Assembly: GCA_018067045.1 (NCBI GenBank)
Contig: JAGPVL010000012.1
Location: 1-64,000 of the forward strand
Direction: 5' to 3'
DNA from: Gammaproteobacteria bacterium
Lineage (GTDB): Bacteria; Pseudomonadota; Gammaproteobacteria; Pseudomonadales; Alcanivoracaceae
DNA: 64,000 bases
Numbering within the stretch: position 1 is the stretch's first letter; each line of letters begins with the position of its first letter. The notes under the pieces were generated by a model. That model was given only the letters and a program-made list of their open reading frames with translations. It did no database searches and had not been told where the DNA came from. Of the stretch, positions 1 to 64,000 are shown in pieces. Position numbers and translations under genes: made by a program.

Positions 1-422
1 AGGGGTTGCTTGCACAGCACCAAGACTATCCGTTGCTAAAAAGCATACCGGGCATTGGCCCTGTTGGTGCGGCGCTGGTGATTGCGGCAGTGGGCGATGT
101 CAGTCAGTTCAAGAATGGGCGGCAATTGGCGGCATGGATGGGGCTTACGCCGAAACAGCACGCCAGTGGCGACATCAACCGAATGGGCGCCATCAGTAAA
201 CGTGGCAACGTAGCGCTGCGAAAAACATTGATCCACGGTGCGCGGACGGTACTGAATTGGAGCAGCAAGAAAAATGATCCGCTAAGTCAGTGGCTCAATA
301 AATTAATGGCCACGAAACATCCTTGCAAAGTAGTGGTGTCACTAGCCAATAAAATGGCACGGATTATTTGGGCGGTACTGACGACACGTAAGCCGTTCGA
401 TGTCGCGCTGGCTAGCGGTTAA
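1..422 (+). CDS. IS110 family (IS1111 group) transposase, C-terminal part
   Basis: This is the C-terminal part of an IS110-family transposase; the N-terminal DEDD domain lies left of the window. Visible signatures are IPGIGPVGAALVIAAVGD, GRQLAAWMGLTPKQHASG with the conserved serine of the C-terminal domain, and ISKRGNVALRKTLIHGAR. ANKMARIIWAVL near the end is typical of the IS1111 subgroup. Such enzymes insert DNA at short targets using an RNA guide encoded in the same element. The frame is intact to its stop, so the visible part is not decayed. The left boundary cannot be seen. Confidence 0.9.
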   Translation, partial: GLLAQHQDYPLLKSIPGIGPVGAALVIAAVGDVSQFKNGRQLAAWMGLTPKQHASGDINRMGAISKRGNVALRKTLIHGARTVLNWSSKKNDPLSQWLNKLMATKHPCKVVVSLANKMARIIWAVLTTRKPFDVALASG

Positions 423-480
423 ACCGGTTGCGTTAATGAGCAAAAAAGTAAACGGAAAAGCACTGATGATTTAAACGGTT

Positions 481-549
481 TGTCCTGCCCAGAGCCTGAT
501 CTGGGACTACGGCCTTAGAGGCCAAGTGGGTGCCGAGGCGGGCAGGACA
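481..549 (+). ncRNA. Candidate bridge RNA / seekRNA of the IS1111-type element
   Basis: A compact foldable segment follows the transposase stop. The outer stem pairs TGTCCTGCCC (481-490) with GGGCAGGACA (540-549). Inside are a hairpin CCCAGA-N6-TCTGGG (488-505), which competes with three bases of the outer stem, and a perfect hairpin GGCCT-TAG-AGGCC (511-523). IS1111-group elements encode their guide RNA downstream of the transposase, which fits this position. The functional RNA may be longer, up to about 630, where another small hairpin CGTGC-TG-GCACG lies. Transcription and the guide loops are inferred. Confidence 0.45.
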
Positions 550-669
550 TCATGAATCTCACAAGGTACTCGATACCGGATATATGTCGATGGCCGTGAA
601 CTCTGACCGTGCTGGCACGTTTACTTAAACGGAGCAAAGGCAATGTGAAATTCACTTGCAGTACGCAGG

Positions 670-1164
670 GTGGTCATATATGTCCCTATTTATTCGACAT
701 GGCTTATTCCCAGCGAAAATAGCAAAAACGGCAAACCTCATACCATTCACCTGTCTACTTTTGCGGCTCACTATTTCGGTAAACTGAAAGGCCTTAACGG
801 AGCATCTCAATGGTGTTACCCCAACCGGCTCGACACTGGCCCACTGTGCTCAAAGACCGTGACCAAACAATTATCCGATCGCCAACGCCCTTCAGCCACC
901 CAGACATTGAAAAATCGCTCCAGTAATTCGCAGGCACTGATATTACCCGCAGGCAAGTGGACACCGCATGATCTACGACGCACCGGTGCCACAATGATGA
1001 CAGCCCTAGGCGTACTACCTGAAGTCGCCGAACGCTGTCTAAACCACACCGAAGAGAACCGAGTAAAGCGTACATATCAGCGCCATAGCTACGCGAAGGA
1101 ATGCAGTGAGGCGTGGCAGAAGCTTGGGGATCAATTGGAAAAACTTACTTGCGTCGCTACATGA
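670..1164 (+). pseudogene. Phage-type tyrosine integrase, C-terminal fragment
   Basis: This is the C-terminal half of a P4-like tyrosine recombinase catalytic domain. Homology starts near WLIPSENSKNGKPHTIHLS (about 700). The HxxR box is in TPHDLRRTGATM. A Tyr nucleophile candidate lies in RTYQRHSYAKE. The N-terminal DNA-binding domain and the first catalytic Arg are absent because the IS1111-type element sits directly upstream. A GTG at 670 opens the frame but is unlikely to be a real start. It may be the dead integrase of an island now broken up by insertion sequences. Confidence 0.8.
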
Positions 1165-1369
1165 CGCTAGTACATCCATGATGCACAGGTGAGTGAGGGC
1201 TGATTTACTGGGATTTTCCGTTTAAATTGCAAAAAAGCTATACTAAAACCTATACTTAATCGATGGATCTAGATGGCAGCTAACGGACGAATACGGACTG
1301 TCCACGTCCTCTAAACTGAGACAAGTATAATTGGAGTTTTCTGAGAGCACTCACCCTCAGGAGACGATA

Positions 1370-1768
1370 ATGAAGAAATCACGATTTAGTGAAAGCCAGA
1401 TTGTTTCGATACTCAAAGAAGCCGACGCAGGCCTGAAAGTCGACGCCATTTGTCGCCAGCAATACCCACTGGTGATTAAATCGTGGCGAAGTAAATGGGT
1501 AAATCTATCCGCGTATTTTCGCTACCGAGAATATATCCGACGCGCGATTTATACCACCAATGCGGTGGAGGCGGTGCATCGCCAGTTCCGCAAACTGACG
1601 AAAACAAAAAGCGGCTTCCCCAACGAAAACAGTTTACTCAAACTGCTCTACGCAGGTATTTTGAAAGCCCCTGCTCGCTGGGACACGGCAGAACAGAACT
1701 GGAGCCTGTGCATATCGCAACTGGCCATCCATTTTGAAGGGCGGCTCGACGAGCATTTAGAGCTTTGA
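1370..1768 (+). pseudogene. Chimeric transposase ORF: IS3 OrfA start fused to IS256 end
   Basis: The first 30 or so residues (MKKSRFSESQIVSILKEADA, then GLKVDAICRQ) are the start of an IS3-family OrfA helix-turn-helix protein. From YPLVIKSWRS onward the sequence is the C-terminal third of an IS256/Mutator-family transposase: RRAIYTTNAVEAVHRQFRK, then FPNENSLLKLLYAGI, then QLAIHFEGRLD. The two parts join in frame at about 1460, leaving a 132-codon open frame with a Shine-Dalgarno-like GGAG before the ATG. The IS256 part lacks its first two catalytic acids, so it cannot transpose. Both are remnants. Confidence 0.85.
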
Positions 1769-1921
1769 ATGCCATGGCACAGAAAACTGAACAGTCTCGG
1801 GGCGATTCACACCTTTCTTAGCATCGTATAACCCAAGAGCAGTATTACTAATAGCAGACTCTCCCGACCATGAGTTCATCGAGACTAGGCATAACAATAA
1901 AAACAGCTCGCAGTACTTCAT
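1757..1921 (-). pseudogene. Truncated small exported protein, possible RHS immunity gene
   Basis: An ATG at 1921 lies 18 bases after the RHS stop on the same strand and follows an AAGGAA ribosome site. It opens a 54-codon frame with a hydrophobic leader (MKYCELFLLLCLVSMNSWSG) that resembles a signal peptide. After about 40 codons the frame runs into the IS256 remnant and stops there, so the native C-terminus is lost. Position directly behind an RHS toxin tip is where cognate immunity genes sit. The immunity role is inferred from position only. Confidence 0.5.
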
Positions 1922-1939
1922 AACATATTCCTTCAAATA

Positions 1940-2965
1940 TCATGGACACTTTATATCGCGACGATTCTCTCTATCCAAAGCCTCTTTAAGCTTCTCTTTT
2001 GCTTCATCTGTACCAGGCATCTTATCAATGAGATCTTTAAGTTCATCCTTGTACTTCTCATCTAACCTTTCTAGAACCTCTTTATCCAAGCCTTTTTCTC
2101 CTTGCGGTAGCGGATAAGGAGGGTAATCAATGCTATCCGAGTCCTTCCGCTGCCTCTCCCTTAGTTGTATCTCTATTCCTCCCCCTTCAATGCTCCCATC
2201 GGAGTTCACATCCAACGTCGGCTTAAACGTCACTATCCCTTGGCTCGGCCCACCTGGATTGAACTGACGATCACCCAACTCAAACGTAACCAGCCCAGAT
2301 GGATCAACGTTGCTAAGTGGATTTTGACCAACATATCCATAGACATTCAGCCCGCCACTCAGTCCTATCGGATCCCTCGCCGTCCAACGGCCTATTCGAG
2401 AATCATAGTCCCTGAAACCATATCTGATTAAACCTGTGTCGATGTCCTGCAAACCACCCGCGAAGCCGAACAGGATAGTGAATGCTGGATTACTATCACT
2501 GATTACGTTGCCATAGCTGTCATACGTGATGTCTTTAATGATGTTGCCATTTTCGTCACTGATAGCACGCGGTGAACCCAAATGATCCGTGGCAATGTAC
2601 TAACGGTTTCCGTTCTGCGTAAAGCTCGTGGGCGTATGGCTCAGCGTATATTCAAAGCGCTGCTTGAGGTTGCCGCTGCCATCGTACGTCGCCAGCAGTG
2701 TCGTTTTGTCCAGCCACAAATATTTTTCTGTGGTTTGGCCGTTTACGATCTTCGCTACTCGATTGCCCAAGGCATTGTGGCGATACTCGATCAAATCCGT
2801 CGGCGTTTGCACTCTCAGCAACCGACCCTGTCGGCTGTACTGGTATTGAGTAATGTCGTTACCGTCAGTTTTCTGAGTGAGGTAGCCGTCAACGTCGTAC
2901 TGATAGGTGACGTTACCGTCCTGCGTCAGCTGATCTGCTATGTTGTAGCTGGCCGTTTGAGAGGC
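1940..2965 (-). pseudogene. RHS repeat protein, 3' part with internal amber stop
   Basis: This is the C-terminal part of an RHS/YD-repeat polymorphic toxin. YD repeats run from about 2955 ([34 protein letters not shown]). The conserved RHS core follows: [14 protein letters not shown], then LIRYGFRDYDSRIGRWTARD, then PIGLSGGLNVYGYVGQNP, then NVDPSGL. A variable tip of about 115 residues after DPSGL would be the toxin; it ends in a charged helical stretch and I cannot name its activity. A TAG codon at 2600-2602 interrupts the frame just before [11 protein letters not shown]. The reading frame is the same on both sides, so one nonsense change killed it. The 5' part is replaced by a radC fragment. 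Confidence 0.85.
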
Positions 2966-3148
2966 GATGCCTCTGCGGTGATCTTTGCGCACAACCACCC
3001 TTCCGATAATTGCGAACCGTCTGAGGCGGATCGCACTATTACGCAGCGCTTAAAGGAGGCGCTAACGCTGGTCGATATTCGTGTGCTCGATCATTTTATT
3101 GTGTCTCGTTCTTCTTGGGTCAGCTTAGCTGAGCGTGGCTGTATTTGA
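2966..3148 (+). pseudogene. RadC family C-terminal fragment
   Basis: About 58 residues of a RadC/JAB-domain protein are recognisable: [20 protein letters not shown], then [17 protein letters not shown] and SLAERG. The JAMM metal motif HNHPSD is kept. The N-terminal half is missing because RHS sequence, on the opposite strand, joins at about 2960. The fragment is close in protein sequence to the intact radC at 21852-22346 but clearly diverged at DNA level, so it is a separate old acquisition rather than a recent local duplication. Confidence 0.85.
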
Positions 3149-4028
3149 TTTTGTTATCCCCTGCTCCCGCTTGGGACGGACTCGACTGGCGCATCCCGAA
3201 AGCAGCGGTTGACTTCGTTCATGGCCATGACGGTAAATGCGGTGAGCTAATTGCTGATAGCAACACAAGGCACTGCCATTTGCCCTGCTTTCGCGGGCAA
3301 CCAGTGCCAGATTGATCCTGAAAAGAATAGAGGTCATTTCAGGAGCGGCAATATGCCCCCAACGATTAATTGAACGAAATACGGGTCCTTCCCCTAGCTG
3401 TGCCGCGTGAATCCAATCGAGGTAGGCCTCAACAGGGCAAAGTTGTTTGAGTGCTGGGGCTTTGTAGTGTTGCCCTAAGCGTGAATGATCGCCTTTGCTA
3501 CGCGGGACGAATATTTCCATACCTTTGCCTGACTCAGCCTGTACATGTTCAACACAGAGACGGGCCAATTCGTCACTGCGAAAAGCTCGCCAAAACCCCA
3601 TGAGCAACAAAGCTTTATCACGGATAGCTTGCAAGCCGTTTATTTGGGATCCGTTTTGAACCGTTTGATCTAAGGTGCTTAGTAATTGCTTCAAATGATG
3701 CAGTTGGATAGGTTTAGCTTGTTTGGGGGTTGTTGGGTGCAGCTCAGCGATACCCTTAAAGCACCTTTTTAACGTGGGGTGCTTTTGTTGGGTCTGGAAA
3801 TCCCTGATCTTGGTGCCACGCTGCAATACCGGCTAGTCTTTTCCGTAGGGTGTTAATGGACAAACTATCGGCGTAGTCCGCTATGTAGTGGGTAATACTG
3901 TCGGCGGTCGCAGGGAGAAATCCACCCCACGACACTTCAAAATGCTCAATCGCGGCGCGATAGCTTTTTCGGGTGTTATCTCGCGTTGCTGCATGAAGGT
4001 AATCTTCAATATTGGCCAATCGTGTCAC
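3125..4028 (-). pseudogene. Tyrosine recombinase, frameshifted and C-terminally decayed
   Basis: Two overlapping frames make one gene. The first (4028-3756) is an N-terminal SAM-like core-binding domain (SYRAAIEHFEVSWGGFLPAT). The second continues through KGIAELHPTTPKQAKPIQ to the catalytic start QAIRDKALLLMGFWRAFRSDEL, which carries the first catalytic Arg. One extra T in the short run near 3757-3761 explains the shift from HVKKVL-stop to KGIAEL. The expected HxLRR and Tyr-nucleophile part is not readable after about 3310, so the gene is dead. It resembles XerC-like integrases linked to resistance islands. Confidence 0.8.
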
Positions 4029-4094
4029 CTATCTGTTACTAATTATGTATTTTCAAAAGTTGTTCAAATTCTGTAGCTTACCGAAGATCGTCCT

Positions 4095-4985
4095 TTATTT
4101 GAGCCTGTCGCGACAACTTTCATACTCAAACTCGAACTCAATAGTGGTGTGTTCAAGGTCAAAATAATCCAGTTCATCGGCAATCTTTTGTTTCAAATTT
4201 AACTGTTGGGATAAGTCCATCGTATGTGATAGCGCAAGGTGTGCTGTTAACACATGATGCTCACCGTCCAATGACCACAAATGAAGATGGTGCACGTCTT
4301 TTACACCCGCTAATTTCTTAAGAGTTTCTGCAATCTGATTATGAAGTTTTTTATCTGGTACTGCCTGTAAAAATAGGAGCCCGGTTTTCCATAAATTGCG
4401 AAAGACATTAAAGGCAATAAATAGGGTGAAACCAATAGATAAAATGGGATCGAGTATTGGCCAGTCAACAAATATAAGTACGATAGAGACAATGAATACT
4501 GCTACCCACCCCAAGACGTCTTCTAACAAATGCCAGTTTAAAACCCGCTCATTTACGGTTTTTCCTCCGCTGAGTTTGTACGCAGCGAATCCATTCACGG
4601 CTATACCAAAGATAGCCATACCGAGCATACCTTCAGCGACAGGCATTTCCGGGTTTTGCAGGCGAGGTATGGCTTCACTTAGCACCCAAAGGGAGCCAGC
4701 AACCAATACCATCCCATTTATCAAAGACCCTAATAGCGAAAAGCGTCTGTAGCCGTAGCTAAAATTTCCGCTTGCGGGCTTATTGCTCCAATATGATAAA
4801 AACCAGGCTAACCCAATCGACAGGCTGTCGCCTAAGTCATGTACCGCGTCCGCCATGATCGCTGTACTATTAGTAAGCCAGCCACCAATGAATTCAATGA
4901 TTGTAAAGCCGACATTGAGGAAAAAAGCCCAAGCAATTCTTGAACTTGAATCATCACTATTATGTGCGTGACCGTGGTTATGCAT
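4095..4985 (-). CDS. czcD: Cation diffusion facilitator CzcD-like Zn/Cd/Co exporter
   Basis: This is an inner-membrane cation/proton antiporter that moves divalent metal from cytoplasm to periplasm, where CzcCBA can take it. It has about six membrane segments, a His-rich N-terminus (MHNHGHAHNSDD), and the two metal-site motifs of the family: HDLGD in segment 2 and HLLED in segment 5. A cytoplasmic C-terminal domain contains GVKDVHHLHLWSLDGEHHVL. I start it at 4985 because AAGGAG sits at proper spacing; an ATG at 5039 has no such site. It is the last gene of the czc operon. Confidence 0.9.
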   Translation of the reverse strand: MHNHGHAHNSDDSSSRIAWAFFLNVGFTIIEFIGGWLTNSTAIMADAVHDLGDSLSIGLAWFLSYWSNKPASGNFSYGYRRFSLLGSLINGMVLVAGSLWVLSEAIPRLQNPEMPVAEGMLGMAIFGIAVNGFAAYKLSGGKTVNERVLNWHLLEDVLGWVAVFIVSIVLIFVDWPILDPILSIGFTLFIAFNVFRNLWKTGLLFLQAVPDKKLHNQIAETLKKLAGVKDVHHLHLWSLDGEHHVLTAHLALSHTMDLSQQLNLKQKIADELDYFDLEHTTIEFEFEYESCRDRLK

Positions 4986-5048
4986 TTCTTCTCCTTGCTT
5001 GTTATCCAGACGCGGCAACGTTTTTGCCGCGTCTTTCATTAAGGACGA

Positions 5049-9234
<4,186 letters not shown>

Positions 9235-9305
9235 TGTTTAATCCTGTTTTTTCGAAGCTTTAATGCATCGAAATAAAAATGGGTTTATTGAGTTATCGTT
9301 GCTGA

Positions 9306-10580
9306 CTAATTGAGTGGCTCTGCAATGAGTTGCTCTATAACGGCCTGATTAAGTGATGCAGCGGCGGCACTCTCAATGAGTGATCGCTTCGCATCAAGTA
9401 ACTCTTTTTGTGCCGCTATCCAGTCTTGATAGCTGTACCGTCCTGTTTCGTAGGCGCGCTGAGTTGATGCTAAGGCAGAATTTAAGTCCGGCAAGATGAC
9501 TGTACGAAAGACCTTGACTGCTGCGACATGCTGTTGCCGCTGTGAATAGGCTTCGAACAACTGCACATGCAACTTCAATAGTGCTGTTTGACGCTCGTAA
9601 ACCACTTCGTTTTCGGACGCCATCGCGGATTTCAGTGCACCTCGGTTTCGTTTACCACTGAATAATGGAATCGACACGCCAGCGGTAAATGCCGTATCGC
9701 CGCTATCTTCAAATCGACGTACACCAAGCTGCCACCCCAGATCGGCTTTGGATTGAGTTTTGGCAAGCGAGACCTGAGCCTTTTTCAAGCGCGCTTCACT
9801 GGCGAACAGGGCGATTGCAGGTGACGATTTAGCACGCTCATATAAAGCAATGAAATCTGATGCCGTACCGTAGGTATAAATATCCCCATCGAGTTTGGAC
9901 CAGCTGGGTAAGGTTTCTCCCCAATAAGCGGCGATCTTGATCTGTAACCGCTGAAACTGTTGCTCTAGCGCATCAACCTGTAGCTGAGAGTGTGAGAGTG
10001 TAGATTTTGCACGCTTAACTTCATATTCCGGAGCGGCTCCCTGGTTCGATCGATTTTTGGCAATCTTTAGAGTGCTTTGCGCAAGGTTACGTGCTTCTAC
10101 AGCAAGTTCTGACAACGCTTGAACCTCAAGAGCCTGGATAAACGTACTGGTCAGATCACCCAAAACATCCAATGTAAAGGCTTGACGGTGGTAGTCGAAC
10201 GTTTGCAGTTGTGCGTTAGCCACGGATAGACGAGCGCGCCGCTTACCGCCTAATTCGATGATAGAAGATAACGCAAGTGTGGTTTCGGCCGATGTCACTC
10301 CAGACAACTCACCGGAACCCGCAAAGTTTTCAACCTCTATGCTGACATTCAGCGCGGGGGTTAATTCACTGGTCTCTCTGCGACCAAGAAGAACATCTTT
10401 CTTTATATTAAATTGATGAAGTTGAGGATTTTGCGCCAAGGTTTTCGTAATGGCCTGGTGAAGTGATAACGGTTGACCGCTATTTTGAGCAAAAGCCTCT
10501 TTCGAGACGATAGAGAATATAACTAACCCTACGGCTGCGCAAAAACGCAGGCGCGAGCCAGAGCTTTGATGGAAAAACAT
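9306..10580 (-). CDS. czcC: Outer-membrane channel CzcC (TolC superfamily)
   Basis: This outer-membrane factor completes the tripartite CzcCBA exporter. It has an N-terminal signal peptide (LRFCAAVGLVIFSIVSKEAF), then the duplicated long-helix repeats of the family, with many Ala/Gln/Leu heptads, and RYSYQDWIAAQKELLDAKRS near the end. At 424 residues it has the normal length. It is transcribed leftward with czcB (71-base gap), czcA and czcD, behind the small exported protein at 10644-10988. Confidence 0.92.
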   Translation of the reverse strand: MFFHQSSGSRLRFCAAVGLVIFSIVSKEAFAQNSGQPLSLHQAITKTLAQNPQLHQFNIKKDVLLGRRETSELTPALNVSIEVENFAGSGELSGVTSAETTLALSSIIELGGKRRARLSVANAQLQTFDYHRQAFTLDVLGDLTSTFIQALEVQALSELAVEARNLAQSTLKIAKNRSNQGAAPEYEVKRAKSTLSHSQLQVDALEQQFQRLQIKIAAYWGETLPSWSKLDGDIYTYGTASDFIALYERAKSSPAIALFASEARLKKAQVSLAKTQSKADLGWQLGVRRFEDSGDTAFTAGVSIPLFSGKRNRGALKSAMASENEVVYERQTALLKLHVQLFEAYSQRQQHVAAVKVFRTVILPDLNSALASTQRAYETGRYSYQDWIAAQKELLDAKRSLIESAAAASLNQAVIEQLIAEPLN

Positions 10581-10643
10581 ATTTTAGTCCTACTAAATGA
10601 ATCGTTATGTCGAAAAAAGTCGACCGTTTCTTAAAGGCGAGGA

Positions 10644-10988
10644 CTAAACTATTGGAGGGCGGTAAAGTGAACCGGAAGGTTGAAATGAGTATCGATCCGT
10701 ATACATAAATGTCACGGAAGGACTATTAATTAGGCCTATATGGCAAGGCGAAACAGGTAATACTGAGCACCCTAAGCTGTGGCAATGACAACAGTGGTGG
10801 CGATCTAGCGCGTCATCTTGCTGATCGACATCATCAGCTACGATAACGGCGGCTGGTTCATATATATACTCAGCAATGATTTCGTGCTGGTTATTGGACT
10901 GATGAAACTGGTGCGCGTCAGCGACTACTGCAAATGATTGCAGTAAAACGATAATCGCTAAGAAAGAGCGTACGTACGCGTTTCGCAC
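10644..10988 (-). CDS. Small exported His/Cys-rich protein heading the czc operon (CzcI-like)
   Basis: This 114-residue protein has a signal peptide (YVRSFLAIIVLLQSFAVVAD). A periplasmic part follows with scattered His (AHQFHQSNNQHE) and a dense metal-binding cluster DRHHCCHCHSLGC around residue 65. It is the first gene of the czc transcription unit, the place where CzcI-type proteins sit in other czc loci. The family link is from position and composition, not firm homology. The start is a GTG at 10988; the ribosome site is weak. A role in periplasmic metal sensing or buffering is inferred. Confidence 0.65.
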   Translation of the reverse strand: MRNAYVRSFLAIIVLLQSFAVVADAHQFHQSNNQHEIIAEYIYEPAAVIVADDVDQQDDALDRHHCCHCHSLGCSVLPVSPCHIGLINSPSVTFMYTDRYSFQPSGSLYRPPIV

Positions 10989-11120
10989 CTAATTATTGAC
11001 CTTTAGTTAAGGATTGAGAGGTTAGTTAGTCTAAAGACATTGATGGAAAGTTCAATGCCTTCGTTCGTTAATGATAATTCTGAGCAAAAAGCCGACGGTC
11101 ATGAGCAATATCCAATAGAC

Positions 11121-11777
11121 CTATTTGTCGATTAGATTTATATCTTTACAATTCATTGGTTTCTCCAACGCTGCTTCTGAGCCTAATTCGTTTTTTGCAT
11201 CCGCCACGATAGTTTTGGCTCCTCGCAAGATTACAAACACGATCACAATACCAATGACTATATCTGGCCATCGACTGTCTAACCACAAGACTAGAGCACC
11301 ACTCAGAATGACACCCGCATTGGCAATGACATCATTCGCTGAGAAAATCCAACTGGCCCTCATGTGCACATCACCATCTTTGTGTGCGTATATCAACCTT
11401 AAACAAACAATATTCGCAATGAGGGCGGCGGCGCCAACAGTCATAATGACCATAGATACAGGCTCGCTTCCGACAAAGATCCTTCGCGTGATATCGACGA
11501 GGATGAGTAGCCCCAGGGCCATCTCACAATAGCCACTAATTAAGGCTGCATTAGCTTTGGCTCGTACCGCCCGTCCAACGACGTACAACCCAATACCATA
11601 AACAGTTGCATCTGCCAGCATGTCCAGAGAATCTGCAATAAGTGCGGTTGATTGTGCGAACCATCCGTACCCCATTTCGACAAAAAACATCACCAAATTG
11701 ATGCCTAGCAGCCAATAGAGCACTTTTCGTTGAGACTGGTCTTTTATTTCGATGTCACTGCATCCACATCCACTCAA
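11121..11777 (-). CDS. CDF-type cation transporter under MerR-family control
   Basis: This 218-residue membrane protein has about six hydrophobic segments and belongs to the cation efflux superfamily. It starts with a Cys-containing tip (MSGCGCSD). Segment 2 has IADSLDMLADAT, an acidic metal site. The segment-5 equivalent reads SANDVIANAG, so it differs from classical CzcD, and the C-terminal cytoplasmic domain is missing. Such short transporters often pair with cadR/pbrR-type regulators. Here it diverges from one across a single MerR-type promoter. Probable substrate is Cd, Pb or Zn. Confidence 0.8.
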   Translation of the reverse strand: MSGCGCSDIEIKDQSQRKVLYWLLGINLVMFFVEMGYGWFAQSTALIADSLDMLADATVYGIGLYVVGRAVRAKANAALISGYCEMALGLLILVDITRRIFVGSEPVSMVIMTVGAAALIANIVCLRLIYAHKDGDVHMRASWIFSANDVIANAGVILSGALVLWLDSRWPDIVIGIVIVFVILRGAKTIVADAKNELGSEAALEKPMNCKDINLIDK

Positions 11778-11815
11778 CGGTAATCTCCAAGTTTATAATC
11801 AGTTTAATTGGACAA

Positions 11816-11846
11816 AGCCTAAACCCTATAGTTGCTATAGGGTCAA
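11816..11846 (-). promoter_or_regulatory. MerR-type operator/promoter for the CDF gene
   Basis: A perfect 9-bp palindrome ACCCTATAG-TTG-CTATAGGGT (11823-11843) lies between a minus-strand -35 TTGACC (11841-11846) and a -10-like TAGGCT (11816-11821) with a 19-bp spacer. An over-long spacer with the dyad inside is the mark of promoters twisted open by metal-bound MerR proteins. The palindrome closely follows the known CadR/PbrR box. It also covers the start region of the divergent regulator gene, so autoregulation is likely. Confidence 0.85.
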
Positions 11847-11875
11847 TGTAAACTCCATAACCGTGAGGGTAAACG

Positions 11876-12274
11876 ATGAAAATTGGGGATCTCGCCCACA
11901 AATCTGGCTGTTCAGTGCAAACCATTCGGTACTACGAAAAACGCGGTTTGCTTGTTAACCCTAATCGTACGTCGTCGAACTATCGCGATTACTCAGATAC
12001 ACACCTCCAGCAACTTCTATTTACAAAGCGGTGTCGTGCGCTCAAGTTATCGCTCGCCGAAATTCAAAACTTATTTACCTTGCGTGACGAGCCTGAAGGA
12101 AATTGTCAGTCGGTCACCCAACTCGTTGATCAACACATTACAGAAGTGGAATCGCAGATCAGTGAACTGCATTCACTTAAACGTCAACTCACGGAACTTC
12201 GTACCCGGTGTGGCGACACAAAAACGGTGTCGCAATGCGGCATTTTAAAAACCTTAGGTGCTGAAAAAACATAA
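11876..12274 (+). CDS. cadR: MerR-family metal regulator, CadR/PbrR type
   Basis: This 132-residue activator-repressor senses Cd or Pb. The winged helix-turn-helix is at 1-70 (KIGDLAHKSGCSVQTIRYYE), followed by a dimer helix. The metal cysteines are C77, C112 and C121: C77 and C112 match CadR numbering, while the 9-residue step between the last two is that of PbrR. The His-rich tail of Pseudomonas CadR is absent. It is divergent from the CDF gene over a shared operator, and convergent with the FTR1 remnant, which it overlaps by 86 bases. Confidence 0.88.
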   Translation: MKIGDLAHKSGCSVQTIRYYEKRGLLVNPNRTSSNYRDYSDTHLQQLLFTKRCRALKLSLAEIQNLFTLRDEPEGNCQSVTQLVDQHITEVESQISELHSLKRQLTELRTRCGDTKTVSQCGILKTLGAEKT

Positions 12275-12618
12275 CGTCACGGTGATTCAGAAAGCAATAT
12301 TTCTTCTCCATTATCAGCTTTTTTGTTCTGGATTTTATTCGTAACATTCCAGCTGCTAGTAAAATAATGGTGAGCTGCGCGGCGACACCTTCCCAGGTTG
12401 AATAGATTCCTAGCCAGGAGAACGTAATATCAAAAGGCAACGGGCTAACACTGATGACCGCTGCTTCTTGCAACGCGGCAATAGCTTTGCCCATGAGAAT
12501 AAATGACAGCGTGAGCAGGATAAACGTCGTCACACTTAGAAACTTGGCGATGGGTAATTTGATCGAATATTTTATAAATAACCATCTGAAAACAGCGAGT
12601 AATAGCGCACCGGATAGT
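12189..12618 (-). pseudogene. FTR1-family iron permease, C-terminal fragment
   Basis: The frame reads LSGALLLAVFRWLFIKYSI from 12618, then FILMGKAIAALQEAAVISV, then FDITFSWLGIYSTWEGVAAQ. This is the last two membrane segments of an FTR1/EfeU-like high-affinity iron or lead permease (as in PbrT). Everything upstream is missing because the end of an IS3-family element begins at about 12619. The tail beyond AAGMLRIKSR is low-complexity read-through into the regulator gene's complementary strand. It could be the relic of a pbr-type lead operon beside the cadR/pbrR-like gene. Confidence 0.75.
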
Positions 12619-13331
12619 GATCTTCCCCCGATAAAATGGACACCACTTTATCTACGCTGCACGTTGCTCATATTCTATCGGCGACTCGTAATCTAATCCT
12701 GAGTGTAACCGAACCGTATTATAAAAGTGATTGATGTACGTTGATAAGGCACGCCGTAGCTCTGTCGCCTTGCGGTATATCGTACCTCGAATAAGCTCAG
12801 CCTTTAAGCTGTGGAAAAATGACTCCATAAACGCATTATCCGTACAATGCCCAGGCCGATTCAAACTATGCCTAAAGTTATTCTCTTTCAATAGCTTCTG
12901 AAACTCTCCGCCCGTGTATTCAACGCCGCGATCTGTATGAAACAGAACACCTTTCGGGTAATTTCTTTTCTTTAAAGCGTATGTCATCGCAGACCGGGTT
13001 AATTCAGTCGTTCGTGTCGTGGACAGAGACCACCCCAAAATACGTCGGGAGTAGAGATCTATCACTGTCGCCAAATACTGCCATTGCCCGTTAACCTTGA
13101 TATAAGTAACGTCCGCCACCCACACCTGATTGATTGCCGTTGGCTTGCCCATCTTTCGCAAGAGATTCTCTCCCCTTGCTTGAAAGCGCTTCAAACCTGG
13201 CTGTCGACGCGTAACGCGGGCAACACGCCCCTTAAGTCCAGCCCCTCTCATGAGGCGCTCAACGCGCTTACGCCCCACGCTCACCCCTTGTTTTATCAGC
13301 TTTTTGAATATTCTGGGGCTACCGTAGCGTC
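12619..13331 (-). pseudogene. IS3-family element, 5'-truncated OrfB transposase
   Basis: The coding part runs 13331-12652. It contains the full DDE domain: WVADVTYIKVNGQWQYLATV, FHTDRGVEYTGGEF and DNAFMESFFHSLKAE. It also has the terminal HFYNTVRLHSGLDYESP signature. The upstream OrfA and the start of OrfB are missing, cut at 13331 by the end of the IS66 element. The distal IS end, TGATCTTCCCCCGATAAAAT, starts at 12619 and is fused to FTR1. The protein could not be made in its native form. Confidence 0.85.
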
Positions 13332-13339
13332 GTAAGCGC

Positions 13340-14761
13340 CTAACCAACCACACCCTGTACATTCCACGGCAGTAACTCATCAATATCTTCTAGGCCTTTC
13401 GCTTGCGGCAACATCGTAAACAATTGTTTTAAATAGGCGTAGGGATCAAGCTCATTCACTTTAGCTGTTTCAATTAAACTGTATAAGTTTGCACTTGCAT
13501 GTGCGCCTGTCTGGCTGCTGCCGTCATCGAGGTAGGGGACGAGTCGTGGCCATTGATTGTGCAGATACTGTAGTGCCTTTCCCAGGGTTGTTTTTGGTGG
13601 GGTGTTAGCAAAGGACTTATCCAGCCATTGTTTTAGTGTGTCGATGATGGGCTTGGCCTGCGTCTGCCTTGCTTCAAAACGCTCATTAATGCTTTTGTCT
13701 TTGTTGAGTTTCTCGATACGGTACAACTTTTGGATAAAGCCCAAGGCAACATCCGCTTTACCGGTTTTCCCTTTGGGCTGTTGACGCTGTGCATCAATAA
13801 ATTTCCGGCGTGCGTGCGCCCAGCAACCGAGACGGGTGAGTCGGTTTTCATTACAGACGGCGGCATAACCTTCGTAGCCGTCAACCATTAAGGCCCCGTT
13901 AAAATCAGGCAGTAATTCCTTGGGGATGTCACCACTGCGGCTCGCGCTGTAGTGATATAAAACGATAGGTACACTCGCTTGCGTGGTTGTCATCACCCAC
14001 ATATAGCTTTGGCTTTGCGCACGCTTACCGGGCTCATTGAGAACCTGAAGAGGTGTTTCATCCATGTGTAAAACGGATTGTTCGTTAATGAACTCTGACA
14101 GCCGATTAATCAGTGGCTGCAACAAACTGCCCATCTTGATCATCCAGTTAGCCAGCGTCGTGCGATCAAGCTCAACGCCAATGCGTTTAAAAATAGCAAT
14201 CTGTCGATATAACGGCAATGCATCGCGGTATTTACTCACCGCGACGTGGGCGAGTAAACCTGGAGACGCGATGGACTTTTCAATGGGCTGGGCGGGTTTA
14301 GGTGCCGTGATTAGATGTTGCTCACAACAAGGGCAGGCATACTTTTTACGTAAGTGACGCAAGACTTTAATCTTGGCAGGCACGATATCAAGCTGTTCAC
14401 TGATTTCATTACCGATGCACTTCAATGCAGCGCCGTCGTGCGGACATATCTTCTCGGCTTCGGATAGATCGTGAATAATATCTTCACGCGGTAGATCAGA
14501 TGGGATGGATACGCGTTTCTTCTTTTTGCGGGTATGAGCGGGAACTGTAATCTCTTCAGCGATAGGGTCCTCGATATCACTGTCACTTTCTGCTTCGTCA
14601 AACAGCTGACCTTGACCCGCAGACTCTTTCTCACTCGATGCGCCAAATTGCTTATGCCGTTGCAGTCGCAGCATCTCTTCGAGCAGCTTTATACGCTGAT
14701 CTTTTTGGCTCACTTCTTGTTTAAGAAGTTTATTTTCAGCGAGTAAGTTGGAAGATTGCAT
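13340..14761 (-). CDS. tnpC: IS66 transposase TnpC
   Basis: This is the catalytic DDE transposase of IS66, 473 residues. It has an N-terminal leucine-rich coiled coil (ENKLLKQEVSQKDQRIKLLE), then a zinc-finger-like Cys/His region (CPHDGAAL, YACPCCEQHL), then the DDE domain with HMDETPLQVL, DGALMVDGYEGYAA-like FNGALMVDGYEGY, and LGCWAHARRKF. The C-terminus LEDIDELLPWN is the usual IS66 ending. The frame is intact and of normal length, so the element may still be active. Confidence 0.92.
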   Translation of the reverse strand: MQSSNLLAENKLLKQEVSQKDQRIKLLEEMLRLQRHKQFGASSEKESAGQGQLFDEAESDSDIEDPIAEEITVPAHTRKKKKRVSIPSDLPREDIIHDLSEAEKICPHDGAALKCIGNEISEQLDIVPAKIKVLRHLRKKYACPCCEQHLITAPKPAQPIEKSIASPGLLAHVAVSKYRDALPLYRQIAIFKRIGVELDRTTLANWMIKMGSLLQPLINRLSEFINEQSVLHMDETPLQVLNEPGKRAQSQSYMWVMTTTQASVPIVLYHYSASRSGDIPKELLPDFNGALMVDGYEGYAAVCNENRLTRLGCWAHARRKFIDAQRQQPKGKTGKADVALGFIQKLYRIEKLNKDKSINERFEARQTQAKPIIDTLKQWLDKSFANTPPKTTLGKALQYLHNQWPRLVPYLDDGSSQTGAHASANLYSLIETAKVNELDPYAYLKQLFTMLPQAKGLEDIDELLPWNVQGVVG

Positions 14762-14784
14762 TCCGCTATTTTACTAGAAAATGA

Positions 14785-15141
14785 CTATAATCCCGAGCAA
14801 TAATTTAATTTTTTATGCGGCTGGAGCCGATCAATATCAAACCCGCGCAGCAGCCAATGAAATTGCTCTTCGGTAAGCGAGATGATCTCTCGGTCATCTT
14901 TACGCGGCCATTTAAATTTCTCTTTCTCCAGGCGCTTGTACCACAAACAAAAGCCACTGCTATCCCAGTACAGTATTTTTACTTTGTCTCTTTGCTTGTT
15001 ACAAAAAACAAACAAGCCTGAGTCAAATAGCGATAACCCCATGCCTTGCTCAACAGTAACGCTGAGGCCGTTAATGGATTTTCTAAAGTCGACAGGGTTA
15101 CGGTGTATATAAACAGCCTCGACATCGATAAACATCTTCAT
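14785..15141 (-). CDS. tnpB: IS66 Orf2 accessory protein TnpB
   Basis: This protein of about 118 residues is the IS66 Orf2 accessory factor needed for transposition; its biochemical role is not settled. The family signatures IHRNPVDFRKSINGLS, LFVFCNKQRDKVKILYWD and GFCLWYKRLEKEKFKWP are present. I start it at the ATG at 15141, which overlaps the tnpA stop as ATGA, the usual translational coupling. It is followed by tnpC after 23 bases. Confidence 0.92.
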   Translation of the reverse strand: MKMFIDVEAVYIHRNPVDFRKSINGLSVTVEQGMGLSLFDSGLFVFCNKQRDKVKILYWDSSGFCLWYKRLEKEKFKWPRKDDREIISLTEEQFHWLLRGFDIDRLQPHKKLNYCSGL

Positions 15142-15443
15142 GCTAGTGAGGTCATTAATGCAGCAAGCCATTGCGGCGATACATTGACTGGCACTTGCAA
15201 TCGACTACGACCAATAGTGAGCGTTAGGTCAGATTTATTGATAGTTAGTTGTGAGCCTGTGCGTTGAGCTCGGACGAAGACGGATCCTTCGGGAGGTGAT
15301 GGTTTATTTAGCTGGCCGCGATGGTAATAAAACTTATCGGCATTGATCGTGTTGTCGCGACAAAAAGCCGCTACTGACAAACCACTTTTTTGTTGTTCTT
15401 CAATCCAGCCTAACCACTGCTGTTTGCTAATCGTTGATTTCAT
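15138..15443 (-). CDS. tnpA: IS66 accessory protein TnpA
   Basis: This 101-residue first gene of IS66 has the N-terminal helical part WLGWIEEQQKSGLSVAAFCR, typical of IS66 TnpA helix-turn-helix proteins. The LQVPVNVSPQWLAALM ending is also typical. It probably contacts the element's ends. The length and frame are intact, and it is coupled to tnpB by a 4-base overlap. Confidence 0.88.
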   Translation of the reverse strand: MKSTISKQQWLGWIEEQQKSGLSVAAFCRDNTINADKFYYHRGQLNKPSPPEGSVFVRAQRTGSQLTINKSDLTLTIGRSRLQVPVNVSPQWLAALMTSLA

Positions 15444-15525
15444 GAGGTGCTCCGTTGATGTAGGGAGCGGGAACGATAACTGAGATAAGAGACTTTGGTT
15501 AGGGTGTGCTTCGTTAGCCGCTTAC

Positions 15526-16077
15526 GATGAAGCGCTCAGGACGCAAGCCATTTTGCCGGACTATTTTTATCTCGGACAAACTGTGGAGGCGAATATTCTG
15601 GTCGCGAATACCGGCGTTGGACACAACTTTCCAGGAGGGACGATCGATATCAACGAAGCATGGGTATCAATTCAAGTCACGGATGCGTCAGGAGAACAAT
15701 CCTCTCAAGCGGAGATTGTCTCCGCTGACGGTACGGTCGATCCAGCCGCCCACTTTTACCGACCCGGCGCCGTTGATCGTCACGGCAAACAGCCCTGGCG
15801 CCACGATCTGTTTCGGATGATTGGCGAGCATTACCGCAATGTTATTCCGCCCGGCGACACGGACAGCATCCCCATTAAGTTCGAAGTACCCCAATGGGCA
15901 CTAGGCCCGTTAACAGTATCTGCACAACTCAATTATCGGAAGTTCACCCAGCGCTATGCATCGTGGGTAACCGGCGATGAAAACCTGCGCGTACCTGTGG
16001 TGGTGATGGCGCAAGATTCAGCGTTACTGCCGACGGTCGTTCGGCCACCGACCGGCAAGAGCTCGGATAGCCATTGA
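15526..16077 (+). pseudogene. C-terminal fragment of a multiheme-cytochrome-like protein
   Basis: An open frame begins exactly at the IS66 end and continues without interruption to 16077 (184 codons), so the IS removed the 5' part. It contains NTGVGHNFPGGTIDINEAWV, then VDPAAHFYRPGAVDRHGKQP, then VIPPGDTDSIPIKFEVP and NYRKFTQRYASWV. The GHxFPGG beta-sandwich resembles the C-terminal domain of periplasmic multiheme cytochromes. No CxxCH heme motifs remain in the fragment. The family call is from memory of such domains and is tentative. Confidence 0.5.
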
Positions 16078-16257
16078 CTGTATGCCCACATACCCCAGAG
16101 CATTTGCGATAAAATGCCACCAAAACCAGCCCTTCTCGCCTTCATTATGATCAAACAGCGGCAACGAGTGGGCACCTGCTGACTACTTAAACGGACTGCG
16201 TGGAGGTCAAACAGATGATGAACTGAATCGCCATCAGATCTCTAGACACTTTCCAGC

Positions 16258-16590
16258 CGCTCTTGGTTACGCCTTTCATACTCTACCGGCGACAACTCAA
16301 CTGCTCATTAGAGCTGTGACGTCGACGGCTATTATAGAACACCTGTAAATAATCAAAGATGTCTGCCCGAGCCATATCTAGGCGGGGATAAATCTTTCGC
16401 TTTACCCTCTCCCGTTTTAGTAGCTGAAAGAAGCTTTCAGCGATGGCGTTGTAGTGGCAGTTACCTCGTCGGCTCATGCTCCCTTCCAGGCAGTGCGCTG
16501 TTAGAATCGTGGCTGGTGTACTGGCTGCCTTGGTCAGAGTGAACAACCACCTTGCCATGTCTGACGAATGCATCTTCAATTTATCCACGA
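16258..16590 (-). pseudogene. IS3-family OrfB C-terminal fragment with frameshifts
   Basis: In one frame SMSRRGNCHYNAIAESFFQL carries the last catalytic Glu, followed by KIYPRLDMARADIFDYLQ and FYNSRRRHSSNEQLS. In a neighbouring frame upstream, VVHSDQGSQYTSHDS gives the second catalytic Asp. Downstream, LSPVEYERRNQERLESV completes the normal ending in another frame. At least two frameshifts are therefore present, and everything upstream of the second Asp is gone. This is a third, different IS3-type relic in the window. Confidence 0.8.
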
Positions 16591-16632
16591 ATATTTACTC
16601 TTCTAAAGTTCGATCACTGATTCCAACCTTGG

Positions 16633-18984
16633 CTATGCACGCACTCGGACAGGGATTCTAGCTTCAAGCCTAGCCTTGATTCTTGTATAGAGTTGAGCTT
16701 GCTGATTTTCTTTGTCACGCAGACTGACCAGAAGTGAATAATCTTCCTCACTGCTACATAAGTTTTCACCCCATGGAAAATCGTTACGCGTGACGACGAC
16801 AAACAGTTTTTGCTTACGTAATGTGGAATTAGCACTAAATGTTTTGAACTGCCAAAAGTCTGCCTGAACTGTTCCCTTGCTTCGAGCAGACTGCCCAACA
16901 GCAGCACCGCTCAGCTCCTTTATATTCTGGTGATTTTCCTTATTGGTAGCCTTGTTAAACATAGTGGTGACATGCTCAATGTCGCGTGCGGCCACCAGCC
17001 TGAAGTCTATTCGTGATGCTCGGTATTTAATGCGAGTTGAGCGAACAGGTGGTGTGTAGGCCAAGGCAACACCTATTTCCCGCACACGCTTTTTTCCACC
17101 GCTGGTAAACTCTGGTGGTACAGGTATCTCGTAAAAGTGGTGCCGCTTATTCTCGATTTTTCCATCCGATATCAATGTCACCGCATTTTCCAGCGAACGA
17201 TGCAATGACGCCTCATCAACGCTTCCATAACCACAGATACGCCTGAGAGCTTTACTATCGGCTATAAGTTCTCGGCTAGACGTTGGGGTTGCCGCATTTA
17301 GGCAGAGCTGGGCACGCATGAAGTTAGCCGTAGCATTCGGATATTCGTGCAGCACAGAGGCTGCTAAATGCGCGAGCTGTGGTGCAGCCATGCTAGTGCC
17401 TACGTCGGCCACAAACGGGAGGCCGGTTACGAACTTATGGTTTGCTGAAACGACTCCCAGACCCGAACCGCGCTCCGTGAGTGAATGCCCCGCTCGCGTA
17501 TTGATTGCCCAATTACCACCATGAGCCACAAGCTCTGGCTTGATAGCCCCGTCTACTGAAAAACCTCCCCGGGTGAAGGGCGAAGGCTGATCAGGCTGGG
17601 CTATTGGAATTTCTGATGGATCGTGTGTATGCGTTTGGCTGTTGTGTGTTTGATTATGACGCGCCAAGCTGCCAACGGTTAGCACGTTCAACGCCGGCGC
17701 AGGCTCAATGATTCGCCACGCATCATCAGACAAATAATGCGGATAGTTATCTCGCCACGCCAATCCATCGGGAGAATCCTCCCCAATACGATGGTTGCCC
17801 GCTGCAACAATGAACAACACTCCCAGTTCTCTCGAGAGATTATCAAGGGTTACAGAGAGTCCTTTTAGATGACCTCCATGATAGGGCTTGTTGGCATCGC
17901 CAAATGAGAGGTTGAAGACCCGACAGCCGCGCTCTCCGGAAAAATAGCGCACTGCCTCTTCTATGTGATTCTCGACAAAGCCGGTCGAATTTTCGTTTTC
18001 CTTATCCAGAACTCTGCCACTAAATAGGCGTAAGGTGGGAACAAAAGCTCCCGCTCGCAAACTACGCTCAAAGTCACCATACAAAGCCAAACCAGCAACA
18101 TGGGTACCATGGCCATTTTCATCACTTGCATCCTCTCCTGGCAAAAAGCTTTTGGCTTCCCCTACAGCAGCTTTTAGTAATGGGTGCCCCGAAGCAATGC
18201 CACTATCTAAAACAGCCACACCCGGTGCCAATTTGCCTGGATGGACAATCTCGGGAAAGTCCTGAACATGCTGAAAAATGACAGAGCGTTCCAGTCCAAA
18301 GCTGGGCGGCAGATCAACAGAACGTACATCACGATGCCTGAGTAACAGACCAGCCTGATTTACATCGCAAAGCACACGGTATAGCGTCAATCCTGACCGT
18401 TTAACTTGGTCCTTCTTTTCAATGCTCTGCTGAAGCAACCACTGCTCGAACGTAACGCACTCCTGATTACGCGCTTGATCATTATCCTCTAATGGCCACA
18501 GTTCGACATCCAGCAAAAATTGATCTGATTCGGGGAGCCCCTGATTTATTAACGCCCAGCCTTTACGGTTTTCGGCATTCCAGCCATCCACACTTTGTAG
18601 CGCATAAATTACCTGCTTGTTGGTAACATCCCCCCCATCAGCCATAGTGGTGAGTCGCGCTTCGAATTGGGTGAGCGCCGCGTTACTGGCAAAGCCGATA
18701 ACGACGGTTTCTTTCTCCTGGCTGACAAACTCGATTTCTCGTGAAATCTTGCGTAAATCATCCGGGTTGAATCCTTTCTCTACAGAAAACCGAAACAGCT
18801 TTCGATCATCAAAGCCGCCCAAATTCTCTGAAGCTTGTACTTTGGCGGCGGTCAGTTTTCCCAGTAACCCTCTGCCATGACCACGAACGTCAGGTGGCGG
18901 CCGTTGCGGCTTGTTATTCCCCGAGCGTTTTTCATTAATTGGCGACTCTCGCCTAATTGAGAGATGGGGGAAATTTTCTTCCAT
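16633..18984 (-). CDS. ietS: Subtilisin-like serine protease, IetS-like effector
   Basis: This 783-residue S8 peptidase has an intact triad: Asp260 (APGVAVLDSGIASGHPLL), His292 (NGHGTHVAGLAL) and Ser531 (GTSMAAPQ). The oxyanion Asn397 lies in IVAAGN. There is no signal peptide, so it should act in the cytoplasm. About 250 N-terminal residues precede the protease domain and may be regulatory, with a further 200 or so after it. The gene starts 6 bases after the AAA ATPase stop. AAA ATPase plus subtilase pairs are known as IetAS, first as a plasmid incompatibility and toxin-antitoxin-like locus, later as an anti-phage system. Function here is by analogy. Confidence 0.8.
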   Translation of the reverse strand: MEENFPHLSIRRESPINEKRSGNNKPQRPPPDVRGHGRGLLGKLTAAKVQASENLGGFDDRKLFRFSVEKGFNPDDLRKISREIEFVSQEKETVVIGFASNAALTQFEARLTTMADGGDVTNKQVIYALQSVDGWNAENRKGWALINQGLPESDQFLLDVELWPLEDNDQARNQECVTFEQWLLQQSIEKKDQVKRSGLTLYRVLCDVNQAGLLLRHRDVRSVDLPPSFGLERSVIFQHVQDFPEIVHPGKLAPGVAVLDSGIASGHPLLKAAVGEAKSFLPGEDASDENGHGTHVAGLALYGDFERSLRAGAFVPTLRLFSGRVLDKENENSTGFVENHIEEAVRYFSGERGCRVFNLSFGDANKPYHGGHLKGLSVTLDNLSRELGVLFIVAAGNHRIGEDSPDGLAWRDNYPHYLSDDAWRIIEPAPALNVLTVGSLARHNQTHNSQTHTHDPSEIPIAQPDQPSPFTRGGFSVDGAIKPELVAHGGNWAINTRAGHSLTERGSGLGVVSANHKFVTGLPFVADVGTSMAAPQLAHLAASVLHEYPNATANFMRAQLCLNAATPTSSRELIADSKALRRICGYGSVDEASLHRSLENAVTLISDGKIENKRHHFYEIPVPPEFTSGGKKRVREIGVALAYTPPVRSTRIKYRASRIDFRLVAARDIEHVTTMFNKATNKENHQNIKELSGAAVGQSARSKGTVQADFWQFKTFSANSTLRKQKLFVVVTRNDFPWGENLCSSEEDYSLLVSLRDKENQQAQLYTRIKARLEARIPVRVRA

Positions 18985-18990
18985 GATAAA

Positions 18991-19986
18991 TTAGTTCCTC
19001 TGGGTACGTGATTTCCGAGCATCTTCGCGACGAATCGCAGACTCCAAATGGCGCTCGCTAAGGAAATCCTTGCCAGACAAGACCATATCTTTTGCAGCAC
19101 GGCGCAGAACACGCTCTACATCAGCATGACTTAAGCCTTTAAACAGCCCTACTATACGGGCATCTTCAATTTCAAATTCCCGCCGAAGCCCTCGAAGTTT
19201 GACAGACAGTAAACGTCGCAATTGCTCCAAATTTGGAGATTCAAAAATCATAACCTCGTCAAACCTCCGCCATATTGCTGAATCCAGCATGCGTTCATGA
19301 TTTGTAGCTGCCACTAAAATGCTTTTGCCTTCATAGGCATCCAGCATCTGAAGAAAGGCATTTACTACACGCTTGAGCTCGCCATGCTCAGAGTCATCGG
19401 AGCGTTCTTTTGCCAGCGCATCAAATTCATCAAACAGAACCACCATCGGAATAGTGGAGATGAAGTCGAAAACCTGGCGAAGATTAGCTGCAGTCTCACC
19501 GAGTAACGAGGACACAACGCTGTCAATTCTGATGATAGCCAGTGGTAATCCAAGTTCACTTGCCAACACTTCAGCTGTTAACGTTTTTCCGCATCCTGGC
19601 GGCCCACAGAAAAGCAGCCTATCCGCTGGGCGCAGCCCATAGCTTCTCAAATTTTCTACCCGGTGGTGCTCCTGTAAGACCTCCTCAATAAGGGAGGCAT
19701 TGTCGTCTGATAACACAACATCTTCGATACGCCTTACAGGCTCTTTGATCTCAAGTAGCTGTAAATTTCGCTCCTTATCCTTTGGCAGGCGATCATTGAG
19801 CACAGAGTGCATAGAGGGAACCGAGTTTCGACGACCATAAAGGACTTTTTCAAGGTCGTTAGCCAGTAAGTGGTGATTCTTGGTTCGCTCTTCTTTGATC
19901 AGCTGCTCGGATACACGTTTAAACGCCTCGTGATTTCCTTCAGCCCCAGTTTTGACCAGCTGTCTGAGTAATTTGGCTGAGGCCAT
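18991..19986 (-). CDS. ietA: AAA+ ATPase, IetA-like partner of the subtilase
   Basis: This 331-residue AAA protein has Walker A GPPGCGKT (128-135), Walker B VVLFDEFD (182-189), sensor region VAATNH (225-230) and Arg fingers WRRFDE (239-244). A C-terminal AAA lid follows. The N-terminal 90 residues are helical and poorly conserved. It starts at an ATG with GGAGAAC upstream. It is the first gene of a two-gene unit with the subtilase. In IetAS the ATPase is thought to restrain or deliver substrates to the protease. Confidence 0.82.
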   Translation of the reverse strand: MASAKLLRQLVKTGAEGNHEAFKRVSEQLIKEERTKNHHLLANDLEKVLYGRRNSVPSMHSVLNDRLPKDKERNLQLLEIKEPVRRIEDVVLSDDNASLIEEVLQEHHRVENLRSYGLRPADRLLFCGPPGCGKTLTAEVLASELGLPLAIIRIDSVVSSLLGETAANLRQVFDFISTIPMVVLFDEFDALAKERSDDSEHGELKRVVNAFLQMLDAYEGKSILVAATNHERMLDSAIWRRFDEVMIFESPNLEQLRRLLSVKLRGLRREFEIEDARIVGLFKGLSHADVERVLRRAAKDMVLSGKDFLSERHLESAIRREDARKSRTQRN

Positions 19987-20025
19987 TTGTGTTCTCCAAG
20001 ATTGGCTCCGATTAAGGCTAGATTA

Positions 20026-20406
20026 TCACCCAACATCCGACACCAAAATTTTTAATTTCAATTCGTTAAGGTTATCGAGCTCAACTTTCACCTGCCGCAA
20101 GCTGCTATTGATGTCCACTTTGCGGTTGAGCTGCTTCTCCAGCTCTAGTGCGGACTGAATCTTAACCAACTCGCGATCTTTGGCGTGAATCTGGCTCATA
20201 CGCTCCAATAACGCAACAAAACTCTCATCAGATCGAGAAGCTAAAGGTCTCAGTCAGCGCAGGTATTTCTCGTACAGCACGCCAAGATTAAGCGCCACAG
20301 GCAATGAACTACGCTCCGTTTCCGTCGGCTGCCAATCACTGGCGATACCCCCCGGGGTATGATCCCGCTAGTCAAATAGGGCATCTTTACTGACCTGTTC
20401 GCTCAT
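20026..20406 (-). pseudogene. DUF4391 protein remnant
   Basis: The start MSEQVSKDALFD (20406) and the end of a DUF4391 protein are recognisable. The end reads TERSSLPVALNLGVLYEKYL, then LERMSQIHAKDRELVKIQS, and KQLNRKVDINSSLRQVKVEL. The middle has been deleted (only about 125 codons remain), and a stop follows FD and another follows YEKYLR. The start overlaps the helicase stop as ATGA. DUF4391 genes usually sit between an SNF2-type helicase and a type III-like methyltransferase/helicase set, which is absent here. Confidence 0.75.
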
Positions 20407-21235
20407 TCTTGCGACTCCGGCTTGATGACGATGAAAGATAGTGGCTCGAAGTCATCAAGCCCATTAATAGTATTCGTGAGCGCAGTGGTACGGTTAAAAA
20501 AAGGCCCGGACCGCTGGGAGTAGCTGATCAAGGCCTCTCCATGCACTGCGAGCCAAATCGAGCAGACTCTTGACCTGAATGTGGTCGTTCAACACCTGGC
20601 CATCGTAGCTGATATATACCAAGTAGTAGGGATGTAGCAGATTATGGGCAGGCAAATGAGACGCAGAGTTGATTTCGCCATTGCCGTTACGCCGCGTAAA
20701 AATAAAGCTAGGCTCCAGCCCCTTAGCAAGGCTGACCGGAATCACTGTGTGAAGGCCATTGGCTTTCACATAGTTGAGCTGGTCCATGCGGAAGTCATTG
20801 AGCCCGAGGTCTGTGATAGCAACTCCGGTTTTCAGATCTTCCAGCTCAATCACTTCTTCTGCAGCCTACGTAGTTGTTCCTTGCGGTAAGCCACGTAGTT
20901 AGCCTAGACGGAGATTACATTGTCGTCGCCGGTTGCAGTAACATCAACGATGGTCATGCGGCTTTCCACCAGCTCTTTAAGATTAATCCATTCATCCAGG
21001 GAGATGTCTGGCCAGAAAATGACCAGCCGAATGCTATGATTAGGAGGGCCGGTTCGGTCGACCTGACCAAAGCGCTGGATGATGAGTACCGGATTCCAGC
21101 GGATGTCGTAATTGATCAGATGATCACAATCTTGCAGGTTTTGGCGTTTGGAGGTGCAATCGGTTGCTATCAGCAAGTCGGTTTCACCGAGCTCTTCAGG
21201 CATAACTGATGACTTTTTTTGGCTTTAGGCGCAAA
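20403..21235 (-). pseudogene. SNF2-type helicase, decayed C-terminal part
   Basis: The superfamily 2 motifs V and VI are clear: ETDLLIATDC, QDCDHLINYDIRWNPVLIIQ, RFGQVDR and FWPDISLDEWINLKELVESR. The tail is EEVIELEDLKTGVAITDLGL, ending NRTTALTNTINGLDDFEP. It is broken by a stop near 20897, a frameshift near 20855, a frameshift in a run of seven A at about 20496, and another near 21200. Motif V is also altered (TSKRQN in place of the usual SEGQN). The motor domain 1 is missing. It is the upstream gene of the DUF4391 relic. Confidence 0.8.
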
Positions 21236-21450
21236 AGAGGGTGAGCTCTTCCTAAAAGTCATAATGTTGCCGCTGGGTGCGACTCTGCAAAGTAGACTTT
21301 GGTCCAACTTGGCCTGTAATTCTGGCACAATGGAGGCTACAGCCTTCCTCTAGAAGTGGCGCCAAAAGAAGACTCTAGATAATTTTAGCTACATACCACC
21401 CTCCTGAGCCGCGCCAAGACTGCGTCCATTCACTCAGGAGTTATCCGTTC
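21236..21450. other. Intergenic stretch without recognisable gene
   Basis: This stretch lies between the helicase relic and the zinc-ribbon gene. I see no coding sequence, RNA gene or clear repeat. It presumably contains the promoter of the rightward gene set that starts at 21451. Confidence 0.4.
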
Positions 21451-21786
21451 ATGATCATCAAATGCCCTAGCTGCGACTCTATAAAGGTCCAGGCAACCCA
21501 CCATGGCCGCCAAGTTTTCGGCACCGTTGGCACCGTGGCCGGTGTAGCATCTGGCGTATCCGCTGCCACATCTGGCGCTCGTGTCGGCGCAACGATTGGC
21601 GCCATTACCGGGCCGACAGGCTCAATGCTTGGCGGTGTTGCTGGTGCCTTGCTCGGCGGTCTGGTCGGCGGTGTTGCTGGCGGGACGGTGGGCACCACGC
21701 TCGGCGATCTCGTCGATGAGACCATCCTCGACAACCTGCATTGCCTCAATTGTGGCCACCGTTTCAGCGTGGATACAGAAGACTAA
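21451..21786 (+). CDS. Small zinc-ribbon protein with glycine-zipper segment
   Basis: This 111-residue protein has a split zinc ribbon: CPSC near the start (residues 5-8) and CLNCGH near the end. Between them is a Gly/Ala-rich stretch with GxxxG repeats (GAITGPTGSMLGGVAGALLG) that should span a membrane as a hairpin. The layout suggests a membrane-attached protein with a cytoplasmic metal knuckle formed from both ends. Similar small proteins occur in integrative elements; the function is unknown. A terminator follows at 21812. Confidence 0.7.
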   Translation: MIIKCPSCDSIKVQATHHGRQVFGTVGTVAGVASGVSAATSGARVGATIGAITGPTGSMLGGVAGALLGGLVGGVAGGTVGTTLGDLVDETILDNLHCLNCGHRFSVDTED

Positions 21787-21811
21787 ATCTCTTTTGATCT
21801 TGCCTCTTTTC

Positions 21812-21835
21812 AGCCCGCCTCGTGCGGGCTTTTTT
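21812..21835 (+). terminator. Rho-independent terminator
   Basis: The stem AGCCCGC / GCGGGCT (21812-21818 and 21824-21830) is followed by a run of T. It separates the zinc-ribbon gene from radC. Confidence 0.85.
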
Positions 21836-21851
21836 GTTGCTGGAGAACGCT

Positions 21852-22346
21852 ATGTCCAAACCAATTTTTGTGAAGAACGACCAAGGCCTGTATCGGGTCA
21901 AAGGTTATGTCAGCCCTGATCAGTTGGTACAAATCGCTGCCGATATTCTTCTGGAGAATCTCGCCGGAAAAGAAAACCTTACTCGCCCTGAGGATGCCGC
22001 TCGGTTCCTGCAGCTGTCTCTCGCTCAAGAAAAGAACGAACACTTTTCGGTATTGTTTCTAAACAACAAGCATCAGGTGTTGTGCTTCGAACGACTTTTC
22101 AGCGGCACCATTGACGGTGCGGCTGTTTACCCTCGGGTTGTTGCGCAGAAGGCGCTGGAGCATAACGCTGCTGCAGTGATCTTTGCCCACAACCACCCTT
22201 CGGACAACTGCGAACCTTCTGAAGCCGATCGAAGCATTACCTTACGGCTGAAGGAAGCTCTGTCGATGATCGACGTCCGCGTTCTTGACCATTTCGTTGT
22301 CTCTCGCAGCAGCTGGGTCAGCTTGGCCGAACGCGGCTGGATCTGA
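21852..22346 (+). CDS. radC: RadC-family JAB/MPN domain protein
   Basis: This 164-residue RadC-like protein carries the JAMM metalloprotease-type motif in [20 protein letters not shown]. It lacks the N-terminal helix-hairpin-helix region of chromosomal RadC, as is usual for copies on mobile elements. The start is the ATG at 21852, with GGAG upstream. Despite its old name no repair role is established; mobile-element copies may aid recombination or counter defence. It is the first of a row of five rightward genes with recombination flavour. Confidence 0.9.
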   Translation: MSKPIFVKNDQGLYRVKGYVSPDQLVQIAADILLENLAGKENLTRPEDAARFLQLSLAQEKNEHFSVLFLNNKHQVLCFERLFSGTIDGAAVYPRVVAQKALEHNAAAVIFAHNHPSDNCEPSEADRSITLRLKEALSMIDVRVLDHFVVSRSSWVSLAERGWI

Positions 22347-22448
22347 GATCAACCTTCTGGCACTCCGCCGCCATTAATACCTTCAAATCAATCCTATTTT
22401 GCCCTTCCTTTGCGGACGGGTGTTTATGCCATTTACAGGAGAACAACC

Positions 22449-23408
22449 ATGGCACACCTCGTAGAACAGATGGCCTATGTTGGCCAAACGCCCTGGCATG
22501 GTTTGGGCAATCAGCTAGCCTCCCGCCAGCCGCTAGAAGTCTGGACAGAGCAAGCTGGTCTGGACTGGCGAATCAAGGAAACGCCAGTTCGTTTTATCGA
22601 TGGCGACAAAGGCCATCTTGGCGAGATTCTGTCGTTCGATGATCAAAAGGTCTTGTATCGATCCGACACGCAAGCACCGTTGTCTGTGGTTAGTCAGCGT
22701 TATCAGGTCGTCCAGCCTCGTGAAATTTTAGAGTTCTACCGTGACCTGACTGAGGCCTCCGGTTTTGAGCTGGAAACCGCAGGCTCTCTTAAGGGTGGCC
22801 GCAAAATCTGGGCGCTGGCCCGCACTGGGCAATCGGGCGTACTCAAAGGCAAGGATCAGACCAATGCCTACGTCCTGCTGGCTACCGCATGCGATGGCAC
22901 GATGGCGACTACCGCGCAGTTCACATCGGTCCGGGTGGTGTGCAATAACACTCTGGCTGTTGCGTTGAATGGCCAAACCCAAGCCGTAAAGGTCTCTCAT
23001 CGTAGTGTGTTCGATGCGGCCGCCGTGAAGCAGCAACTCGGCATCACCGTCTCGAGTTGGGACGACTTTATGTGCCGACTGAAGGCGCTCAGTGAACGCA
23101 AGGTGACGGCAAGAGAGACGCAGAAATTCCTGACCACTGTCTTCCAGCCACACCCAGCTCAGCAGTACAGCAAGGCCAACGAACGGGCCATGCGCAAAGT
23201 GCTGTCACTGTTCGACGGCAACGGGCGCGGCGCGGATCTACCCTCTGCCAAAAAGACAGCCTACGGCCTACTCAATGCCGTCACCGAGTTTGTCGATCAC
23301 GAGAAGCGTGCGCGCAGCAATGATTACCGACTGGACTCGGCTTGGTTTGGCCAGGGCGCGGCGTTGAAGCAACGCGCTTTGGACCACGCAGTTGCCCTAG
23401 TCGCCTGA
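22449..23408 (+). CDS. DUF932 family protein
   Basis: This 319-residue protein belongs to DUF932 (phage/plasmid-like protein). Markers are GQTPWHGLGNQL, LYRSDTQAPLSVVSQRYQVV, KGGRKIWALARTG and TSVRVVCNNTLAVAL. The start at 22449 has AGGAG upstream. Family members sit next to recombination genes in SXT/R391-like elements and many plasmids; the activity is unknown. A hairpin terminator follows at 23437. Confidence 0.88.
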   Translation: MAHLVEQMAYVGQTPWHGLGNQLASRQPLEVWTEQAGLDWRIKETPVRFIDGDKGHLGEILSFDDQKVLYRSDTQAPLSVVSQRYQVVQPREILEFYRDLTEASGFELETAGSLKGGRKIWALARTGQSGVLKGKDQTNAYVLLATACDGTMATTAQFTSVRVVCNNTLAVALNGQTQAVKVSHRSVFDAAAVKQQLGITVSSWDDFMCRLKALSERKVTARETQKFLTTVFQPHPAQQYSKANERAMRKVLSLFDGNGRGADLPSAKKTAYGLLNAVTEFVDHEKRARSNDYRLDSAWFGQGAALKQRALDHAVALVA

Positions 23409-23436
23409 CACATTCCTTTTAACACCCAACGACATA

Positions 23437-23469
23437 AGCCCGACTGAGCACGCCTCAGCTGGGCTTTTT
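23437..23469 (+). terminator. Rho-independent terminator
   Basis: The stem AGCCC and CTGAG pairs with CTCAG and GGGCT, followed by TTTT. It lies directly after the DUF932 gene and ends just before the next ribosome site. Confidence 0.75.
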
Positions 23470-23488
23470 GCATTTAGGAGATAACGCT

Positions 23489-23998
23489 ATGAACGAATCC
23501 AATATTGCTACCAAGCGAAGTCCACAAGCGAGCGCCCAGACACCACCCGTTAACGCCCACCTCGCGTCAGTCTGGGGCGCTTTCCTGCATGAAGGGTTAA
23601 TGCTCAATGGCAAAAACGCCGGGCGCTCTTCCGCGATCCTGGCGTTATGGGGTCAAGGCTGCGTTGAGCTGATCATGTCGGTCTGCGAGTTCATTCCCAC
23701 TATCTGGCAACAGGTACAGCCTTACTGGTTCGGGCAGCAGGGTTTTCCCGGTGTGTTCGAGTACGAGGTCGTGTCGACCCTCGGCGAACAGCTGGGATCT
23801 TACATTCTCGAACATGATGGTGACCTGCCCTCTCCCGCAGACGTCGAGCAAATGATTGCAGAGCTCGTCGTCACCTTTTTCAGTCAGGGTGGCACCTTCG
23901 AGACAAGCGGCGAACAAGAACCCCAGACCGAACGACTGATGAATTTGCATAGCCGCTTTACGGAATGCCTAACGCAACGGGCGGGAGGTGAATCATGA
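23489..23998 (+). CDS. Hypothetical protein of the recombination block
   Basis: This 169-residue soluble protein, rich in aromatic and acidic residues, includes HLASVWGAFLHEGLMLNGKN and FEYEVVSTLGEQLGSYILEH. I recognise no domain. The start at 23489 has AGGAGA upstream. Its stop overlaps the start of the YqaJ gene as ATGA, so the two are translationally coupled. A role as partner or regulator of the exonuclease is possible but only by position. Confidence 0.75.
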   Translation: MNESNIATKRSPQASAQTPPVNAHLASVWGAFLHEGLMLNGKNAGRSSAILALWGQGCVELIMSVCEFIPTIWQQVQPYWFGQQGFPGVFEYEVVSTLGEQLGSYILEHDGDLPSPADVEQMIAELVVTFFSQGGTFETSGEQEPQTERLMNLHSRFTECLTQRAGGES

Positions 23999-24996
23999 AT
24001 ACGTCTCGCGCTATAAAACCCACTACCCGCTCCGCACTGCGACTGGTGTCCACCAAAGGCATGAGCCGCGAAGATTGGCTCAACGTTCGTAAGCAAGGTA
24101 TCGGCAGTAGTGATGCGGCAACCGCCGTCGGCCTGAACCCTTATCAGTCTGCGCTTGAGCTATGGATGATCAAGACAGGTCGGGATCAAGATCTGCCGAA
24201 GCTCGATGCCGACAGCATGAGCTCGCCGCTGTACTGGGGCAATGTGTTGGAACCGGTCGTTGCCGAACATTACGCCCGTAAGACTGGCAACAAAGTGCGA
24301 CGCATCAATGCGGTGTTGCAGCACCCCGATCCTGACAAAGCCTGGATGCTGGCCAACATCGACTACACCGTTGCCGGTAACGACGACGTGCAGATTTTGG
24401 AATGCAAAACCGCCGGTGAATTCGGTGCGCGTCTGTGGCGTGACGGTGTGCCCGACTATTACCAATGCCAAGTGCAACACCAACTTGCCGTCACCGGTAA
24501 GCAGGCCGCCGATGTGTGCGTGCTGTTGTGTGGTCAAGACTTGCAGGTGTTTCGTATCGAGCGTGACGAAGATGTCATTGCCCAGTTGATCGAACTGGAG
24601 CGTGCGTTTTGGCATTACGTTGAAACCGATACACCGCCGCCAGCTGATGGCAGTGATTCCGCTGCGACGGCACTGCAGAGTCTTTTTCCACGAGACAGTG
24701 GTGCGGCGTTGGATTTTTCTGAGGACGCCTCGCTCTGTGGTGACTTCGATGAACTGTTGGATCTGCGCGACAAGCTCAGCCGTCTCGGTGAGCGCGAAGC
24801 AAAGCTCAAACAACGCATCCAACAAACCATGGGCGATGCCAGCAAAGCGGTCTTCCCGAATGGCGAAGTGTCTTGGAAACGCAGCAAGGACGGCACTGCG
24901 TTGAACACCAAACGTCTGCTCAGTGACAAACCCGAATTGCTAACCGAATACGCCCTCACTAAACCCGGTTCGCGCCGTTTCTTGGTGCGCACTTAA
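23995..24996 (+). CDS. YqaJ-family viral-type recombinase exonuclease
   Basis: This 333-residue protein has the lambda-exonuclease-like YqaJ fold: GMSREDWLNVRKQGIGSSDA, then AATAVGLNPYQSALELW, the nuclease core MLANIDYTV...ILECKTAGEF with the D and ExK catalytic residues, and DYYQCQVQHQLAVTG. A C-terminal helical domain follows (DLRDKLSRLGEREAKLKQRI). It should degrade one strand of double-strand ends to load an annealase. No Bet/RecT-type annealase gene is seen nearby. It is coupled to the gene upstream. Confidence 0.9.
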   Translation: MNTSRAIKPTTRSALRLVSTKGMSREDWLNVRKQGIGSSDAATAVGLNPYQSALELWMIKTGRDQDLPKLDADSMSSPLYWGNVLEPVVAEHYARKTGNKVRRINAVLQHPDPDKAWMLANIDYTVAGNDDVQILECKTAGEFGARLWRDGVPDYYQCQVQHQLAVTGKQAADVCVLLCGQDLQVFRIERDEDVIAQLIELERAFWHYVETDTPPPADGSDSAATALQSLFPRDSGAALDFSEDASLCGDFDELLDLRDKLSRLGEREAKLKQRIQQTMGDASKAVFPNGEVSWKRSKDGTALNTKRLLSDKPELLTEYALTKPGSRRFLVRT

Positions 24997-25065
24997 TCCA
25001 CCTACAGCGCCTTGCCTAGCGGTAACGCCGGGCAAGGCGTTTATGTCTATTATCTGGAGATCATC

Positions 25066-25959
25066 ATGATCAAGAATCTCGCCATTACGCCGCCCATTAT
25101 CGGGCGCATCAGCATTGGCCGTGTGGTCGAAAAGAACGGTAAGCGTCTTCCTGAAAAAGACGACCAGTTCACCCTGACAACACAGATCCAAACTCGAGAT
25201 GGCTGGCGACTCCATCCGCTCGATGAAGCTCTGCGACAAGAAGCGAACGGCGGCAAACTGCGCGCCATTCCTGTACGTATGCTGTTCGACGATCCGGACC
25301 TCAACCTTCGTGCTGAGTACACCTTGTTCGACCGAAAAACCGGACGTCCACTGTGTGTCGGCGATGGTGAAACCTGCCGCCGTCAAACCGAAGAAGGCTT
25401 ACAAAGCCTGCCCTGCCCTAGCCCAGATACGTGCCCATTGGCGCAAGGCGGTGCGTGCAAGCCATACGGACGGCTCAGTGTACGAATGGGTGATGACGAC
25501 GATGTCGGTGTGTTTGTTTTTCGAACGACTGGGTTCAACAGTATTCGCACTTTGGCTGCGCGACTGCGCTATTACCACGCTCTGTCCGGAGGACTGCTGG
25601 CGACACTACCTTTAGCGCTAAGGCTAAGAGGCAAGAGCACAACCCAAAGTCATCGCAGCCCAATCTATTACGTGGATCTCACTGTGCGAGACGACACCAC
25701 GTTAGACGCCGCGATTGCCGACGCTCAAACGCTGGCCCAAACCCGTCGTGAACGTGGTCTCGATCAGACCGCGCTAGACGATGCCGCGAGGCTCGCGTTC
25801 GGGAATAGCGATTTTGACTTCACGGAGGAAGAAGGTTTGCACATCGTGGAAGAGTTTGTGCCAAATACGGAATCAGAGATGGCGAGTACAACGAAGGACA
25901 GTACCCCTGCAGCCTCACCTCTCAGCCAAAAATTGGCACGATGCCAGCAATCCAGCTAG
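25066..25959 (+). CDS. RDF-like / 'hydrolase or metal-binding' protein of mobile elements
   Basis: This 297-residue protein begins IKNLAITPPIIGRISIGRVV and has a Cys-rich middle: LCVGDGETCRR, then CPSPDTCPLAQGGACKPYGR. That middle probably binds zinc. The fold resembles the recombination-directionality-factor-like (gp3-type) family found in phages and SXT/R391-like elements. I start it at 25066 (GGAG upstream). It overlaps the convergent XRE gene by four bases. Whether it steers an integrase is not shown; no intact integrase is in the window. Confidence 0.65.
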   Translation: MIKNLAITPPIIGRISIGRVVEKNGKRLPEKDDQFTLTTQIQTRDGWRLHPLDEALRQEANGGKLRAIPVRMLFDDPDLNLRAEYTLFDRKTGRPLCVGDGETCRRQTEEGLQSLPCPSPDTCPLAQGGACKPYGRLSVRMGDDDDVGVFVFRTTGFNSIRTLAARLRYYHALSGGLLATLPLALRLRGKSTTQSHRSPIYYVDLTVRDDTTLDAAIADAQTLAQTRRERGLDQTALDDAARLAFGNSDFDFTEEEGLHIVEEFVPNTESEMASTTKDSTPAASPLSQKLARCQQSS

Positions 25960-26285
25960 CCGAGCATGTCCAGCAAGGCCTGTCGTCTTTTCGCGGGCAG
26001 GTGGCGATAGGCTTTTAGCAACGCCACCTCCGCTTCATTGCGGAGACGAACAACATGCTCACCGGCTGAGTCATCGACCGAGCCGCCCTCACCCAAGATC
26101 AACGCGTCCAACGACACCTGAAGCACTGCACTCAACTGAGGCAGTAGGGAAAACCGTGGTGCTTCCCGCCCGTTCTCCCACGCCGAAATGGATGCTTTGG
26201 TGCTGTTCAGCTCGAAGGCCAGCTGCTCTTGCGTCAACCCCAGTTGGCGTCGCGCGGCTTTCAAGCGCGTAGGGAAATCCGACAT
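25956..26285 (-). CDS. XRE-family transcriptional regulator
   Basis: This 109-residue protein has an N-terminal helix-turn-helix (RLKAARRQLGLTQEQLAFEL, TKASISAWENGREAP) and a C-terminal helical dimer part (EVALLKAYRHLPAKRRQALL). It is a probable repressor of the island, controlling itself and perhaps the rightward genes from 26.4 kb. A short palindrome sits right upstream of its start. It is the only leftward gene between 21.4 and 30.1 kb. Confidence 0.88.
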   Translation of the reverse strand: MSDFPTRLKAARRQLGLTQEQLAFELNSTKASISAWENGREAPRFSLLPQLSAVLQVSLDALILGEGGSVDDSAGEHVVRLRNEAEVALLKAYRHLPAKRRQALLDMLG

Positions 26286-26293
26286 ATAAAAGT

Positions 26294-26308
26294 CTCATCA
26301 CAGATGAG
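26294..26308 (-). promoter_or_regulatory. Candidate operator of the XRE regulator
   Basis: A perfect palindrome CTCATC-ACA-GATGAG lies 8 bases before the start codon of the XRE gene, where a repressor would block its own expression. Binding is inferred. A rightward promoter with TTGACT (26354) and CATACT (26378) lies close by. Confidence 0.5.
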
Positions 26309-26499
26309 GCTGTCACGCTACGGAATTGCCCTACCCGTGTCGTACGGGCTTTCTTGACTTTCTGGATATTGTTTTGCCATACTTTTGTGGTATAGAAATA
26401 CTGCCCACCAACGCATCAGCGATAAAAGGCATGCGCCAGCACCCGGCACTCGCCTGTCGCGAGGCTGGATCGCCGTTTGAATAACAACAAGGACACAAC

Positions 26500-26607
26500 A
26501 TGCAAAGGATTGCCAGAACACTGCCCACCCTCTTTAAAGCCTTAGCGCCTCACGATCTGAGCAAAACAAAGATCTACGCCCCCTCACTTCTCTTATCGAA
26601 CGATTAA
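26500..26607 (+). CDS. Possible 35-residue peptide
   Basis: An ATG preceded by AAGGA at 6-base spacing opens a 35-codon frame with a basic, partly helical start (MQRIARTLPTLFKALAPHDL). It is the only candidate in the 390-base gap between the XRE gene and the next gene. No homology is recognised and it may be chance. Confidence 0.25.
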   Translation: MQRIARTLPTLFKALAPHDLSKTKIYAPSLLLSND

Positions 26608-26677
26608 TCGCGCTCGCATCACGCGAGCTTGTCTCAGGAACACCTCAACCAGCCTTAACCTCAGAAGGGGCCTATCA

Positions 26678-26863
26678 ATGTCCACTGTTAAAACAATGTC
26701 CATCATCGGGATGGTCTTTTTTCCGCTGTGTTTCTTTTTAGCGGGTGCGTTTGCTGAGAGCGATCTCGAAGCCGCCGCTGGCTTCGGCGTTTTCGCCGCG
26801 CTCTATGGACTCGCTTTTTCCATCACAGCGTTCGTCAAATGCAACAAGGAATTGGCGCAGTAA
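26678..26863 (+). CDS. Small two-helix membrane protein
   Basis: This 61-residue protein has two hydrophobic segments (SIIGMVFFPLCFFLAGAF and AAGFGVFAALYGLAFSITAF) and a short charged tail. Its type resembles small DUF-like membrane proteins with GYF-domain neighbours. A weak ribosome site (AGAAGGGG) lies upstream. It heads a rightward row of small membrane and lipoprotein genes. Confidence 0.65.
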   Translation: MSTVKTMSIIGMVFFPLCFFLAGAFAESDLEAAAGFGVFAALYGLAFSITAFVKCNKELAQ

Positions 26864-26932
26864 GTATCGACAACTTACTGCGCACGGCAACAACACATTC
26901 TACCAATCATCATCAACACTAGGAGATACAAA

Positions 26933-27496
26933 ATGGACACAACAGACTCGCAAAAACCTTGGTTCTACGAGCGTGCAGGTCAGCACAAAGGGTCATTTTC
27001 AGAAAAAGAAATGATTGAGTTTATCGCTTCGGGGGAATTATCTCAGGGCACCATCGTCTGGCGAAAAGGGCTTGCAGATTGGATCGCTCTTGAGAAAACG
27101 GAGCTGGCCACTCACCTAGACAATGATATGCCTCCTCCCCTAACGGGCGAGCACGTCAACAATACAATCGTTTGGATTCTGGCCTTTGCCCCACTCATCG
27201 GCCTGATGCTGGAAGGCGCTGTGGCTGGCATCGTCTATGAGGGCAGTCAATACAGCATGCAAAGAGCCCTCTCTGGCGGAGAGTTCTTTTACATCACACT
27301 AATATTGAATGTTGGTCTTGGTTTCTGGGACGAACGCTCACTGAAGAAGGCTGGCACAGATACCGGTAAGTTCAAGGGCATCACCTGGTTAATCCCCGTC
27401 TATCTATTCCAACGCGCAAAAGCTCTGAAGCATAACCTCGCCTACTTTATCGTTTGGCTGGTCAGCTTTGGACTCATGTCTACCGCCTTCATGTAA
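26933..27496 (+). CDS. GYF_2-domain membrane protein
   Basis: This 187-residue protein has an N-terminal GYF_2 domain (residues 9-60), with WFYERAGQHKGSFSEKEMIE and GTIVWRKGLADWI. Three or four membrane segments follow (WILAFAPLIGLMLEGAVA, FFYITLILNVGLGF, GITWLIPVYLFQRA, YFIVWLVSFGLM). GYF_2 domains bind proline-containing peptides and are common in bacterial membrane proteins of unknown role. AGGAGA precedes the start. The gap to the lipoprotein gene is 16 bases. Confidence 0.75.
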   Translation: MDTTDSQKPWFYERAGQHKGSFSEKEMIEFIASGELSQGTIVWRKGLADWIALEKTELATHLDNDMPPPLTGEHVNNTIVWILAFAPLIGLMLEGAVAGIVYEGSQYSMQRALSGGEFFYITLILNVGLGFWDERSLKKAGTDTGKFKGITWLIPVYLFQRAKALKHNLAYFIVWLVSFGLMSTAFM

Positions 27497-27512
27497 CGCA
27501 AAGGACGCCACG

Positions 27513-27875
27513 ATGAAGAAGCTTCTAACGGGCGGAGTCATTGCAGTCTGCTTGCAAGGCTGCGGAGACCAACCGCCAATTGAGATCTATACCTACAAGC
27601 AAGGAAGCGACAACGGATTTGTCGTCGCAGAAGAGCCCTATTTGTCAGTCAAGGTAACGGCCAAATCAAAGGACGTTGAGATTCAGAATGTCATCGTGAA
27701 TCACGGTGACTGCAAAAGAGTGGCGTCTCCAAAAGTCTGGGGGGTGGAATTATCGCCACCATTACCTAAAAAGCTTGGCCCTGACCAATCAGTGGGACAG
27801 GCCTTTAACTATTCCTGCAGCATTAAGCATATCAAGGTCATAACCGATCTTGGTGCATGGGAATGGGAATACTAA
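27513..27875 (+). CDS. Predicted lipoprotein
   Basis: This 120-residue protein has a short signal peptide and a lipobox at VCLQGCGD (modified Cys at residue 17). The mature part is beta-rich with two further Cys in NHGDCKRV and YSCSIKH that could form a disulfide. No family is recognised. The chosen start at 27513 puts the lipobox at normal distance; an upstream in-frame TTG would spoil the leader. Probable envelope location. Confidence 0.7.
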   Translation: MKKLLTGGVIAVCLQGCGDQPPIEIYTYKQGSDNGFVVAEEPYLSVKVTAKSKDVEIQNVIVNHGDCKRVASPKVWGVELSPPLPKKLGPDQSVGQAFNYSCSIKHIKVITDLGAWEWEY

Positions 27876-27993
27876 GTGCTATGAGATCGAAGCCTGACCT
27901 TGCCTTGAAAATCTGGATAAACAGGTAGGTCAGGCATCACTCCGCGTTTTATCAATTTCTTTAATTTGAAAACAAACCGCATGGATCAGCATT

Positions 27994-28335
27994 ATGAAAA
28001 AGCTTACGTTATCAGCCATTTCCTTAACCGCCCTTATTGCAGGGTGTTCAGCGACAGCCCCGAAATGTGGGGACCAGGAAACCATCGACCTCGTAAAACA
28101 GATCCTCGAAAGAAATATATCCAGTGAACTTGGAGCCTCAATGGCCTCTACGGTCACCTACGACCTCACAGCAATACGAACGACAAGAACCGATGATCAA
28201 ACAGGATCTCACCGGTGCGCAGCGCACCTAGACCTTACAGCCAGCACCATAGGCGTTACTCGAGAAGGGCCCATCACTTATACCGTTGAACTGACAGATA
28301 AGCCCGGAGAGTTTTATGTGAACATCCTCCCGTAA
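27994..28335 (+). CDS. Predicted small lipoprotein
   Basis: This 113-residue protein has a lipoprotein leader (KKLTLSAISLTALIAGCSA; Cys at 18). The mature domain has a Cys pair (PKCGDQETID and SHRCAAHLD) and ends in a beta hairpin. Layout resembles small periplasmic lipoproteins with one disulfide. No named family is recognised. The gene stands 118 bases after the previous lipoprotein. Confidence 0.68.
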   Translation: MKKLTLSAISLTALIAGCSATAPKCGDQETIDLVKQILERNISSELGASMASTVTYDLTAIRTTRTDDQTGSHRCAAHLDLTASTIGVTREGPITYTVELTDKPGEFYVNILP

Positions 28336-28432
28336 TTCTCGGTCAATGCCACTACTTCACCCCCAAAAAGTCAGGTTTGTAGAGCGGCTCATACAAACGC
28401 CTCAATCAGGAATTAACATAAAGGGCAGCACA

Positions 28433-29020
28433 ATGATGACCAACTACCGGAATCTATTGTTCTTGTTATTCGTCACTGCATCACAGCCAGGATGCATGTT
28501 TTTCTCGTCCCCTATTGATGCTGTGAAAGAAATCAGTTTGTCCGATGTGGTTTATTGGGAAAGCACCACCTACACGGACAAATCAGAAATAGAGGACACA
28601 ATTGAATACTACGCAGAAGAACACAATCTCAATGCGGACATCAGCCTCGATCAGGCTCTAAAAAATAATGCTGAAATTTTCGATTTCGATTACGAAGCGG
28701 GAAAAATATCAGGTCAAAGCTTTGTCAAACTTCATTACGAACTGAAAGATGATATCGCTATAAACCTATACTTTTACACAATGGTGATGAACGACGCCGT
28801 TCTTGCAAAGGTAGAAATCCTCAAGAAAGGAGAGGCTTTACAATTTCGCGGAATGGACGGCGCCTACCGAGGCATGACGAGAACGCCAAGTCAAAAGATA
28901 GAGACTGGCCTAGTTAAGAATCTATTCAGCAACGACCCATCCAAAGTTTATGCATCTCCTCGGTTGGCAGAGGGCATTCACACATTAACGGTTGGAGCAA
29001 CTACTGCCAAAAAGTCCTGA
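28433..29020 (+). CDS. Predicted lipoprotein
   Basis: This 195-residue protein starts with MMTNYRNLLFLLFVTASQPGC. The Cys at residue 21 is a plausible lipobox, although the -1 to -3 residues are not ideal. The mature part is acidic and mixed alpha/beta (EIEDTIEYYAEEHNLNADIS, SGQSFVKLHYELKDDIAINL). I recognise no family. The start at 28433 follows a weak AGGG. It belongs to the same rightward row. Confidence 0.65.
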   Translation: MMTNYRNLLFLLFVTASQPGCMFFSSPIDAVKEISLSDVVYWESTTYTDKSEIEDTIEYYAEEHNLNADISLDQALKNNAEIFDFDYEAGKISGQSFVKLHYELKDDIAINLYFYTMVMNDAVLAKVEILKKGEALQFRGMDGAYRGMTRTPSQKIETGLVKNLFSNDPSKVYASPRLAEGIHTLTVGATTAKKS

Positions 29021-29029
29021 GGGCGACAC

Positions 29030-29167
29030 ATGTATTTCATACTAGCTGCGGCAATAATTGGGGCGCTTCTGTTTCTAGCACTTGAATTGATTATCTGGAT
29101 GCCGGGATGGCTGCTCTTCTTCTTAATCGGGGCTGCGCTAGTTCTTGGATCAAAATCCAGTAGGTAA
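29030..29167 (+). CDS. 45-residue membrane peptide
   Basis: A short frame starts 10 bases after the preceding stop, with GAGGG upstream. It encodes two hydrophobic stretches (FILAAAIIGALLFLALELII and GWLLFFLIGAALVLGS) with a W-M-P-G turn and a basic end. The tight spacing and the hydropathy pattern argue for a real small membrane protein. It is too short for most gene finders. Confidence 0.55.
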   Translation: MYFILAAAIIGALLFLALELIIWMPGWLLFFLIGAALVLGSKSSR

Positions 29168-29228
29168 AAGTAAACCCTAAGGAAAACGCCCCCAAAAGCA
29201 CAAATTGACCACAAAAAAGGATAAACCT

Positions 29229-30050
29229 ATGCGATACGTAACACTCTGTTTTATCACCGTTCTATTAGTCGGGTGTGGCGAGAAGTTCGATGCCTCCTCT
29301 GACAATATGATTGCAGTATCTTACAACGGCATTCTAAATGACCTAGATGAAGAGGACAAAGATCGTTTCGTTAGGCTGTATGATCTTTACACCCAACCCT
29401 ATGACGGCCCGTACGACCCTATAGAGGGCGGCGGCATCGATATCCGTCAGAATGACATTGAGTCACTACACGGCCTTTCTTATAACGCTGTCATCAGCCG
29501 CGTTGAAGAACATGAAGCCTACCGTCGTAAAATTGAACGCGAGGCAGACATTCGATCATTGGAATATCTTCATAAGGATTACCTTGACGCACAAGAGCGT
29601 ATTACAAACTTTATGAAGGTATTCCCAGCAACCGTTGATCTTGTGATGGGACCATACAGCGAGGTTACCGGTATTAGCTTCGCGGTCGAAAACGGCTCAG
29701 AATCCATCCTCACGAAGTTCGACATCAACATCAAAGCTATACGTAGGAGCACAGGCGAAGTAGCGTTAACCATCTCAAAGAAAGCTGGTCTGAGCAAAGG
29801 GGCTTTGAAGCCCGGCTATATATCTTCATTTACCCTCCAGAATGACGAACTGCAACGCTACCTCAAAGACAAAAATTATTCTGTGAAAGGCTTTATTACT
29901 AACATGGTTGCGGATAATGGACACCCTCTCCACATAAGTCTAAGTAACGAGTTCTTTCGAGAGTACGGCACTTTGCAACTTGCCTACCCGGAGGAATTTG
30001 AGGCTCTTCCCCGTGAGCTCGACGCTATGTATAAATATCTCGACCTGTAG
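29229..30050 (+). CDS. Predicted lipoprotein with coiled middle region
   Basis: This 273-residue protein has a clear leader and lipobox (ITVLLVGCGEK; Cys at 16). A long helical region rich in Glu and Arg follows (VISRVEEHEAYRRKIEREAD, YLHKDYLDAQERITNFM), then an immunoglobulin-like beta domain (ITSFAVENGS-like GISFAVENGSESILTKFDIN, GYISSFTLQNDELQRYL). It is probably anchored in the envelope. Start 29229 has AAGGA upstream. No family name can be given. Confidence 0.68.
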   Translation: MRYVTLCFITVLLVGCGEKFDASSDNMIAVSYNGILNDLDEEDKDRFVRLYDLYTQPYDGPYDPIEGGGIDIRQNDIESLHGLSYNAVISRVEEHEAYRRKIEREADIRSLEYLHKDYLDAQERITNFMKVFPATVDLVMGPYSEVTGISFAVENGSESILTKFDINIKAIRRSTGEVALTISKKAGLSKGALKPGYISSFTLQNDELQRYLKDKNYSVKGFITNMVADNGHPLHISLSNEFFREYGTLQLAYPEEFEALPRELDAMYKYLDL

Positions 30051-30186
30051 CGGCCAGCTAAATCTGACACAGCTTAAAAGACGTTGCCCCTAACGAGATA
30101 GCGACCCTAACTACATCAACGCTATAGCAGCGGGCAAGGAGACGACCCTTTCTTTCTCCCGCTCGCTCTCGTCTAAATATAAAAGC

Positions 30187-30372
30187 CTACTTGCTATCCC
30201 GCTCCTCGATTCTATCCAGTATCCAGCCCTCTACTTCATCAAACACCCAACCGACTGCCCGGCCGCCTAACGACACGGGCTTAGGAAACACGCCCTCCGA
30301 AATTTTCTTGTAGATGGAAGAACGACCAAGCCCCGTCATTCTGATTACTTCGCTTAACCTGATTATTCGCAT
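30187..30372 (-). CDS. alpA: AlpA-family regulator
   Basis: This protein of about 61 residues has a MerR-like helix-turn-helix: IIRLSEVIRMTGLGRSSIYK, then ISEGVFPKPVSLGGRAVGW. AlpA proteins activate excision of P4-like and other integrated elements. I prefer the ATG at 30372 because GAGGA lies upstream; longer forms from 30396 or 30423 are possible. It is followed upstream on the same strand by the Gp2-like gene, a common pairing in small integrative elements. Confidence 0.88.
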   Translation of the reverse strand: MRIIRLSEVIRMTGLGRSSIYKKISEGVFPKPVSLGGRAVGWVFDEVEGWILDRIEERDSK

Positions 30373-30431
30373 GACAAATTCCTCATATTCACTCATGCGA
30401 TAGGCATCCCTGTAAAAAAACACTTAACTCA

Positions 30432-31106
30432 TCACTTTCGACTACAGCCAAAGCACTTCTGAGAGTTCTCATAATTCTTGGTGTCAGCCTTGGCAAAATA
30501 ACTAAGGCGCTGAAATAAATCCCCGACTTGCCAGATGATAGTCTCTGAATTCGCGTCTAGGTGGTAAACCCTGTTCGGAGGAAAGTTCACTAGGCCCTTG
30601 GCTTTTTCCCAGTGGATCCCCAGCGCGCTGGCCCAAGCGCTACGGATTCGCACCGCCATGTTGCCCTGCCTCTGATCACCCCCTACACCGGGCCGGAAGC
30701 TACCGAGGTGATAATAAGCATCGCCATTAAGCAAAATGCAGCAGTGGTAATGCCGGTGATGCGAGGTTGACCGCTCTTTAACCCAGACATAACTAAGATC
30801 ACAAGAATGAACGCGGAGACCGTGGCGCGCCTTGCGAAGCTGGTTAGAGGCGAGCTTTGCTTTCAGGGACTCAAAAAATCGCGTGATCACCTGCGAGTCT
30901 GGCTCCGCACAATTGGACGGGATCCTTAGGTCAAACCGTATTGCTGTTACCCGGCGATGTTTATCGAGCGCGCGCCGGATCGATTCAATTATTTTCTCCA
31001 AATAGCTTTCGATATACGGCCCATGCTTAGGAAGCAATGGCAGGCCGTGATAATCAGATTCGTAGGTCAGGGTTAGGTTTGGATTGTTTGGATGTCGATA
31101 AGTCAT
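30432..31106 (-). CDS. Inovirus Gp2 / YagK-YfjJ family protein
   Basis: This 224-residue protein matches the YagK/YfjJ C-terminal family: LPLLPKHGPYIESYLEKIIE, SYVWVKERSTSHHRHYHCCI, VRIRSAWASALG, and the ending QKCFGCSRK. The HYHCC segment resembles the HUH-type metal-binding motif of rolling-circle replication proteins, so a relaxase or replication role is possible. Members are found in filamentous phages and in many integrated islands beside AlpA. Confidence 0.85.
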   Translation of the reverse strand: MTYRHPNNPNLTLTYESDYHGLPLLPKHGPYIESYLEKIIESIRRALDKHRRVTAIRFDLRIPSNCAEPDSQVITRFFESLKAKLASNQLRKARHGLRVHSCDLSYVWVKERSTSHHRHYHCCILLNGDAYYHLGSFRPGVGGDQRQGNMAVRIRSAWASALGIHWEKAKGLVNFPPNRVYHLDANSETIIWQVGDLFQRLSYFAKADTKNYENSQKCFGCSRK

Positions 31107-31509
31107 GGTGCCCTCCTGGGACGTGGGTTAGTTCCACAGGAAAGGACTGGCTGTATTTTTTTAGTGTTTTTTGGTTTCTTTGAGGTGTTTTAGATTTCAG
31201 TATTAACCCCACAAACCCTTAAGACCGGTCTGTAGATGGGAGATCGTTGTATGTCAGTTCACTGAGGGTGACTGACTACACTCCCTCTACACAGAACAGC
31301 CCTTATATATCTAATACCGACAGATGAATCGATGGGTTTGATATGGCAAAGCGCCGCTACGCAAGGGCTTAACGTCGCGTAGCACAGGGCATTTTACTCT
31401 GAGAATTAATGACGTATGGAAAAGGGTTCTAGAGCGAGGGAGGCTTAGAGTGCGGGAGATAGAGAGCTTGTAATGGCCCCGAATTGATCGTGCCCTAGGT
31501 GCGCTGTTA
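31107..31509. other. 403-base non-coding region with inverted repeats
   Basis: No gene is evident. It holds an imperfect palindrome GTCAGTTCAC-N-GGTGACTGAC at about 31254-31277, and a perfect 7-bp inverted repeat GCTACGC (31356-31362) / GCGTAGC (31377-31383). Position between a Gp2-like gene and a large winged-helix protein makes an origin of transfer, an origin of replication or operators possible. The sequence alone does not decide this. Confidence 0.4.
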
Positions 31510-32973
31510 CTACTGATGCTCCCCATAGCGCTCGCGTTTGAACCCAACAAACAATAGGGCGCGAGCCACCATTGGAAACAGAAGGACTTGCCCCCCGCCA
31601 CTTTCAGTTGTTCCGTTACCCGTCAGCGGACGCCCTTCAATGCTTGAGAGCTCTTTTGCCAGCGCTAAGGCCCAGCCGTAAAACCAGATTGCGATAGCTT
31701 GGTTGGTGTCGGACGCCTCTTCCCTCCCGTTGCTAATCATTGCGTAAATGTAGTGGGGCAGGCGTTCATTCAATACTGAGGGTGTCTTCGAAAGATGCTG
31801 GCCATCTCGATTAAGGATCTCGGCTGCGCATTCGCACACAATAAAGGTGACGAGCGACCTTATGATCGGTTTGTTCCCAGAAAACATCTCGTGAAGGTTT
31901 GGCGTTGGGGAGGGGGTGTTATCACGGACAACGGGCAGTGCCAAGGGTTTCACTGATCCCTCATTACTATCAATGGTCATCGTTTTTGACGGGAGAGCAA
32001 ACCAGTTTGCCCCTCTTGCAAACTCTCGTTTTAACACCTGCAGGTCGAAAGCTATGGCCTCATGCTTTCCCTTCGCCATAGGTTTGGATCGCAGATTCGA
32101 CGGAGGCGCTGCCAATTCGGATTCAAGGCGGGCGATAGTCTCCACCTTGTCCATTGTGTCGAGGAGGGAGCCTAGGGCGCCATCAAACTTTGGCAGAATG
32201 ATCAGTTTGGCCCTGTCTGTATCTTCGATCTTTTTGAAATCAGGGTGACTAGCGTTTAGGAGTATTGCTCCTCCGTAGCTGGCTAGGCAGCGATTCTTTG
32301 GGGCTTCCTTGATGCGGACCCGGATGTAGCCCAGCTTTTGCAATCGGGTTAACTGCCTGATGACCTGGGTAATTGTTAAACCTGATAGCCTTGCGATCTC
32401 AGAGTTTTTTATCCATTTCACGGCATAAGAGTCGTCAGCGAGACACCAGAGTGTTGCCAGTAGGAGTCGGCCGGTTGGAAGCAGTTTGTGCTCAGCTTCC
32501 TTACCGCTTGGGAGGGCTCCTATAGCACTAATTTGCCTCGTTGCCTGATGGTTTGGCCGCTTTGGCTCCAGAAGAATGTGCCGAATGACTGCGTCACTCC
32601 ATCGGGTGGTGGGCGCATATGTATAGCGCGTGAGAAGCCTCTCTAGTAATGCCAGACCACTGGGCGATAGCCTAAAGGCAGCCCTTGGCCGACCTCGGGA
32701 GATAACGTCTGAGCCACAAGTTGCGCTTCGCGCCCGAGCCCGTTCTTCTAAAAGGTAGGCATTTGATTTGCGAGTGGTAAGCGACTGGCGGGTGGTTACC
32801 AAAGATTGCCTCGATAAGCAGAATAGAACTTCGAGCTCTCGGTATCCGAGTGAGACTCGCCCCCCTCCGAACATCCAGATCGTCTTCAGAAGGAAGTATT
32901 TTTCAAGGCCGTTTACGGCGGGAATCTGTTGCGCTAACAGTGCTCTAATAGACACCATATTTCCGGATATCAT
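31510..32973 (-). CDS. Large winged-helix protein of the island, function unknown
   Basis: This protein of about 487 residues has at least two helix-turn-helix regions: VSLGYRELEVLFCLSRQSLV near the N-terminus, and a MarR-like winged helix WIKNSEIARLSGLTITQVIR, then LQKLGYIRVRI, near residue 200. The C-terminal half is helical and unassigned. It diverges from the gene at 33147 over tandem 13-bp repeats, as iteron-binding initiators or autoregulators do. The start at 32973 is chosen for an ATG; 32997 (TTG) and 32958 are alternatives. Confidence 0.7.
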   Translation of the reverse strand: MISGNMVSIRALLAQQIPAVNGLEKYFLLKTIWMFGGGRVSLGYRELEVLFCLSRQSLVTTRQSLTTRKSNAYLLEERARARSATCGSDVISRGRPRAAFRLSPSGLALLERLLTRYTYAPTTRWSDAVIRHILLEPKRPNHQATRQISAIGALPSGKEAEHKLLPTGRLLLATLWCLADDSYAVKWIKNSEIARLSGLTITQVIRQLTRLQKLGYIRVRIKEAPKNRCLASYGGAILLNASHPDFKKIEDTDRAKLIILPKFDGALGSLLDTMDKVETIARLESELAAPPSNLRSKPMAKGKHEAIAFDLQVLKREFARGANWFALPSKTMTIDSNEGSVKPLALPVVRDNTPSPTPNLHEMFSGNKPIIRSLVTFIVCECAAEILNRDGQHLSKTPSVLNERLPHYIYAMISNGREEASDTNQAIAIWFYGWALALAKELSSIEGRPLTGNGTTESGGGQVLLFPMVARALLFVGFKRERYGEHQ

Positions 32974-33022
32974 ACTGCCTGTGCCCCTATATCCCAATAA
33001 CGACTAACTAGAACAAATTCAT

Positions 33023-33074
33023 AGTAGTATTACTAAGTAGTGTTACAGAGTAGAGTAACTGAGTAAATGATCGA
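33023..33074. repeat. Tandem 13-bp repeats (iteron-like) in divergent promoter
   Basis: Three adjoining units AGTAGTATTACTA (33023), AGTAGTGTTACAG (33036) and AGTAGAGTAACTG (33049) are followed by a weaker fourth that starts AGTAAATGA (33062). The consensus is AGTAGTRTTACNR. They lie between the winged-helix gene (leftward) and the gene at 33147 (rightward), in AT-rich DNA. Direct repeats of this size in phase with about 1.2 helical turns are typical protein-binding arrays. Confidence 0.7.
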
Positions 33075-33146
33075 ATGCGTCGAAAGTGACTGTTCCAGTT
33101 TGATATTTTTTTGCTATTTAATTCCGGCAATCAAAAGGGTGAGACT

Positions 33147-33857
33147 ATGGCTGATTGGCTAAGCTGGATTAGAGTAAGTGATGAGAATCAGGTCCGCTGG
33201 GCGGTGAATTACTTGTTCAGAAAAAGCTTGATCTATCCAGGGATGCATACCTCCGATTTGGCCTGGACATTTACGGCCACCGTCCAGTCTTGGCCAAAGA
33301 AAGGGACTGTTGGTGAGGAAAAGTTTGAGCTGTTGGATAAGAAAATGCGGGCTGCTTGGGGGCAGCATAAGCGGAGGAAAAAGCCTAGCGGGAGCAAGTC
33401 ATATAGCTTCACAATGAAAAAGGAGGTCGGAAGCGCTCTTGCCGCTCTTGCGAAGAAGGCGGACAAAACTATCAGTCAGGTCCTAGAAGAAATGGTTCTG
33501 GAGGATCGCGCTCAATCCAAGATTCTCGAAGAGCGGCACAAGAAAGAGCTGGCGGCTATAAAGGCAGATCTTGCGGATGTGCGAAAAGTTGGCTCGGGTC
33601 ATTGTAGAGAGGCTATTGAGGAGGTGGTGTCGACCGCCTATCGGTGTGCAGAAGAGCCTCGTTTAGATCTGCCAGGTGTCGATCAAGATATTGCGGCATC
33701 TTGGGCTGAGATGGAGAGGCGTGGCAGCGCGAATCTAAGCGTCTCGTTAGCGATCGCCGACCCGCTAGAAGTGGCCCGTGACTCAACAGGTCAATCAGAT
33801 AAGATGGCTTCCGATTCCGAACGGGGTTTTGTAGAGGGGGGCGCTGGCTCAGATTAG
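33147..33857 (+). CDS. Protein with MatP/RHH-like DNA-binding segment
   Basis: This 236-residue protein has an N-terminal domain of unknown type (MADWLSWIRVSDENQVRWAV). A basic linker (HKRRKKPSGSKS) follows, then SYSFTMKKEVGSALAALAKK, then ADKTISQVLEEMVLED, which has the strand-helix-helix look of ribbon-helix-helix proteins. A coiled coil comes next, with an acidic unstructured tail. DNA binding, possibly at the 13-bp repeats upstream, is inferred. The start at 33147 has GGTGAG before it. Confidence 0.65.
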   Translation: MADWLSWIRVSDENQVRWAVNYLFRKSLIYPGMHTSDLAWTFTATVQSWPKKGTVGEEKFELLDKKMRAAWGQHKRRKKPSGSKSYSFTMKKEVGSALAALAKKADKTISQVLEEMVLEDRAQSKILEERHKKELAAIKADLADVRKVGSGHCREAIEEVVSTAYRCAEEPRLDLPGVDQDIAASWAEMERRGSANLSVSLAIADPLEVARDSTGQSDKMASDSERGFVEGGAGSD

Positions 33858-34045
33858 TCAGCAGTTAGTGCCACCCTCGACCCAGGAGGGAGGTGGTCCT
33901 ACAATGTGTCCTCGCCTTCGCAGGGTTTCTCTTGGCTTAGTTCGAAGAAATGCTTTTAGGGTGAAGGTAATGGTGGGCAAGGCGGTGGGCAGGCAGTGAG
34001 TTTCGTCTCGATAACTTTTATTAACATATTGATTGTGTTGGCTAA

Positions 34046-34729
<684 letters not shown>

Positions 34730-34759
34730 AATGCGCGACTTGATAAGTTGAGGTGAACC

Positions 34760-35026
34760 ATGGCTCGTGTAACCGTAGAAGATTGTTTGGAAAAGCTGGA
34801 TAACCGTTTTGAACTGGTGTTGGTCTCCAGCCGTCGTGCCCGTCAGTTGCAAACCGGTGGTAAAGAACCCCGTGTGGCGTGGGAAAATGACAAGCCAACG
34901 GTTGTAGCATTGCGCGAAATTGCCGCGGGTCACGTAACCGTTGATTCAGTTGATTCAGAAGCTGAAGCACGTCGTGAAGCGATTGATGAGTTGGCTCTGC
35001 TGACTGAGTCTTTCGGCGGCGAATAA
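34760..35026 (+). CDS. rpoZ: RNA polymerase omega subunit
   Basis: This 88-residue omega subunit helps assemble the beta-prime subunit and is part of a ppGpp site. It shows the standard start [20 protein letters not shown], then SSRRARQL and [15 protein letters not shown]. It lies 30 bases after gmk with GAGGTG before the ATG. Its position next to spoT, which makes and degrades ppGpp, is conserved in Gammaproteobacteria. Confidence 0.96.
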
Positions 35027-35378
35027 ATCGTTCGTTTTCAATAAGTCTCGGCGCTCTTTTAATGGCTTTCTTTAGAAGGCGCCATAGACAAAGCCCGCCC
35101 CTGCTCCTAATCTACTGGTACGCTTAAGTGATACTGCACCGTACCCAGTAGTGAGGACGTCCTGTTTAGTTTGCCTGCTCAAAAACAGAATCCGATAGGC
35201 CCCCATCGGCCTGCTCGCGGTTGCCTGACGTTTACCTCTATTCCTTCTTTGTCGATGCATCGCTCGTTTGGGCGCCGTCCTGTTATGTTGGATGTGAGCC
35301 GAATTCGAGGCTTCGTCTGGGATTCATCTCTGAGCGCATTGCGGACACTGGCCATCGCCTTCGTTAACGGAGGTCCTC
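35027..35378. other. 352-base leader region upstream of spoT
   Basis: No gene is seen between rpoZ and spoT. It contains one clear stem: CTACTGGTACG (35112-35122) pairs with CGTACCCAGTAG (35140-35151) with a single bulged C. No T-run follows, so it is not a standard terminator. It may be a leader structure or simply the promoter region of spoT. The spoT ribosome site GGAGG lies at its end. Confidence 0.4.
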
Positions 35379-37484
35379 GTGGCATCAATTCATAACTTGG
35401 TTAAACGCCTGCAAAGCTATCTCGATGATGATCAGATAGCCGAAGTGGTGCGCGCGTATGATTTTGCCGAGAAAAGCCACGAAGGCCAGTATCGTCGTAC
35501 CGGTGACCCGTACATTACCCATCCTCTCGCGGTCGCCAATATTCTGACCGACATGCACATGGACTACGAAAGTCTGATGGCGGCGTTGTTGCATGACGTG
35601 TTGGAAGATTGTGGTGTTGGCAAAGAGCGTTTGGCGGAACTGTTTGGCAACGAAGTGGCGGAGCTGGTTGACGGCGTTTCCAAAATTGCGCAAATCAAAT
35701 TTGAATCAAAGGCCGAACAGCAGGCAGAAAATTTACGCAAAATGATGCTGGCGATGACCCGCGACATCCGCGTTATTTTGGTGAAGCTCGCGGACCGGCT
35801 ACATAACATGCGTACTTTGCATATTATGCCCGCTGCCAAGCGCCGACGAATTGCTTTAGAAACCTTAGAAATTTATGCGCCAATTGCCAATCGTTTGGGT
35901 ATGTACAACGTACGCGTTGAATACGAAGATCTTGGTTTCTATGCGATGTACCCCATGCGCGCGCAGCGTATCGCGAATGCGGTAAAGGGCGCGCGGGGGC
36001 ATCGCAAAGAGATGCTCAATACCATGAAGGCGAGCATTGAATATTGTTTAGAGCAAGAAGGTATTGAAGCGCGGGTGATTGGCCGTGAGAAACACCTTTA
36101 CAGCATTTACGCGAAAATGAAGGAGCAGAAGAAAAGTTTCTCCGACATTATGGACGTGTACGGTTTCCGTATTGTTGTTGATCGCGTTGACACCTGCTAT
36201 CGCGTGCTGGGCGCGGTGCACAATTACTTCACGCCGATCCCCGGTCGCTTTAAAGATTATGTCGCCATTCCGAAAGCGAATGGATATCAGTCTTTGCATA
36301 GTACCTTGAAGGCTCGCTCGGGCATTCCTCTAGAAGTTCAGATCCGTACCGAAGAAATGGATGCGATGGCCAATAACGGCATCGCCGCTCATTGGTTATA
36401 CAAAGCAGACGACGAACCGGGCAGCCCGACGCACACGCGCGCACAAGCGTGGATGGGACGGCTGATGGAAATGCAGCAAAAGGCCGGCAACTCAATAGAA
36501 TTTATTGAGAACGTTAAAGTCGATTTGTTTCCCGATGAAGTTTATATCTTTACGCCGAAAGGCTTGATTAAAGAAATGCCAGTGGGTGCCAGCGCAGTGG
36601 ATTTTGCGTACGCGGTTCATACCAAAGTTGGTAATAACTGTGTTGCGGCACGCATCGATGGCAAGTTGATGCCGTTGTCGACGACATTGGAAAATGGTCA
36701 AACCGTTAGAATTATTACTGCGCCAAATGCGGCCCCCAATCCTGCGTGGCTTAATTTTGTTGTTACCGGCAAAGCGCGTACGAACATTCGCCATTTCTTG
36801 AAAACGCAACGACGAGAAGAGTCCGTTGGTTTGGGTGAGCGGCTGTTAGAAAAAGCCTTGTCTAGCTATTCCATGGGCATTAACGATTTGCCGTTAGAGC
36901 GCGTTGTGTCTGAATTGGGCGCCAACGGCTATTTATCAGTAGATGATTTACTGGAAGATATTGGTCTGGGTAATCGTTTGGCGCCGTTGGTTGCGCGCAA
37001 GCTGGTCGGTGAATCAGGTGAGCGGCAGCATGCTGAAGAGCGTAAACCAATGGCCATTCTCGGCACGGAAGGTTTGTTGGTGGCTTATGCGAAATGTTGT
37101 CGTCCGCTGCCGGGCGATTTCGTTATCGGCCACTTAAGCGCAGGCCGAGGCATTGTTGTACATCGCGACAATTGCAAAAATATGCTGACTGAATTAAAGA
37201 ATAATCCAGAAAAATGTATCGCCTTGGGCTGGGCAGAGAATGTTAGCCAAGAATTCAGTGCCGCCTTGCGATTGGAGCTAATGAACCGCAAGGGCGTGCT
37301 GGCCACGCTGGCGACGAACTTGTCTGAGTCTGGTTCGAATATTGAAACGATTGATATGGCCGAGAAAGAAGCGGCGTTAACCGTGATCAATGTCACCATC
37401 TCTGTTCGTGACAGGGTGCATTTGGCGAGAATTATGCGGCGTTTACGCAATTTAGAAAATGTGGTCAGGTTGCAGCGACTGTAG
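35379..37484 (+). CDS. spoT: Bifunctional (p)ppGpp synthetase/hydrolase SpoT
   Basis: This 701-residue enzyme sets ppGpp levels. The HD hydrolase domain has HPLAVANILTDMHMDYESLM and LLHDVLED (H72, D73), plus ADRLHNMRTL. The synthetase domain has YGFRIVVDRVDTCYRVLGAV and PKANGYQSLHST. The TGS domain is IFTPKGLIKEMPVGASAVDF and the C-terminal ACT domain includes RLELMNRKGVLATLATNL. An intact HD site marks it as SpoT rather than RelA. The start is GTG at 35379 with GGAGG at ideal spacing. Confidence 0.96.
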   Translation: MASIHNLVKRLQSYLDDDQIAEVVRAYDFAEKSHEGQYRRTGDPYITHPLAVANILTDMHMDYESLMAALLHDVLEDCGVGKERLAELFGNEVAELVDGVSKIAQIKFESKAEQQAENLRKMMLAMTRDIRVILVKLADRLHNMRTLHIMPAAKRRRIALETLEIYAPIANRLGMYNVRVEYEDLGFYAMYPMRAQRIANAVKGARGHRKEMLNTMKASIEYCLEQEGIEARVIGREKHLYSIYAKMKEQKKSFSDIMDVYGFRIVVDRVDTCYRVLGAVHNYFTPIPGRFKDYVAIPKANGYQSLHSTLKARSGIPLEVQIRTEEMDAMANNGIAAHWLYKADDEPGSPTHTRAQAWMGRLMEMQQKAGNSIEFIENVKVDLFPDEVYIFTPKGLIKEMPVGASAVDFAYAVHTKVGNNCVAARIDGKLMPLSTTLENGQTVRIITAPNAAPNPAWLNFVVTGKARTNIRHFLKTQRREESVGLGERLLEKALSSYSMGINDLPLERVVSELGANGYLSVDDLLEDIGLGNRLAPLVARKLVGESGERQHAEERKPMAILGTEGLLVAYAKCCRPLPGDFVIGHLSAGRGIVVHRDNCKNMLTELKNNPEKCIALGWAENVSQEFSAALRLELMNRKGVLATLATNLSESGSNIETIDMAEKEAALTVINVTISVRDRVHLARIMRRLRNLENVVRLQRL

Positions 37485-37528
37485 CGTTTGAGGTCGTAGC
37501 CGTTAACACAAAGATAAGCAGTTATTAA

Positions 37529-37552
37529 TAAGCACATATTATACTGTGCTTA
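37529..37552. promoter_or_regulatory. Palindrome over the ridA promoter
   Basis: A perfect 8-bp inverted repeat TAAGCACA-N8-TGTGCTTA surrounds a -10-like TATTATACT, 25 bases before ridA. It could be a repressor site. Weak evidence only. Confidence 0.35.
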
Positions 37553-37576
37553 ATCACTTACATCTAAAGGTGCAGC

Positions 37577-37963
37577 ATGCCAAACCGTTCAATTATTTCA
37601 ACTGAAAATGCGCCAAAGGCTATTGGCACTTATTCGCAGGCCGTCAAAGTTGGTGGCACGGTCTATTTAAGTGGACAAATACCGCTTGATCCGAAAACGA
37701 TGTCGTTAGTTGATAGCAGCATGGAAAATCAGATCAAACAAGTTTTCGATAATCTTCAAGCAGTGTGTGTGGCATCCGGCGGTACGTTACAACATATTGC
37801 GAAGTTGAATATTTTTCTAACCGACCTTTCCCACTTCGCACTAGTAAACGAGGTGATGGCACGTTATTTCGTGCAGCCCTACCCTGCTCGTGCCGCTATC
37901 GGCGTGGCTGAACTGCCTAAAGGCGCAGCGGTAGAAATGGACGGTATTCTTATTCTGGACTAG
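37577..37963 (+). CDS. ridA: RidA family reactive-intermediate deaminase
   Basis: This 128-residue protein hydrolyses toxic imine/enamine products of PLP enzymes. It shows [39 protein letters not shown] and [20 protein letters not shown] with the conserved substrate-binding Arg. It forms trimers in other species. The position behind spoT is the same as in Pseudomonas. Its own promoter region lies in the 92-base gap. Confidence 0.95.
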
Positions 37964-38054
37964 TGCAGAGAAAGTTTTCCGCGAATGTATGGCCGGTAAG
38001 GTAATGTTTGTGGCGTCTTGTTTTTAACGCCGTTTCATATTTTTCGATAGTGTT

Positions 38055-38945
38055 TCAGGCTGGGCTAATCAGGGGCCGGTAACCTGCGCGAAAATCCGGA
38101 TAGCGCAGTGTGAATCGCTTGCTATCTTTGTTATTTGGCGCTGGCTCATTGGTTGAATTGATTAGATTAGACAAGTAGTCGCTACGAATACGTTTGCCCG
38201 GAGCGATGTCCGGCTCGGCGAGCGCTAAGTTAAGGCCCTGTTGTTGCGCGATCCAGTTAAGCACCGTGGTGTTTAGACAGGGCATATTATCAGTGCCGAT
38301 GACCAGCGGCGGCACCATCTCTCCCGCCAACCAACGCTCCCCAACAACACTTAACAATGACACGCAATCATCGACGTGAATGCGATTGGTCCACGCGGGT
38401 TCGGGTTGGCTTGCCTGTGGATCTGCTTGGAGTTGCTCGCTGAGTGTGCGCGCCATGGTTAACATGCGCTCACGGCCCGGCCCATAAATACCGGAGAAAC
38501 GTACAACCGTGGTAAGTGTTCTTAAGGAAAGTTCTTCTTCGGCAGCCAATAGTATGCGGCCGTTAAACTGATCGGGCTTAGGCGGAGTTTGTTCACTCAC
38601 CCAGCCGCTTAATTGTCCATACACCGCTGTGCTGGAGACAAAAATAAGAGGCGGTAGCGGTTGTTGCGCGGCAATTGCGTCGAGCAATCGTGTTGGTGCG
38701 GTAAGGAATGCGTTTTGATAACCCTCCACGCTGCGCTGCGCGGGCGTGAGGACAATGCAGAGCAAATCAATTTGATCAGGTGGTAGTACGAGAGGATCGT
38801 TGATCAAGTCTTGTGGGTATAAATCAACCCCAGCTATCGATATCGTTTGGCGACGAATGCCGCTGACCTGGTGGCCGTCGGCGAGGAAGCGACGGGCAAC
38901 GGCGCCGCCTAAGCCTCCTAAGCCGGCAACAAGAATGTGTGCCAA
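38055..38945 (-). CDS. NAD(P)-dependent epimerase/dehydratase family protein
   Basis: This 296-residue protein has an extended short-chain dehydrogenase fold. The N-terminal dinucleotide motif is HILVAGLGGLGGAVARRFLA (GxxGxxG). IFVSSTAVYGQLSGW follows, but the usual YxxxK is not at its normal place. GIYGPGRERML is another family mark. It is similar to YeeZ-type proteins. The substrate is unknown. It is leftward, between ridA and oxyR. Confidence 0.85.
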   Translation of the reverse strand: MAHILVAGLGGLGGAVARRFLADGHQVSGIRRQTISIAGVDLYPQDLINDPLVLPPDQIDLLCIVLTPAQRSVEGYQNAFLTAPTRLLDAIAAQQPLPPLIFVSSTAVYGQLSGWVSEQTPPKPDQFNGRILLAAEEELSLRTLTTVVRFSGIYGPGRERMLTMARTLSEQLQADPQASQPEPAWTNRIHVDDCVSLLSVVGERWLAGEMVPPLVIGTDNMPCLNTTVLNWIAQQQGLNLALAEPDIAPGKRIRSDYLSNLINSTNEPAPNNKDSKRFTLRYPDFRAGYRPLISPA

Positions 38946-39091
38946 ACGATCCCCCTTGATGCTGATGTCGGTCGCCGATACAGACCGTTGATATTAAAAG
39001 CTTAGTCGAGCCAAACAAATATTTACCGGCAGTATTTGTTAACTTGGGCAGTGTTGCTACACTGCACCGATAGCTACAGACTTGCAGGCCT

Positions 39092-39994
39092 ATGACTCTA
39101 ACAGAACTTCGCTATTTGGTAGCCCTTTCTCGGGAAAAACATTTTGGCCGCGCGGCAGACGAATGCCGTGTTAGCCAGCCGACGCTGAGCGCTGCGATCA
39201 AGAAACTCGAGGAACACTTGAACATGACGTTGTTCGAGCGGCGCCCACGAGAAGTGCGCGTCACTGTGGATGCCGAGCCCATTATCGCCCAAGCGCAACG
39301 AGTCCTAGAGCAAGCCGATTTGCTTGAGCAAATGGCGAACCAGCAGCGCGACCAACTCAGCTCACCGCTGCGCGTTGGTGCGATCTTTACCGTCGCGCCC
39401 TATTTGTTTCCGGTCATTGTGCCGCGTATTCGTAAAAATGCGCCAGACATGCCGTTATTTATTGAAGAAAGTTATACCCATGTCTTGCGTGGAAAATTAG
39501 AACGCGGCGAGTTGGATGCGATTATTGTGGCGCTCCCGTTCTCTGGCGGCGGTCTTGTTCGTGCAAAAATGTATGAAGAGTCGTTTTCAGTATTGATGCC
39601 CGCAGATCATCCTTGGGCCAAGCTTGATGCGATAGAACCGGATGCTCTGTTAGAAGAAAACCTATTGTTGTTAGGTGAGGGGCATTGTTTCCGTGATCAG
39701 GTGCTGGAGTTATGCCCCGCGCTCGACTCACAGAAATTAAAAAGTTTGGTGCAAATTGAAGGAGGCTCGCTAGAAACGTTGCGTCATATGGTTGCCTCGG
39801 GCTTGGGCATTACCATTTTGCCGGACTCGGCCTTGCGCCATAACGGCTATGCCGAAGGCGTTTTTGCAGTACGACCGTTTGTGAAGCCAGTGCCAAGTCG
39901 TAGCGTCGCCTTGGTGTGGCGCGATAGTTTTCCGCGCCCGAAAGCCATTGAAGTCGTACGGCAAGCCGTACCAAAGGAAGGGCTTGCCCTTTGA
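39092..39994 (+). CDS. oxyR: Peroxide-sensing LysR regulator OxyR
   Basis: This 300-residue LysR protein activates antioxidant genes when oxidised. The helix-turn-helix is RYLVALSREKHFGRAADECR, then SQPTLSAAIKKLEE. The redox pair falls exactly at C199 and C208 (LLGEGHCFRDQVLELCPA), as in E. coli OxyR. That identifies it beyond the general family. Its stop overlaps the TTG start of recG, so the two are translationally coupled. Confidence 0.95.
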   Translation: MTLTELRYLVALSREKHFGRAADECRVSQPTLSAAIKKLEEHLNMTLFERRPREVRVTVDAEPIIAQAQRVLEQADLLEQMANQQRDQLSSPLRVGAIFTVAPYLFPVIVPRIRKNAPDMPLFIEESYTHVLRGKLERGELDAIIVALPFSGGGLVRAKMYEESFSVLMPADHPWAKLDAIEPDALLEENLLLLGEGHCFRDQVLELCPALDSQKLKSLVQIEGGSLETLRHMVASGLGITILPDSALRHNGYAEGVFAVRPFVKPVPSRSVALVWRDSFPRPKAIEVVRQAVPKEGLAL

Positions 39995-42063
39995 ATACGC
40001 TTGCGGAGACTTCGGTCACCGCATTGAAAGGCGCCGGCCCGAAAGTTGCTGAGCGCCTTCAACGGCTTGCAATTGAGTCCGTTGAAGATCTCCTGTTTCA
40101 TCTCCCCTTTCGTTATGAAGACCGTACTCGCATTGTGCCGATTGGCGCGCTGCGGCCAGAGCAGCTGGTCGTTATTGAAGGCGAGGTGCTTGCTGCTGAC
40201 GTGTTGTTTGGTCGTCGCCGTAGTTTGTTGGTACGCATCGGTGATGGCACTGGCATGGTGGCGTTGCGTTTTTATCACTTTAGCGCAGCGCAAAAAAATA
40301 ACCTTGAGCGCGGCGCACGTGTTCGCGTGTATGGCGAGGTGCGTGCTGGCGGTAGCGGCCTGGAGTTTTACCACCCTGAATACGAAGTGGCGCGTGGTGT
40401 CTTGCCTGCGTTAGAAAAATCCTTAACGCCGGTTTATCACACCACCGAAGGTGTGCAGCAACGTTTGCTGCGCAACCTGATGGCGCAAGCGTTATTGCTG
40501 CTCAAGCAAAGCGCGCCGCGCGAACTATTGCCTCCCGCTTTATTAATGGACTCGGCGTTACCGACGCTGCAATCCGCCTTGATTAAGTTGCACGCGCCTT
40601 TGCCTGATGACCCAGTGGATATGCTGTTGACTGGAGAGCATCCGGCGGTGCGTCGTTTGGTGATGGAAGAAATGATTGCTCACCAACTGGCGATGCTGAA
40701 TAAACGCGCCGGACAAAAAGCTAATTTGGCGCCGAGATTGGCGAGCGACGGTTTGCGCACAGCATTACTTGAAGCACTACCGTTCACCTTAACTGGTGCG
40801 CAGATGCGGGTTATTGCCGAAATTGATACGGATCTCGCCATCTCTTCGCCTATGTTACGTCTTGTTCAGGGCGATGTCGGTTCGGGTAAAACCTTGGTAG
40901 CGGCCTGCGCAGCACTGAGTGCGATTGCCAGTGGTTATCAGGTTGCCTTGATGGCGCCGACGGAACTCTTGGCAGAACAACATCTAAAGAACTTTCTCAA
41001 TTGGCTTTCGCCGTTAGGAATTCACGTGGCATGGCTTGCCGGTTCCCTTGGGCAAAAAGCGCGTCGGGAAACTTACGCTGACATCGCTGAGGGTCGCGCG
41101 CAGATTGTCGTCGGCACCCACGCGTTGTTCCAAGATGCGGTTGAGTTTCATCATCTCGGTTTGGTGGTGATTGATGAGCAGCATCGTTTTGGTGTGCACC
41201 AACGTTTGGCGTTGCGGGAAAAGGGTCGTCAAGGTGATCAGGTTCCCCATCAGCTGGTGCTCACGGCAACGCCGATACCACGCACGCTGGCCATGAGCGT
41301 TTACGGTGATCTTGATACTTCGGTGATTGATGAATTGCCGCCAGGCAGACAGGCGATTGAAACCGTCGTGATTGGCGAAGCGCGCCGTCCTAAAATCGTT
41401 GAGCGTATTCGCAATGCGTGCCTTGGCGGCACGCAGGCCTATTGGGTCTGTACGTTAATCGAGGAGTCTGAGGCGCTACAAGCACAAGCGGCAGAAGATA
41501 CGTTGCGTGATCTGCAAATTGCGTTGCCAGAGTTGCGTGTTGAGCTTGTTCATGGGCGCATGAAGAGCAAAGAAAAAGCAGAGCACATGGCAAGTTTTGC
41601 CAGCAAAGAGGCGCATGTTTTAGTGGCCACGACGGTTATCGAAGTGGGTGTTGACGTGCCGAACGCAACGTTGATGGTTATTGAAAATGCCGAGCGACTT
41701 GGCTTGTCGCAGCTGCATCAGTTACGTGGCCGCGTGGGTCGTGGCGCCGAAAAAAGTTATTGTGTGCTGATGTATTCTGGCCGTCTATCCGAAACGGCGC
41801 AGCAGCGCCTACATATTATGCGCGATACGTGTGATGGTTTTCGTATTGCAGAGGAAGATCTGAAGTTGCGCGGGCCGGGAGAATGGCTTGGTACGAGGCA
41901 AACTGGCGACATGGCATTTCGTATTGCTGATTTAATGCGTGATGAATCTTGGTTGGAGCCCGCGCGTGAAATGGCCCTCAGCATTCTTTCAAATAACCAT
42001 CACTTTGTGGCGCCATTGATTCGGCGCTGGTTACGCGAAGGCGAAACGTATGCAGATGTGTAG
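39991..42063 (+). CDS. recG: ATP-dependent DNA helicase RecG
   Basis: This 690-residue branch-migrating helicase remodels stalled forks and Holliday junctions. An N-terminal wedge/OB domain includes LVRIGDGTGMVALRFYHF. Helicase motifs follow: I (LVQGDVGSGKTLVAACAA), II as DEQH, III (LTATPIPRTLAMS), V (VATTVIEVGVDVPNATLMV) and VI (QLRGRVGRG). The start is a TTG at 39991 overlapping the oxyR stop; no better start with conserved sequence is present. Confidence 0.95.
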   Translation: MNTLAETSVTALKGAGPKVAERLQRLAIESVEDLLFHLPFRYEDRTRIVPIGALRPEQLVVIEGEVLAADVLFGRRRSLLVRIGDGTGMVALRFYHFSAAQKNNLERGARVRVYGEVRAGGSGLEFYHPEYEVARGVLPALEKSLTPVYHTTEGVQQRLLRNLMAQALLLLKQSAPRELLPPALLMDSALPTLQSALIKLHAPLPDDPVDMLLTGEHPAVRRLVMEEMIAHQLAMLNKRAGQKANLAPRLASDGLRTALLEALPFTLTGAQMRVIAEIDTDLAISSPMLRLVQGDVGSGKTLVAACAALSAIASGYQVALMAPTELLAEQHLKNFLNWLSPLGIHVAWLAGSLGQKARRETYADIAEGRAQIVVGTHALFQDAVEFHHLGLVVIDEQHRFGVHQRLALREKGRQGDQVPHQLVLTATPIPRTLAMSVYGDLDTSVIDELPPGRQAIETVVIGEARRPKIVERIRNACLGGTQAYWVCTLIEESEALQAQAAEDTLRDLQIALPELRVELVHGRMKSKEKAEHMASFASKEAHVLVATTVIEVGVDVPNATLMVIENAERLGLSQLHQLRGRVGRGAEKSYCVLMYSGRLSETAQQRLHIMRDTCDGFRIAEEDLKLRGPGEWLGTRQTGDMAFRIADLMRDESWLEPAREMALSILSNNHHFVAPLIRRWLREGETYADV

Positions 42064-42247
42064 CGGTGCTAATGGTATGCACTGAGTAATAAGGTGCCGC
42101 GGTATCGGTTTTGAATATTCGTTCGAAGCCTTCGATTTCTTTTTTCGATATCGCACTTCTTGTTGTTTTGGTCGCTTTTGCCCAGATAGACATTCATGTG
42201 TTAACAGGTCTAGCATTGATATCAAAAGGATATCGCGAGGGCGGACC

Positions 42248-42694
42248 ATGAGCGGCGCGGAGCTACGACATTGGTGTGAAGGGTTGCTGCAGGAAGGCCG
42301 CGACCGGCTAGCAACAGATATTGGCATAGTGAGTTGTGTGGTGGGTAGCGGTTATACCATTGTGGCGGTAAAGGCTAAGAATAAGGTTTTTTGCGCAGGT
42401 GATACATTTGCCTTACAGGAGACTTATTGCCGTGAGGTGGTGCGCACAGGACAGTCAGTTGCACTGACAGATGTGGAAGATGTGCCTGGCTTACAGCGCC
42501 ACCCGTTGTATATGCCGATGATGCTTGAGGCATATGTAGCAGCGCCAATCTTTCATCAAGGTAAGGTGTGGGGCACGGTGAATTACACGTCGATGCGTGT
42601 CCGCACTGAGAACTTCTCTGATGAGGAGGTTGCCTATGTTGAGAGGCAAGGACAGGCAATTAGCGAGGCGCTGAAAAGCGTTGATCTGGAATAG
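42248..42694 (+). CDS. GAF-domain protein
   Basis: This 148-residue protein consists of a single GAF sensor domain (VVGSGYTIVAVKAKNKVFCA, FALQETYCREVVRTGQSVAL, LEAYVAAPIFHQGKVWGTVN). No output domain is attached. It may bind a small ligand; two Cys in FCAGD and TYCREV could be redox-active. It stands alone after recG with a 184-base gap. Confidence 0.8.
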   Translation: MSGAELRHWCEGLLQEGRDRLATDIGIVSCVVGSGYTIVAVKAKNKVFCAGDTFALQETYCREVVRTGQSVALTDVEDVPGLQRHPLYMPMMLEAYVAAPIFHQGKVWGTVNYTSMRVRTENFSDEEVAYVERQGQAISEALKSVDLE

Positions 42695-42766
42695 CCCACC
42701 GACAGCGGTGGCGGTTCCTACGTAAAGAGAGGCCGTTCTTGGATCTGTCGGCGGCAAATAACGCAC

Positions 42767-43216
42767 TTAGCCGTTGATAACGTACTGAAGAATTTCGGCC
42801 ACTTGTTGCGGTGTTGTCGCGGTTGCATTGGCTGCGGCGTCGACTTCTTTGAGAGGATGATTGAGTTCAGGTTCGTGCAAGGTGATCAACGGCTTATCGA
42901 GCGCGCTGGCATAGCCAGCATCAAATGCCGCGTTCCACTGTTTATATTGTGGGCCAAAGCGCACCACCACTACATCGGCTTGTTTAATCAGCGTCTGCGT
43001 GCGGATGGCGTTGATGCCCGCACCCTTCCGATCTTCCCAAAAGCCATTCGTTTCGTCTCCGAGAATACGCACGCCGCATTTGTCGCTCGCTTCATGATCG
43101 GTAATGGGAGATGAAAACTGCACGGCGAGATTCGCTTCGCTGCAGGCGGCAATAATTTGGTCGCGCCAGTCTGTATGAATCTCGCCGGATAAATAGATCT
43201 GCCAAGTTCGTTGCAT
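42767..43216 (-). CDS. ytoQ: YtoQ family protein
   Basis: This 149-residue protein matches the YtoQ family throughout: WQIYLSGEIHTDWRDQIIAA, FSSPITDHEASDKCGVRILG, INAIRTQTLIKQADVVVVRF and QWNAAFDAGYASAL. It has a nucleoside 2-deoxyribosyltransferase-like fold; the activity is not established. It is the last of the leftward group yheV-ytoQ after prlC. Confidence 0.92.
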   Translation of the reverse strand: MQRTWQIYLSGEIHTDWRDQIIAACSEANLAVQFSSPITDHEASDKCGVRILGDETNGFWEDRKGAGINAIRTQTLIKQADVVVVRFGPQYKQWNAAFDAGYASALDKPLITLHEPELNHPLKEVDAAANATATTPQQVAEILQYVING

Positions 43217-43230
43217 GCTTGCTCTCGTCT

Positions 43231-43461
43231 TTACTCGTTATCTGGACGGCTTTTTTGGGTGCCCGCCGGTTTTAGTGTGATTGCCGTCGCCAGTGCGGCA
43301 GCCTCGGCGTTGCCGACTGGGGCGGCATCGAGATCTTTGCGCATGCCGCAGCTTACGCACTCCATCCACATATCGTCGCCATCAATGACGCGCTGAATTT
43401 TATCCTGCTGCTGGCACTCAGGGCATGACGCCCCAGCAATAAATTGACGTCTGATGGTCAT
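43231..43461 (-). CDS. yheV: YheV family zinc-ribbon protein
   Basis: This 76-residue protein has the zinc ribbon CPEC (13-16) and CVSCGM further on, with RRQFIAGASCPECQQQDKIQ at the start. YheV proteins are of unknown role and usually lie directly after prlC. Here the start overlaps the prlC stop by four bases, confirming the operon. Confidence 0.92.
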   Translation of the reverse strand: MTIRRQFIAGASCPECQQQDKIQRVIDGDDMWMECVSCGMRKDLDAAPVGNAEAAALATAITLKPAGTQKSRPDNE

Positions 43462-45551
43462 GCTTGTGCGCCGAGTTCTGAATTCGCTTTGATGCCGCAG
43501 TGACGCAGCAATGGCTCGACACTCGGCTCGCGTCCGCGGAAGTCGATAAAGAGTTCCATTGGCTCGCGGCTACCGCCCTTGGCAAGAATCTTATCGCGGA
43601 AACTTTTTCCCGTTTCAGCATTAAAGACGCCCTCTTCTTCAAAGCGTGAGAATGCATCGGCGGATAACACTTCTGCCCATTTATAGCTGTAATAGCCCGC
43701 GGCGTAGCCACCCGCAAAGATGTGGCCGAAACTATTTTGGAAGCGATTAAATTCTGGCGGCATGACCACGGCCACTTCTTCGCGCACCTGTTGAAGAATT
43801 TGTGCGACGCTCAGTCCGCTTTGGTGCTCCGCATGAATGCGCATATCAAACAATGAGAATTCCAATTGGCGCTGCATCATCATGGCGCTTTGGAAATTTC
43901 GTGCGGCCAGCAGTTTGTCGAGCTTCTCTTTCGGCAGTGGCGAGTTGTTTTCGTAGTGCCCAGAGATCAATGCAAGCCCTTCTTCGGTCCAGCACCAGTT
44001 TTCCAAAAATTGGCTTGGCAGTTCGACGGCATCCCACGCGACACCATTGATGCCGGAAATGCCGCTGACTTCTTGTTCTGTCAGCATGTGATGTAGGCCG
44101 TGGCCAAACTCATGAAACAGCGTGACCACTTCATCATGGGTCAGCAGTCCGGGTTTGCCGCCAGCAGGCGGGGCGAAGTTGCAGGTGAGATACGCCACGG
44201 GTTTTTGTAACGTGCCGTCTGAGTGACGAACGCGGCCGAGGCAGTCGTCCATCCATGCGCCGCCGCGTTTTCCGGTGCGTGCGTACATGTCGAGGTAGAA
44301 GCTTGCCAGCTGCTCGCCATTGCTGTCTGGGCGTGCGTCGCTGACATCATAAAAGCGTACGTCCTTGTGCCAAGTCGAGACGCCTTCGCGTGCCTGAATA
44401 CGAATGGCGAACAGTTTTTCGACGATAGCAAACATGCCATTGATGACTTTTTCAGCCGGAAACCACGGTCGTAATTCTTCTTCAGAAATACTGTAGCGCT
44501 GTTCGCGTAAGCGTTCGCTCCAGAATGACATGTCCCACGGGTTCAGCGTAGTAGCGCCTTGGCTGGCCGCAAACTCACGCAGCGCGTTCAATTCTTGGGT
44601 GGCTTGCGGTTTCGCTTGGCGACCGAGGTCGCGTAAGAATGTGGTGACTTCGTCGGTGCTGCGCGCCATTTTTGTGGCGAGAGATTTCTCGGCGTAGTTT
44701 TCGAAGCCGAGCAGTGTCGCTTGAGCCTGACGCAGTTTTAGAATTTCGTCTATGAGTGCGCTGTTGTCGAACTTGCCTTCGTCTGGACCAAGTTCCGAAG
44801 CGCGAGTGGTATGAGCGCGATACATCTCTTCGCGCAGTTCTGAGCGTGTGGCATGGCACAGCACTGCGTAGTAGCAGGGGAAATCGAGCGTCAGTAGCCA
44901 GCCGTCTAAGTCCTGCTCGGCGGCTTTATCGGCAGCACCGGCTTTGGCGACGTCGGGCAGACCGTCGAGTTCACTTTCGTCGGTAACGTGCTTGCTCCAG
45001 CTTTGTGTGGCATCGAGTACGTTATCGGAAAACTGCGAAGTGATTTCGGACAACCGTTTGGCGTTTTCCATGTACTGCTGTTTTTTCTCGGTGGATAAAT
45101 CAACGCCGGATAAACGGAAATCACGCAAGGTGTTGTCGAGATCTTTTTGCTGCGCCGGTGTGAGCGTTGCCCACTGGTCGCCGTCGCGCAGTGATTGGTA
45201 GGCGGCAAATAGCTTTTCGTTTTGGCCGACCTCGGTGCCGTATTCGCTGAGCAATGGCAAGCAGCCGTTGTAGGCTTCGCGTAAGGCGTCAGATTGGGCG
45301 ACGCCGTTAAGGTGACCGATTGGGCCGAAGGCTTTGCCGAGACGTTCGTCTTCATTGTCGAGTGCGGCAACCAAGTTGTCCCAACTAAACGATGGTTGTT
45401 GTAGTACTTGCTCGATACGGGCGCGACCGTCGGCAATCAGCTGTTCAACCGCAGGACGAACCTGCTCGGGTTTGATGGCGTCGAACGGTGGCAGCCCGGC
45501 GTAATCGATAAGCGGGTTAGCTGAATTGGACATTGATTTTGACGACGACAT
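43458..45551 (-). CDS. prlC: Oligopeptidase A (M3 metallopeptidase)
   Basis: This cytoplasmic zinc endopeptidase of about 697 residues degrades short peptides, including cleaved signal peptides. The zinc site is VVTLFHEFGHGLHHML, with the second-shell Glu in NGVAWDAVELPSQFLENW. The start SNSANPLIDYAGLPPFDAIK is typical. I use the ATG at 45551, with GAGAG upstream. It heads the leftward unit prlC-yheV(-ytoQ). Confidence 0.94.
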   Translation of the reverse strand: MSSSKSMSNSANPLIDYAGLPPFDAIKPEQVRPAVEQLIADGRARIEQVLQQPSFSWDNLVAALDNEDERLGKAFGPIGHLNGVAQSDALREAYNGCLPLLSEYGTEVGQNEKLFAAYQSLRDGDQWATLTPAQQKDLDNTLRDFRLSGVDLSTEKKQQYMENAKRLSEITSQFSDNVLDATQSWSKHVTDESELDGLPDVAKAGAADKAAEQDLDGWLLTLDFPCYYAVLCHATRSELREEMYRAHTTRASELGPDEGKFDNSALIDEILKLRQAQATLLGFENYAEKSLATKMARSTDEVTTFLRDLGRQAKPQATQELNALREFAASQGATTLNPWDMSFWSERLREQRYSISEEELRPWFPAEKVINGMFAIVEKLFAIRIQAREGVSTWHKDVRFYDVSDARPDSNGEQLASFYLDMYARTGKRGGAWMDDCLGRVRHSDGTLQKPVAYLTCNFAPPAGGKPGLLTHDEVVTLFHEFGHGLHHMLTEQEVSGISGINGVAWDAVELPSQFLENWCWTEEGLALISGHYENNSPLPKEKLDKLLAARNFQSAMMMQRQLEFSLFDMRIHAEHQSGLSVAQILQQVREEVAVVMPPEFNRFQNSFGHIFAGGYAAGYYSYKWAEVLSADAFSRFEEEGVFNAETGKSFRDKILAKGGSREPMELFIDFRGREPSVEPLLRHCGIKANSELGAQA

Positions 45552-45664
45552 GCACACACTCTCTGTTGATCAGGTTGTTGCCGTAGGCGCTGAATCAGCC
45601 CTAAATCCGGCATACACTGGCGTAAATAGATGAGCACCAGCGAATTAGCATAGGAGTTTAACAG

Positions 45665-46228
45665 ATGGGGACACGATCGTTCGAAGGCAAGAGCCCATCG
45701 TTGGGAAAGGCAAATTTTATCGATCCGTCGGCGCAGCTGATTGGCGACGTTACGCTCGGCGATGATTGCTCCGTGTGGCCTTGTGCGGTGATTCGCGGTG
45801 ACATGCATCGCATTACGCTCGGTGCGCGCGTCAGCGTGCAAGACAATGCGGTGCTGCATATCACCCATGATTCACGCTTCTACCCTGGCGGTTTTCCGTT
45901 GTCGATTGGCGATGATGTGACGATTGCGCATCAGGCGATGTTGCACGGCTGCACGATCGGCAGTCGTGTAATGATCGGTATGCAGGCAATGGTGATGGAT
46001 GGCGCAGTATTAGAGGACGAAGTGATTCTGGCGGCAGGCTCATTAGTGCCGCCAGGGAAACGCTTAGTGAGCGGCTATTTGTACCGAGGGCGACCAGCGC
46101 AACAGGTCCGAGCACTGACGGAGCAGGAAAGCCAGTTTTTGACCTACGTGGCGGGAAACTATGTGCGCCTCAAGGATCGCTATCTTGCTGACGATGGCAG
46201 CGGCAGTAATGATGAGGCGACAGGCTAG
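45665..46228 (+). CDS. yrdA: Gamma-class carbonic anhydrase-like protein (YrdA)
   Basis: This 187-residue left-handed beta-helix protein has hexapeptide repeats and the zinc ligands of the gamma carbonic anhydrase family (His68 in NAVLHITHDS, His89 and His94 in TIAHQAMLHGCTIG). RGDMHRITLG carries the conserved Arg/Asp. Enzymatic activity of YrdA-type proteins is variable. It diverges from prlC, as in Pseudomonas. Confidence 0.93.
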   Translation: MGTRSFEGKSPSLGKANFIDPSAQLIGDVTLGDDCSVWPCAVIRGDMHRITLGARVSVQDNAVLHITHDSRFYPGGFPLSIGDDVTIAHQAMLHGCTIGSRVMIGMQAMVMDGAVLEDEVILAAGSLVPPGKRLVSGYLYRGRPAQQVRALTEQESQFLTYVAGNYVRLKDRYLADDGSGSNDEATG

Positions 46229-47220
46229 AACGCCCAGATTAAGGCCAAGGTACCGAATTGCAGCGTACGGCGAGCGTTGCGGGTTTGCGATGAAGTTTGT
46301 CGTAAGCTCAAGCTGATGTGGAAATCTGGTGTATGGGCCGAAGCACCTAAGGTGACGTAGCCGACGAAAGGATCTTTGTCGTATTGGTAGCCTTCCGCTT
46401 CTTCTTCAAGGTAGCTGTAACCCACCGCCTCGGCCGCGACGCCGGCAAAAAGAGACCAGCCGTAATTACGGTTTGCCAATAAGCCTGGCAGAGAAACGCT
46501 GCTGCCGATGCCGGCGTAATCCGGTAATAAATTACTGGGTAAGTTGTGGCCATAGCGGACAAAAGTGCCTGCGGCTGCGTAGCTCAGAAAGTTGTTTAAT
46601 TGGGCGCCGTAGGCGGTACCCCATTCTGTTTGCCGCCCTTCGTTGTGTGCCCAGAGTTTGATGCGGTCTGCTCGGGCTGCGCCGATACCAAAAAGTGCTT
46701 CGCCGTCGAGTTGGGTGTCCCAGCCCTGCGGCTTTGTAGAGCCGGTGAGTTTATGAACCGACTTTTGCGTACTCTCCGCGCCGGAGTTCGGACCAATGGC
46801 GCCGAATGACAGGCTGTAGCTGGTGGCGCTGTTGGCTTGGCGTGAGAACAGACTAATGTCGCCCCGCAGTATGCCGACATAGGGAGTGTCGTCGTACTGC
46901 GGAGTTGTAATGCTGATGTCTTGCGGTGTGCCCATCACTTGCCGCACTTCCGCGCCGAGGGAGTGCATGGTTGTGCTGCCGCCAATCCCCGGTAGGCCGT
47001 CGAGTGTGTTGGCGAGGAGCGAGGACCAGCACTGTGGGCACCGATTGACGCGCTCTTCGTCACCACGCCAGCCAAGCTTGACGCCGTTGGTGTAGGAGCC
47101 GTCTGTTCCGAAGAGGATGTCATTGTCCCAAGAAAAGTCGAGCAACTGTGCGCTTGCCATGCTACTGGCGCTAAGCAGCAAGGCGCAAAGGGTGCCACCG
47201 AATGCGAGTTTAGTCCGCAC
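46225..47220 (-). CDS. lpxR: LpxR-family lipid A 3'-O-deacylase
   Basis: This 331-residue outer-membrane beta-barrel protein has a signal peptide ending SASSMASA. The LpxR/DUF2219 signature is DFSWDNDILFGTDGSYTNG, and the SGAESTQKSVHKLTG segment carries the conserved His. LpxR removes acyl chains from lipid A at the cell surface and so alters endotoxin. The C-terminus ends in aromatic F (LALIWAF), as barrels do. It overlaps the yrdA end by four bases and sits 3 bases after aroE. Confidence 0.87.
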   Translation of the reverse strand: MRTKLAFGGTLCALLLSASSMASAQLLDFSWDNDILFGTDGSYTNGVKLGWRGDEERVNRCPQCWSSLLANTLDGLPGIGGSTTMHSLGAEVRQVMGTPQDISITTPQYDDTPYVGILRGDISLFSRQANSATSYSLSFGAIGPNSGAESTQKSVHKLTGSTKPQGWDTQLDGEALFGIGAARADRIKLWAHNEGRQTEWGTAYGAQLNNFLSYAAAGTFVRYGHNLPSNLLPDYAGIGSSVSLPGLLANRNYGWSLFAGVAAEAVGYSYLEEEAEGYQYDKDPFVGYVTLGASAHTPDFHISLSLRQTSSQTRNARRTLQFGTLALIWAF

Positions 47221-47223
47221 GAC

Positions 47224-48042
47224 TTAGCGCTGACTGCGCAGTGTGGCGACAACGGCAGTGCCATCTGGGCGCCAGCCGTGCCAGATAAGAAACGCTTCGG
47301 CGGCTTGTTCAATCAGCATGCCGAGGCCATCGCTGGTTGCAGCGGCGCGATTTAATTCGGCCCAGTTGAGAAACGGAGTGCTGCCGTCTTGGCTATAAAT
47401 CATGTCGTAGCAAGCGCAGTCGGCGGCAAGTAAGGTGCTCGGCAGCGGCGGCATGTCGCCACTGAGTCCCGCGGAAATGGCGTTAATAATGACGTCAAAC
47501 GTGCCGCGAATATTGTTTAGTCCCGAGCCGTAAACCGGGATGCCCTGGCCGTGAAATATTTCCGCAAGTTGTTCGGCTTTTTCGACGGTACGATTGGCGA
47601 TAGTTATTTCGCTTGGTGACTGCGCCAGCAGTGGGCCAAGCACACCGCGTACGGCGCCACCGGCGCCGAGTATCAAAATACGCTTGTTCTGGAGTTGCCA
47701 GCCATGGTTGTGGCGAATATCGGTGACCAATCCCGCACCATCGGTATTATCACCGATCAACGCGCCGTCTTTTTTCCATAAGGTGTTGCACGCACCGGCT
47801 TGTTGCGCGCGCTCGGTTAATGAGTCACACAATGCAAAGGCTTGCTCTTTAAACGGTAGCGTGACGTTTGCACCCTGCCCTCCTTGGCTGAAAAATTGCG
47901 TGACAGCATCGGCAAACCCGTCGAGCGGTGCGAGAATGCGCTGGTAGTCTATGCTCTGATTTTTTTGTTGCGCAAACGCCTGATGAATTTGTGGCGAGCG
48001 CGAATGTTCTATTGGATTACCAAATACAGCATAGCGACTCAT
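47224..48042 (-). CDS. aroE: Shikimate dehydrogenase
   Basis: This NADPH-dependent enzyme of aromatic amino acid synthesis (3-dehydroshikimate to shikimate) has 272 residues. Substrate motifs are [18 protein letters not shown] and [10 protein letters not shown] with the catalytic Lys. NTDGAGLV and the NADP loop [12 protein letters not shown] follow. It is transcribed leftward with hemF upstream, the same order as in Pseudomonas. Confidence 0.95.
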
Positions 48043-48110
48043 AACGAATTCCTATTTGTTGCCCAGCACATTTTTGTGAGTTACGAAGTGCATCCGGTTA
48101 TGACGAGTTA

Positions 48111-49647
<1,537 letters not shown>

Positions 49648-49806
49648 GCATCAAGCGCCTGTAAAGAGCTGTATAAAGAACCGCATTGAGCATCACGTCA
49701 GTGCAGCTGTGTTAGCAATCTTCATGGTGTTAACGGTGTGGCTTATCTGTGTTCAAGGCGCCTACATTTGAGCGCCAGCGTAGACAAGTGTAGCAAGCGT
49801 TGCTTA

Positions 49807-50928
49807 TCACGCAAGCTGTCGACTATAGCCGCCGGGCAATCGTGTGATGGCGCCGGATAATTCCAAGTCAAAGAGCTGCTGACTGAGTTGGTCGATGGGA
49901 ATGCCGCTGCGCAAAGCGAGCTCATCAATGCTGTTAAGGCCGCTGATAAAATGCCGCATGAGTGCCGACTGAGAGGGGCTGTGCGCACGTGTTTTCAATT
50001 GTGCGTCGGTTGCGGCGGCAGTATGCAGTAGGGCCGGAAACGCTTCTCGTAAATCATCCAATGACTCGAGCCAGTTGGCGCCGTCGCGGAGTAGTTGGTG
50101 GCAGCCTTTGCTCAGTGGATTATGAATAGAGCCTGGCATGGCAAACACTTCTCGGCCTTGGGTGGCGGCGAGGCGTGCGGTGATAAGGGAGCCGCTATGG
50201 TGCGCCGCTTCGACAACGATGGTAGCCAAGGATAGTCCGCTAATGATGCGATTGCGTGCAGGGAAGTGTTCGCGTCGTGGCGATAGTCCGGGTGGAAATT
50301 CGGTCACGATGGTGCTTCCAGCTGCAATAATTTTCTCTGCCAGTTCGTGATTGCGCGGCGGGTAAATCTGTCCGGCACCGTTGCCGAGCACGGCGATGGT
50401 TTTGTCTTGCGCTGTTGTGGGTATGGTTGTTGATTCTGCCGCGTGGCCGCAAGAAAGCGCGCCGCGATGTGCGTGGGTATCGATGCCGAGAGCGAGTCCG
50501 CTGGTGATGGTAAAGCCGTTGGCGGTAAGACTGGCGGCAAAACGAAAGGCAGAACCTAGGCCCTCTGACGAAGCGCCTCGTGCGCCGACGATCGCAATTT
50601 GTGGGCTGCTAATTAAGGCGGTGTCGCCGCGTACATACAGTAGGCCCGGTGGGTCGCTGATGGTTTTTAGTAGTGGTGGGTAGGCATTATCTAGAATAGA
50701 GCAAAGCTGCCACGCCTCTGCTTGCAGGGTGTCTATAAATGGCGTGGGTGGTTTGCTTAGCGCATAGCGAAATTGGCTGACAACTTTGTCAGATAATTTA
50801 CTTTGTGCGATAACGCCGCTATGGCCGAGTCGTTCGATTTCGCCGGCGTTGATTAACCAGCGACCGAGCAACGTACTGTTGCCGCCACAGGCAATACTCG
50901 CGGCAAGTAACGCTAAAGGTATTTCCAT
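49807..50928 (-). CDS. dprA: DNA-processing protein DprA
   Basis: This 373-residue protein loads RecA on incoming single-stranded DNA during transformation. The Rossmann core has IAIVGARGASSEGLGSAFRF, TITSGLALGIDTHAHRGAL, VLGNGAGQIYPPRNHELAEK and FPARNRIISGLSLATIVVEA. A C-terminal winged helix follows (GLNSIDELALRSGIPIDQLS). The ATG at 50928 has AAGGAGG upstream. It lies only 30 bases after a strong terminator that ends the LysM gene. Confidence 0.94.
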   Translation of the reverse strand: MEIPLALLAASIACGGNSTLLGRWLINAGEIERLGHSGVIAQSKLSDKVVSQFRYALSKPPTPFIDTLQAEAWQLCSILDNAYPPLLKTISDPPGLLYVRGDTALISSPQIAIVGARGASSEGLGSAFRFAASLTANGFTITSGLALGIDTHAHRGALSCGHAAESTTIPTTAQDKTIAVLGNGAGQIYPPRNHELAEKIIAAGSTIVTEFPPGLSPRREHFPARNRIISGLSLATIVVEAAHHSGSLITARLAATQGREVFAMPGSIHNPLSKGCHQLLRDGANWLESLDDLREAFPALLHTAAATDAQLKTRAHSPSQSALMRHFISGLNSIDELALRSGIPIDQLSQQLFDLELSGAITRLPGGYSRQLA

Positions 50929-50956
50929 CTGTCGCCCCTCCTTGGTCTGACAGCAC

Positions 50957-50990
50957 AAAAAAAGCCCGGTGAAATTACACCGGGCTTTTT
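50957..50990 (-). terminator. Terminator between LysM gene and dprA
   Basis: A perfect stem AGCCCGGTG (50963-50971) / CACCGGGCT (50978-50986) is flanked by an A-run and a T-run, so it can work on either strand. On the minus strand it ends the LysM gene message just before dprA. Confidence 0.9.
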
Positions 50991-51079
50991 GATCGGGCTA
51001 TAGCGAATAGATTAAATCGCTATGCCTGATTAACGCTGTGAGACAGTTGCGGCGATTGTTGTGGCAACTGCTGCTCGCA

Positions 51080-52153
51080 TTACTGCGGGTTGGTGGCGAT
51101 ATCGTTTGGATAAATCGGTAAGGTGGCCCGAATAATTAACCCGTACGCCACTTTTTCAAAGGTGCGGAAAACAATCATGGTGCCGGCTGTTACCGCAGGC
51201 ATTTGTACACGCTGGCCGCTGATAGAGTCTAGTACCGAGTCACCGCGCTGTCTGATGTCGAGAACGTTGCCTTCTTTGAGGCCGTCTCGGGCGCCTTTAT
51301 TGAGGACAACGACGTCGTTGAGCGCAACGCTGTTGAGTCGTCCGAAAAAGCGAATCACTCGTGCGTCGATTTGGGTATCCGGTGAGGACGGTAAGAAGGT
51401 CGACATCATGCGGCGTTCGCGCGCAGTCATGACGCGGTCTTCCGCACGAATTGATTCGCGCGAATTAATGACATACAGAGTAATAATTTCGTTTTCGTGG
51501 GCAGTGACTTTGCCGGTGCCGATTTGCAGTGCTTCGTAGCCCAGTGTTTCCTTTGTTTCAGGATCAACATAGCGCTCGCCAACGCGGTAGAAACCGTAGC
51601 CTTGGTTTAGTGTTTCCCACGACGTTGCGGCATCACGTGCGTAAACAGTATCGTCTTTGCCAAAGATTACGCGGCGATCTTGGCCAGAAATCACATACGG
51701 CGCCGCATCAATTTCTTCTGACGTTAATACCAAAGCGTCCAGCAGGAAGTTTTGGATGGAATCGAGTGGGATAGTTGGGATGGCAGTGTCGAGTGCGACG
51801 ACACGTGCTTTAGGCTTGAGCTTTACCAGAGAGCCATCGGCCATCATTTTTACTTGTTCCGGCTCGCTGCCACGCTCAAGCTGTAGTTGCGGCTTGCCGT
51901 CAACGTAAACAAGACGTATTACATCGCCGGGATAAATGAGATGAGGATTCTCAATTTCCTGATTGACGTGCCACAGCTCTGGCCATTCCCATGGGCTGTC
52001 GAGGAAAGTATTGGAAATTTCCCACAGCGTATCCCCTTGTTTAACATAGTAAACATTAGGGTGGCCGTTTTTGAGATCGACTTCGGCAGCAGCGAGGCTG
52101 GCCGTGCTCACCAGTGAAAAGGCGATCAGGGTGCGCAAGAGCGATTTCATCAT
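51080..52153 (-). CDS. Exported LysM-domain protein
   Basis: This 357-residue protein has a signal peptide (LIAFSLVSTASLAAAE). One LysM peptidoglycan-binding domain lies near residues 34-83 (VYYVKQGDTLWEISNTFLDS, PWEWPELWHVNQEIENPH, IYPGDVIRLVYV). A long conserved C-terminal beta region follows. It is the ortholog of the LysM gene next to dprA and def in Pseudomonas. A role in the cell envelope is likely; no enzyme motif is seen. Confidence 0.9.
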   Translation of the reverse strand: MMKSLLRTLIAFSLVSTASLAAAEVDLKNGHPNVYYVKQGDTLWEISNTFLDSPWEWPELWHVNQEIENPHLIYPGDVIRLVYVDGKPQLQLERGSEPEQVKMMADGSLVKLKPKARVVALDTAIPTIPLDSIQNFLLDALVLTSEEIDAAPYVISGQDRRVIFGKDDTVYARDAATSWETLNQGYGFYRVGERYVDPETKETLGYEALQIGTGKVTAHENEIITLYVINSRESIRAEDRVMTARERRMMSTFLPSSPDTQIDARVIRFFGRLNSVALNDVVVLNKGARDGLKEGNVLDIRQRGDSVLDSISGQRVQMPAVTAGTMIVFRTFEKVAYGLIIRATLPIYPNDIATNPQ

Positions 52154-52297
52154 TACCGGAATCCTTTTATCATTATTGGCGTCTCTGAGGCCTCGTGAGG
52201 CTACCCGCCAGAGCGCGGTTTGAGATCGATATTAGCAATGTGATCATAGTGTTAGCAACACTATTTCGAGTGGTACTACAACTTCTGGACAGACATC

Positions 52298-52804
52298 ATG
52301 GCACGCTTGGAAATACTGGAATTCCCCGACCCGCGTTTGCGTACGGTGGCAAAACCGGTGGAAAAGGTCGATGACGCCATGCGTCAGCTGATCGATGATA
52401 TGTTTGAGACCATGTATGAGGCGCCGGGAATCGGATTGGCGGCCTCGCAGGTCAACGTACATCAGCGTTTGCTGGTGATGGATGTGTCGGACGACGGTAA
52501 CGAGCCGAGGGTGTTTATTAACCCTGAGATCACGCCGTTAACCGACGAAACCAAGATATATGATGAGGGCTGCCTGTCGGTGCCGGGCTTCTATGAAACA
52601 GTTGAGCGGGTTGATCGTGTGCGTATCAATGCCCTTGATCGTAACGGTGAACCCTTTGAAATAGAGGCAGATGGCTTGCTGGCGGTGTGTATTCAGCACG
52701 AAATCGATCATTTGGACGGAAAGTTGTTCGTGGATTACGTTTCACGGCTAAAACGTGAGCGTATTCGCAAAAAGCTGGAAAAGATTCACCGCCAGCGCGC
52801 TTGA
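52298..52804 (+). CDS. def: Peptide deformylase
   Basis: This 168-residue iron/zinc enzyme removes the formyl group from new proteins. All three motifs are present: [17 protein letters not shown] with the Cys ligand, and [12 protein letters not shown] with the two His ligands and catalytic Glu. It diverges from the LysM gene and precedes fmt. Confidence 0.96.
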
Positions 52805-52829
52805 TGCGTGTTTACCAAGGCCGTGCGCG

Positions 52830-52912
52830 AATCAGCGAGGAGTGGCGCAGGTCTGCGAATGCGGTTACCGTGCGCAGCCTGCGATTGCAGACCGCTGGGT
52901 GACTCGCTGATT
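52830..52912. other. Long hairpin between def and fmt
   Basis: In the 170-base def-fmt gap the outer arms AATCAGCGAG (52830-52839) and CTCGCTGATT (52903-52912) pair perfectly. Inner arms GGTCTGC (52850-52856) and GCAGACC (52887-52893) pair as well, giving a long cruciform. No T-run follows. It could be a REP-like element or an mRNA structure. Confidence 0.5.
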
Positions 52913-52974
52913 GGTCATTTATCGGGCCTCATGCGTAACGACGTTCTTCGCCAAAAACAGGGAAACAACCCTAA

Positions 52975-53934
52975 GTGTCCCCTTTGAGAATTATCTTTGC
53001 CGGTACCCCCGAGTTTGCCGCCACATCGCTGCAAGCGCTGCTTGAGAGTGAGCATCAGGTGGTGGCTGTTCTGACTCAGCCGGATCGCCCTTCTGGGCGG
53101 GGCAAGAAGCTGAGCGCGGGACCGGTGAAGGCGCTAGCCCTGTCCCATCAAATCCCTGTATTGCAGCCGCTGAGTCTGCGTGCCGATGATATCGCTGAGC
53201 AGCTCAATGCGTACGCCGCCGATGTAATGGTGGTAGTCGCCTACGGCTTATTGATCCCTCCCGCTGTACTGACCTTGCCACGCTATGGCTGCATCAACGT
53301 GCATGGCTCCTTATTGCCACGCTGGCGGGGGGCTGCGCCGATACAGCGAGCGATTGAGGCCGGTGATGCGCAGACTGGTGTTGGTATTATGCAAATGGAA
53401 GTCGGTCTAGACACCGGGCCGGTGTTGTTGGAGCGACGCACGCCGATCACGCTTGAAGATACCGGCGCCAGTGTTCACGACCGTTTGGCTGCGTTGGGTG
53501 CCTCTGCGCTAACGGAAGCGCTGACGGATCTACCGGCGCTGCAAGACAGCGCCGCGGTACAGCCACAAGATGGCATTACCTACGCACATAAATTAAGCAA
53601 AGATGACGCCTTGCTCGATTGGGGTGACGAGCCGGTGCGGCAAGTAAATCGCGTCCGCGCTTTTAATCCGTGGCCGGTAGCGTGGACCTACTATGGCGGC
53701 GAGCCGTTAAAAATATGGGCGGCCGAGACTTCGTTGGAGCACACCCAAAAGAACGGCGTCGCCTTGGGTACGATTCTCAACGTGGCAGCAGAAGGCCTGA
53801 CCGTGGCGACCGGCTCAGGTGCAGTATTGCTCACTGAGCTGCAGTTGCCGGGTAAGCGCGCTATGGCGGTTGGTGATTTGTTACGTGGCCGACCAGATTA
53901 CTTTAAAGCAGGAGAAGTTCTTGGCGAACGTTGA
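52975..53934 (+). CDS. fmt: Methionyl-tRNA formyltransferase
   Basis: This 319-residue enzyme formylates initiator Met-tRNA. Motifs are IIFAGTPEFAATSLQAL, VLTQPDRPSGRGKKL, INVHGSLLPRWRGAAPIQRA (with the catalytic N-H-S) and MQMEVGLDTGPVL. The C-terminal OB-like domain is present. The start is a GTG at 52975. Its end overlaps the rsmB start, so the two are coupled. Confidence 0.95.
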   Translation: MSPLRIIFAGTPEFAATSLQALLESEHQVVAVLTQPDRPSGRGKKLSAGPVKALALSHQIPVLQPLSLRADDIAEQLNAYAADVMVVVAYGLLIPPAVLTLPRYGCINVHGSLLPRWRGAAPIQRAIEAGDAQTGVGIMQMEVGLDTGPVLLERRTPITLEDTGASVHDRLAALGASALTEALTDLPALQDSAAVQPQDGITYAHKLSKDDALLDWGDEPVRQVNRVRAFNPWPVAWTYYGGEPLKIWAAETSLEHTQKNGVALGTILNVAAEGLTVATGSGAVLLTELQLPGKRAMAVGDLLRGRPDYFKAGEVLGER

Positions 53935-55225
53935 TCGCGCACGTTTGGCGGCAGTGAATATATTGCAGCAGGTACTTCCCGCAGACGGTAACGGACGAAG
54001 TCTGAGAGATGCGATTGCGCGTCAGCGCGCGACGTTAACGCCGTCTGAGCGCGGCCTAATGATGGATCTCTGTTATGGCGTTTGCCGCCACTATTCGTTA
54101 CTCAGCGGCTGGCTTGAAGGGCAAATGGATAAGCCGATTCGATCGTCGGCATGGGCGGTGCAGCTGGTGTTGCTGTGCGGTTTGCATGAGCTGTGGTTTA
54201 GCCGCCGACCGCATCATGCGGTAGTGAATAGTTGGCCGGACGTGTGCCGTTCTATTAAGGCCCAATGGGCCGCGGGCTTAACCAATGCCGTGCTGCGTAA
54301 GGCGACCGCGGTAAACGAAGTGAATGTGCGCAACGGCTTATCGCCGGCGCAAGCTTACTCTATGCCGCCGTGGCTATGGCAGGCGCTGGAACGTGCGTGG
54401 CCGGAACAGGCGGCGACAATCGCCGAGAGCTTGTGCGACACCGCGCCGCTCACCGTGCGCCTACGCCCCGATGCCGCCGTGCAGCTCGATGAAGCCTTAC
54501 GTAGTGCCGGCCTCACCGTAACGCCCTGCCCGTTCGCCGAATTTGGCCGCAATATTTTTCCTGCCCATAACGTCACCGAGCTGCCGGGCTTCAATCAAGG
54601 GCAGCTATCGGTACAAGACGAAGCCGCGCAATTGCCCGCGGCGCTTTTCGATCAGCCTAATACGCAGCGCATTCTCGATGCGTGTGCGGCCCCTGGTGGT
54701 AAAACCGGCCAGTTGGCAGAACTGTTTCCCGACGCTGAATTGAGCGCACTGGATGTAGACGGCAAGCGCCTTAAGCACGTGGAAGATACCTGCCAGCGCT
54801 TAGGTATTCGCGCCACGCTGCTTACGGGCGACGCTAGCGAACCATCGCAATGGTGGGACGGCGTGCAATATGACGCCGTGCTAATGGACGTGCCCTGCTC
54901 CGCGACCGGCATCATTCGCCGCCAGCCAGATTTGAAATGGCATCGTCGCGAAAGCGATATAGCTGTGCTGTGCGGTTTACAGTCCCGTATGCTGGATGCA
55001 ATATGGCCGCTTATTAAATCGGGCGGAACGATGGTGTATGCAACCTGCTCTATCTTGCCAGAAGAAAATGCACAGCAAATCAGCGCGTTTTTGGCTCGGC
55101 AGCCCGATGCACAAGAAGACACGCCAGTGCTGGTACGTTCCGTTGAGACGGACGTGGGCTGCCAGTTGCTGCCACAGCCAGGCGGTCATGATGGGTTCTT
55201 TTTTGCACGCTTGCGTAAGCTCTGA
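53921..55225 (+). CDS. rsmB: 16S rRNA m5C967 methyltransferase RsmB
   Basis: This 434-residue enzyme has an N-terminal NusB-like domain (ARLAAVNILQQVLPADG) and a SAM-dependent methyltransferase domain (ILDACAAPGGKTGQLAEL, ALDVDGKRLKHVE). The two cysteines are in MDVPCSATGIIRRQPDLKWH and YATCSILPEEN. The start is a TTG at 53921 with GGAGAA upstream, inside the end of fmt. The longer frame from 53819 is not used by the family. Confidence 0.94.
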   Translation: MANVDRARLAAVNILQQVLPADGNGRSLRDAIARQRATLTPSERGLMMDLCYGVCRHYSLLSGWLEGQMDKPIRSSAWAVQLVLLCGLHELWFSRRPHHAVVNSWPDVCRSIKAQWAAGLTNAVLRKATAVNEVNVRNGLSPAQAYSMPPWLWQALERAWPEQAATIAESLCDTAPLTVRLRPDAAVQLDEALRSAGLTVTPCPFAEFGRNIFPAHNVTELPGFNQGQLSVQDEAAQLPAALFDQPNTQRILDACAAPGGKTGQLAELFPDAELSALDVDGKRLKHVEDTCQRLGIRATLLTGDASEPSQWWDGVQYDAVLMDVPCSATGIIRRQPDLKWHRRESDIAVLCGLQSRMLDAIWPLIKSGGTMVYATCSILPEENAQQISAFLARQPDAQEDTPVLVRSVETDVGCQLLPQPGGHDGFFFARLRKL

Positions 55226-55243
55226 TCGACGGGGATCGGCAGC

Positions 55244-56617
55244 ATGAAAATTATTATTCTCGGTGCAGGCCAAGTGGGCGGCACGCTGGCAGAAAATCTG
55301 GCTAGCGAACAAAACGACATAACCGTTATCGATACGGATATGGCGAGACTTGCTGAGCTTAGCGATCGCTTGGATATTCGTACCATCGTTGGCCGCGGCT
55401 CCTATCCGTCGGTGCTACGTGATGCGGGCGCTGAAGATGCCGACATGCTTGTCGCAGTGACGAACAGCGATGAAGTGAACATGGTGGCCTGCCAAGTCGC
55501 CTATTCAATGTTTAGAACGCCTACAAAAATTGCCCGCATCCGCGCCGCCAGTTATACCCACCGAGATAAATTATTTAACAACGATGCGATTCCGATTGAC
55601 GTCATTATCAGTCCGGAACAAGTCGTGACGGATTACATTAATCGGTTGATTGAACACCCCGGCGCATTGCAGGTCGTTAACTTCGCTGGCGGCCGCGTCC
55701 AGTTAGTGGCCGTACGTGCTTTCCATGGCGGCCCGTTAGTGGGCAATGAGTTACGTCAGTTACGTAAACATATGCCTAACGTTGATACCCGTGTCGCCGC
55801 AATTTTCCGACGTGATCGTGCGATTCTTCCCGAAGGTAATACCGTTATCGAAGCCGATGACGAAGTATTTTTTATTGCCGCCCGTAATGATATTCGTGCT
55901 GTGATGAGTGAGCTGCGCCGCCTAGAGCATAACTATAAGCGCGTCGTGATCGCCGGCGGCGGCAACATTGGTTATCGTCTCGCGAAAAGTATTGAAAGCC
56001 GTTATCGCGTTAAGATTATTGAGCGAGATGAGGCGCGCTGTGGCTGGTTGTCGGAAAAACTTCAGCGCACAGTTGTGTTGCAAGGTACTGGTACGGATCG
56101 CGACCGTCTACTCAAGGCGAACATTGAAAACACCGACGTATTTTGCGCTCTCACCAATGACGATGAAGCCAATATTATGTCGTCCTTATTAGCCAAGCGA
56201 CTTGGCGTACGTAAGGTAATGACGCTGATTAGCAACCCCGCCTACGTTGACCTCGTTCAAGGTCACGATATTGATATCGCTATTTCGCCTCAGCAAGTGA
56301 CCATCGGCAGTTTGCTTACGCATGTGCGCCGTGGCGATATTGTGACGGCATATTCGTTGCGTCGCGGCGCTGCGGAAGCGATTGAAGCGATTGCCCACGG
56401 TGATTCGCGCAGCTCTAAAGTAGTGGGCAAGCGTATTGAAGATATTGATTTGCCAGAAGGCTGCACCATTGGCGCCATTGTTCGTGGTGAGAAGGTGTTG
56501 ATCGCCCATGACAACACAGTGGTTGAACAAGATGACCATGTGATTTTGTTTGTGATGGATAAGCGCCGTATTCGCGACGTTGAAAAGCTTTTCCAGGTTG
56601 GCTTTACTTTCTTTTAA
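55244..56617 (+). CDS. trkA: Trk potassium uptake regulator TrkA
   Basis: This 457-residue peripheral membrane protein gates the TrkH channel. It has two RCK units, each with a dinucleotide-binding motif: [18 protein letters not shown] at the start and [18 protein letters not shown] near residue 235, each followed by a TrkA_C domain. The frame is intact and followed 11 bases later by trkH. Confidence 0.96.
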
Positions 56618-56628
56618 TCGGGACGCCC

Positions 56629-58074
56629 ATGCACCTGACAATGATCGCCCGGATTCTTGGTTTGTTAATGATGGTGTTTAGTTTCACCATGTTGACGCCT
56701 GTCATGATTTCTTGGTGGTACCAAGACGCCAATTACTCTCCATTCTTTATTTCTTTCGGCGTTACGCTCATGCTCGGCATGCTGATCTGGTTGCCGTTTA
56801 TGCGCGCCCGTGCAGAGCTACAAACCCGCGACGGCTTTTTAGTGGTGACGTTATTTTGGACGGTGCTTGGGGTGATTGGTGCACTGCCCATTATGCTCAC
56901 GCTAGACATTAGTTTTACCGATGCCGTGTTTGAATCAATGTCCGGCCTAACGACAACCGGCGCAACGGTGCTGTCTGGTCTTGATGACATGCCAAAGTCT
57001 TTTTTGTTTTATCGGCAACAGTTGCATTGGCTTGGCGGTATGGGCGTTATCGTTCTGGCGGTTGCCATTTTGCCAATGCTCGGCATCGGTGGCATGCAGC
57101 TGTATAAAGCTGAAACCCCCGGCCCGATGAAAGAATCAAAGCTAACGCCGCGGATCGCGGAAACGGCAAAAGCGCTCTGGTATGTTTACTTAGCCGTTAC
57201 GATTTTATGTGCGGTGGCATATTGGTGGGCGGGCATGGGTTGGTTCGATGCGATATGCCATAGTTTTACCACAGTCTCCACCGGTGGCTTTTCAACGCAC
57301 GATGCCAGCATGGAGTACTTTGATTCGCGCTCAATAGATTATATTGCCGCCTGCTTCATGCTGCTGTCCGGCGCGAACTTTGCGCTGCTTTATGCCACGT
57401 GGCGCCGCCGCTCGCCTTTCCTTATGTTTTTTGATCCCGAGTTTCGGTTTTACTTCGGCTTGATGTTTGTCTACGTCGTATTGATCGCAGTTGGTTTATG
57501 GGTATTTCAAGTCGATGACAATTTTGTTGATGTCATGCGACACGCCTTCTTCCAGGTCGCATCGTTCGCCACCGGCACAGGCTTAACCAGCACGAATCCC
57601 GCATCGTGGCCTTCTTACCTTCCCTATTTGTTGGTGTTTATTAGCTTTATTGGTGCTTGTGCGGGCTCTACTGGTGGCGGCATGAAGGTCGTGCGTGCGG
57701 CGTTGGTTTTTGAACATAGCTTGCGAGAGTTGCGCCAACTTATTTATCCGCACGGTGTCTTTGCTTTGCGTTTTGGGCGCCGCGCGGTCAGTGATTCTGT
57801 ATTGCAGGCAGTATGGGGGTTTGTTGGCGTCTACATCACTTTGGCGGTGATTTTAACGCTAGTGCTAACCGCAACGGGATTGGATCTGGGTACGGCGGTT
57901 TCTACTGTTGCCGCCTCATTAAATAACTTAGGTGTGGGTATCGGTGGTGTGGCAGAAGGCTTTTCTGAGCTGACGGACACGGCGAAATGGATTATGACGG
58001 CAGCCATGCTGCTTGGCCGACTTGAAGTCTTTACGGTATTGGTATTATTTACGCGAATGTTCTGGCGGCAATAG
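56629..58074 (+). CDS. trkH: Trk potassium channel subunit TrkH
   Basis: This 481-residue membrane protein has four pore-loop repeats that form the K+ selectivity filter, among them SMSGLTTTGATVLSGLDDMP, FTTVSTGGFSTHDASME and FATGTGLTSTNPASWP. ASLNNLGVGIGGVAEGFSEL is the last repeat. It imports K+ together with TrkA. A strong terminator follows. Confidence 0.95.
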   Translation: MHLTMIARILGLLMMVFSFTMLTPVMISWWYQDANYSPFFISFGVTLMLGMLIWLPFMRARAELQTRDGFLVVTLFWTVLGVIGALPIMLTLDISFTDAVFESMSGLTTTGATVLSGLDDMPKSFLFYRQQLHWLGGMGVIVLAVAILPMLGIGGMQLYKAETPGPMKESKLTPRIAETAKALWYVYLAVTILCAVAYWWAGMGWFDAICHSFTTVSTGGFSTHDASMEYFDSRSIDYIAACFMLLSGANFALLYATWRRRSPFLMFFDPEFRFYFGLMFVYVVLIAVGLWVFQVDDNFVDVMRHAFFQVASFATGTGLTSTNPASWPSYLPYLLVFISFIGACAGSTGGGMKVVRAALVFEHSLRELRQLIYPHGVFALRFGRRAVSDSVLQAVWGFVGVYITLAVILTLVLTATGLDLGTAVSTVAASLNNLGVGIGGVAEGFSELTDTAKWIMTAAMLLGRLEVFTVLVLFTRMFWRQ

Positions 58075-58143
58075 TCGTTTAAGAGCATCGCTTGTTTTCT
58101 GACGGATTAAGAGTGGCGCATTAAACATGATGCGCAGAGAGAT

Positions 58144-58174
58144 AAAAAAGGCCGGCGCTTTGCCGGCCTTTTTT
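58144..58174 (+). terminator. Terminator after trkH
   Basis: The stem GGCCGGC (58150-58156) / GCCGGCC (58162-58168) is flanked by an A-run and followed by six T. Confidence 0.9.
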
Positions 58175-58252
58175 ATGGTGGCCGCTAAGCTAAGAATATT
58201 TCTGGGCCATATGAAAGACGCGAATGTCGTAAAGTCTTTCGTTCTATAGAAG

Positions 58253-58289
58253 CAAAAAATCCGCCGACACCCTTCGGCACGGCGGATTT
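58253..58289 (-). terminator. Terminator after alkB
   Basis: The stem AATCCGCCG (58258-58266) / CGGCGGATT (58280-58288) is followed on the minus strand by a run of six T, 27 bases after the alkB stop. Confidence 0.85.
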
Positions 58290-58315
58290 AAAAGCAGGTG
58301 CATGATGTTTTATTG

Positions 58316-59464
58316 CTAGGCGATATTGTTCATTCGCTTAGTATTACGCAGCAGCTGATCCATCTCGCCTTGGTAGTAAGCTTCAACCCGCGGGTTCATG
58401 ACCTTTTTCCATAACGGTGGGAACAGTGCCAGCACATACATAGATGCATACCCGCCCGGCAGCTGAGGGCTCTCTTCATAATGGCGTAGTACTTGGAAGC
58501 GGCGCTTTGCGTAAGCGTGATGATCGCTATGACGCTGCAACTGAAACAGCGCCAAGTTCGTTAGCAGGTAATTTGAATTCCAGCTATGTGCTGGCGTCAC
58601 ACGCTCATACTTACCGTTTTCCAATGTACGACGGTGTAAGCCGTAGTGCTCAATGTAGTTAATAATTTCTAGCGCTAGGGCAGCAAAAAAACTTTGTCCG
58701 AGGAAAAATGCAGCGCCCTGCCAGCCCCACAATACGGAAAACGTCACGGCCAGCGCGGCAGAAATGCCGTACCACCAAAGTAATTCGTTATCGATGCTGA
58801 AAAAAGATTTTCCTTTGCGCGCCAAATATTCTTTTTCCAGGCGCCACGCGTTAGTGAAGTTGTGAACGAACGCGTGAGGTAAGAATGAGTATAACCCTTG
58901 GTTGTACTGCGACGATGAGGCGTCTTCAGGGGTAGATACGGTAACGTGATGGCCGCGCACGTGCTCTACTTTAAACCCGCCGTAACTCACCGACGCCAAC
59001 AGCAAGCCGCCCGCCCAGTTCTCAATGCGTGGATCTTTATGGATTAACTCGTGGCCAAGGTTGATAGCAATAATGCCACCGAGGGTGCCGATCGACAGAA
59101 TCCAACCGAACTGTCCAAGCAATGAATAATCGTTATGAACGAATATCCAGCCGCTCCAAAACAGGACGCCAAACCAAATAGGCACCATCGCCAGCGCTAA
59201 CCACCGGTAGGACTTGTCTTCGCTCATGGCCGGCACGTCTGTGAGCTCATCGGGATTGGTTGGGTCTTTGCCAATGATGTAATCAAGAATGGGAATAATG
59301 CCGAAGATAAAGATGTAGATAAAAAATGCCCAATAATCTTGGGTGCCAGACTCAACGCCGGTGAAGGCGGCTATTGGCAAGACAGGAAGAAGGACTAACC
59401 AGAAAGCGAGGTAACCCCACTTCTTCATTGTTAGCATTACCGATGGGCTAATATTGATGGCCAT
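58316..59464 (-). CDS. alkB: Alkane 1-monooxygenase AlkB
   Basis: This 382-residue membrane diiron enzyme hydroxylates the terminal carbon of n-alkanes with rubredoxin as electron donor. Six membrane helices carry the His boxes: HELIH (138-142), HVRGHH (168-173) and QRHSDHHA with H312, H315 and H316. The extra NYIEHYGLHR motif is typical of AlkB. The start at 59464 has GAGGTG upstream. No rubredoxin gene is beside it. It diverges from a GntR regulator, as alkB2 does in Alcanivorax. Confidence 0.95.
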   Translation of the reverse strand: MAINISPSVMLTMKKWGYLAFWLVLLPVLPIAAFTGVESGTQDYWAFFIYIFIFGIIPILDYIIGKDPTNPDELTDVPAMSEDKSYRWLALAMVPIWFGVLFWSGWIFVHNDYSLLGQFGWILSIGTLGGIIAINLGHELIHKDPRIENWAGGLLLASVSYGGFKVEHVRGHHVTVSTPEDASSSQYNQGLYSFLPHAFVHNFTNAWRLEKEYLARKGKSFFSIDNELLWWYGISAALAVTFSVLWGWQGAAFFLGQSFFAALALEIINYIEHYGLHRRTLENGKYERVTPAHSWNSNYLLTNLALFQLQRHSDHHAYAKRRFQVLRHYEESPQLPGGYASMYVLALFPPLWKKVMNPRVEAYYQGEMDQLLRNTKRMNNIA

Positions 59465-59712
59465 GGAGCACCTCATCTTTAAGTGGTTGTAGCAGCCTAT
59501 GCGCTGATTTAGCAGCGTGTGTTTGGCTGCTCGTTATACAAACAGTAACGCTGCCATTGGATGCTGTCAACATATGCATGAATAATTCAAGTGTTGGACA
59601 ATTGATGAATGCTTAGGCATAGTTCTCCTATATCGTCGCCCTTGGTTGAGAGGACGACGTGTTGCGGCGTTGCGATATTGGAATGCATGGAAAGGCATTG
59701 GGCGGGACAAGC

Positions 59713-60375
59713 ATGGCGATGAAAACAGCAAATCTAAGCGAGCAAATTGCCGATCACTTGGGTGAGCGAATTGTTCGCGGCGCCCTGCAGCCTGGCGCGC
59801 GATTGCCCGAGACTGAGCTAGCCGCGGAGCTAGAAGTAAGCACTAACTCCCTTCGAGAGGCCTTCCGTGTATTGGAGCGCCGTCATCTGGTTGAGATTCT
59901 GCCACGCCGAGGCGCGCGCGTATGTGATATCAGCGAAGAGCAGGTGCGTGAGCTTTACGACTTCTTATTTTTATTGCTCGGCGAGTTGGCGGAGCGAGCC
60001 GCGTCGACGTGGCAGCCCGGTGAGCTAGACGATCTCGTGACCGTGTTGCCGATACTCGAACGCGCCCATGAGGCCGGCGATGTCCGTGCTGGGCACCAGG
60101 CGGTCTTTGAGTTTCTGCCGCTGGCGCTGCGTTTTGCCCGTAATCACTATATGGCGGAGTCCATTCGCGACCTGTTGCCACAGTTGCAGCGCTACTCCTT
60201 TATAGCGCTAACCGAAGAAACCACAGAGTTTGATGTCTCGTTAGGCATCTTTAGGCGCCTGCTCGTCAATATCCTCGGCCGTGACGTGGAGGCCTCCTCC
60301 TCAGATATCCGCGAGTATGGCGAAAACCAATGCCGCATCGTGCTTCGTGCGGTTGCTAAGCGGAAAGCGGCATAG
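59713..60375 (+). CDS. GntR-family regulator divergent from alkB
   Basis: This regulator of about 220 residues has a GntR winged helix ([40 protein letters not shown]) and a helical FadR/FCD-type ligand domain. Position suggests it controls alkB in response to alkanes or fatty acids. Starts at 59659, 59683 and 59713 are possible; I choose the one nearest the conserved domain. A site-like TTGGACAAT lies in the shared promoter region near 59595. Confidence 0.85.
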
Positions 60376-60434
60376 CGCCCCATATTTGAGTTTTGCCCTA
60401 GCGGCGGCCCGTTCGCTGGGAACCGAATCCCCTA

Positions 60435-60461
60435 TTAGCACTCAAACAAAACGAGTGCTAA
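60435..60461 (+). promoter_or_regulatory. CIRCE operator (HrcA site) at the rpoH promoter
   Basis: The exact consensus TTAGCACTC-N9-GAGTGCTAA is present 33 bases before the rpoH start. Its right arm overlaps a -10-like TAATAT (60459-60464). CIRCE is bound by the heat-labile repressor HrcA. HrcA control is uncommon in Gammaproteobacteria and here would place sigma-32 itself under it. The element is seen directly; regulation is inferred. No hrcA lies in the window. Confidence 0.92.
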
Positions 60462-60493
60462 TATCGGCCAGAACGTTTCAGGGGAGGGGATCG

Positions 60494-61357
60494 ATGACGA
60501 CCCAACTTCAACTAGCAAGAGCCATTCCGCTGGCGGTTCCAGGCAATAATCTGGACGCCTACATTAGTGCGGTACACGGCGTCAGCATTCTATCTGCCGA
60601 AGACGAACGCGCTTTGGCAGAGCGTCTATTTTATGAAGACGACCTTGAGGCCGCTCGCGGCCTCGTTTTAGCGCACCTGCGTTTTGTCGTTCATATTGCG
60701 CGTAGCTATAGCGGCTATGGTTTGCCGCTGGCCGACCTGATTCAAGAAGGCAACGTCGGCTTGATGAAAGCGGTACGCCGTTTCGACCCCGAAGTGGGCG
60801 TGCGTCTGGTGTCATTTGCCGTGCATTGGATCAAAGCTGAGATCCACGAGTTTGTGATTAAAAACTGGCGCATCGTCAAAGTGGCGACCACCAAAGCGCA
60901 GCGAAAATTATTCTTTAACCTGCGCGGCCAAAAGAAACGCCTTGCTCGCCTGACCACCGAAGAAGCGCAGAATATTGCTGACGATCTTGGTGTGCAGTTA
61001 AAAGACGTACAAGAAATGGAAAGCCGTCTCGGCGCCTATGATGCCTCATTTGATGGCAGCACAGATGACGATGACGACCGCGCTGTCTCCTCGCCGGTGC
61101 AATACCTTGAAGCACCGGATCTTGATCCGGCCGAATTGGTTGAGCAAGAGCAATGGCAATCGCAGCATCAGTTGCGCATGGCCAATGCCCTGCAGACGCT
61201 AGACGAACGCAGCCGTTCGATCATTCAGCGCCGCTGGTTGCATGACGATAAAACCACGCTGCAAGATTTGGCCGACGAATACGGTGTGTCTGCTGAGCGT
61301 GTCCGCCAGTTAGAAAATAACGCGATGAAGAAATTGCGCTCGGCTATCGTGTTGTAA
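60494..61357 (+). CDS. rpoH: Heat-shock sigma factor RpoH (sigma-32)
   Basis: This 287-residue sigma-70-family protein has region 2 ([38 protein letters not shown]) and the RpoH box between regions 2 and 3 ([15 protein letters not shown]). Region 4 is [20 protein letters not shown]. It directs heat-shock transcription. The start ATG at 60494 follows AGGGGAGGGG. The gene is alone here, not behind ftsX as in enteric bacteria. A CIRCE operator lies upstream and a terminator downstream. Confidence 0.96.
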
Positions 61358-61387
61358 TTGCGGGTGTAAGCGTTTTGGTAGAGTTAT

Positions 61388-61424
61388 AAAAAGCGGCCAT
61401 GCTGAAAAGCATGGCCGCTTTTTA
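61388..61424 (+). terminator. Terminator after rpoH
   Basis: A perfect 12-bp stem AGCGGCCATGCT (61392-61403) / AGCATGGCCGCT (61408-61419) has a GAAA loop and T-run. Confidence 0.92.
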
Positions 61425-61506
61425 TTGGGCGTCAGAAATGAAGGCGGCAATCAGCACGACCGCCCTCCCCTCATAACGCTCCCCTGCTTTGAGTTGCTTG
61501 GTTAAA

Positions 61507-61806
61507 ACGACAAAAGTCCGGAGTTCAACGACAAAAATCCGGAGTTCAACGACAAATGACTTATATCCCCTTTTGCCGAAAAGCTAAAACGCCCAAGTGA
61601 TGCGCCCTGCGGGGCGTTTGTCGTGAAATGTCAACCGAAACAAAACCCAGATAAAAACACGAGATATACGACAGTTGTCGCAAAAGTCTGGATGATATTG
61701 TTTTGATGCTACGGATAAGGTGTTGTTAATAAAAGAGATTAGAGTGTTTGTTAATAATAGACTCTGGGGATATACGACAGCATGATATAAGTCATTTGTC
61801 GTTGAA
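61507..61806. repeat. Inverted-repeat element with tandem transposon-end-like repeats
   Basis: A perfect 23-bp inverted repeat (61545-61567 and 61784-61806; outer end TTCAACGACAAATGAC) bounds a 262-bp non-coding segment. To its left, two 21-bp direct units beginning ACGACAAAA and differing at one base (61507, 61528) run into the left arm. Inside, GATATACGACAG occurs twice (61663, 61769). ACGACA or its complement appears seven times in about 300 bases. This looks like a MITE or a collapsed transposon with multiple transposase sites. No coding sequence is inside. Confidence 0.65.
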
Positions 61807-61833
61807 TACGCTGTTAGCTTTTAGGGGAATCTG

Positions 61834-62235
61834 GTGGTTATAGACGATTTGCTAGATGACATAGTCCGCTCGGCTCAGCCTGATTATCGTTTAGTCCTAG
61901 CAACTAAAACTATTAAGGGGGCGCTCATTCAAGATGCTGGAGTCCAAGTGCGAGATGTCGGCTGCGTAGAGTTTGATGAGAGTGAAAGCATACTTAGATT
62001 TGTTCCCGGTTATATGTCCGGCGAGCAAGGGAATATCCAGGTAAAGACGGCTCAAGATCTGCGTAATGCGATCAAGAGCGCGAGCGTAAGTTATCAGTTG
62101 CTCGGCGTGGATCGTAGAAAAGAGCGTCCTGACGGCTCAATGGCAAGCCTTACGGTTCCTGTTGTGGGGACATACATCGATACAGAAGACAAAGAAATTT
62201 GGCTTCTGCAAGCGCCAATAGAGCAGTGGGAATAG
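61834..62235 (+). CDS. Cassette 1 protein, unknown function
   Basis: This 133-residue soluble protein with a GTG start is the only frame in cassette 1 (61814-62318). It begins VVIDDLLDDIVRSAQPDYRL and contains GCVEFDESESILRFVPGY and VPVVGTYIDTEDKEIWLLQA. I recognise no family. It ends 12 bases before the R'' box of its attC, a normal layout for cassette genes. Confidence 0.7.
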   Translation: MVIDDLLDDIVRSAQPDYRLVLATKTIKGALIQDAGVQVRDVGCVEFDESESILRFVPGYMSGEQGNIQVKTAQDLRNAIKSASVSYQLLGVDRRKERPDGSMASLTVPVVGTYIDTEDKEIWLLQAPIEQWE

Positions 62236-62246
62236 TGAGCCGTGAA

Positions 62247-62324
62247 AGCTAACAAGCGGCGGCAGGCGGATCAAGTTTTCACTCCTTCGTCGCTACAACT
62301 TGTCCGCTGCGCCGGTCGTTAAAT
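62247..62324 (+). repeat. attC site of cassette 1
   Basis: R'' is AGCTAAC (62247) and R' is GTTAAAT (62318). The arms GGCGGATCAAGTT and AACTTGTCCGC pair with one unpaired T, the extrahelical base typical of folded attC. Length is 78 bases. Confidence 0.88.
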
Positions 62325-62352
62325 GCCGTGGTAGATAGTTAGGCTCATTTAA

Positions 62353-62535
62353 ATGGAAAAGAAATATATTACCTTCACAATAGTAGTGGTGCTTTCATTG
62401 GTAATATATCTATTTATATCAGCATCAATAAAAAGTGATGCGTGCTTAGACTCAGGTGGAAGCTATAACTATGATGAATGTAAGTGCGACTTTGAAAATA
62501 ACCATGATTCTCAACCTATGAGCTTTTGCATCTGA
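62353..62535 (+). CDS. Cassette 2 small membrane-anchored protein
   Basis: This 60-residue protein has one N-terminal hydrophobic helix (ITFTIVVVLSLVIYLFISAS). A short Cys-rich exported part follows (DACLDSGGSYNYDECKCDFE) with four or five Cys. Similar tiny one-helix proteins are frequent in superintegron cassettes. It is followed two bases after its stop by a second gene in the same cassette. Confidence 0.65.
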   Translation: MEKKYITFTIVVVLSLVIYLFISASIKSDACLDSGGSYNYDECKCDFENNHDSQPMSFCI

Positions 62536-62537
62536 TT

Positions 62538-62864
62538 ATGATTATATTTGCATTCAGCACCGATGATAATGGCCTTGAAGTATTTCCTACAAAAGACGAA
62601 GCAATCAATTATTGCGAAGGCATCGATGTAGAAGAAGGTCTCTGGTTATTTTGGGATGAGTCAGGCGAAAATATGGAAGCTAAGTTCAGCGTCCCAAACA
62701 AAAAAGATGGCTCTTGGGTTCAATCTGGAGTTTATGATTTAGTTCCATTTCCAATAGGGTTGGAGCTAATTGAATTTATATCAAATGTTGGCTATGTCGA
62801 AGGGCGCGGTATTTTCAACACCGTTCAAGACATCAGGCTGCATTTAACAAGGGGCTGCATTTGA
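62538..62864 (+). CDS. Cassette 2 second protein, unknown function
   Basis: This 108-residue acidic protein (IIFAFSTDDNGLEVFPTKDE, EGLWLFWDESGENMEAKFSV) has the size and acidity of small immunity-like proteins, but I can assign no family. The ATG at 62538 follows the previous stop closely; a TTG at 62526 is an alternative. Its last seven codons run into the attC of the cassette. Confidence 0.65.
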   Translation: MIIFAFSTDDNGLEVFPTKDEAINYCEGIDVEEGLWLFWDESGENMEAKFSVPNKKDGSWVQSGVYDLVPFPIGLELIEFISNVGYVEGRGIFNTVQDIRLHLTRGCI

Positions 62865-62946
62865 CCTCCAGCCACTGTCACCTTTTGTGCATAAAACCCG
62901 CACAAAAGGCGCCAGTAGCTTCCGGCAAATGAGCCCGGCGTTAAGT
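62842..62946 (+). repeat. attC site of cassette 2
   Basis: R'' is ATTTAAC (62842) and R' is GTTAAGT (62940). GGGGCT and CATTTG pair with CAAATG and AGCCC. The variable loop holds a CTTTTGTGC / GCACAAAAG hairpin. Length is 105 bases. Confidence 0.88.
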
Positions 62947-62959
62947 GCCTGAGAAAACT

Positions 62960-63196
62960 ATGAAGCACGAATTATGGATGGATGAAGAAGAGTTGGGTAC
63001 GTTCTGTCTTGCTGGGAAGCATGGTGAAGATGCTCGAAAGTTGCTTGAGCCAAATTCAAAGTTAGTTTGGTCATGTGAAGCAGATTCCCATTTTGAGGCC
63101 ATGACAAAATACTATGAATATATGGATTGGGGGCAATACACTACCGATTACCCAGAACAAGATAAAAAAACCTACAAAGAACTAGGGTGGGAGTAA
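62960..63196 (+). CDS. Cassette 3 protein, unknown function
   Basis: This 78-residue acidic protein (KHELWMDEEELGTFCLAGKH, KLVWSCEADSHFEAMTKYYE) resembles small hypothetical proteins seen repeatedly in superintegron cassettes. The ATG at 62960 lies 19 bases inside the cassette. It stops 4 bases before its attC. Confidence 0.7.
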   Translation: MKHELWMDEEELGTFCLAGKHGEDARKLLEPNSKLVWSCEADSHFEAMTKYYEYMDWGQYTTDYPEQDKKTYKELGWE

Positions 63197-63200
63197 TGGC

Positions 63201-63290
63201 ACTTAACAAGTTTGTCAACGATCGCCCTTCGGGCTGGACCGCTAAAAGCGTGGCTTCGCCACAACGCGGCCCGTTACAAAGGCGTTAACG
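63201..63290 (+). repeat. attC site of cassette 3
   Basis: R'' is ACTTAAC (63201) and R' is GTTAACG (63284). Internal hairpins GCCC-TTC-GGGC and GTGGC-TTC-GCCAC lie in the variable part. Length is 90 bases. Confidence 0.86.
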
Positions 63291-63297
63291 GTCCACT

Positions 63298-63708
63298 ATG
63301 AGCGAATGCGTAAAACATAGAAAATCTCTGGATACTTGGGAAGCCTTTGAAAGGCTCATAGACGTCATTTGGCTTGGGTCAGGTGGTTTGCCTTGCGATA
63401 AAGATGGAAAGTACAAGAATGATGTTTTACACGTACAAACTTGTGAAAGTTGCAAAGCCTGGATTGAAGAAAAAGTACCGACCGAAATAAAAAAGAGAAC
63501 AGAAAGATTAAAAAAGTATTGCTGTCCTGTTATGTTTGGTGCTGTTGAAGAAAGTCGGGATGGTGAGTTAAATCTTAAATTAATGAATTTTCAGGGCGAT
63601 CCTGTATGGGCTGTGAGGAACTTTGACCATCTCGGCAGTAATTTACTTTTTAGTTACTGCCCATGGTGCGGTTCAAAATTACCGAATAAACCGTTTATAG
63701 AGACTTAA
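63298..63708 (+). CDS. Cassette 4 zinc-binding-like protein, unknown function
   Basis: This 136-residue protein has paired cysteines: TCESCKAW (about 49-52), KKYCCPVM, and a C-terminal zinc-ribbon-like YCPWCGSKLP. It probably binds zinc. No enzyme motif is recognised. It begins 14 bases inside the cassette and ends 8 bases before its attC. Confidence 0.7.
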   Translation: MSECVKHRKSLDTWEAFERLIDVIWLGSGGLPCDKDGKYKNDVLHVQTCESCKAWIEEKVPTEIKKRTERLKKYCCPVMFGAVEESRDGELNLKLMNFQGDPVWAVRNFDHLGSNLLFSYCPWCGSKLPNKPFIET

Positions 63709-63716
63709 ATGAAAAC

Positions 63717-63797
63717 CGTTAACAAGGCACGGCACAATCGCGCAACAAGTTGCGCTGGACTCGCACTGCGTGCTCGCCTGTGCGTGCGGCGTTATGC
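63717..63797 (+). repeat. attC site of cassette 4
   Basis: R'' is CGTTAAC (63717) and R' is GTTATGC (63791). An inner GCGCAAC-AA-GTTGCGC hairpin is perfect. Length is 81 bases. Confidence 0.86.
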
Positions 63798-63810
63798 ATC
63801 AGGAACAAAA

Positions 63811-64000
63811 ATGAGATTCTTTCCTATTTTTTTAATGGTTTTCTTGGTGGGCTGTGAAAGCACACCGCAAAAAGAAATTGCCTCAGAAGTAGCGGCGATA
63901 TGCCCCGAAATGCTCGGTGTCTGGTATACAGACGTTACGGTTCAGAATACCCAGGATGGAAAAAAAAGAGATATTGTTCAAATTAGCAGAAAGCCGGATG
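63811..64000 (+). CDS. Cassette 5 predicted lipoprotein, cut by the window end
   Basis: An ATG at 63811 opens a frame with a lipoprotein leader (RFFPIFLMVFLVGCESTPQK; Cys at residue 14), continuing to the window edge without a stop. The mature part (ICPEMLGVWYTDVTV) is unassigned. It lies 20 bases inside the fifth cassette. Confidence 0.6.
   Translation, partial: MRFFPIFLMVFLVGCESTPQKEIASEVAAICPEMLGVWYTDVTVQNTQDGKKRDIVQISRKPD

Follow-up and report, generated by a model that had tools for sequence, protein, structure and literature searches.

The cassette array that follows rpoH in the window (the whole analysed stretch of 64,000 nucleotides; positions 1–64000 of contig C15 of the genome of a marine, Alcanivorax-like member of the Alcanivoracaceae, 3.3 Mb in 44 contigs) is probably an orphan integron platform, the cassettes of which would be loaded and unloaded in trans by a distant IntI, as judged by sequence comparison. 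In the usual description an integron consists of a single integrase and a single attI beside it, and arrays that lack intI tend to be regarded as debris or as the outcome of off-target insertion. The attI platform described here recurs without intI, its ends are conserved, and different cassettes are found per species at the same site.

Cassette array and attI module beside rpoH

The left flank of the array is an rpoH-type sigma factor gene (60494–61357, + strand; Sigma70_r2 and Sigma70_r4) with its terminator hairpin (61386–61425, no strand; 18-nt perfect inverted repeat, then a T run). The junction between attI and cassette 1 was placed at 61813–61819 (R box GTTAGCT, crossover G^TT), where homology to other attI copies ends. 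The following elements were found to the right of it, all on the + strand: cassette 1 ORF, 61834–62235 (133 aa, no Pfam match); attC 1, 62248–62324; cassette 2 ORFs a, 62353–62535 (60 aa), and b, 62538–62864 (108 aa); attC 2, 62842–62946; cassette 3 ORF, 62960–63196 (78 aa); attC 3, 63201–63290, 71 bp of which are 84.5% identical to an attC of the array on contig C10; cassette 4 ORF, 63298–63708 (136 aa; weak DUF6980 match, below cut-off); attC 4, 63717–63797; and cassette 5 ORF, 63811–64000, which continues beyond the window (158 aa in the contig). A fatty acid desaturase-type gene (58316–59476), probably an AlkB-type alkane hydroxylase, is located near a GntR-type regulator and rpoH.

The four attC sites claimed in the original prediction were borne out. 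R'' is complementary to the start of its own cassette at each of them, and all four were recovered by a covariance model, of whose training set they were a part; this model replaced an earlier hand-made finder that had missed most sites. Compensatory changes were observed in the attC L stem: covariation score 0.489 vs 0.141 in shuffles and ≤0.10 in slid structures; 40 cells changed on both sides vs 16 in shuffles. The search for more attC sites proposed at that time gave a fifth at contig position 64291–64374 and a sixth, into which a transposase-like orfA cuts where the contig ends (position 65370). The cassette genes, described earlier as coding for unknown proteins, gave no Pfam family above cut-off; the Rfam search of the window gave no match, and the window's cassettes are not shared with other arrays.

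The DNA between terminator and first cassette had been taken for a non-coding repeat element, with attI missing. This part of the original prediction has to be corrected: positions 61539–61815 (+ strand) are an attI module comprising left end, core and crossover, 91.3, 89.5 and 89.9% identical to the modules of contigs C18, C25 and C43, respectively. Two tandem 21-bp repeats AACGACAAAARTCCGGAGTTC (61506–61547, + strand) lie at its left edge. The left arm of a perfect 23-bp inverted repeat (61545–61567, − strand), identical in all four genome copies, pairs with the right arm (61784–61806, + strand), which is part of the attI core. Whole-genome search gave four copies, on C15 (the window), C18, C25 and C43; the homology of the window copy to the others spans 61532/61533–61816 (284 bp at 90–91%). 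The four copies align ungapped over 277 nt (89.5–94.9% identity), and all end in ...GAATACRCT^GTTA, exactly where the first cassette of each array starts. On C18 and C25 the copy is situated between a full intI and a cassette, and the module is therefore the attI region. Variable sites are absent from the first 31 nt and from nt 213–271, and the middle holds 37 of the 38; none of the 38 falls within the 90 end positions (p ≈ 8e-8, the boundaries having been chosen after looking). On the left side, the C15 and C43 modules both lose homology at a distance of 280–281 nt from the crossover.

In the window genome, matches to the arm sequence at E 0.1 are confined to the eight arms of the four modules; no exact match to the arm was found in viral contigs, and the module was not found on plasmids. 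A promoter scan of the module gave no sigma-70-like site (Pc) at the scan threshold. Assignment of the repeat to a Tn7/Tn402-type transposon end was dropped after the attI homology emerged, and two SAR86 matches to the attI core pattern, with only the 20-mer in common, were discarded as chance. The C43 attI copy (L022, 1318–1603) resembles C18 in its left part and C25 in its right part, which suggests a mosaic that may have arisen by recombination or gene conversion between attI copies.

As stated in the original prediction, no integrase accompanies the array: neither the TIGR02249 profile nor tblastn gave a match within the array or in the DNA that separates it from rpoH. Left of the C15 and C43 modules only chance-level matches to intI or its promoter were obtained, and the LexA box is absent there, unlike in C18 and C25. 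Thus, the array has two parts of a complete integron, an attI with the R box at the first cassette and an attC array, and lacks the third, an adjacent intI; no remnant of intI or its promoter, by which a degraded integron would be recognized, was detected. With two or more attC sites and no integrase in its vicinity, it is a CALIN by the usual definition, the first of two readings offered earlier; for the second, an integron with a lost head, which is still conceivable, no intI remnant is detectable. The intI/attI pair directly upstream, named as what would speak against both, is present by half: attI is there, intI is not.

In a genome of the same genus (G001), the gene after rpoH is a convergent one of the FAH family, ca. 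76 bp separate the two stops, and there is no array; in G004 two ORFs and no array lie between these genes. In the window genome the FAH gene lies on contig C9. The DNA that comes after it resembles cassettes, comprising a VapBC-like pair and a sequence similar to attC in which the R' box is degenerate, and its orientation is the one expected for the far end of the window array; C15 and C9 would accordingly be joined, and the C9 cassettes would form that far end. Beyond the VapBC-like toxin–antitoxin pair of this FAH-side region (L102, 5640–6330), the end of the contig holds an IS1182-like transposase.

Integrons and intI-less platforms elsewhere

The search for intI in the rest of the genome, advised earlier, gave two full IntI genes, on C18 and C25 (333 aa; TIGR02249 417 and 412 bits, respectively, vs cut-off 265), with LexA-type boxes (CTG-N10-CAG) CTGTACATATGAGCAG and CTGCTCATATGATCAG between attI and intI. 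C18 (L007, 1–1491) and C25 (L008, 1–1512) are complete integron heads: a stretch of 1485 bp, reaching from the first cassette to the end of intI, is 87.5% identical between them, and homology is absent right after the intI end. The genome thus has two integrons of the same type. On C25, a near-perfect 56-bp palindrome (L008, 452–507) surrounds the LexA-type box that lies upstream of intI.

The second intI-less attI array of the genome, on C43, adjoins SCP2/glnK. In it, near-copies were found of C1 cassette DNA (94% over a length of 293 bp) and, at ca. 90%, of the cassette that comes first on C18 and C25. A seemingly non-coding cassette is repeated in C43 (L022, 1–1030) and occurs also in C18 (L007, 1–140), C25 (L008, 1–160) and C1 (L126, 987–1280). 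The C10 array adjoining pckA (L009, 4900–8700) has attC sites and no attI copy, and is a plain CALIN; a 621-aa ORF with a P-loop-like motif was noted in it.

Related attI ends were found in other Alcanivoracaceae: in G020 (intI split over contig ends), in G014, where an intI N-terminus of ca. 75 codons is kept as a remnant beside attI, and, without intI, in G024, G045 and G009. In Alloalcanivorax balearicus (L095/L024) an attI copy without the left end is bordered by GGGGTCAGGTCTTGC-type repeats, several of which lie around the locus.

A second family, f20 (G340, G357), probably Marinobacteraceae, carries this attI type in 34 of 163 genomes (55 sites). Nine of the sites adjoin a full intI (333–367 bp), 3 an intI fragment, and 43 have none within 1.5 kb; these proportions may be biased, since the probe was partly built from an intI-less site. 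Direct reading of 29 loci with ca. 1.5 kb of left flank gave 3 with intI, 1 with a remnant and 25 with none; attC was found at 12 of the 29, all 15 hits having the side and strand of the cassettes. Single-contig assemblies (G340, G488, G489, G512) account for four of the intI-less sites; G512 also encodes an IntI of the matching lineage, with an attI of its own, ca. 1.76 Mb away from the orphan site. IntI at least 64% identical to that of C18 accompanies this attI type; IntI at ca. 62% identity mostly accompanies an attI variant ending GCGTTCGTATAATTAGCTGTTA. Full-length IntI is absent from 11 of the 32 f20 genomes with orphan sites, and several others have only IntI of another lineage.

The left end of the module, approximately CGGAGATnnACGACAAnTGTCGC, repeats the attI core in inverted orientation; when pairs of intI-less modules were aligned over 200–600 bp, 34 of 49 stopped 255–295 nt left of the crossover. 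An intI fragment is kept at L147, and L151 has no intI and a LexA-like box at the position typical of intI-bearing loci; from these two, G014 and three more fragments it is evident that decayed integrons are among the orphan sites. L151 alone has, in its left flank, an isochorismatase-like ORF that separates the conserved neighbour gene from the module; the leftover LexA-like box is next to it.

Proposed service in trans and rival explanations

Four orthologous sets of intI-less sites were found in f20 (L136/L138/L148, L150/L154, L144/L158 and L152/L157). Their left flanks are conserved (best identity 86–95%), and the sequences right of GTT are unrelated, save for attC-sized matches; this is the turnover expected of a platform served in trans. 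In L136/L138/L148 and L150/L154 the intI-less state is common to the species and the cassettes differ, so that the simplest account is exchange of cassettes after intI was absent in cis. These differences and the near-copies in C43 favour a distant IntI as the agent of loading; the former could also stem from homologous recombination or transfer, and the window's own cassettes could have entered before loss of intI. The f20 genomes that have orphan sites but no full-length IntI, or only IntI of another lineage, and the orphan sites that are decayed integrons also count against it. According to the proposed scheme, a discrete attI module of ca. 277 bp without intI would serve as the docking site for cassettes; IntI from C18 or C25 would insert and remove cassettes at the window module in trans; and the LexA boxes of these two intI genes would place this recombination under SOS control.

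Deletion of intI and its promoter from a complete integron at rpoH, with the array as an inactive leftover, would account for the intermediate stages seen in relatives (the intI N-terminus of G014, the L147 fragment, the L151 box) and for the 3 of 55 f20 sites that adjoin intI fragments. It is nevertheless an unlikely origin for the window array: no remnant of intI or promoter was found to the left of the window or C43 modules, both of these end at the same point, ca. 280 bp from the crossover, and most intI-less modules elsewhere end within 255–295 bp (the 34 of 49 pairs above); moreover, the module ends are conserved in the intI-less copies, and cassettes turn over at orthologous intI-less sites. 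These common ends would be explained if the module moved in a MITE-like manner, by a transposase or by IntI, and seeded arrays, an explanation compatible with a platform served in trans. The module is multi-copy (up to 4 per genome), the perfect arms in the window are the inverted ends expected of a MITE, the left end is common to unrelated contexts, and it corresponds to the attI core in inverted form. On the other hand, a target duplication is unreadable because cassettes start at the right end, the copies are 5–10% diverged, so that no recent move is seen, and the orthologous sites are old; intI-bearing integrons share the inverted ends, and the repeat may therefore serve protein binding, not transposition. 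Movement of this kind is considered possible, if rather doubtful.

Insertion of cassettes by a distant IntI at an attG-like GTT site, with the repeat unrelated, has a parallel in the one attI-less array of the window genome, on C10 beside pckA, but a full attI copy adjoins the window junction, as described above, which makes this course most improbable. Hardly credible is an assembly artefact, in which intI was dropped or the contigs were misjoined at the repeat: the assembly is a 44-contig draft and its arrays break at contig ends, but the window contig is unbroken through rpoH, attI and five attC, the expected right-hand neighbour, the FAH contig C9, also has cassette-like DNA in the same orientation, and the same layout occurs in the four single-contig assemblies.

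The orphan platform served in trans is thus preferred for the window. Its extension to a distributed integron in marine Alcanivoracaceae and the second family, with one integrase and several dispersed attI platforms spreading as inverted-end units of ca. 275 bp, by which each cell would possess a number of independent places for cassettes to dock, is offered tentatively, as something that may well be so without being probable.

Relation to known systems

CALINs have been explained by insertion at off-target sites, by loss of intI or by rearrangement (PMC8618304), and a functional IntI is said to be able to mobilise them in trans (PMC12444791). IntegronFinder leaves attI outside class 1 undetected (PMC9024848), and orphan-attI arrays would therefore be hidden among CALINs. 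A literature search (Alcanivorax and Marinobacter integrons; orphan, solo or multiple attI) gave no description of dispersed attI platforms, the search being incomplete and weak evidence of absence; as far as searched, orphan attI platforms are a large undescribed class. If IntI serves them in trans, cassettes can dock at several sites in one genome, and many of the CALINs catalogued so far may be live platforms; attI sequences are gained for lineages without annotated attI.

IntegronFinder would call the window array a CALIN (Cury et al.), i.e., an attC array without a nearby integrase; unlike an ordinary CALIN, it keeps a conserved attI platform. The CALINs of Xanthomonas at conserved loci are likewise intI-less arrays away from the resident integron and conserved across species, according to the accessible part of PMC12444791, which makes no mention of an attI copy at those loci. 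The window attI, crossover and attC match those of the genome's own complete integrons, i.e., of the sedentary chromosomal type, but the array has neither intI nor a LexA-controlled intI promoter in cis. With off-target (attG) CALINs it would share a distant IntI acting away from intI; its docking site, in contrast to theirs, is a true attI copy and not a secondary site of the GTT type.
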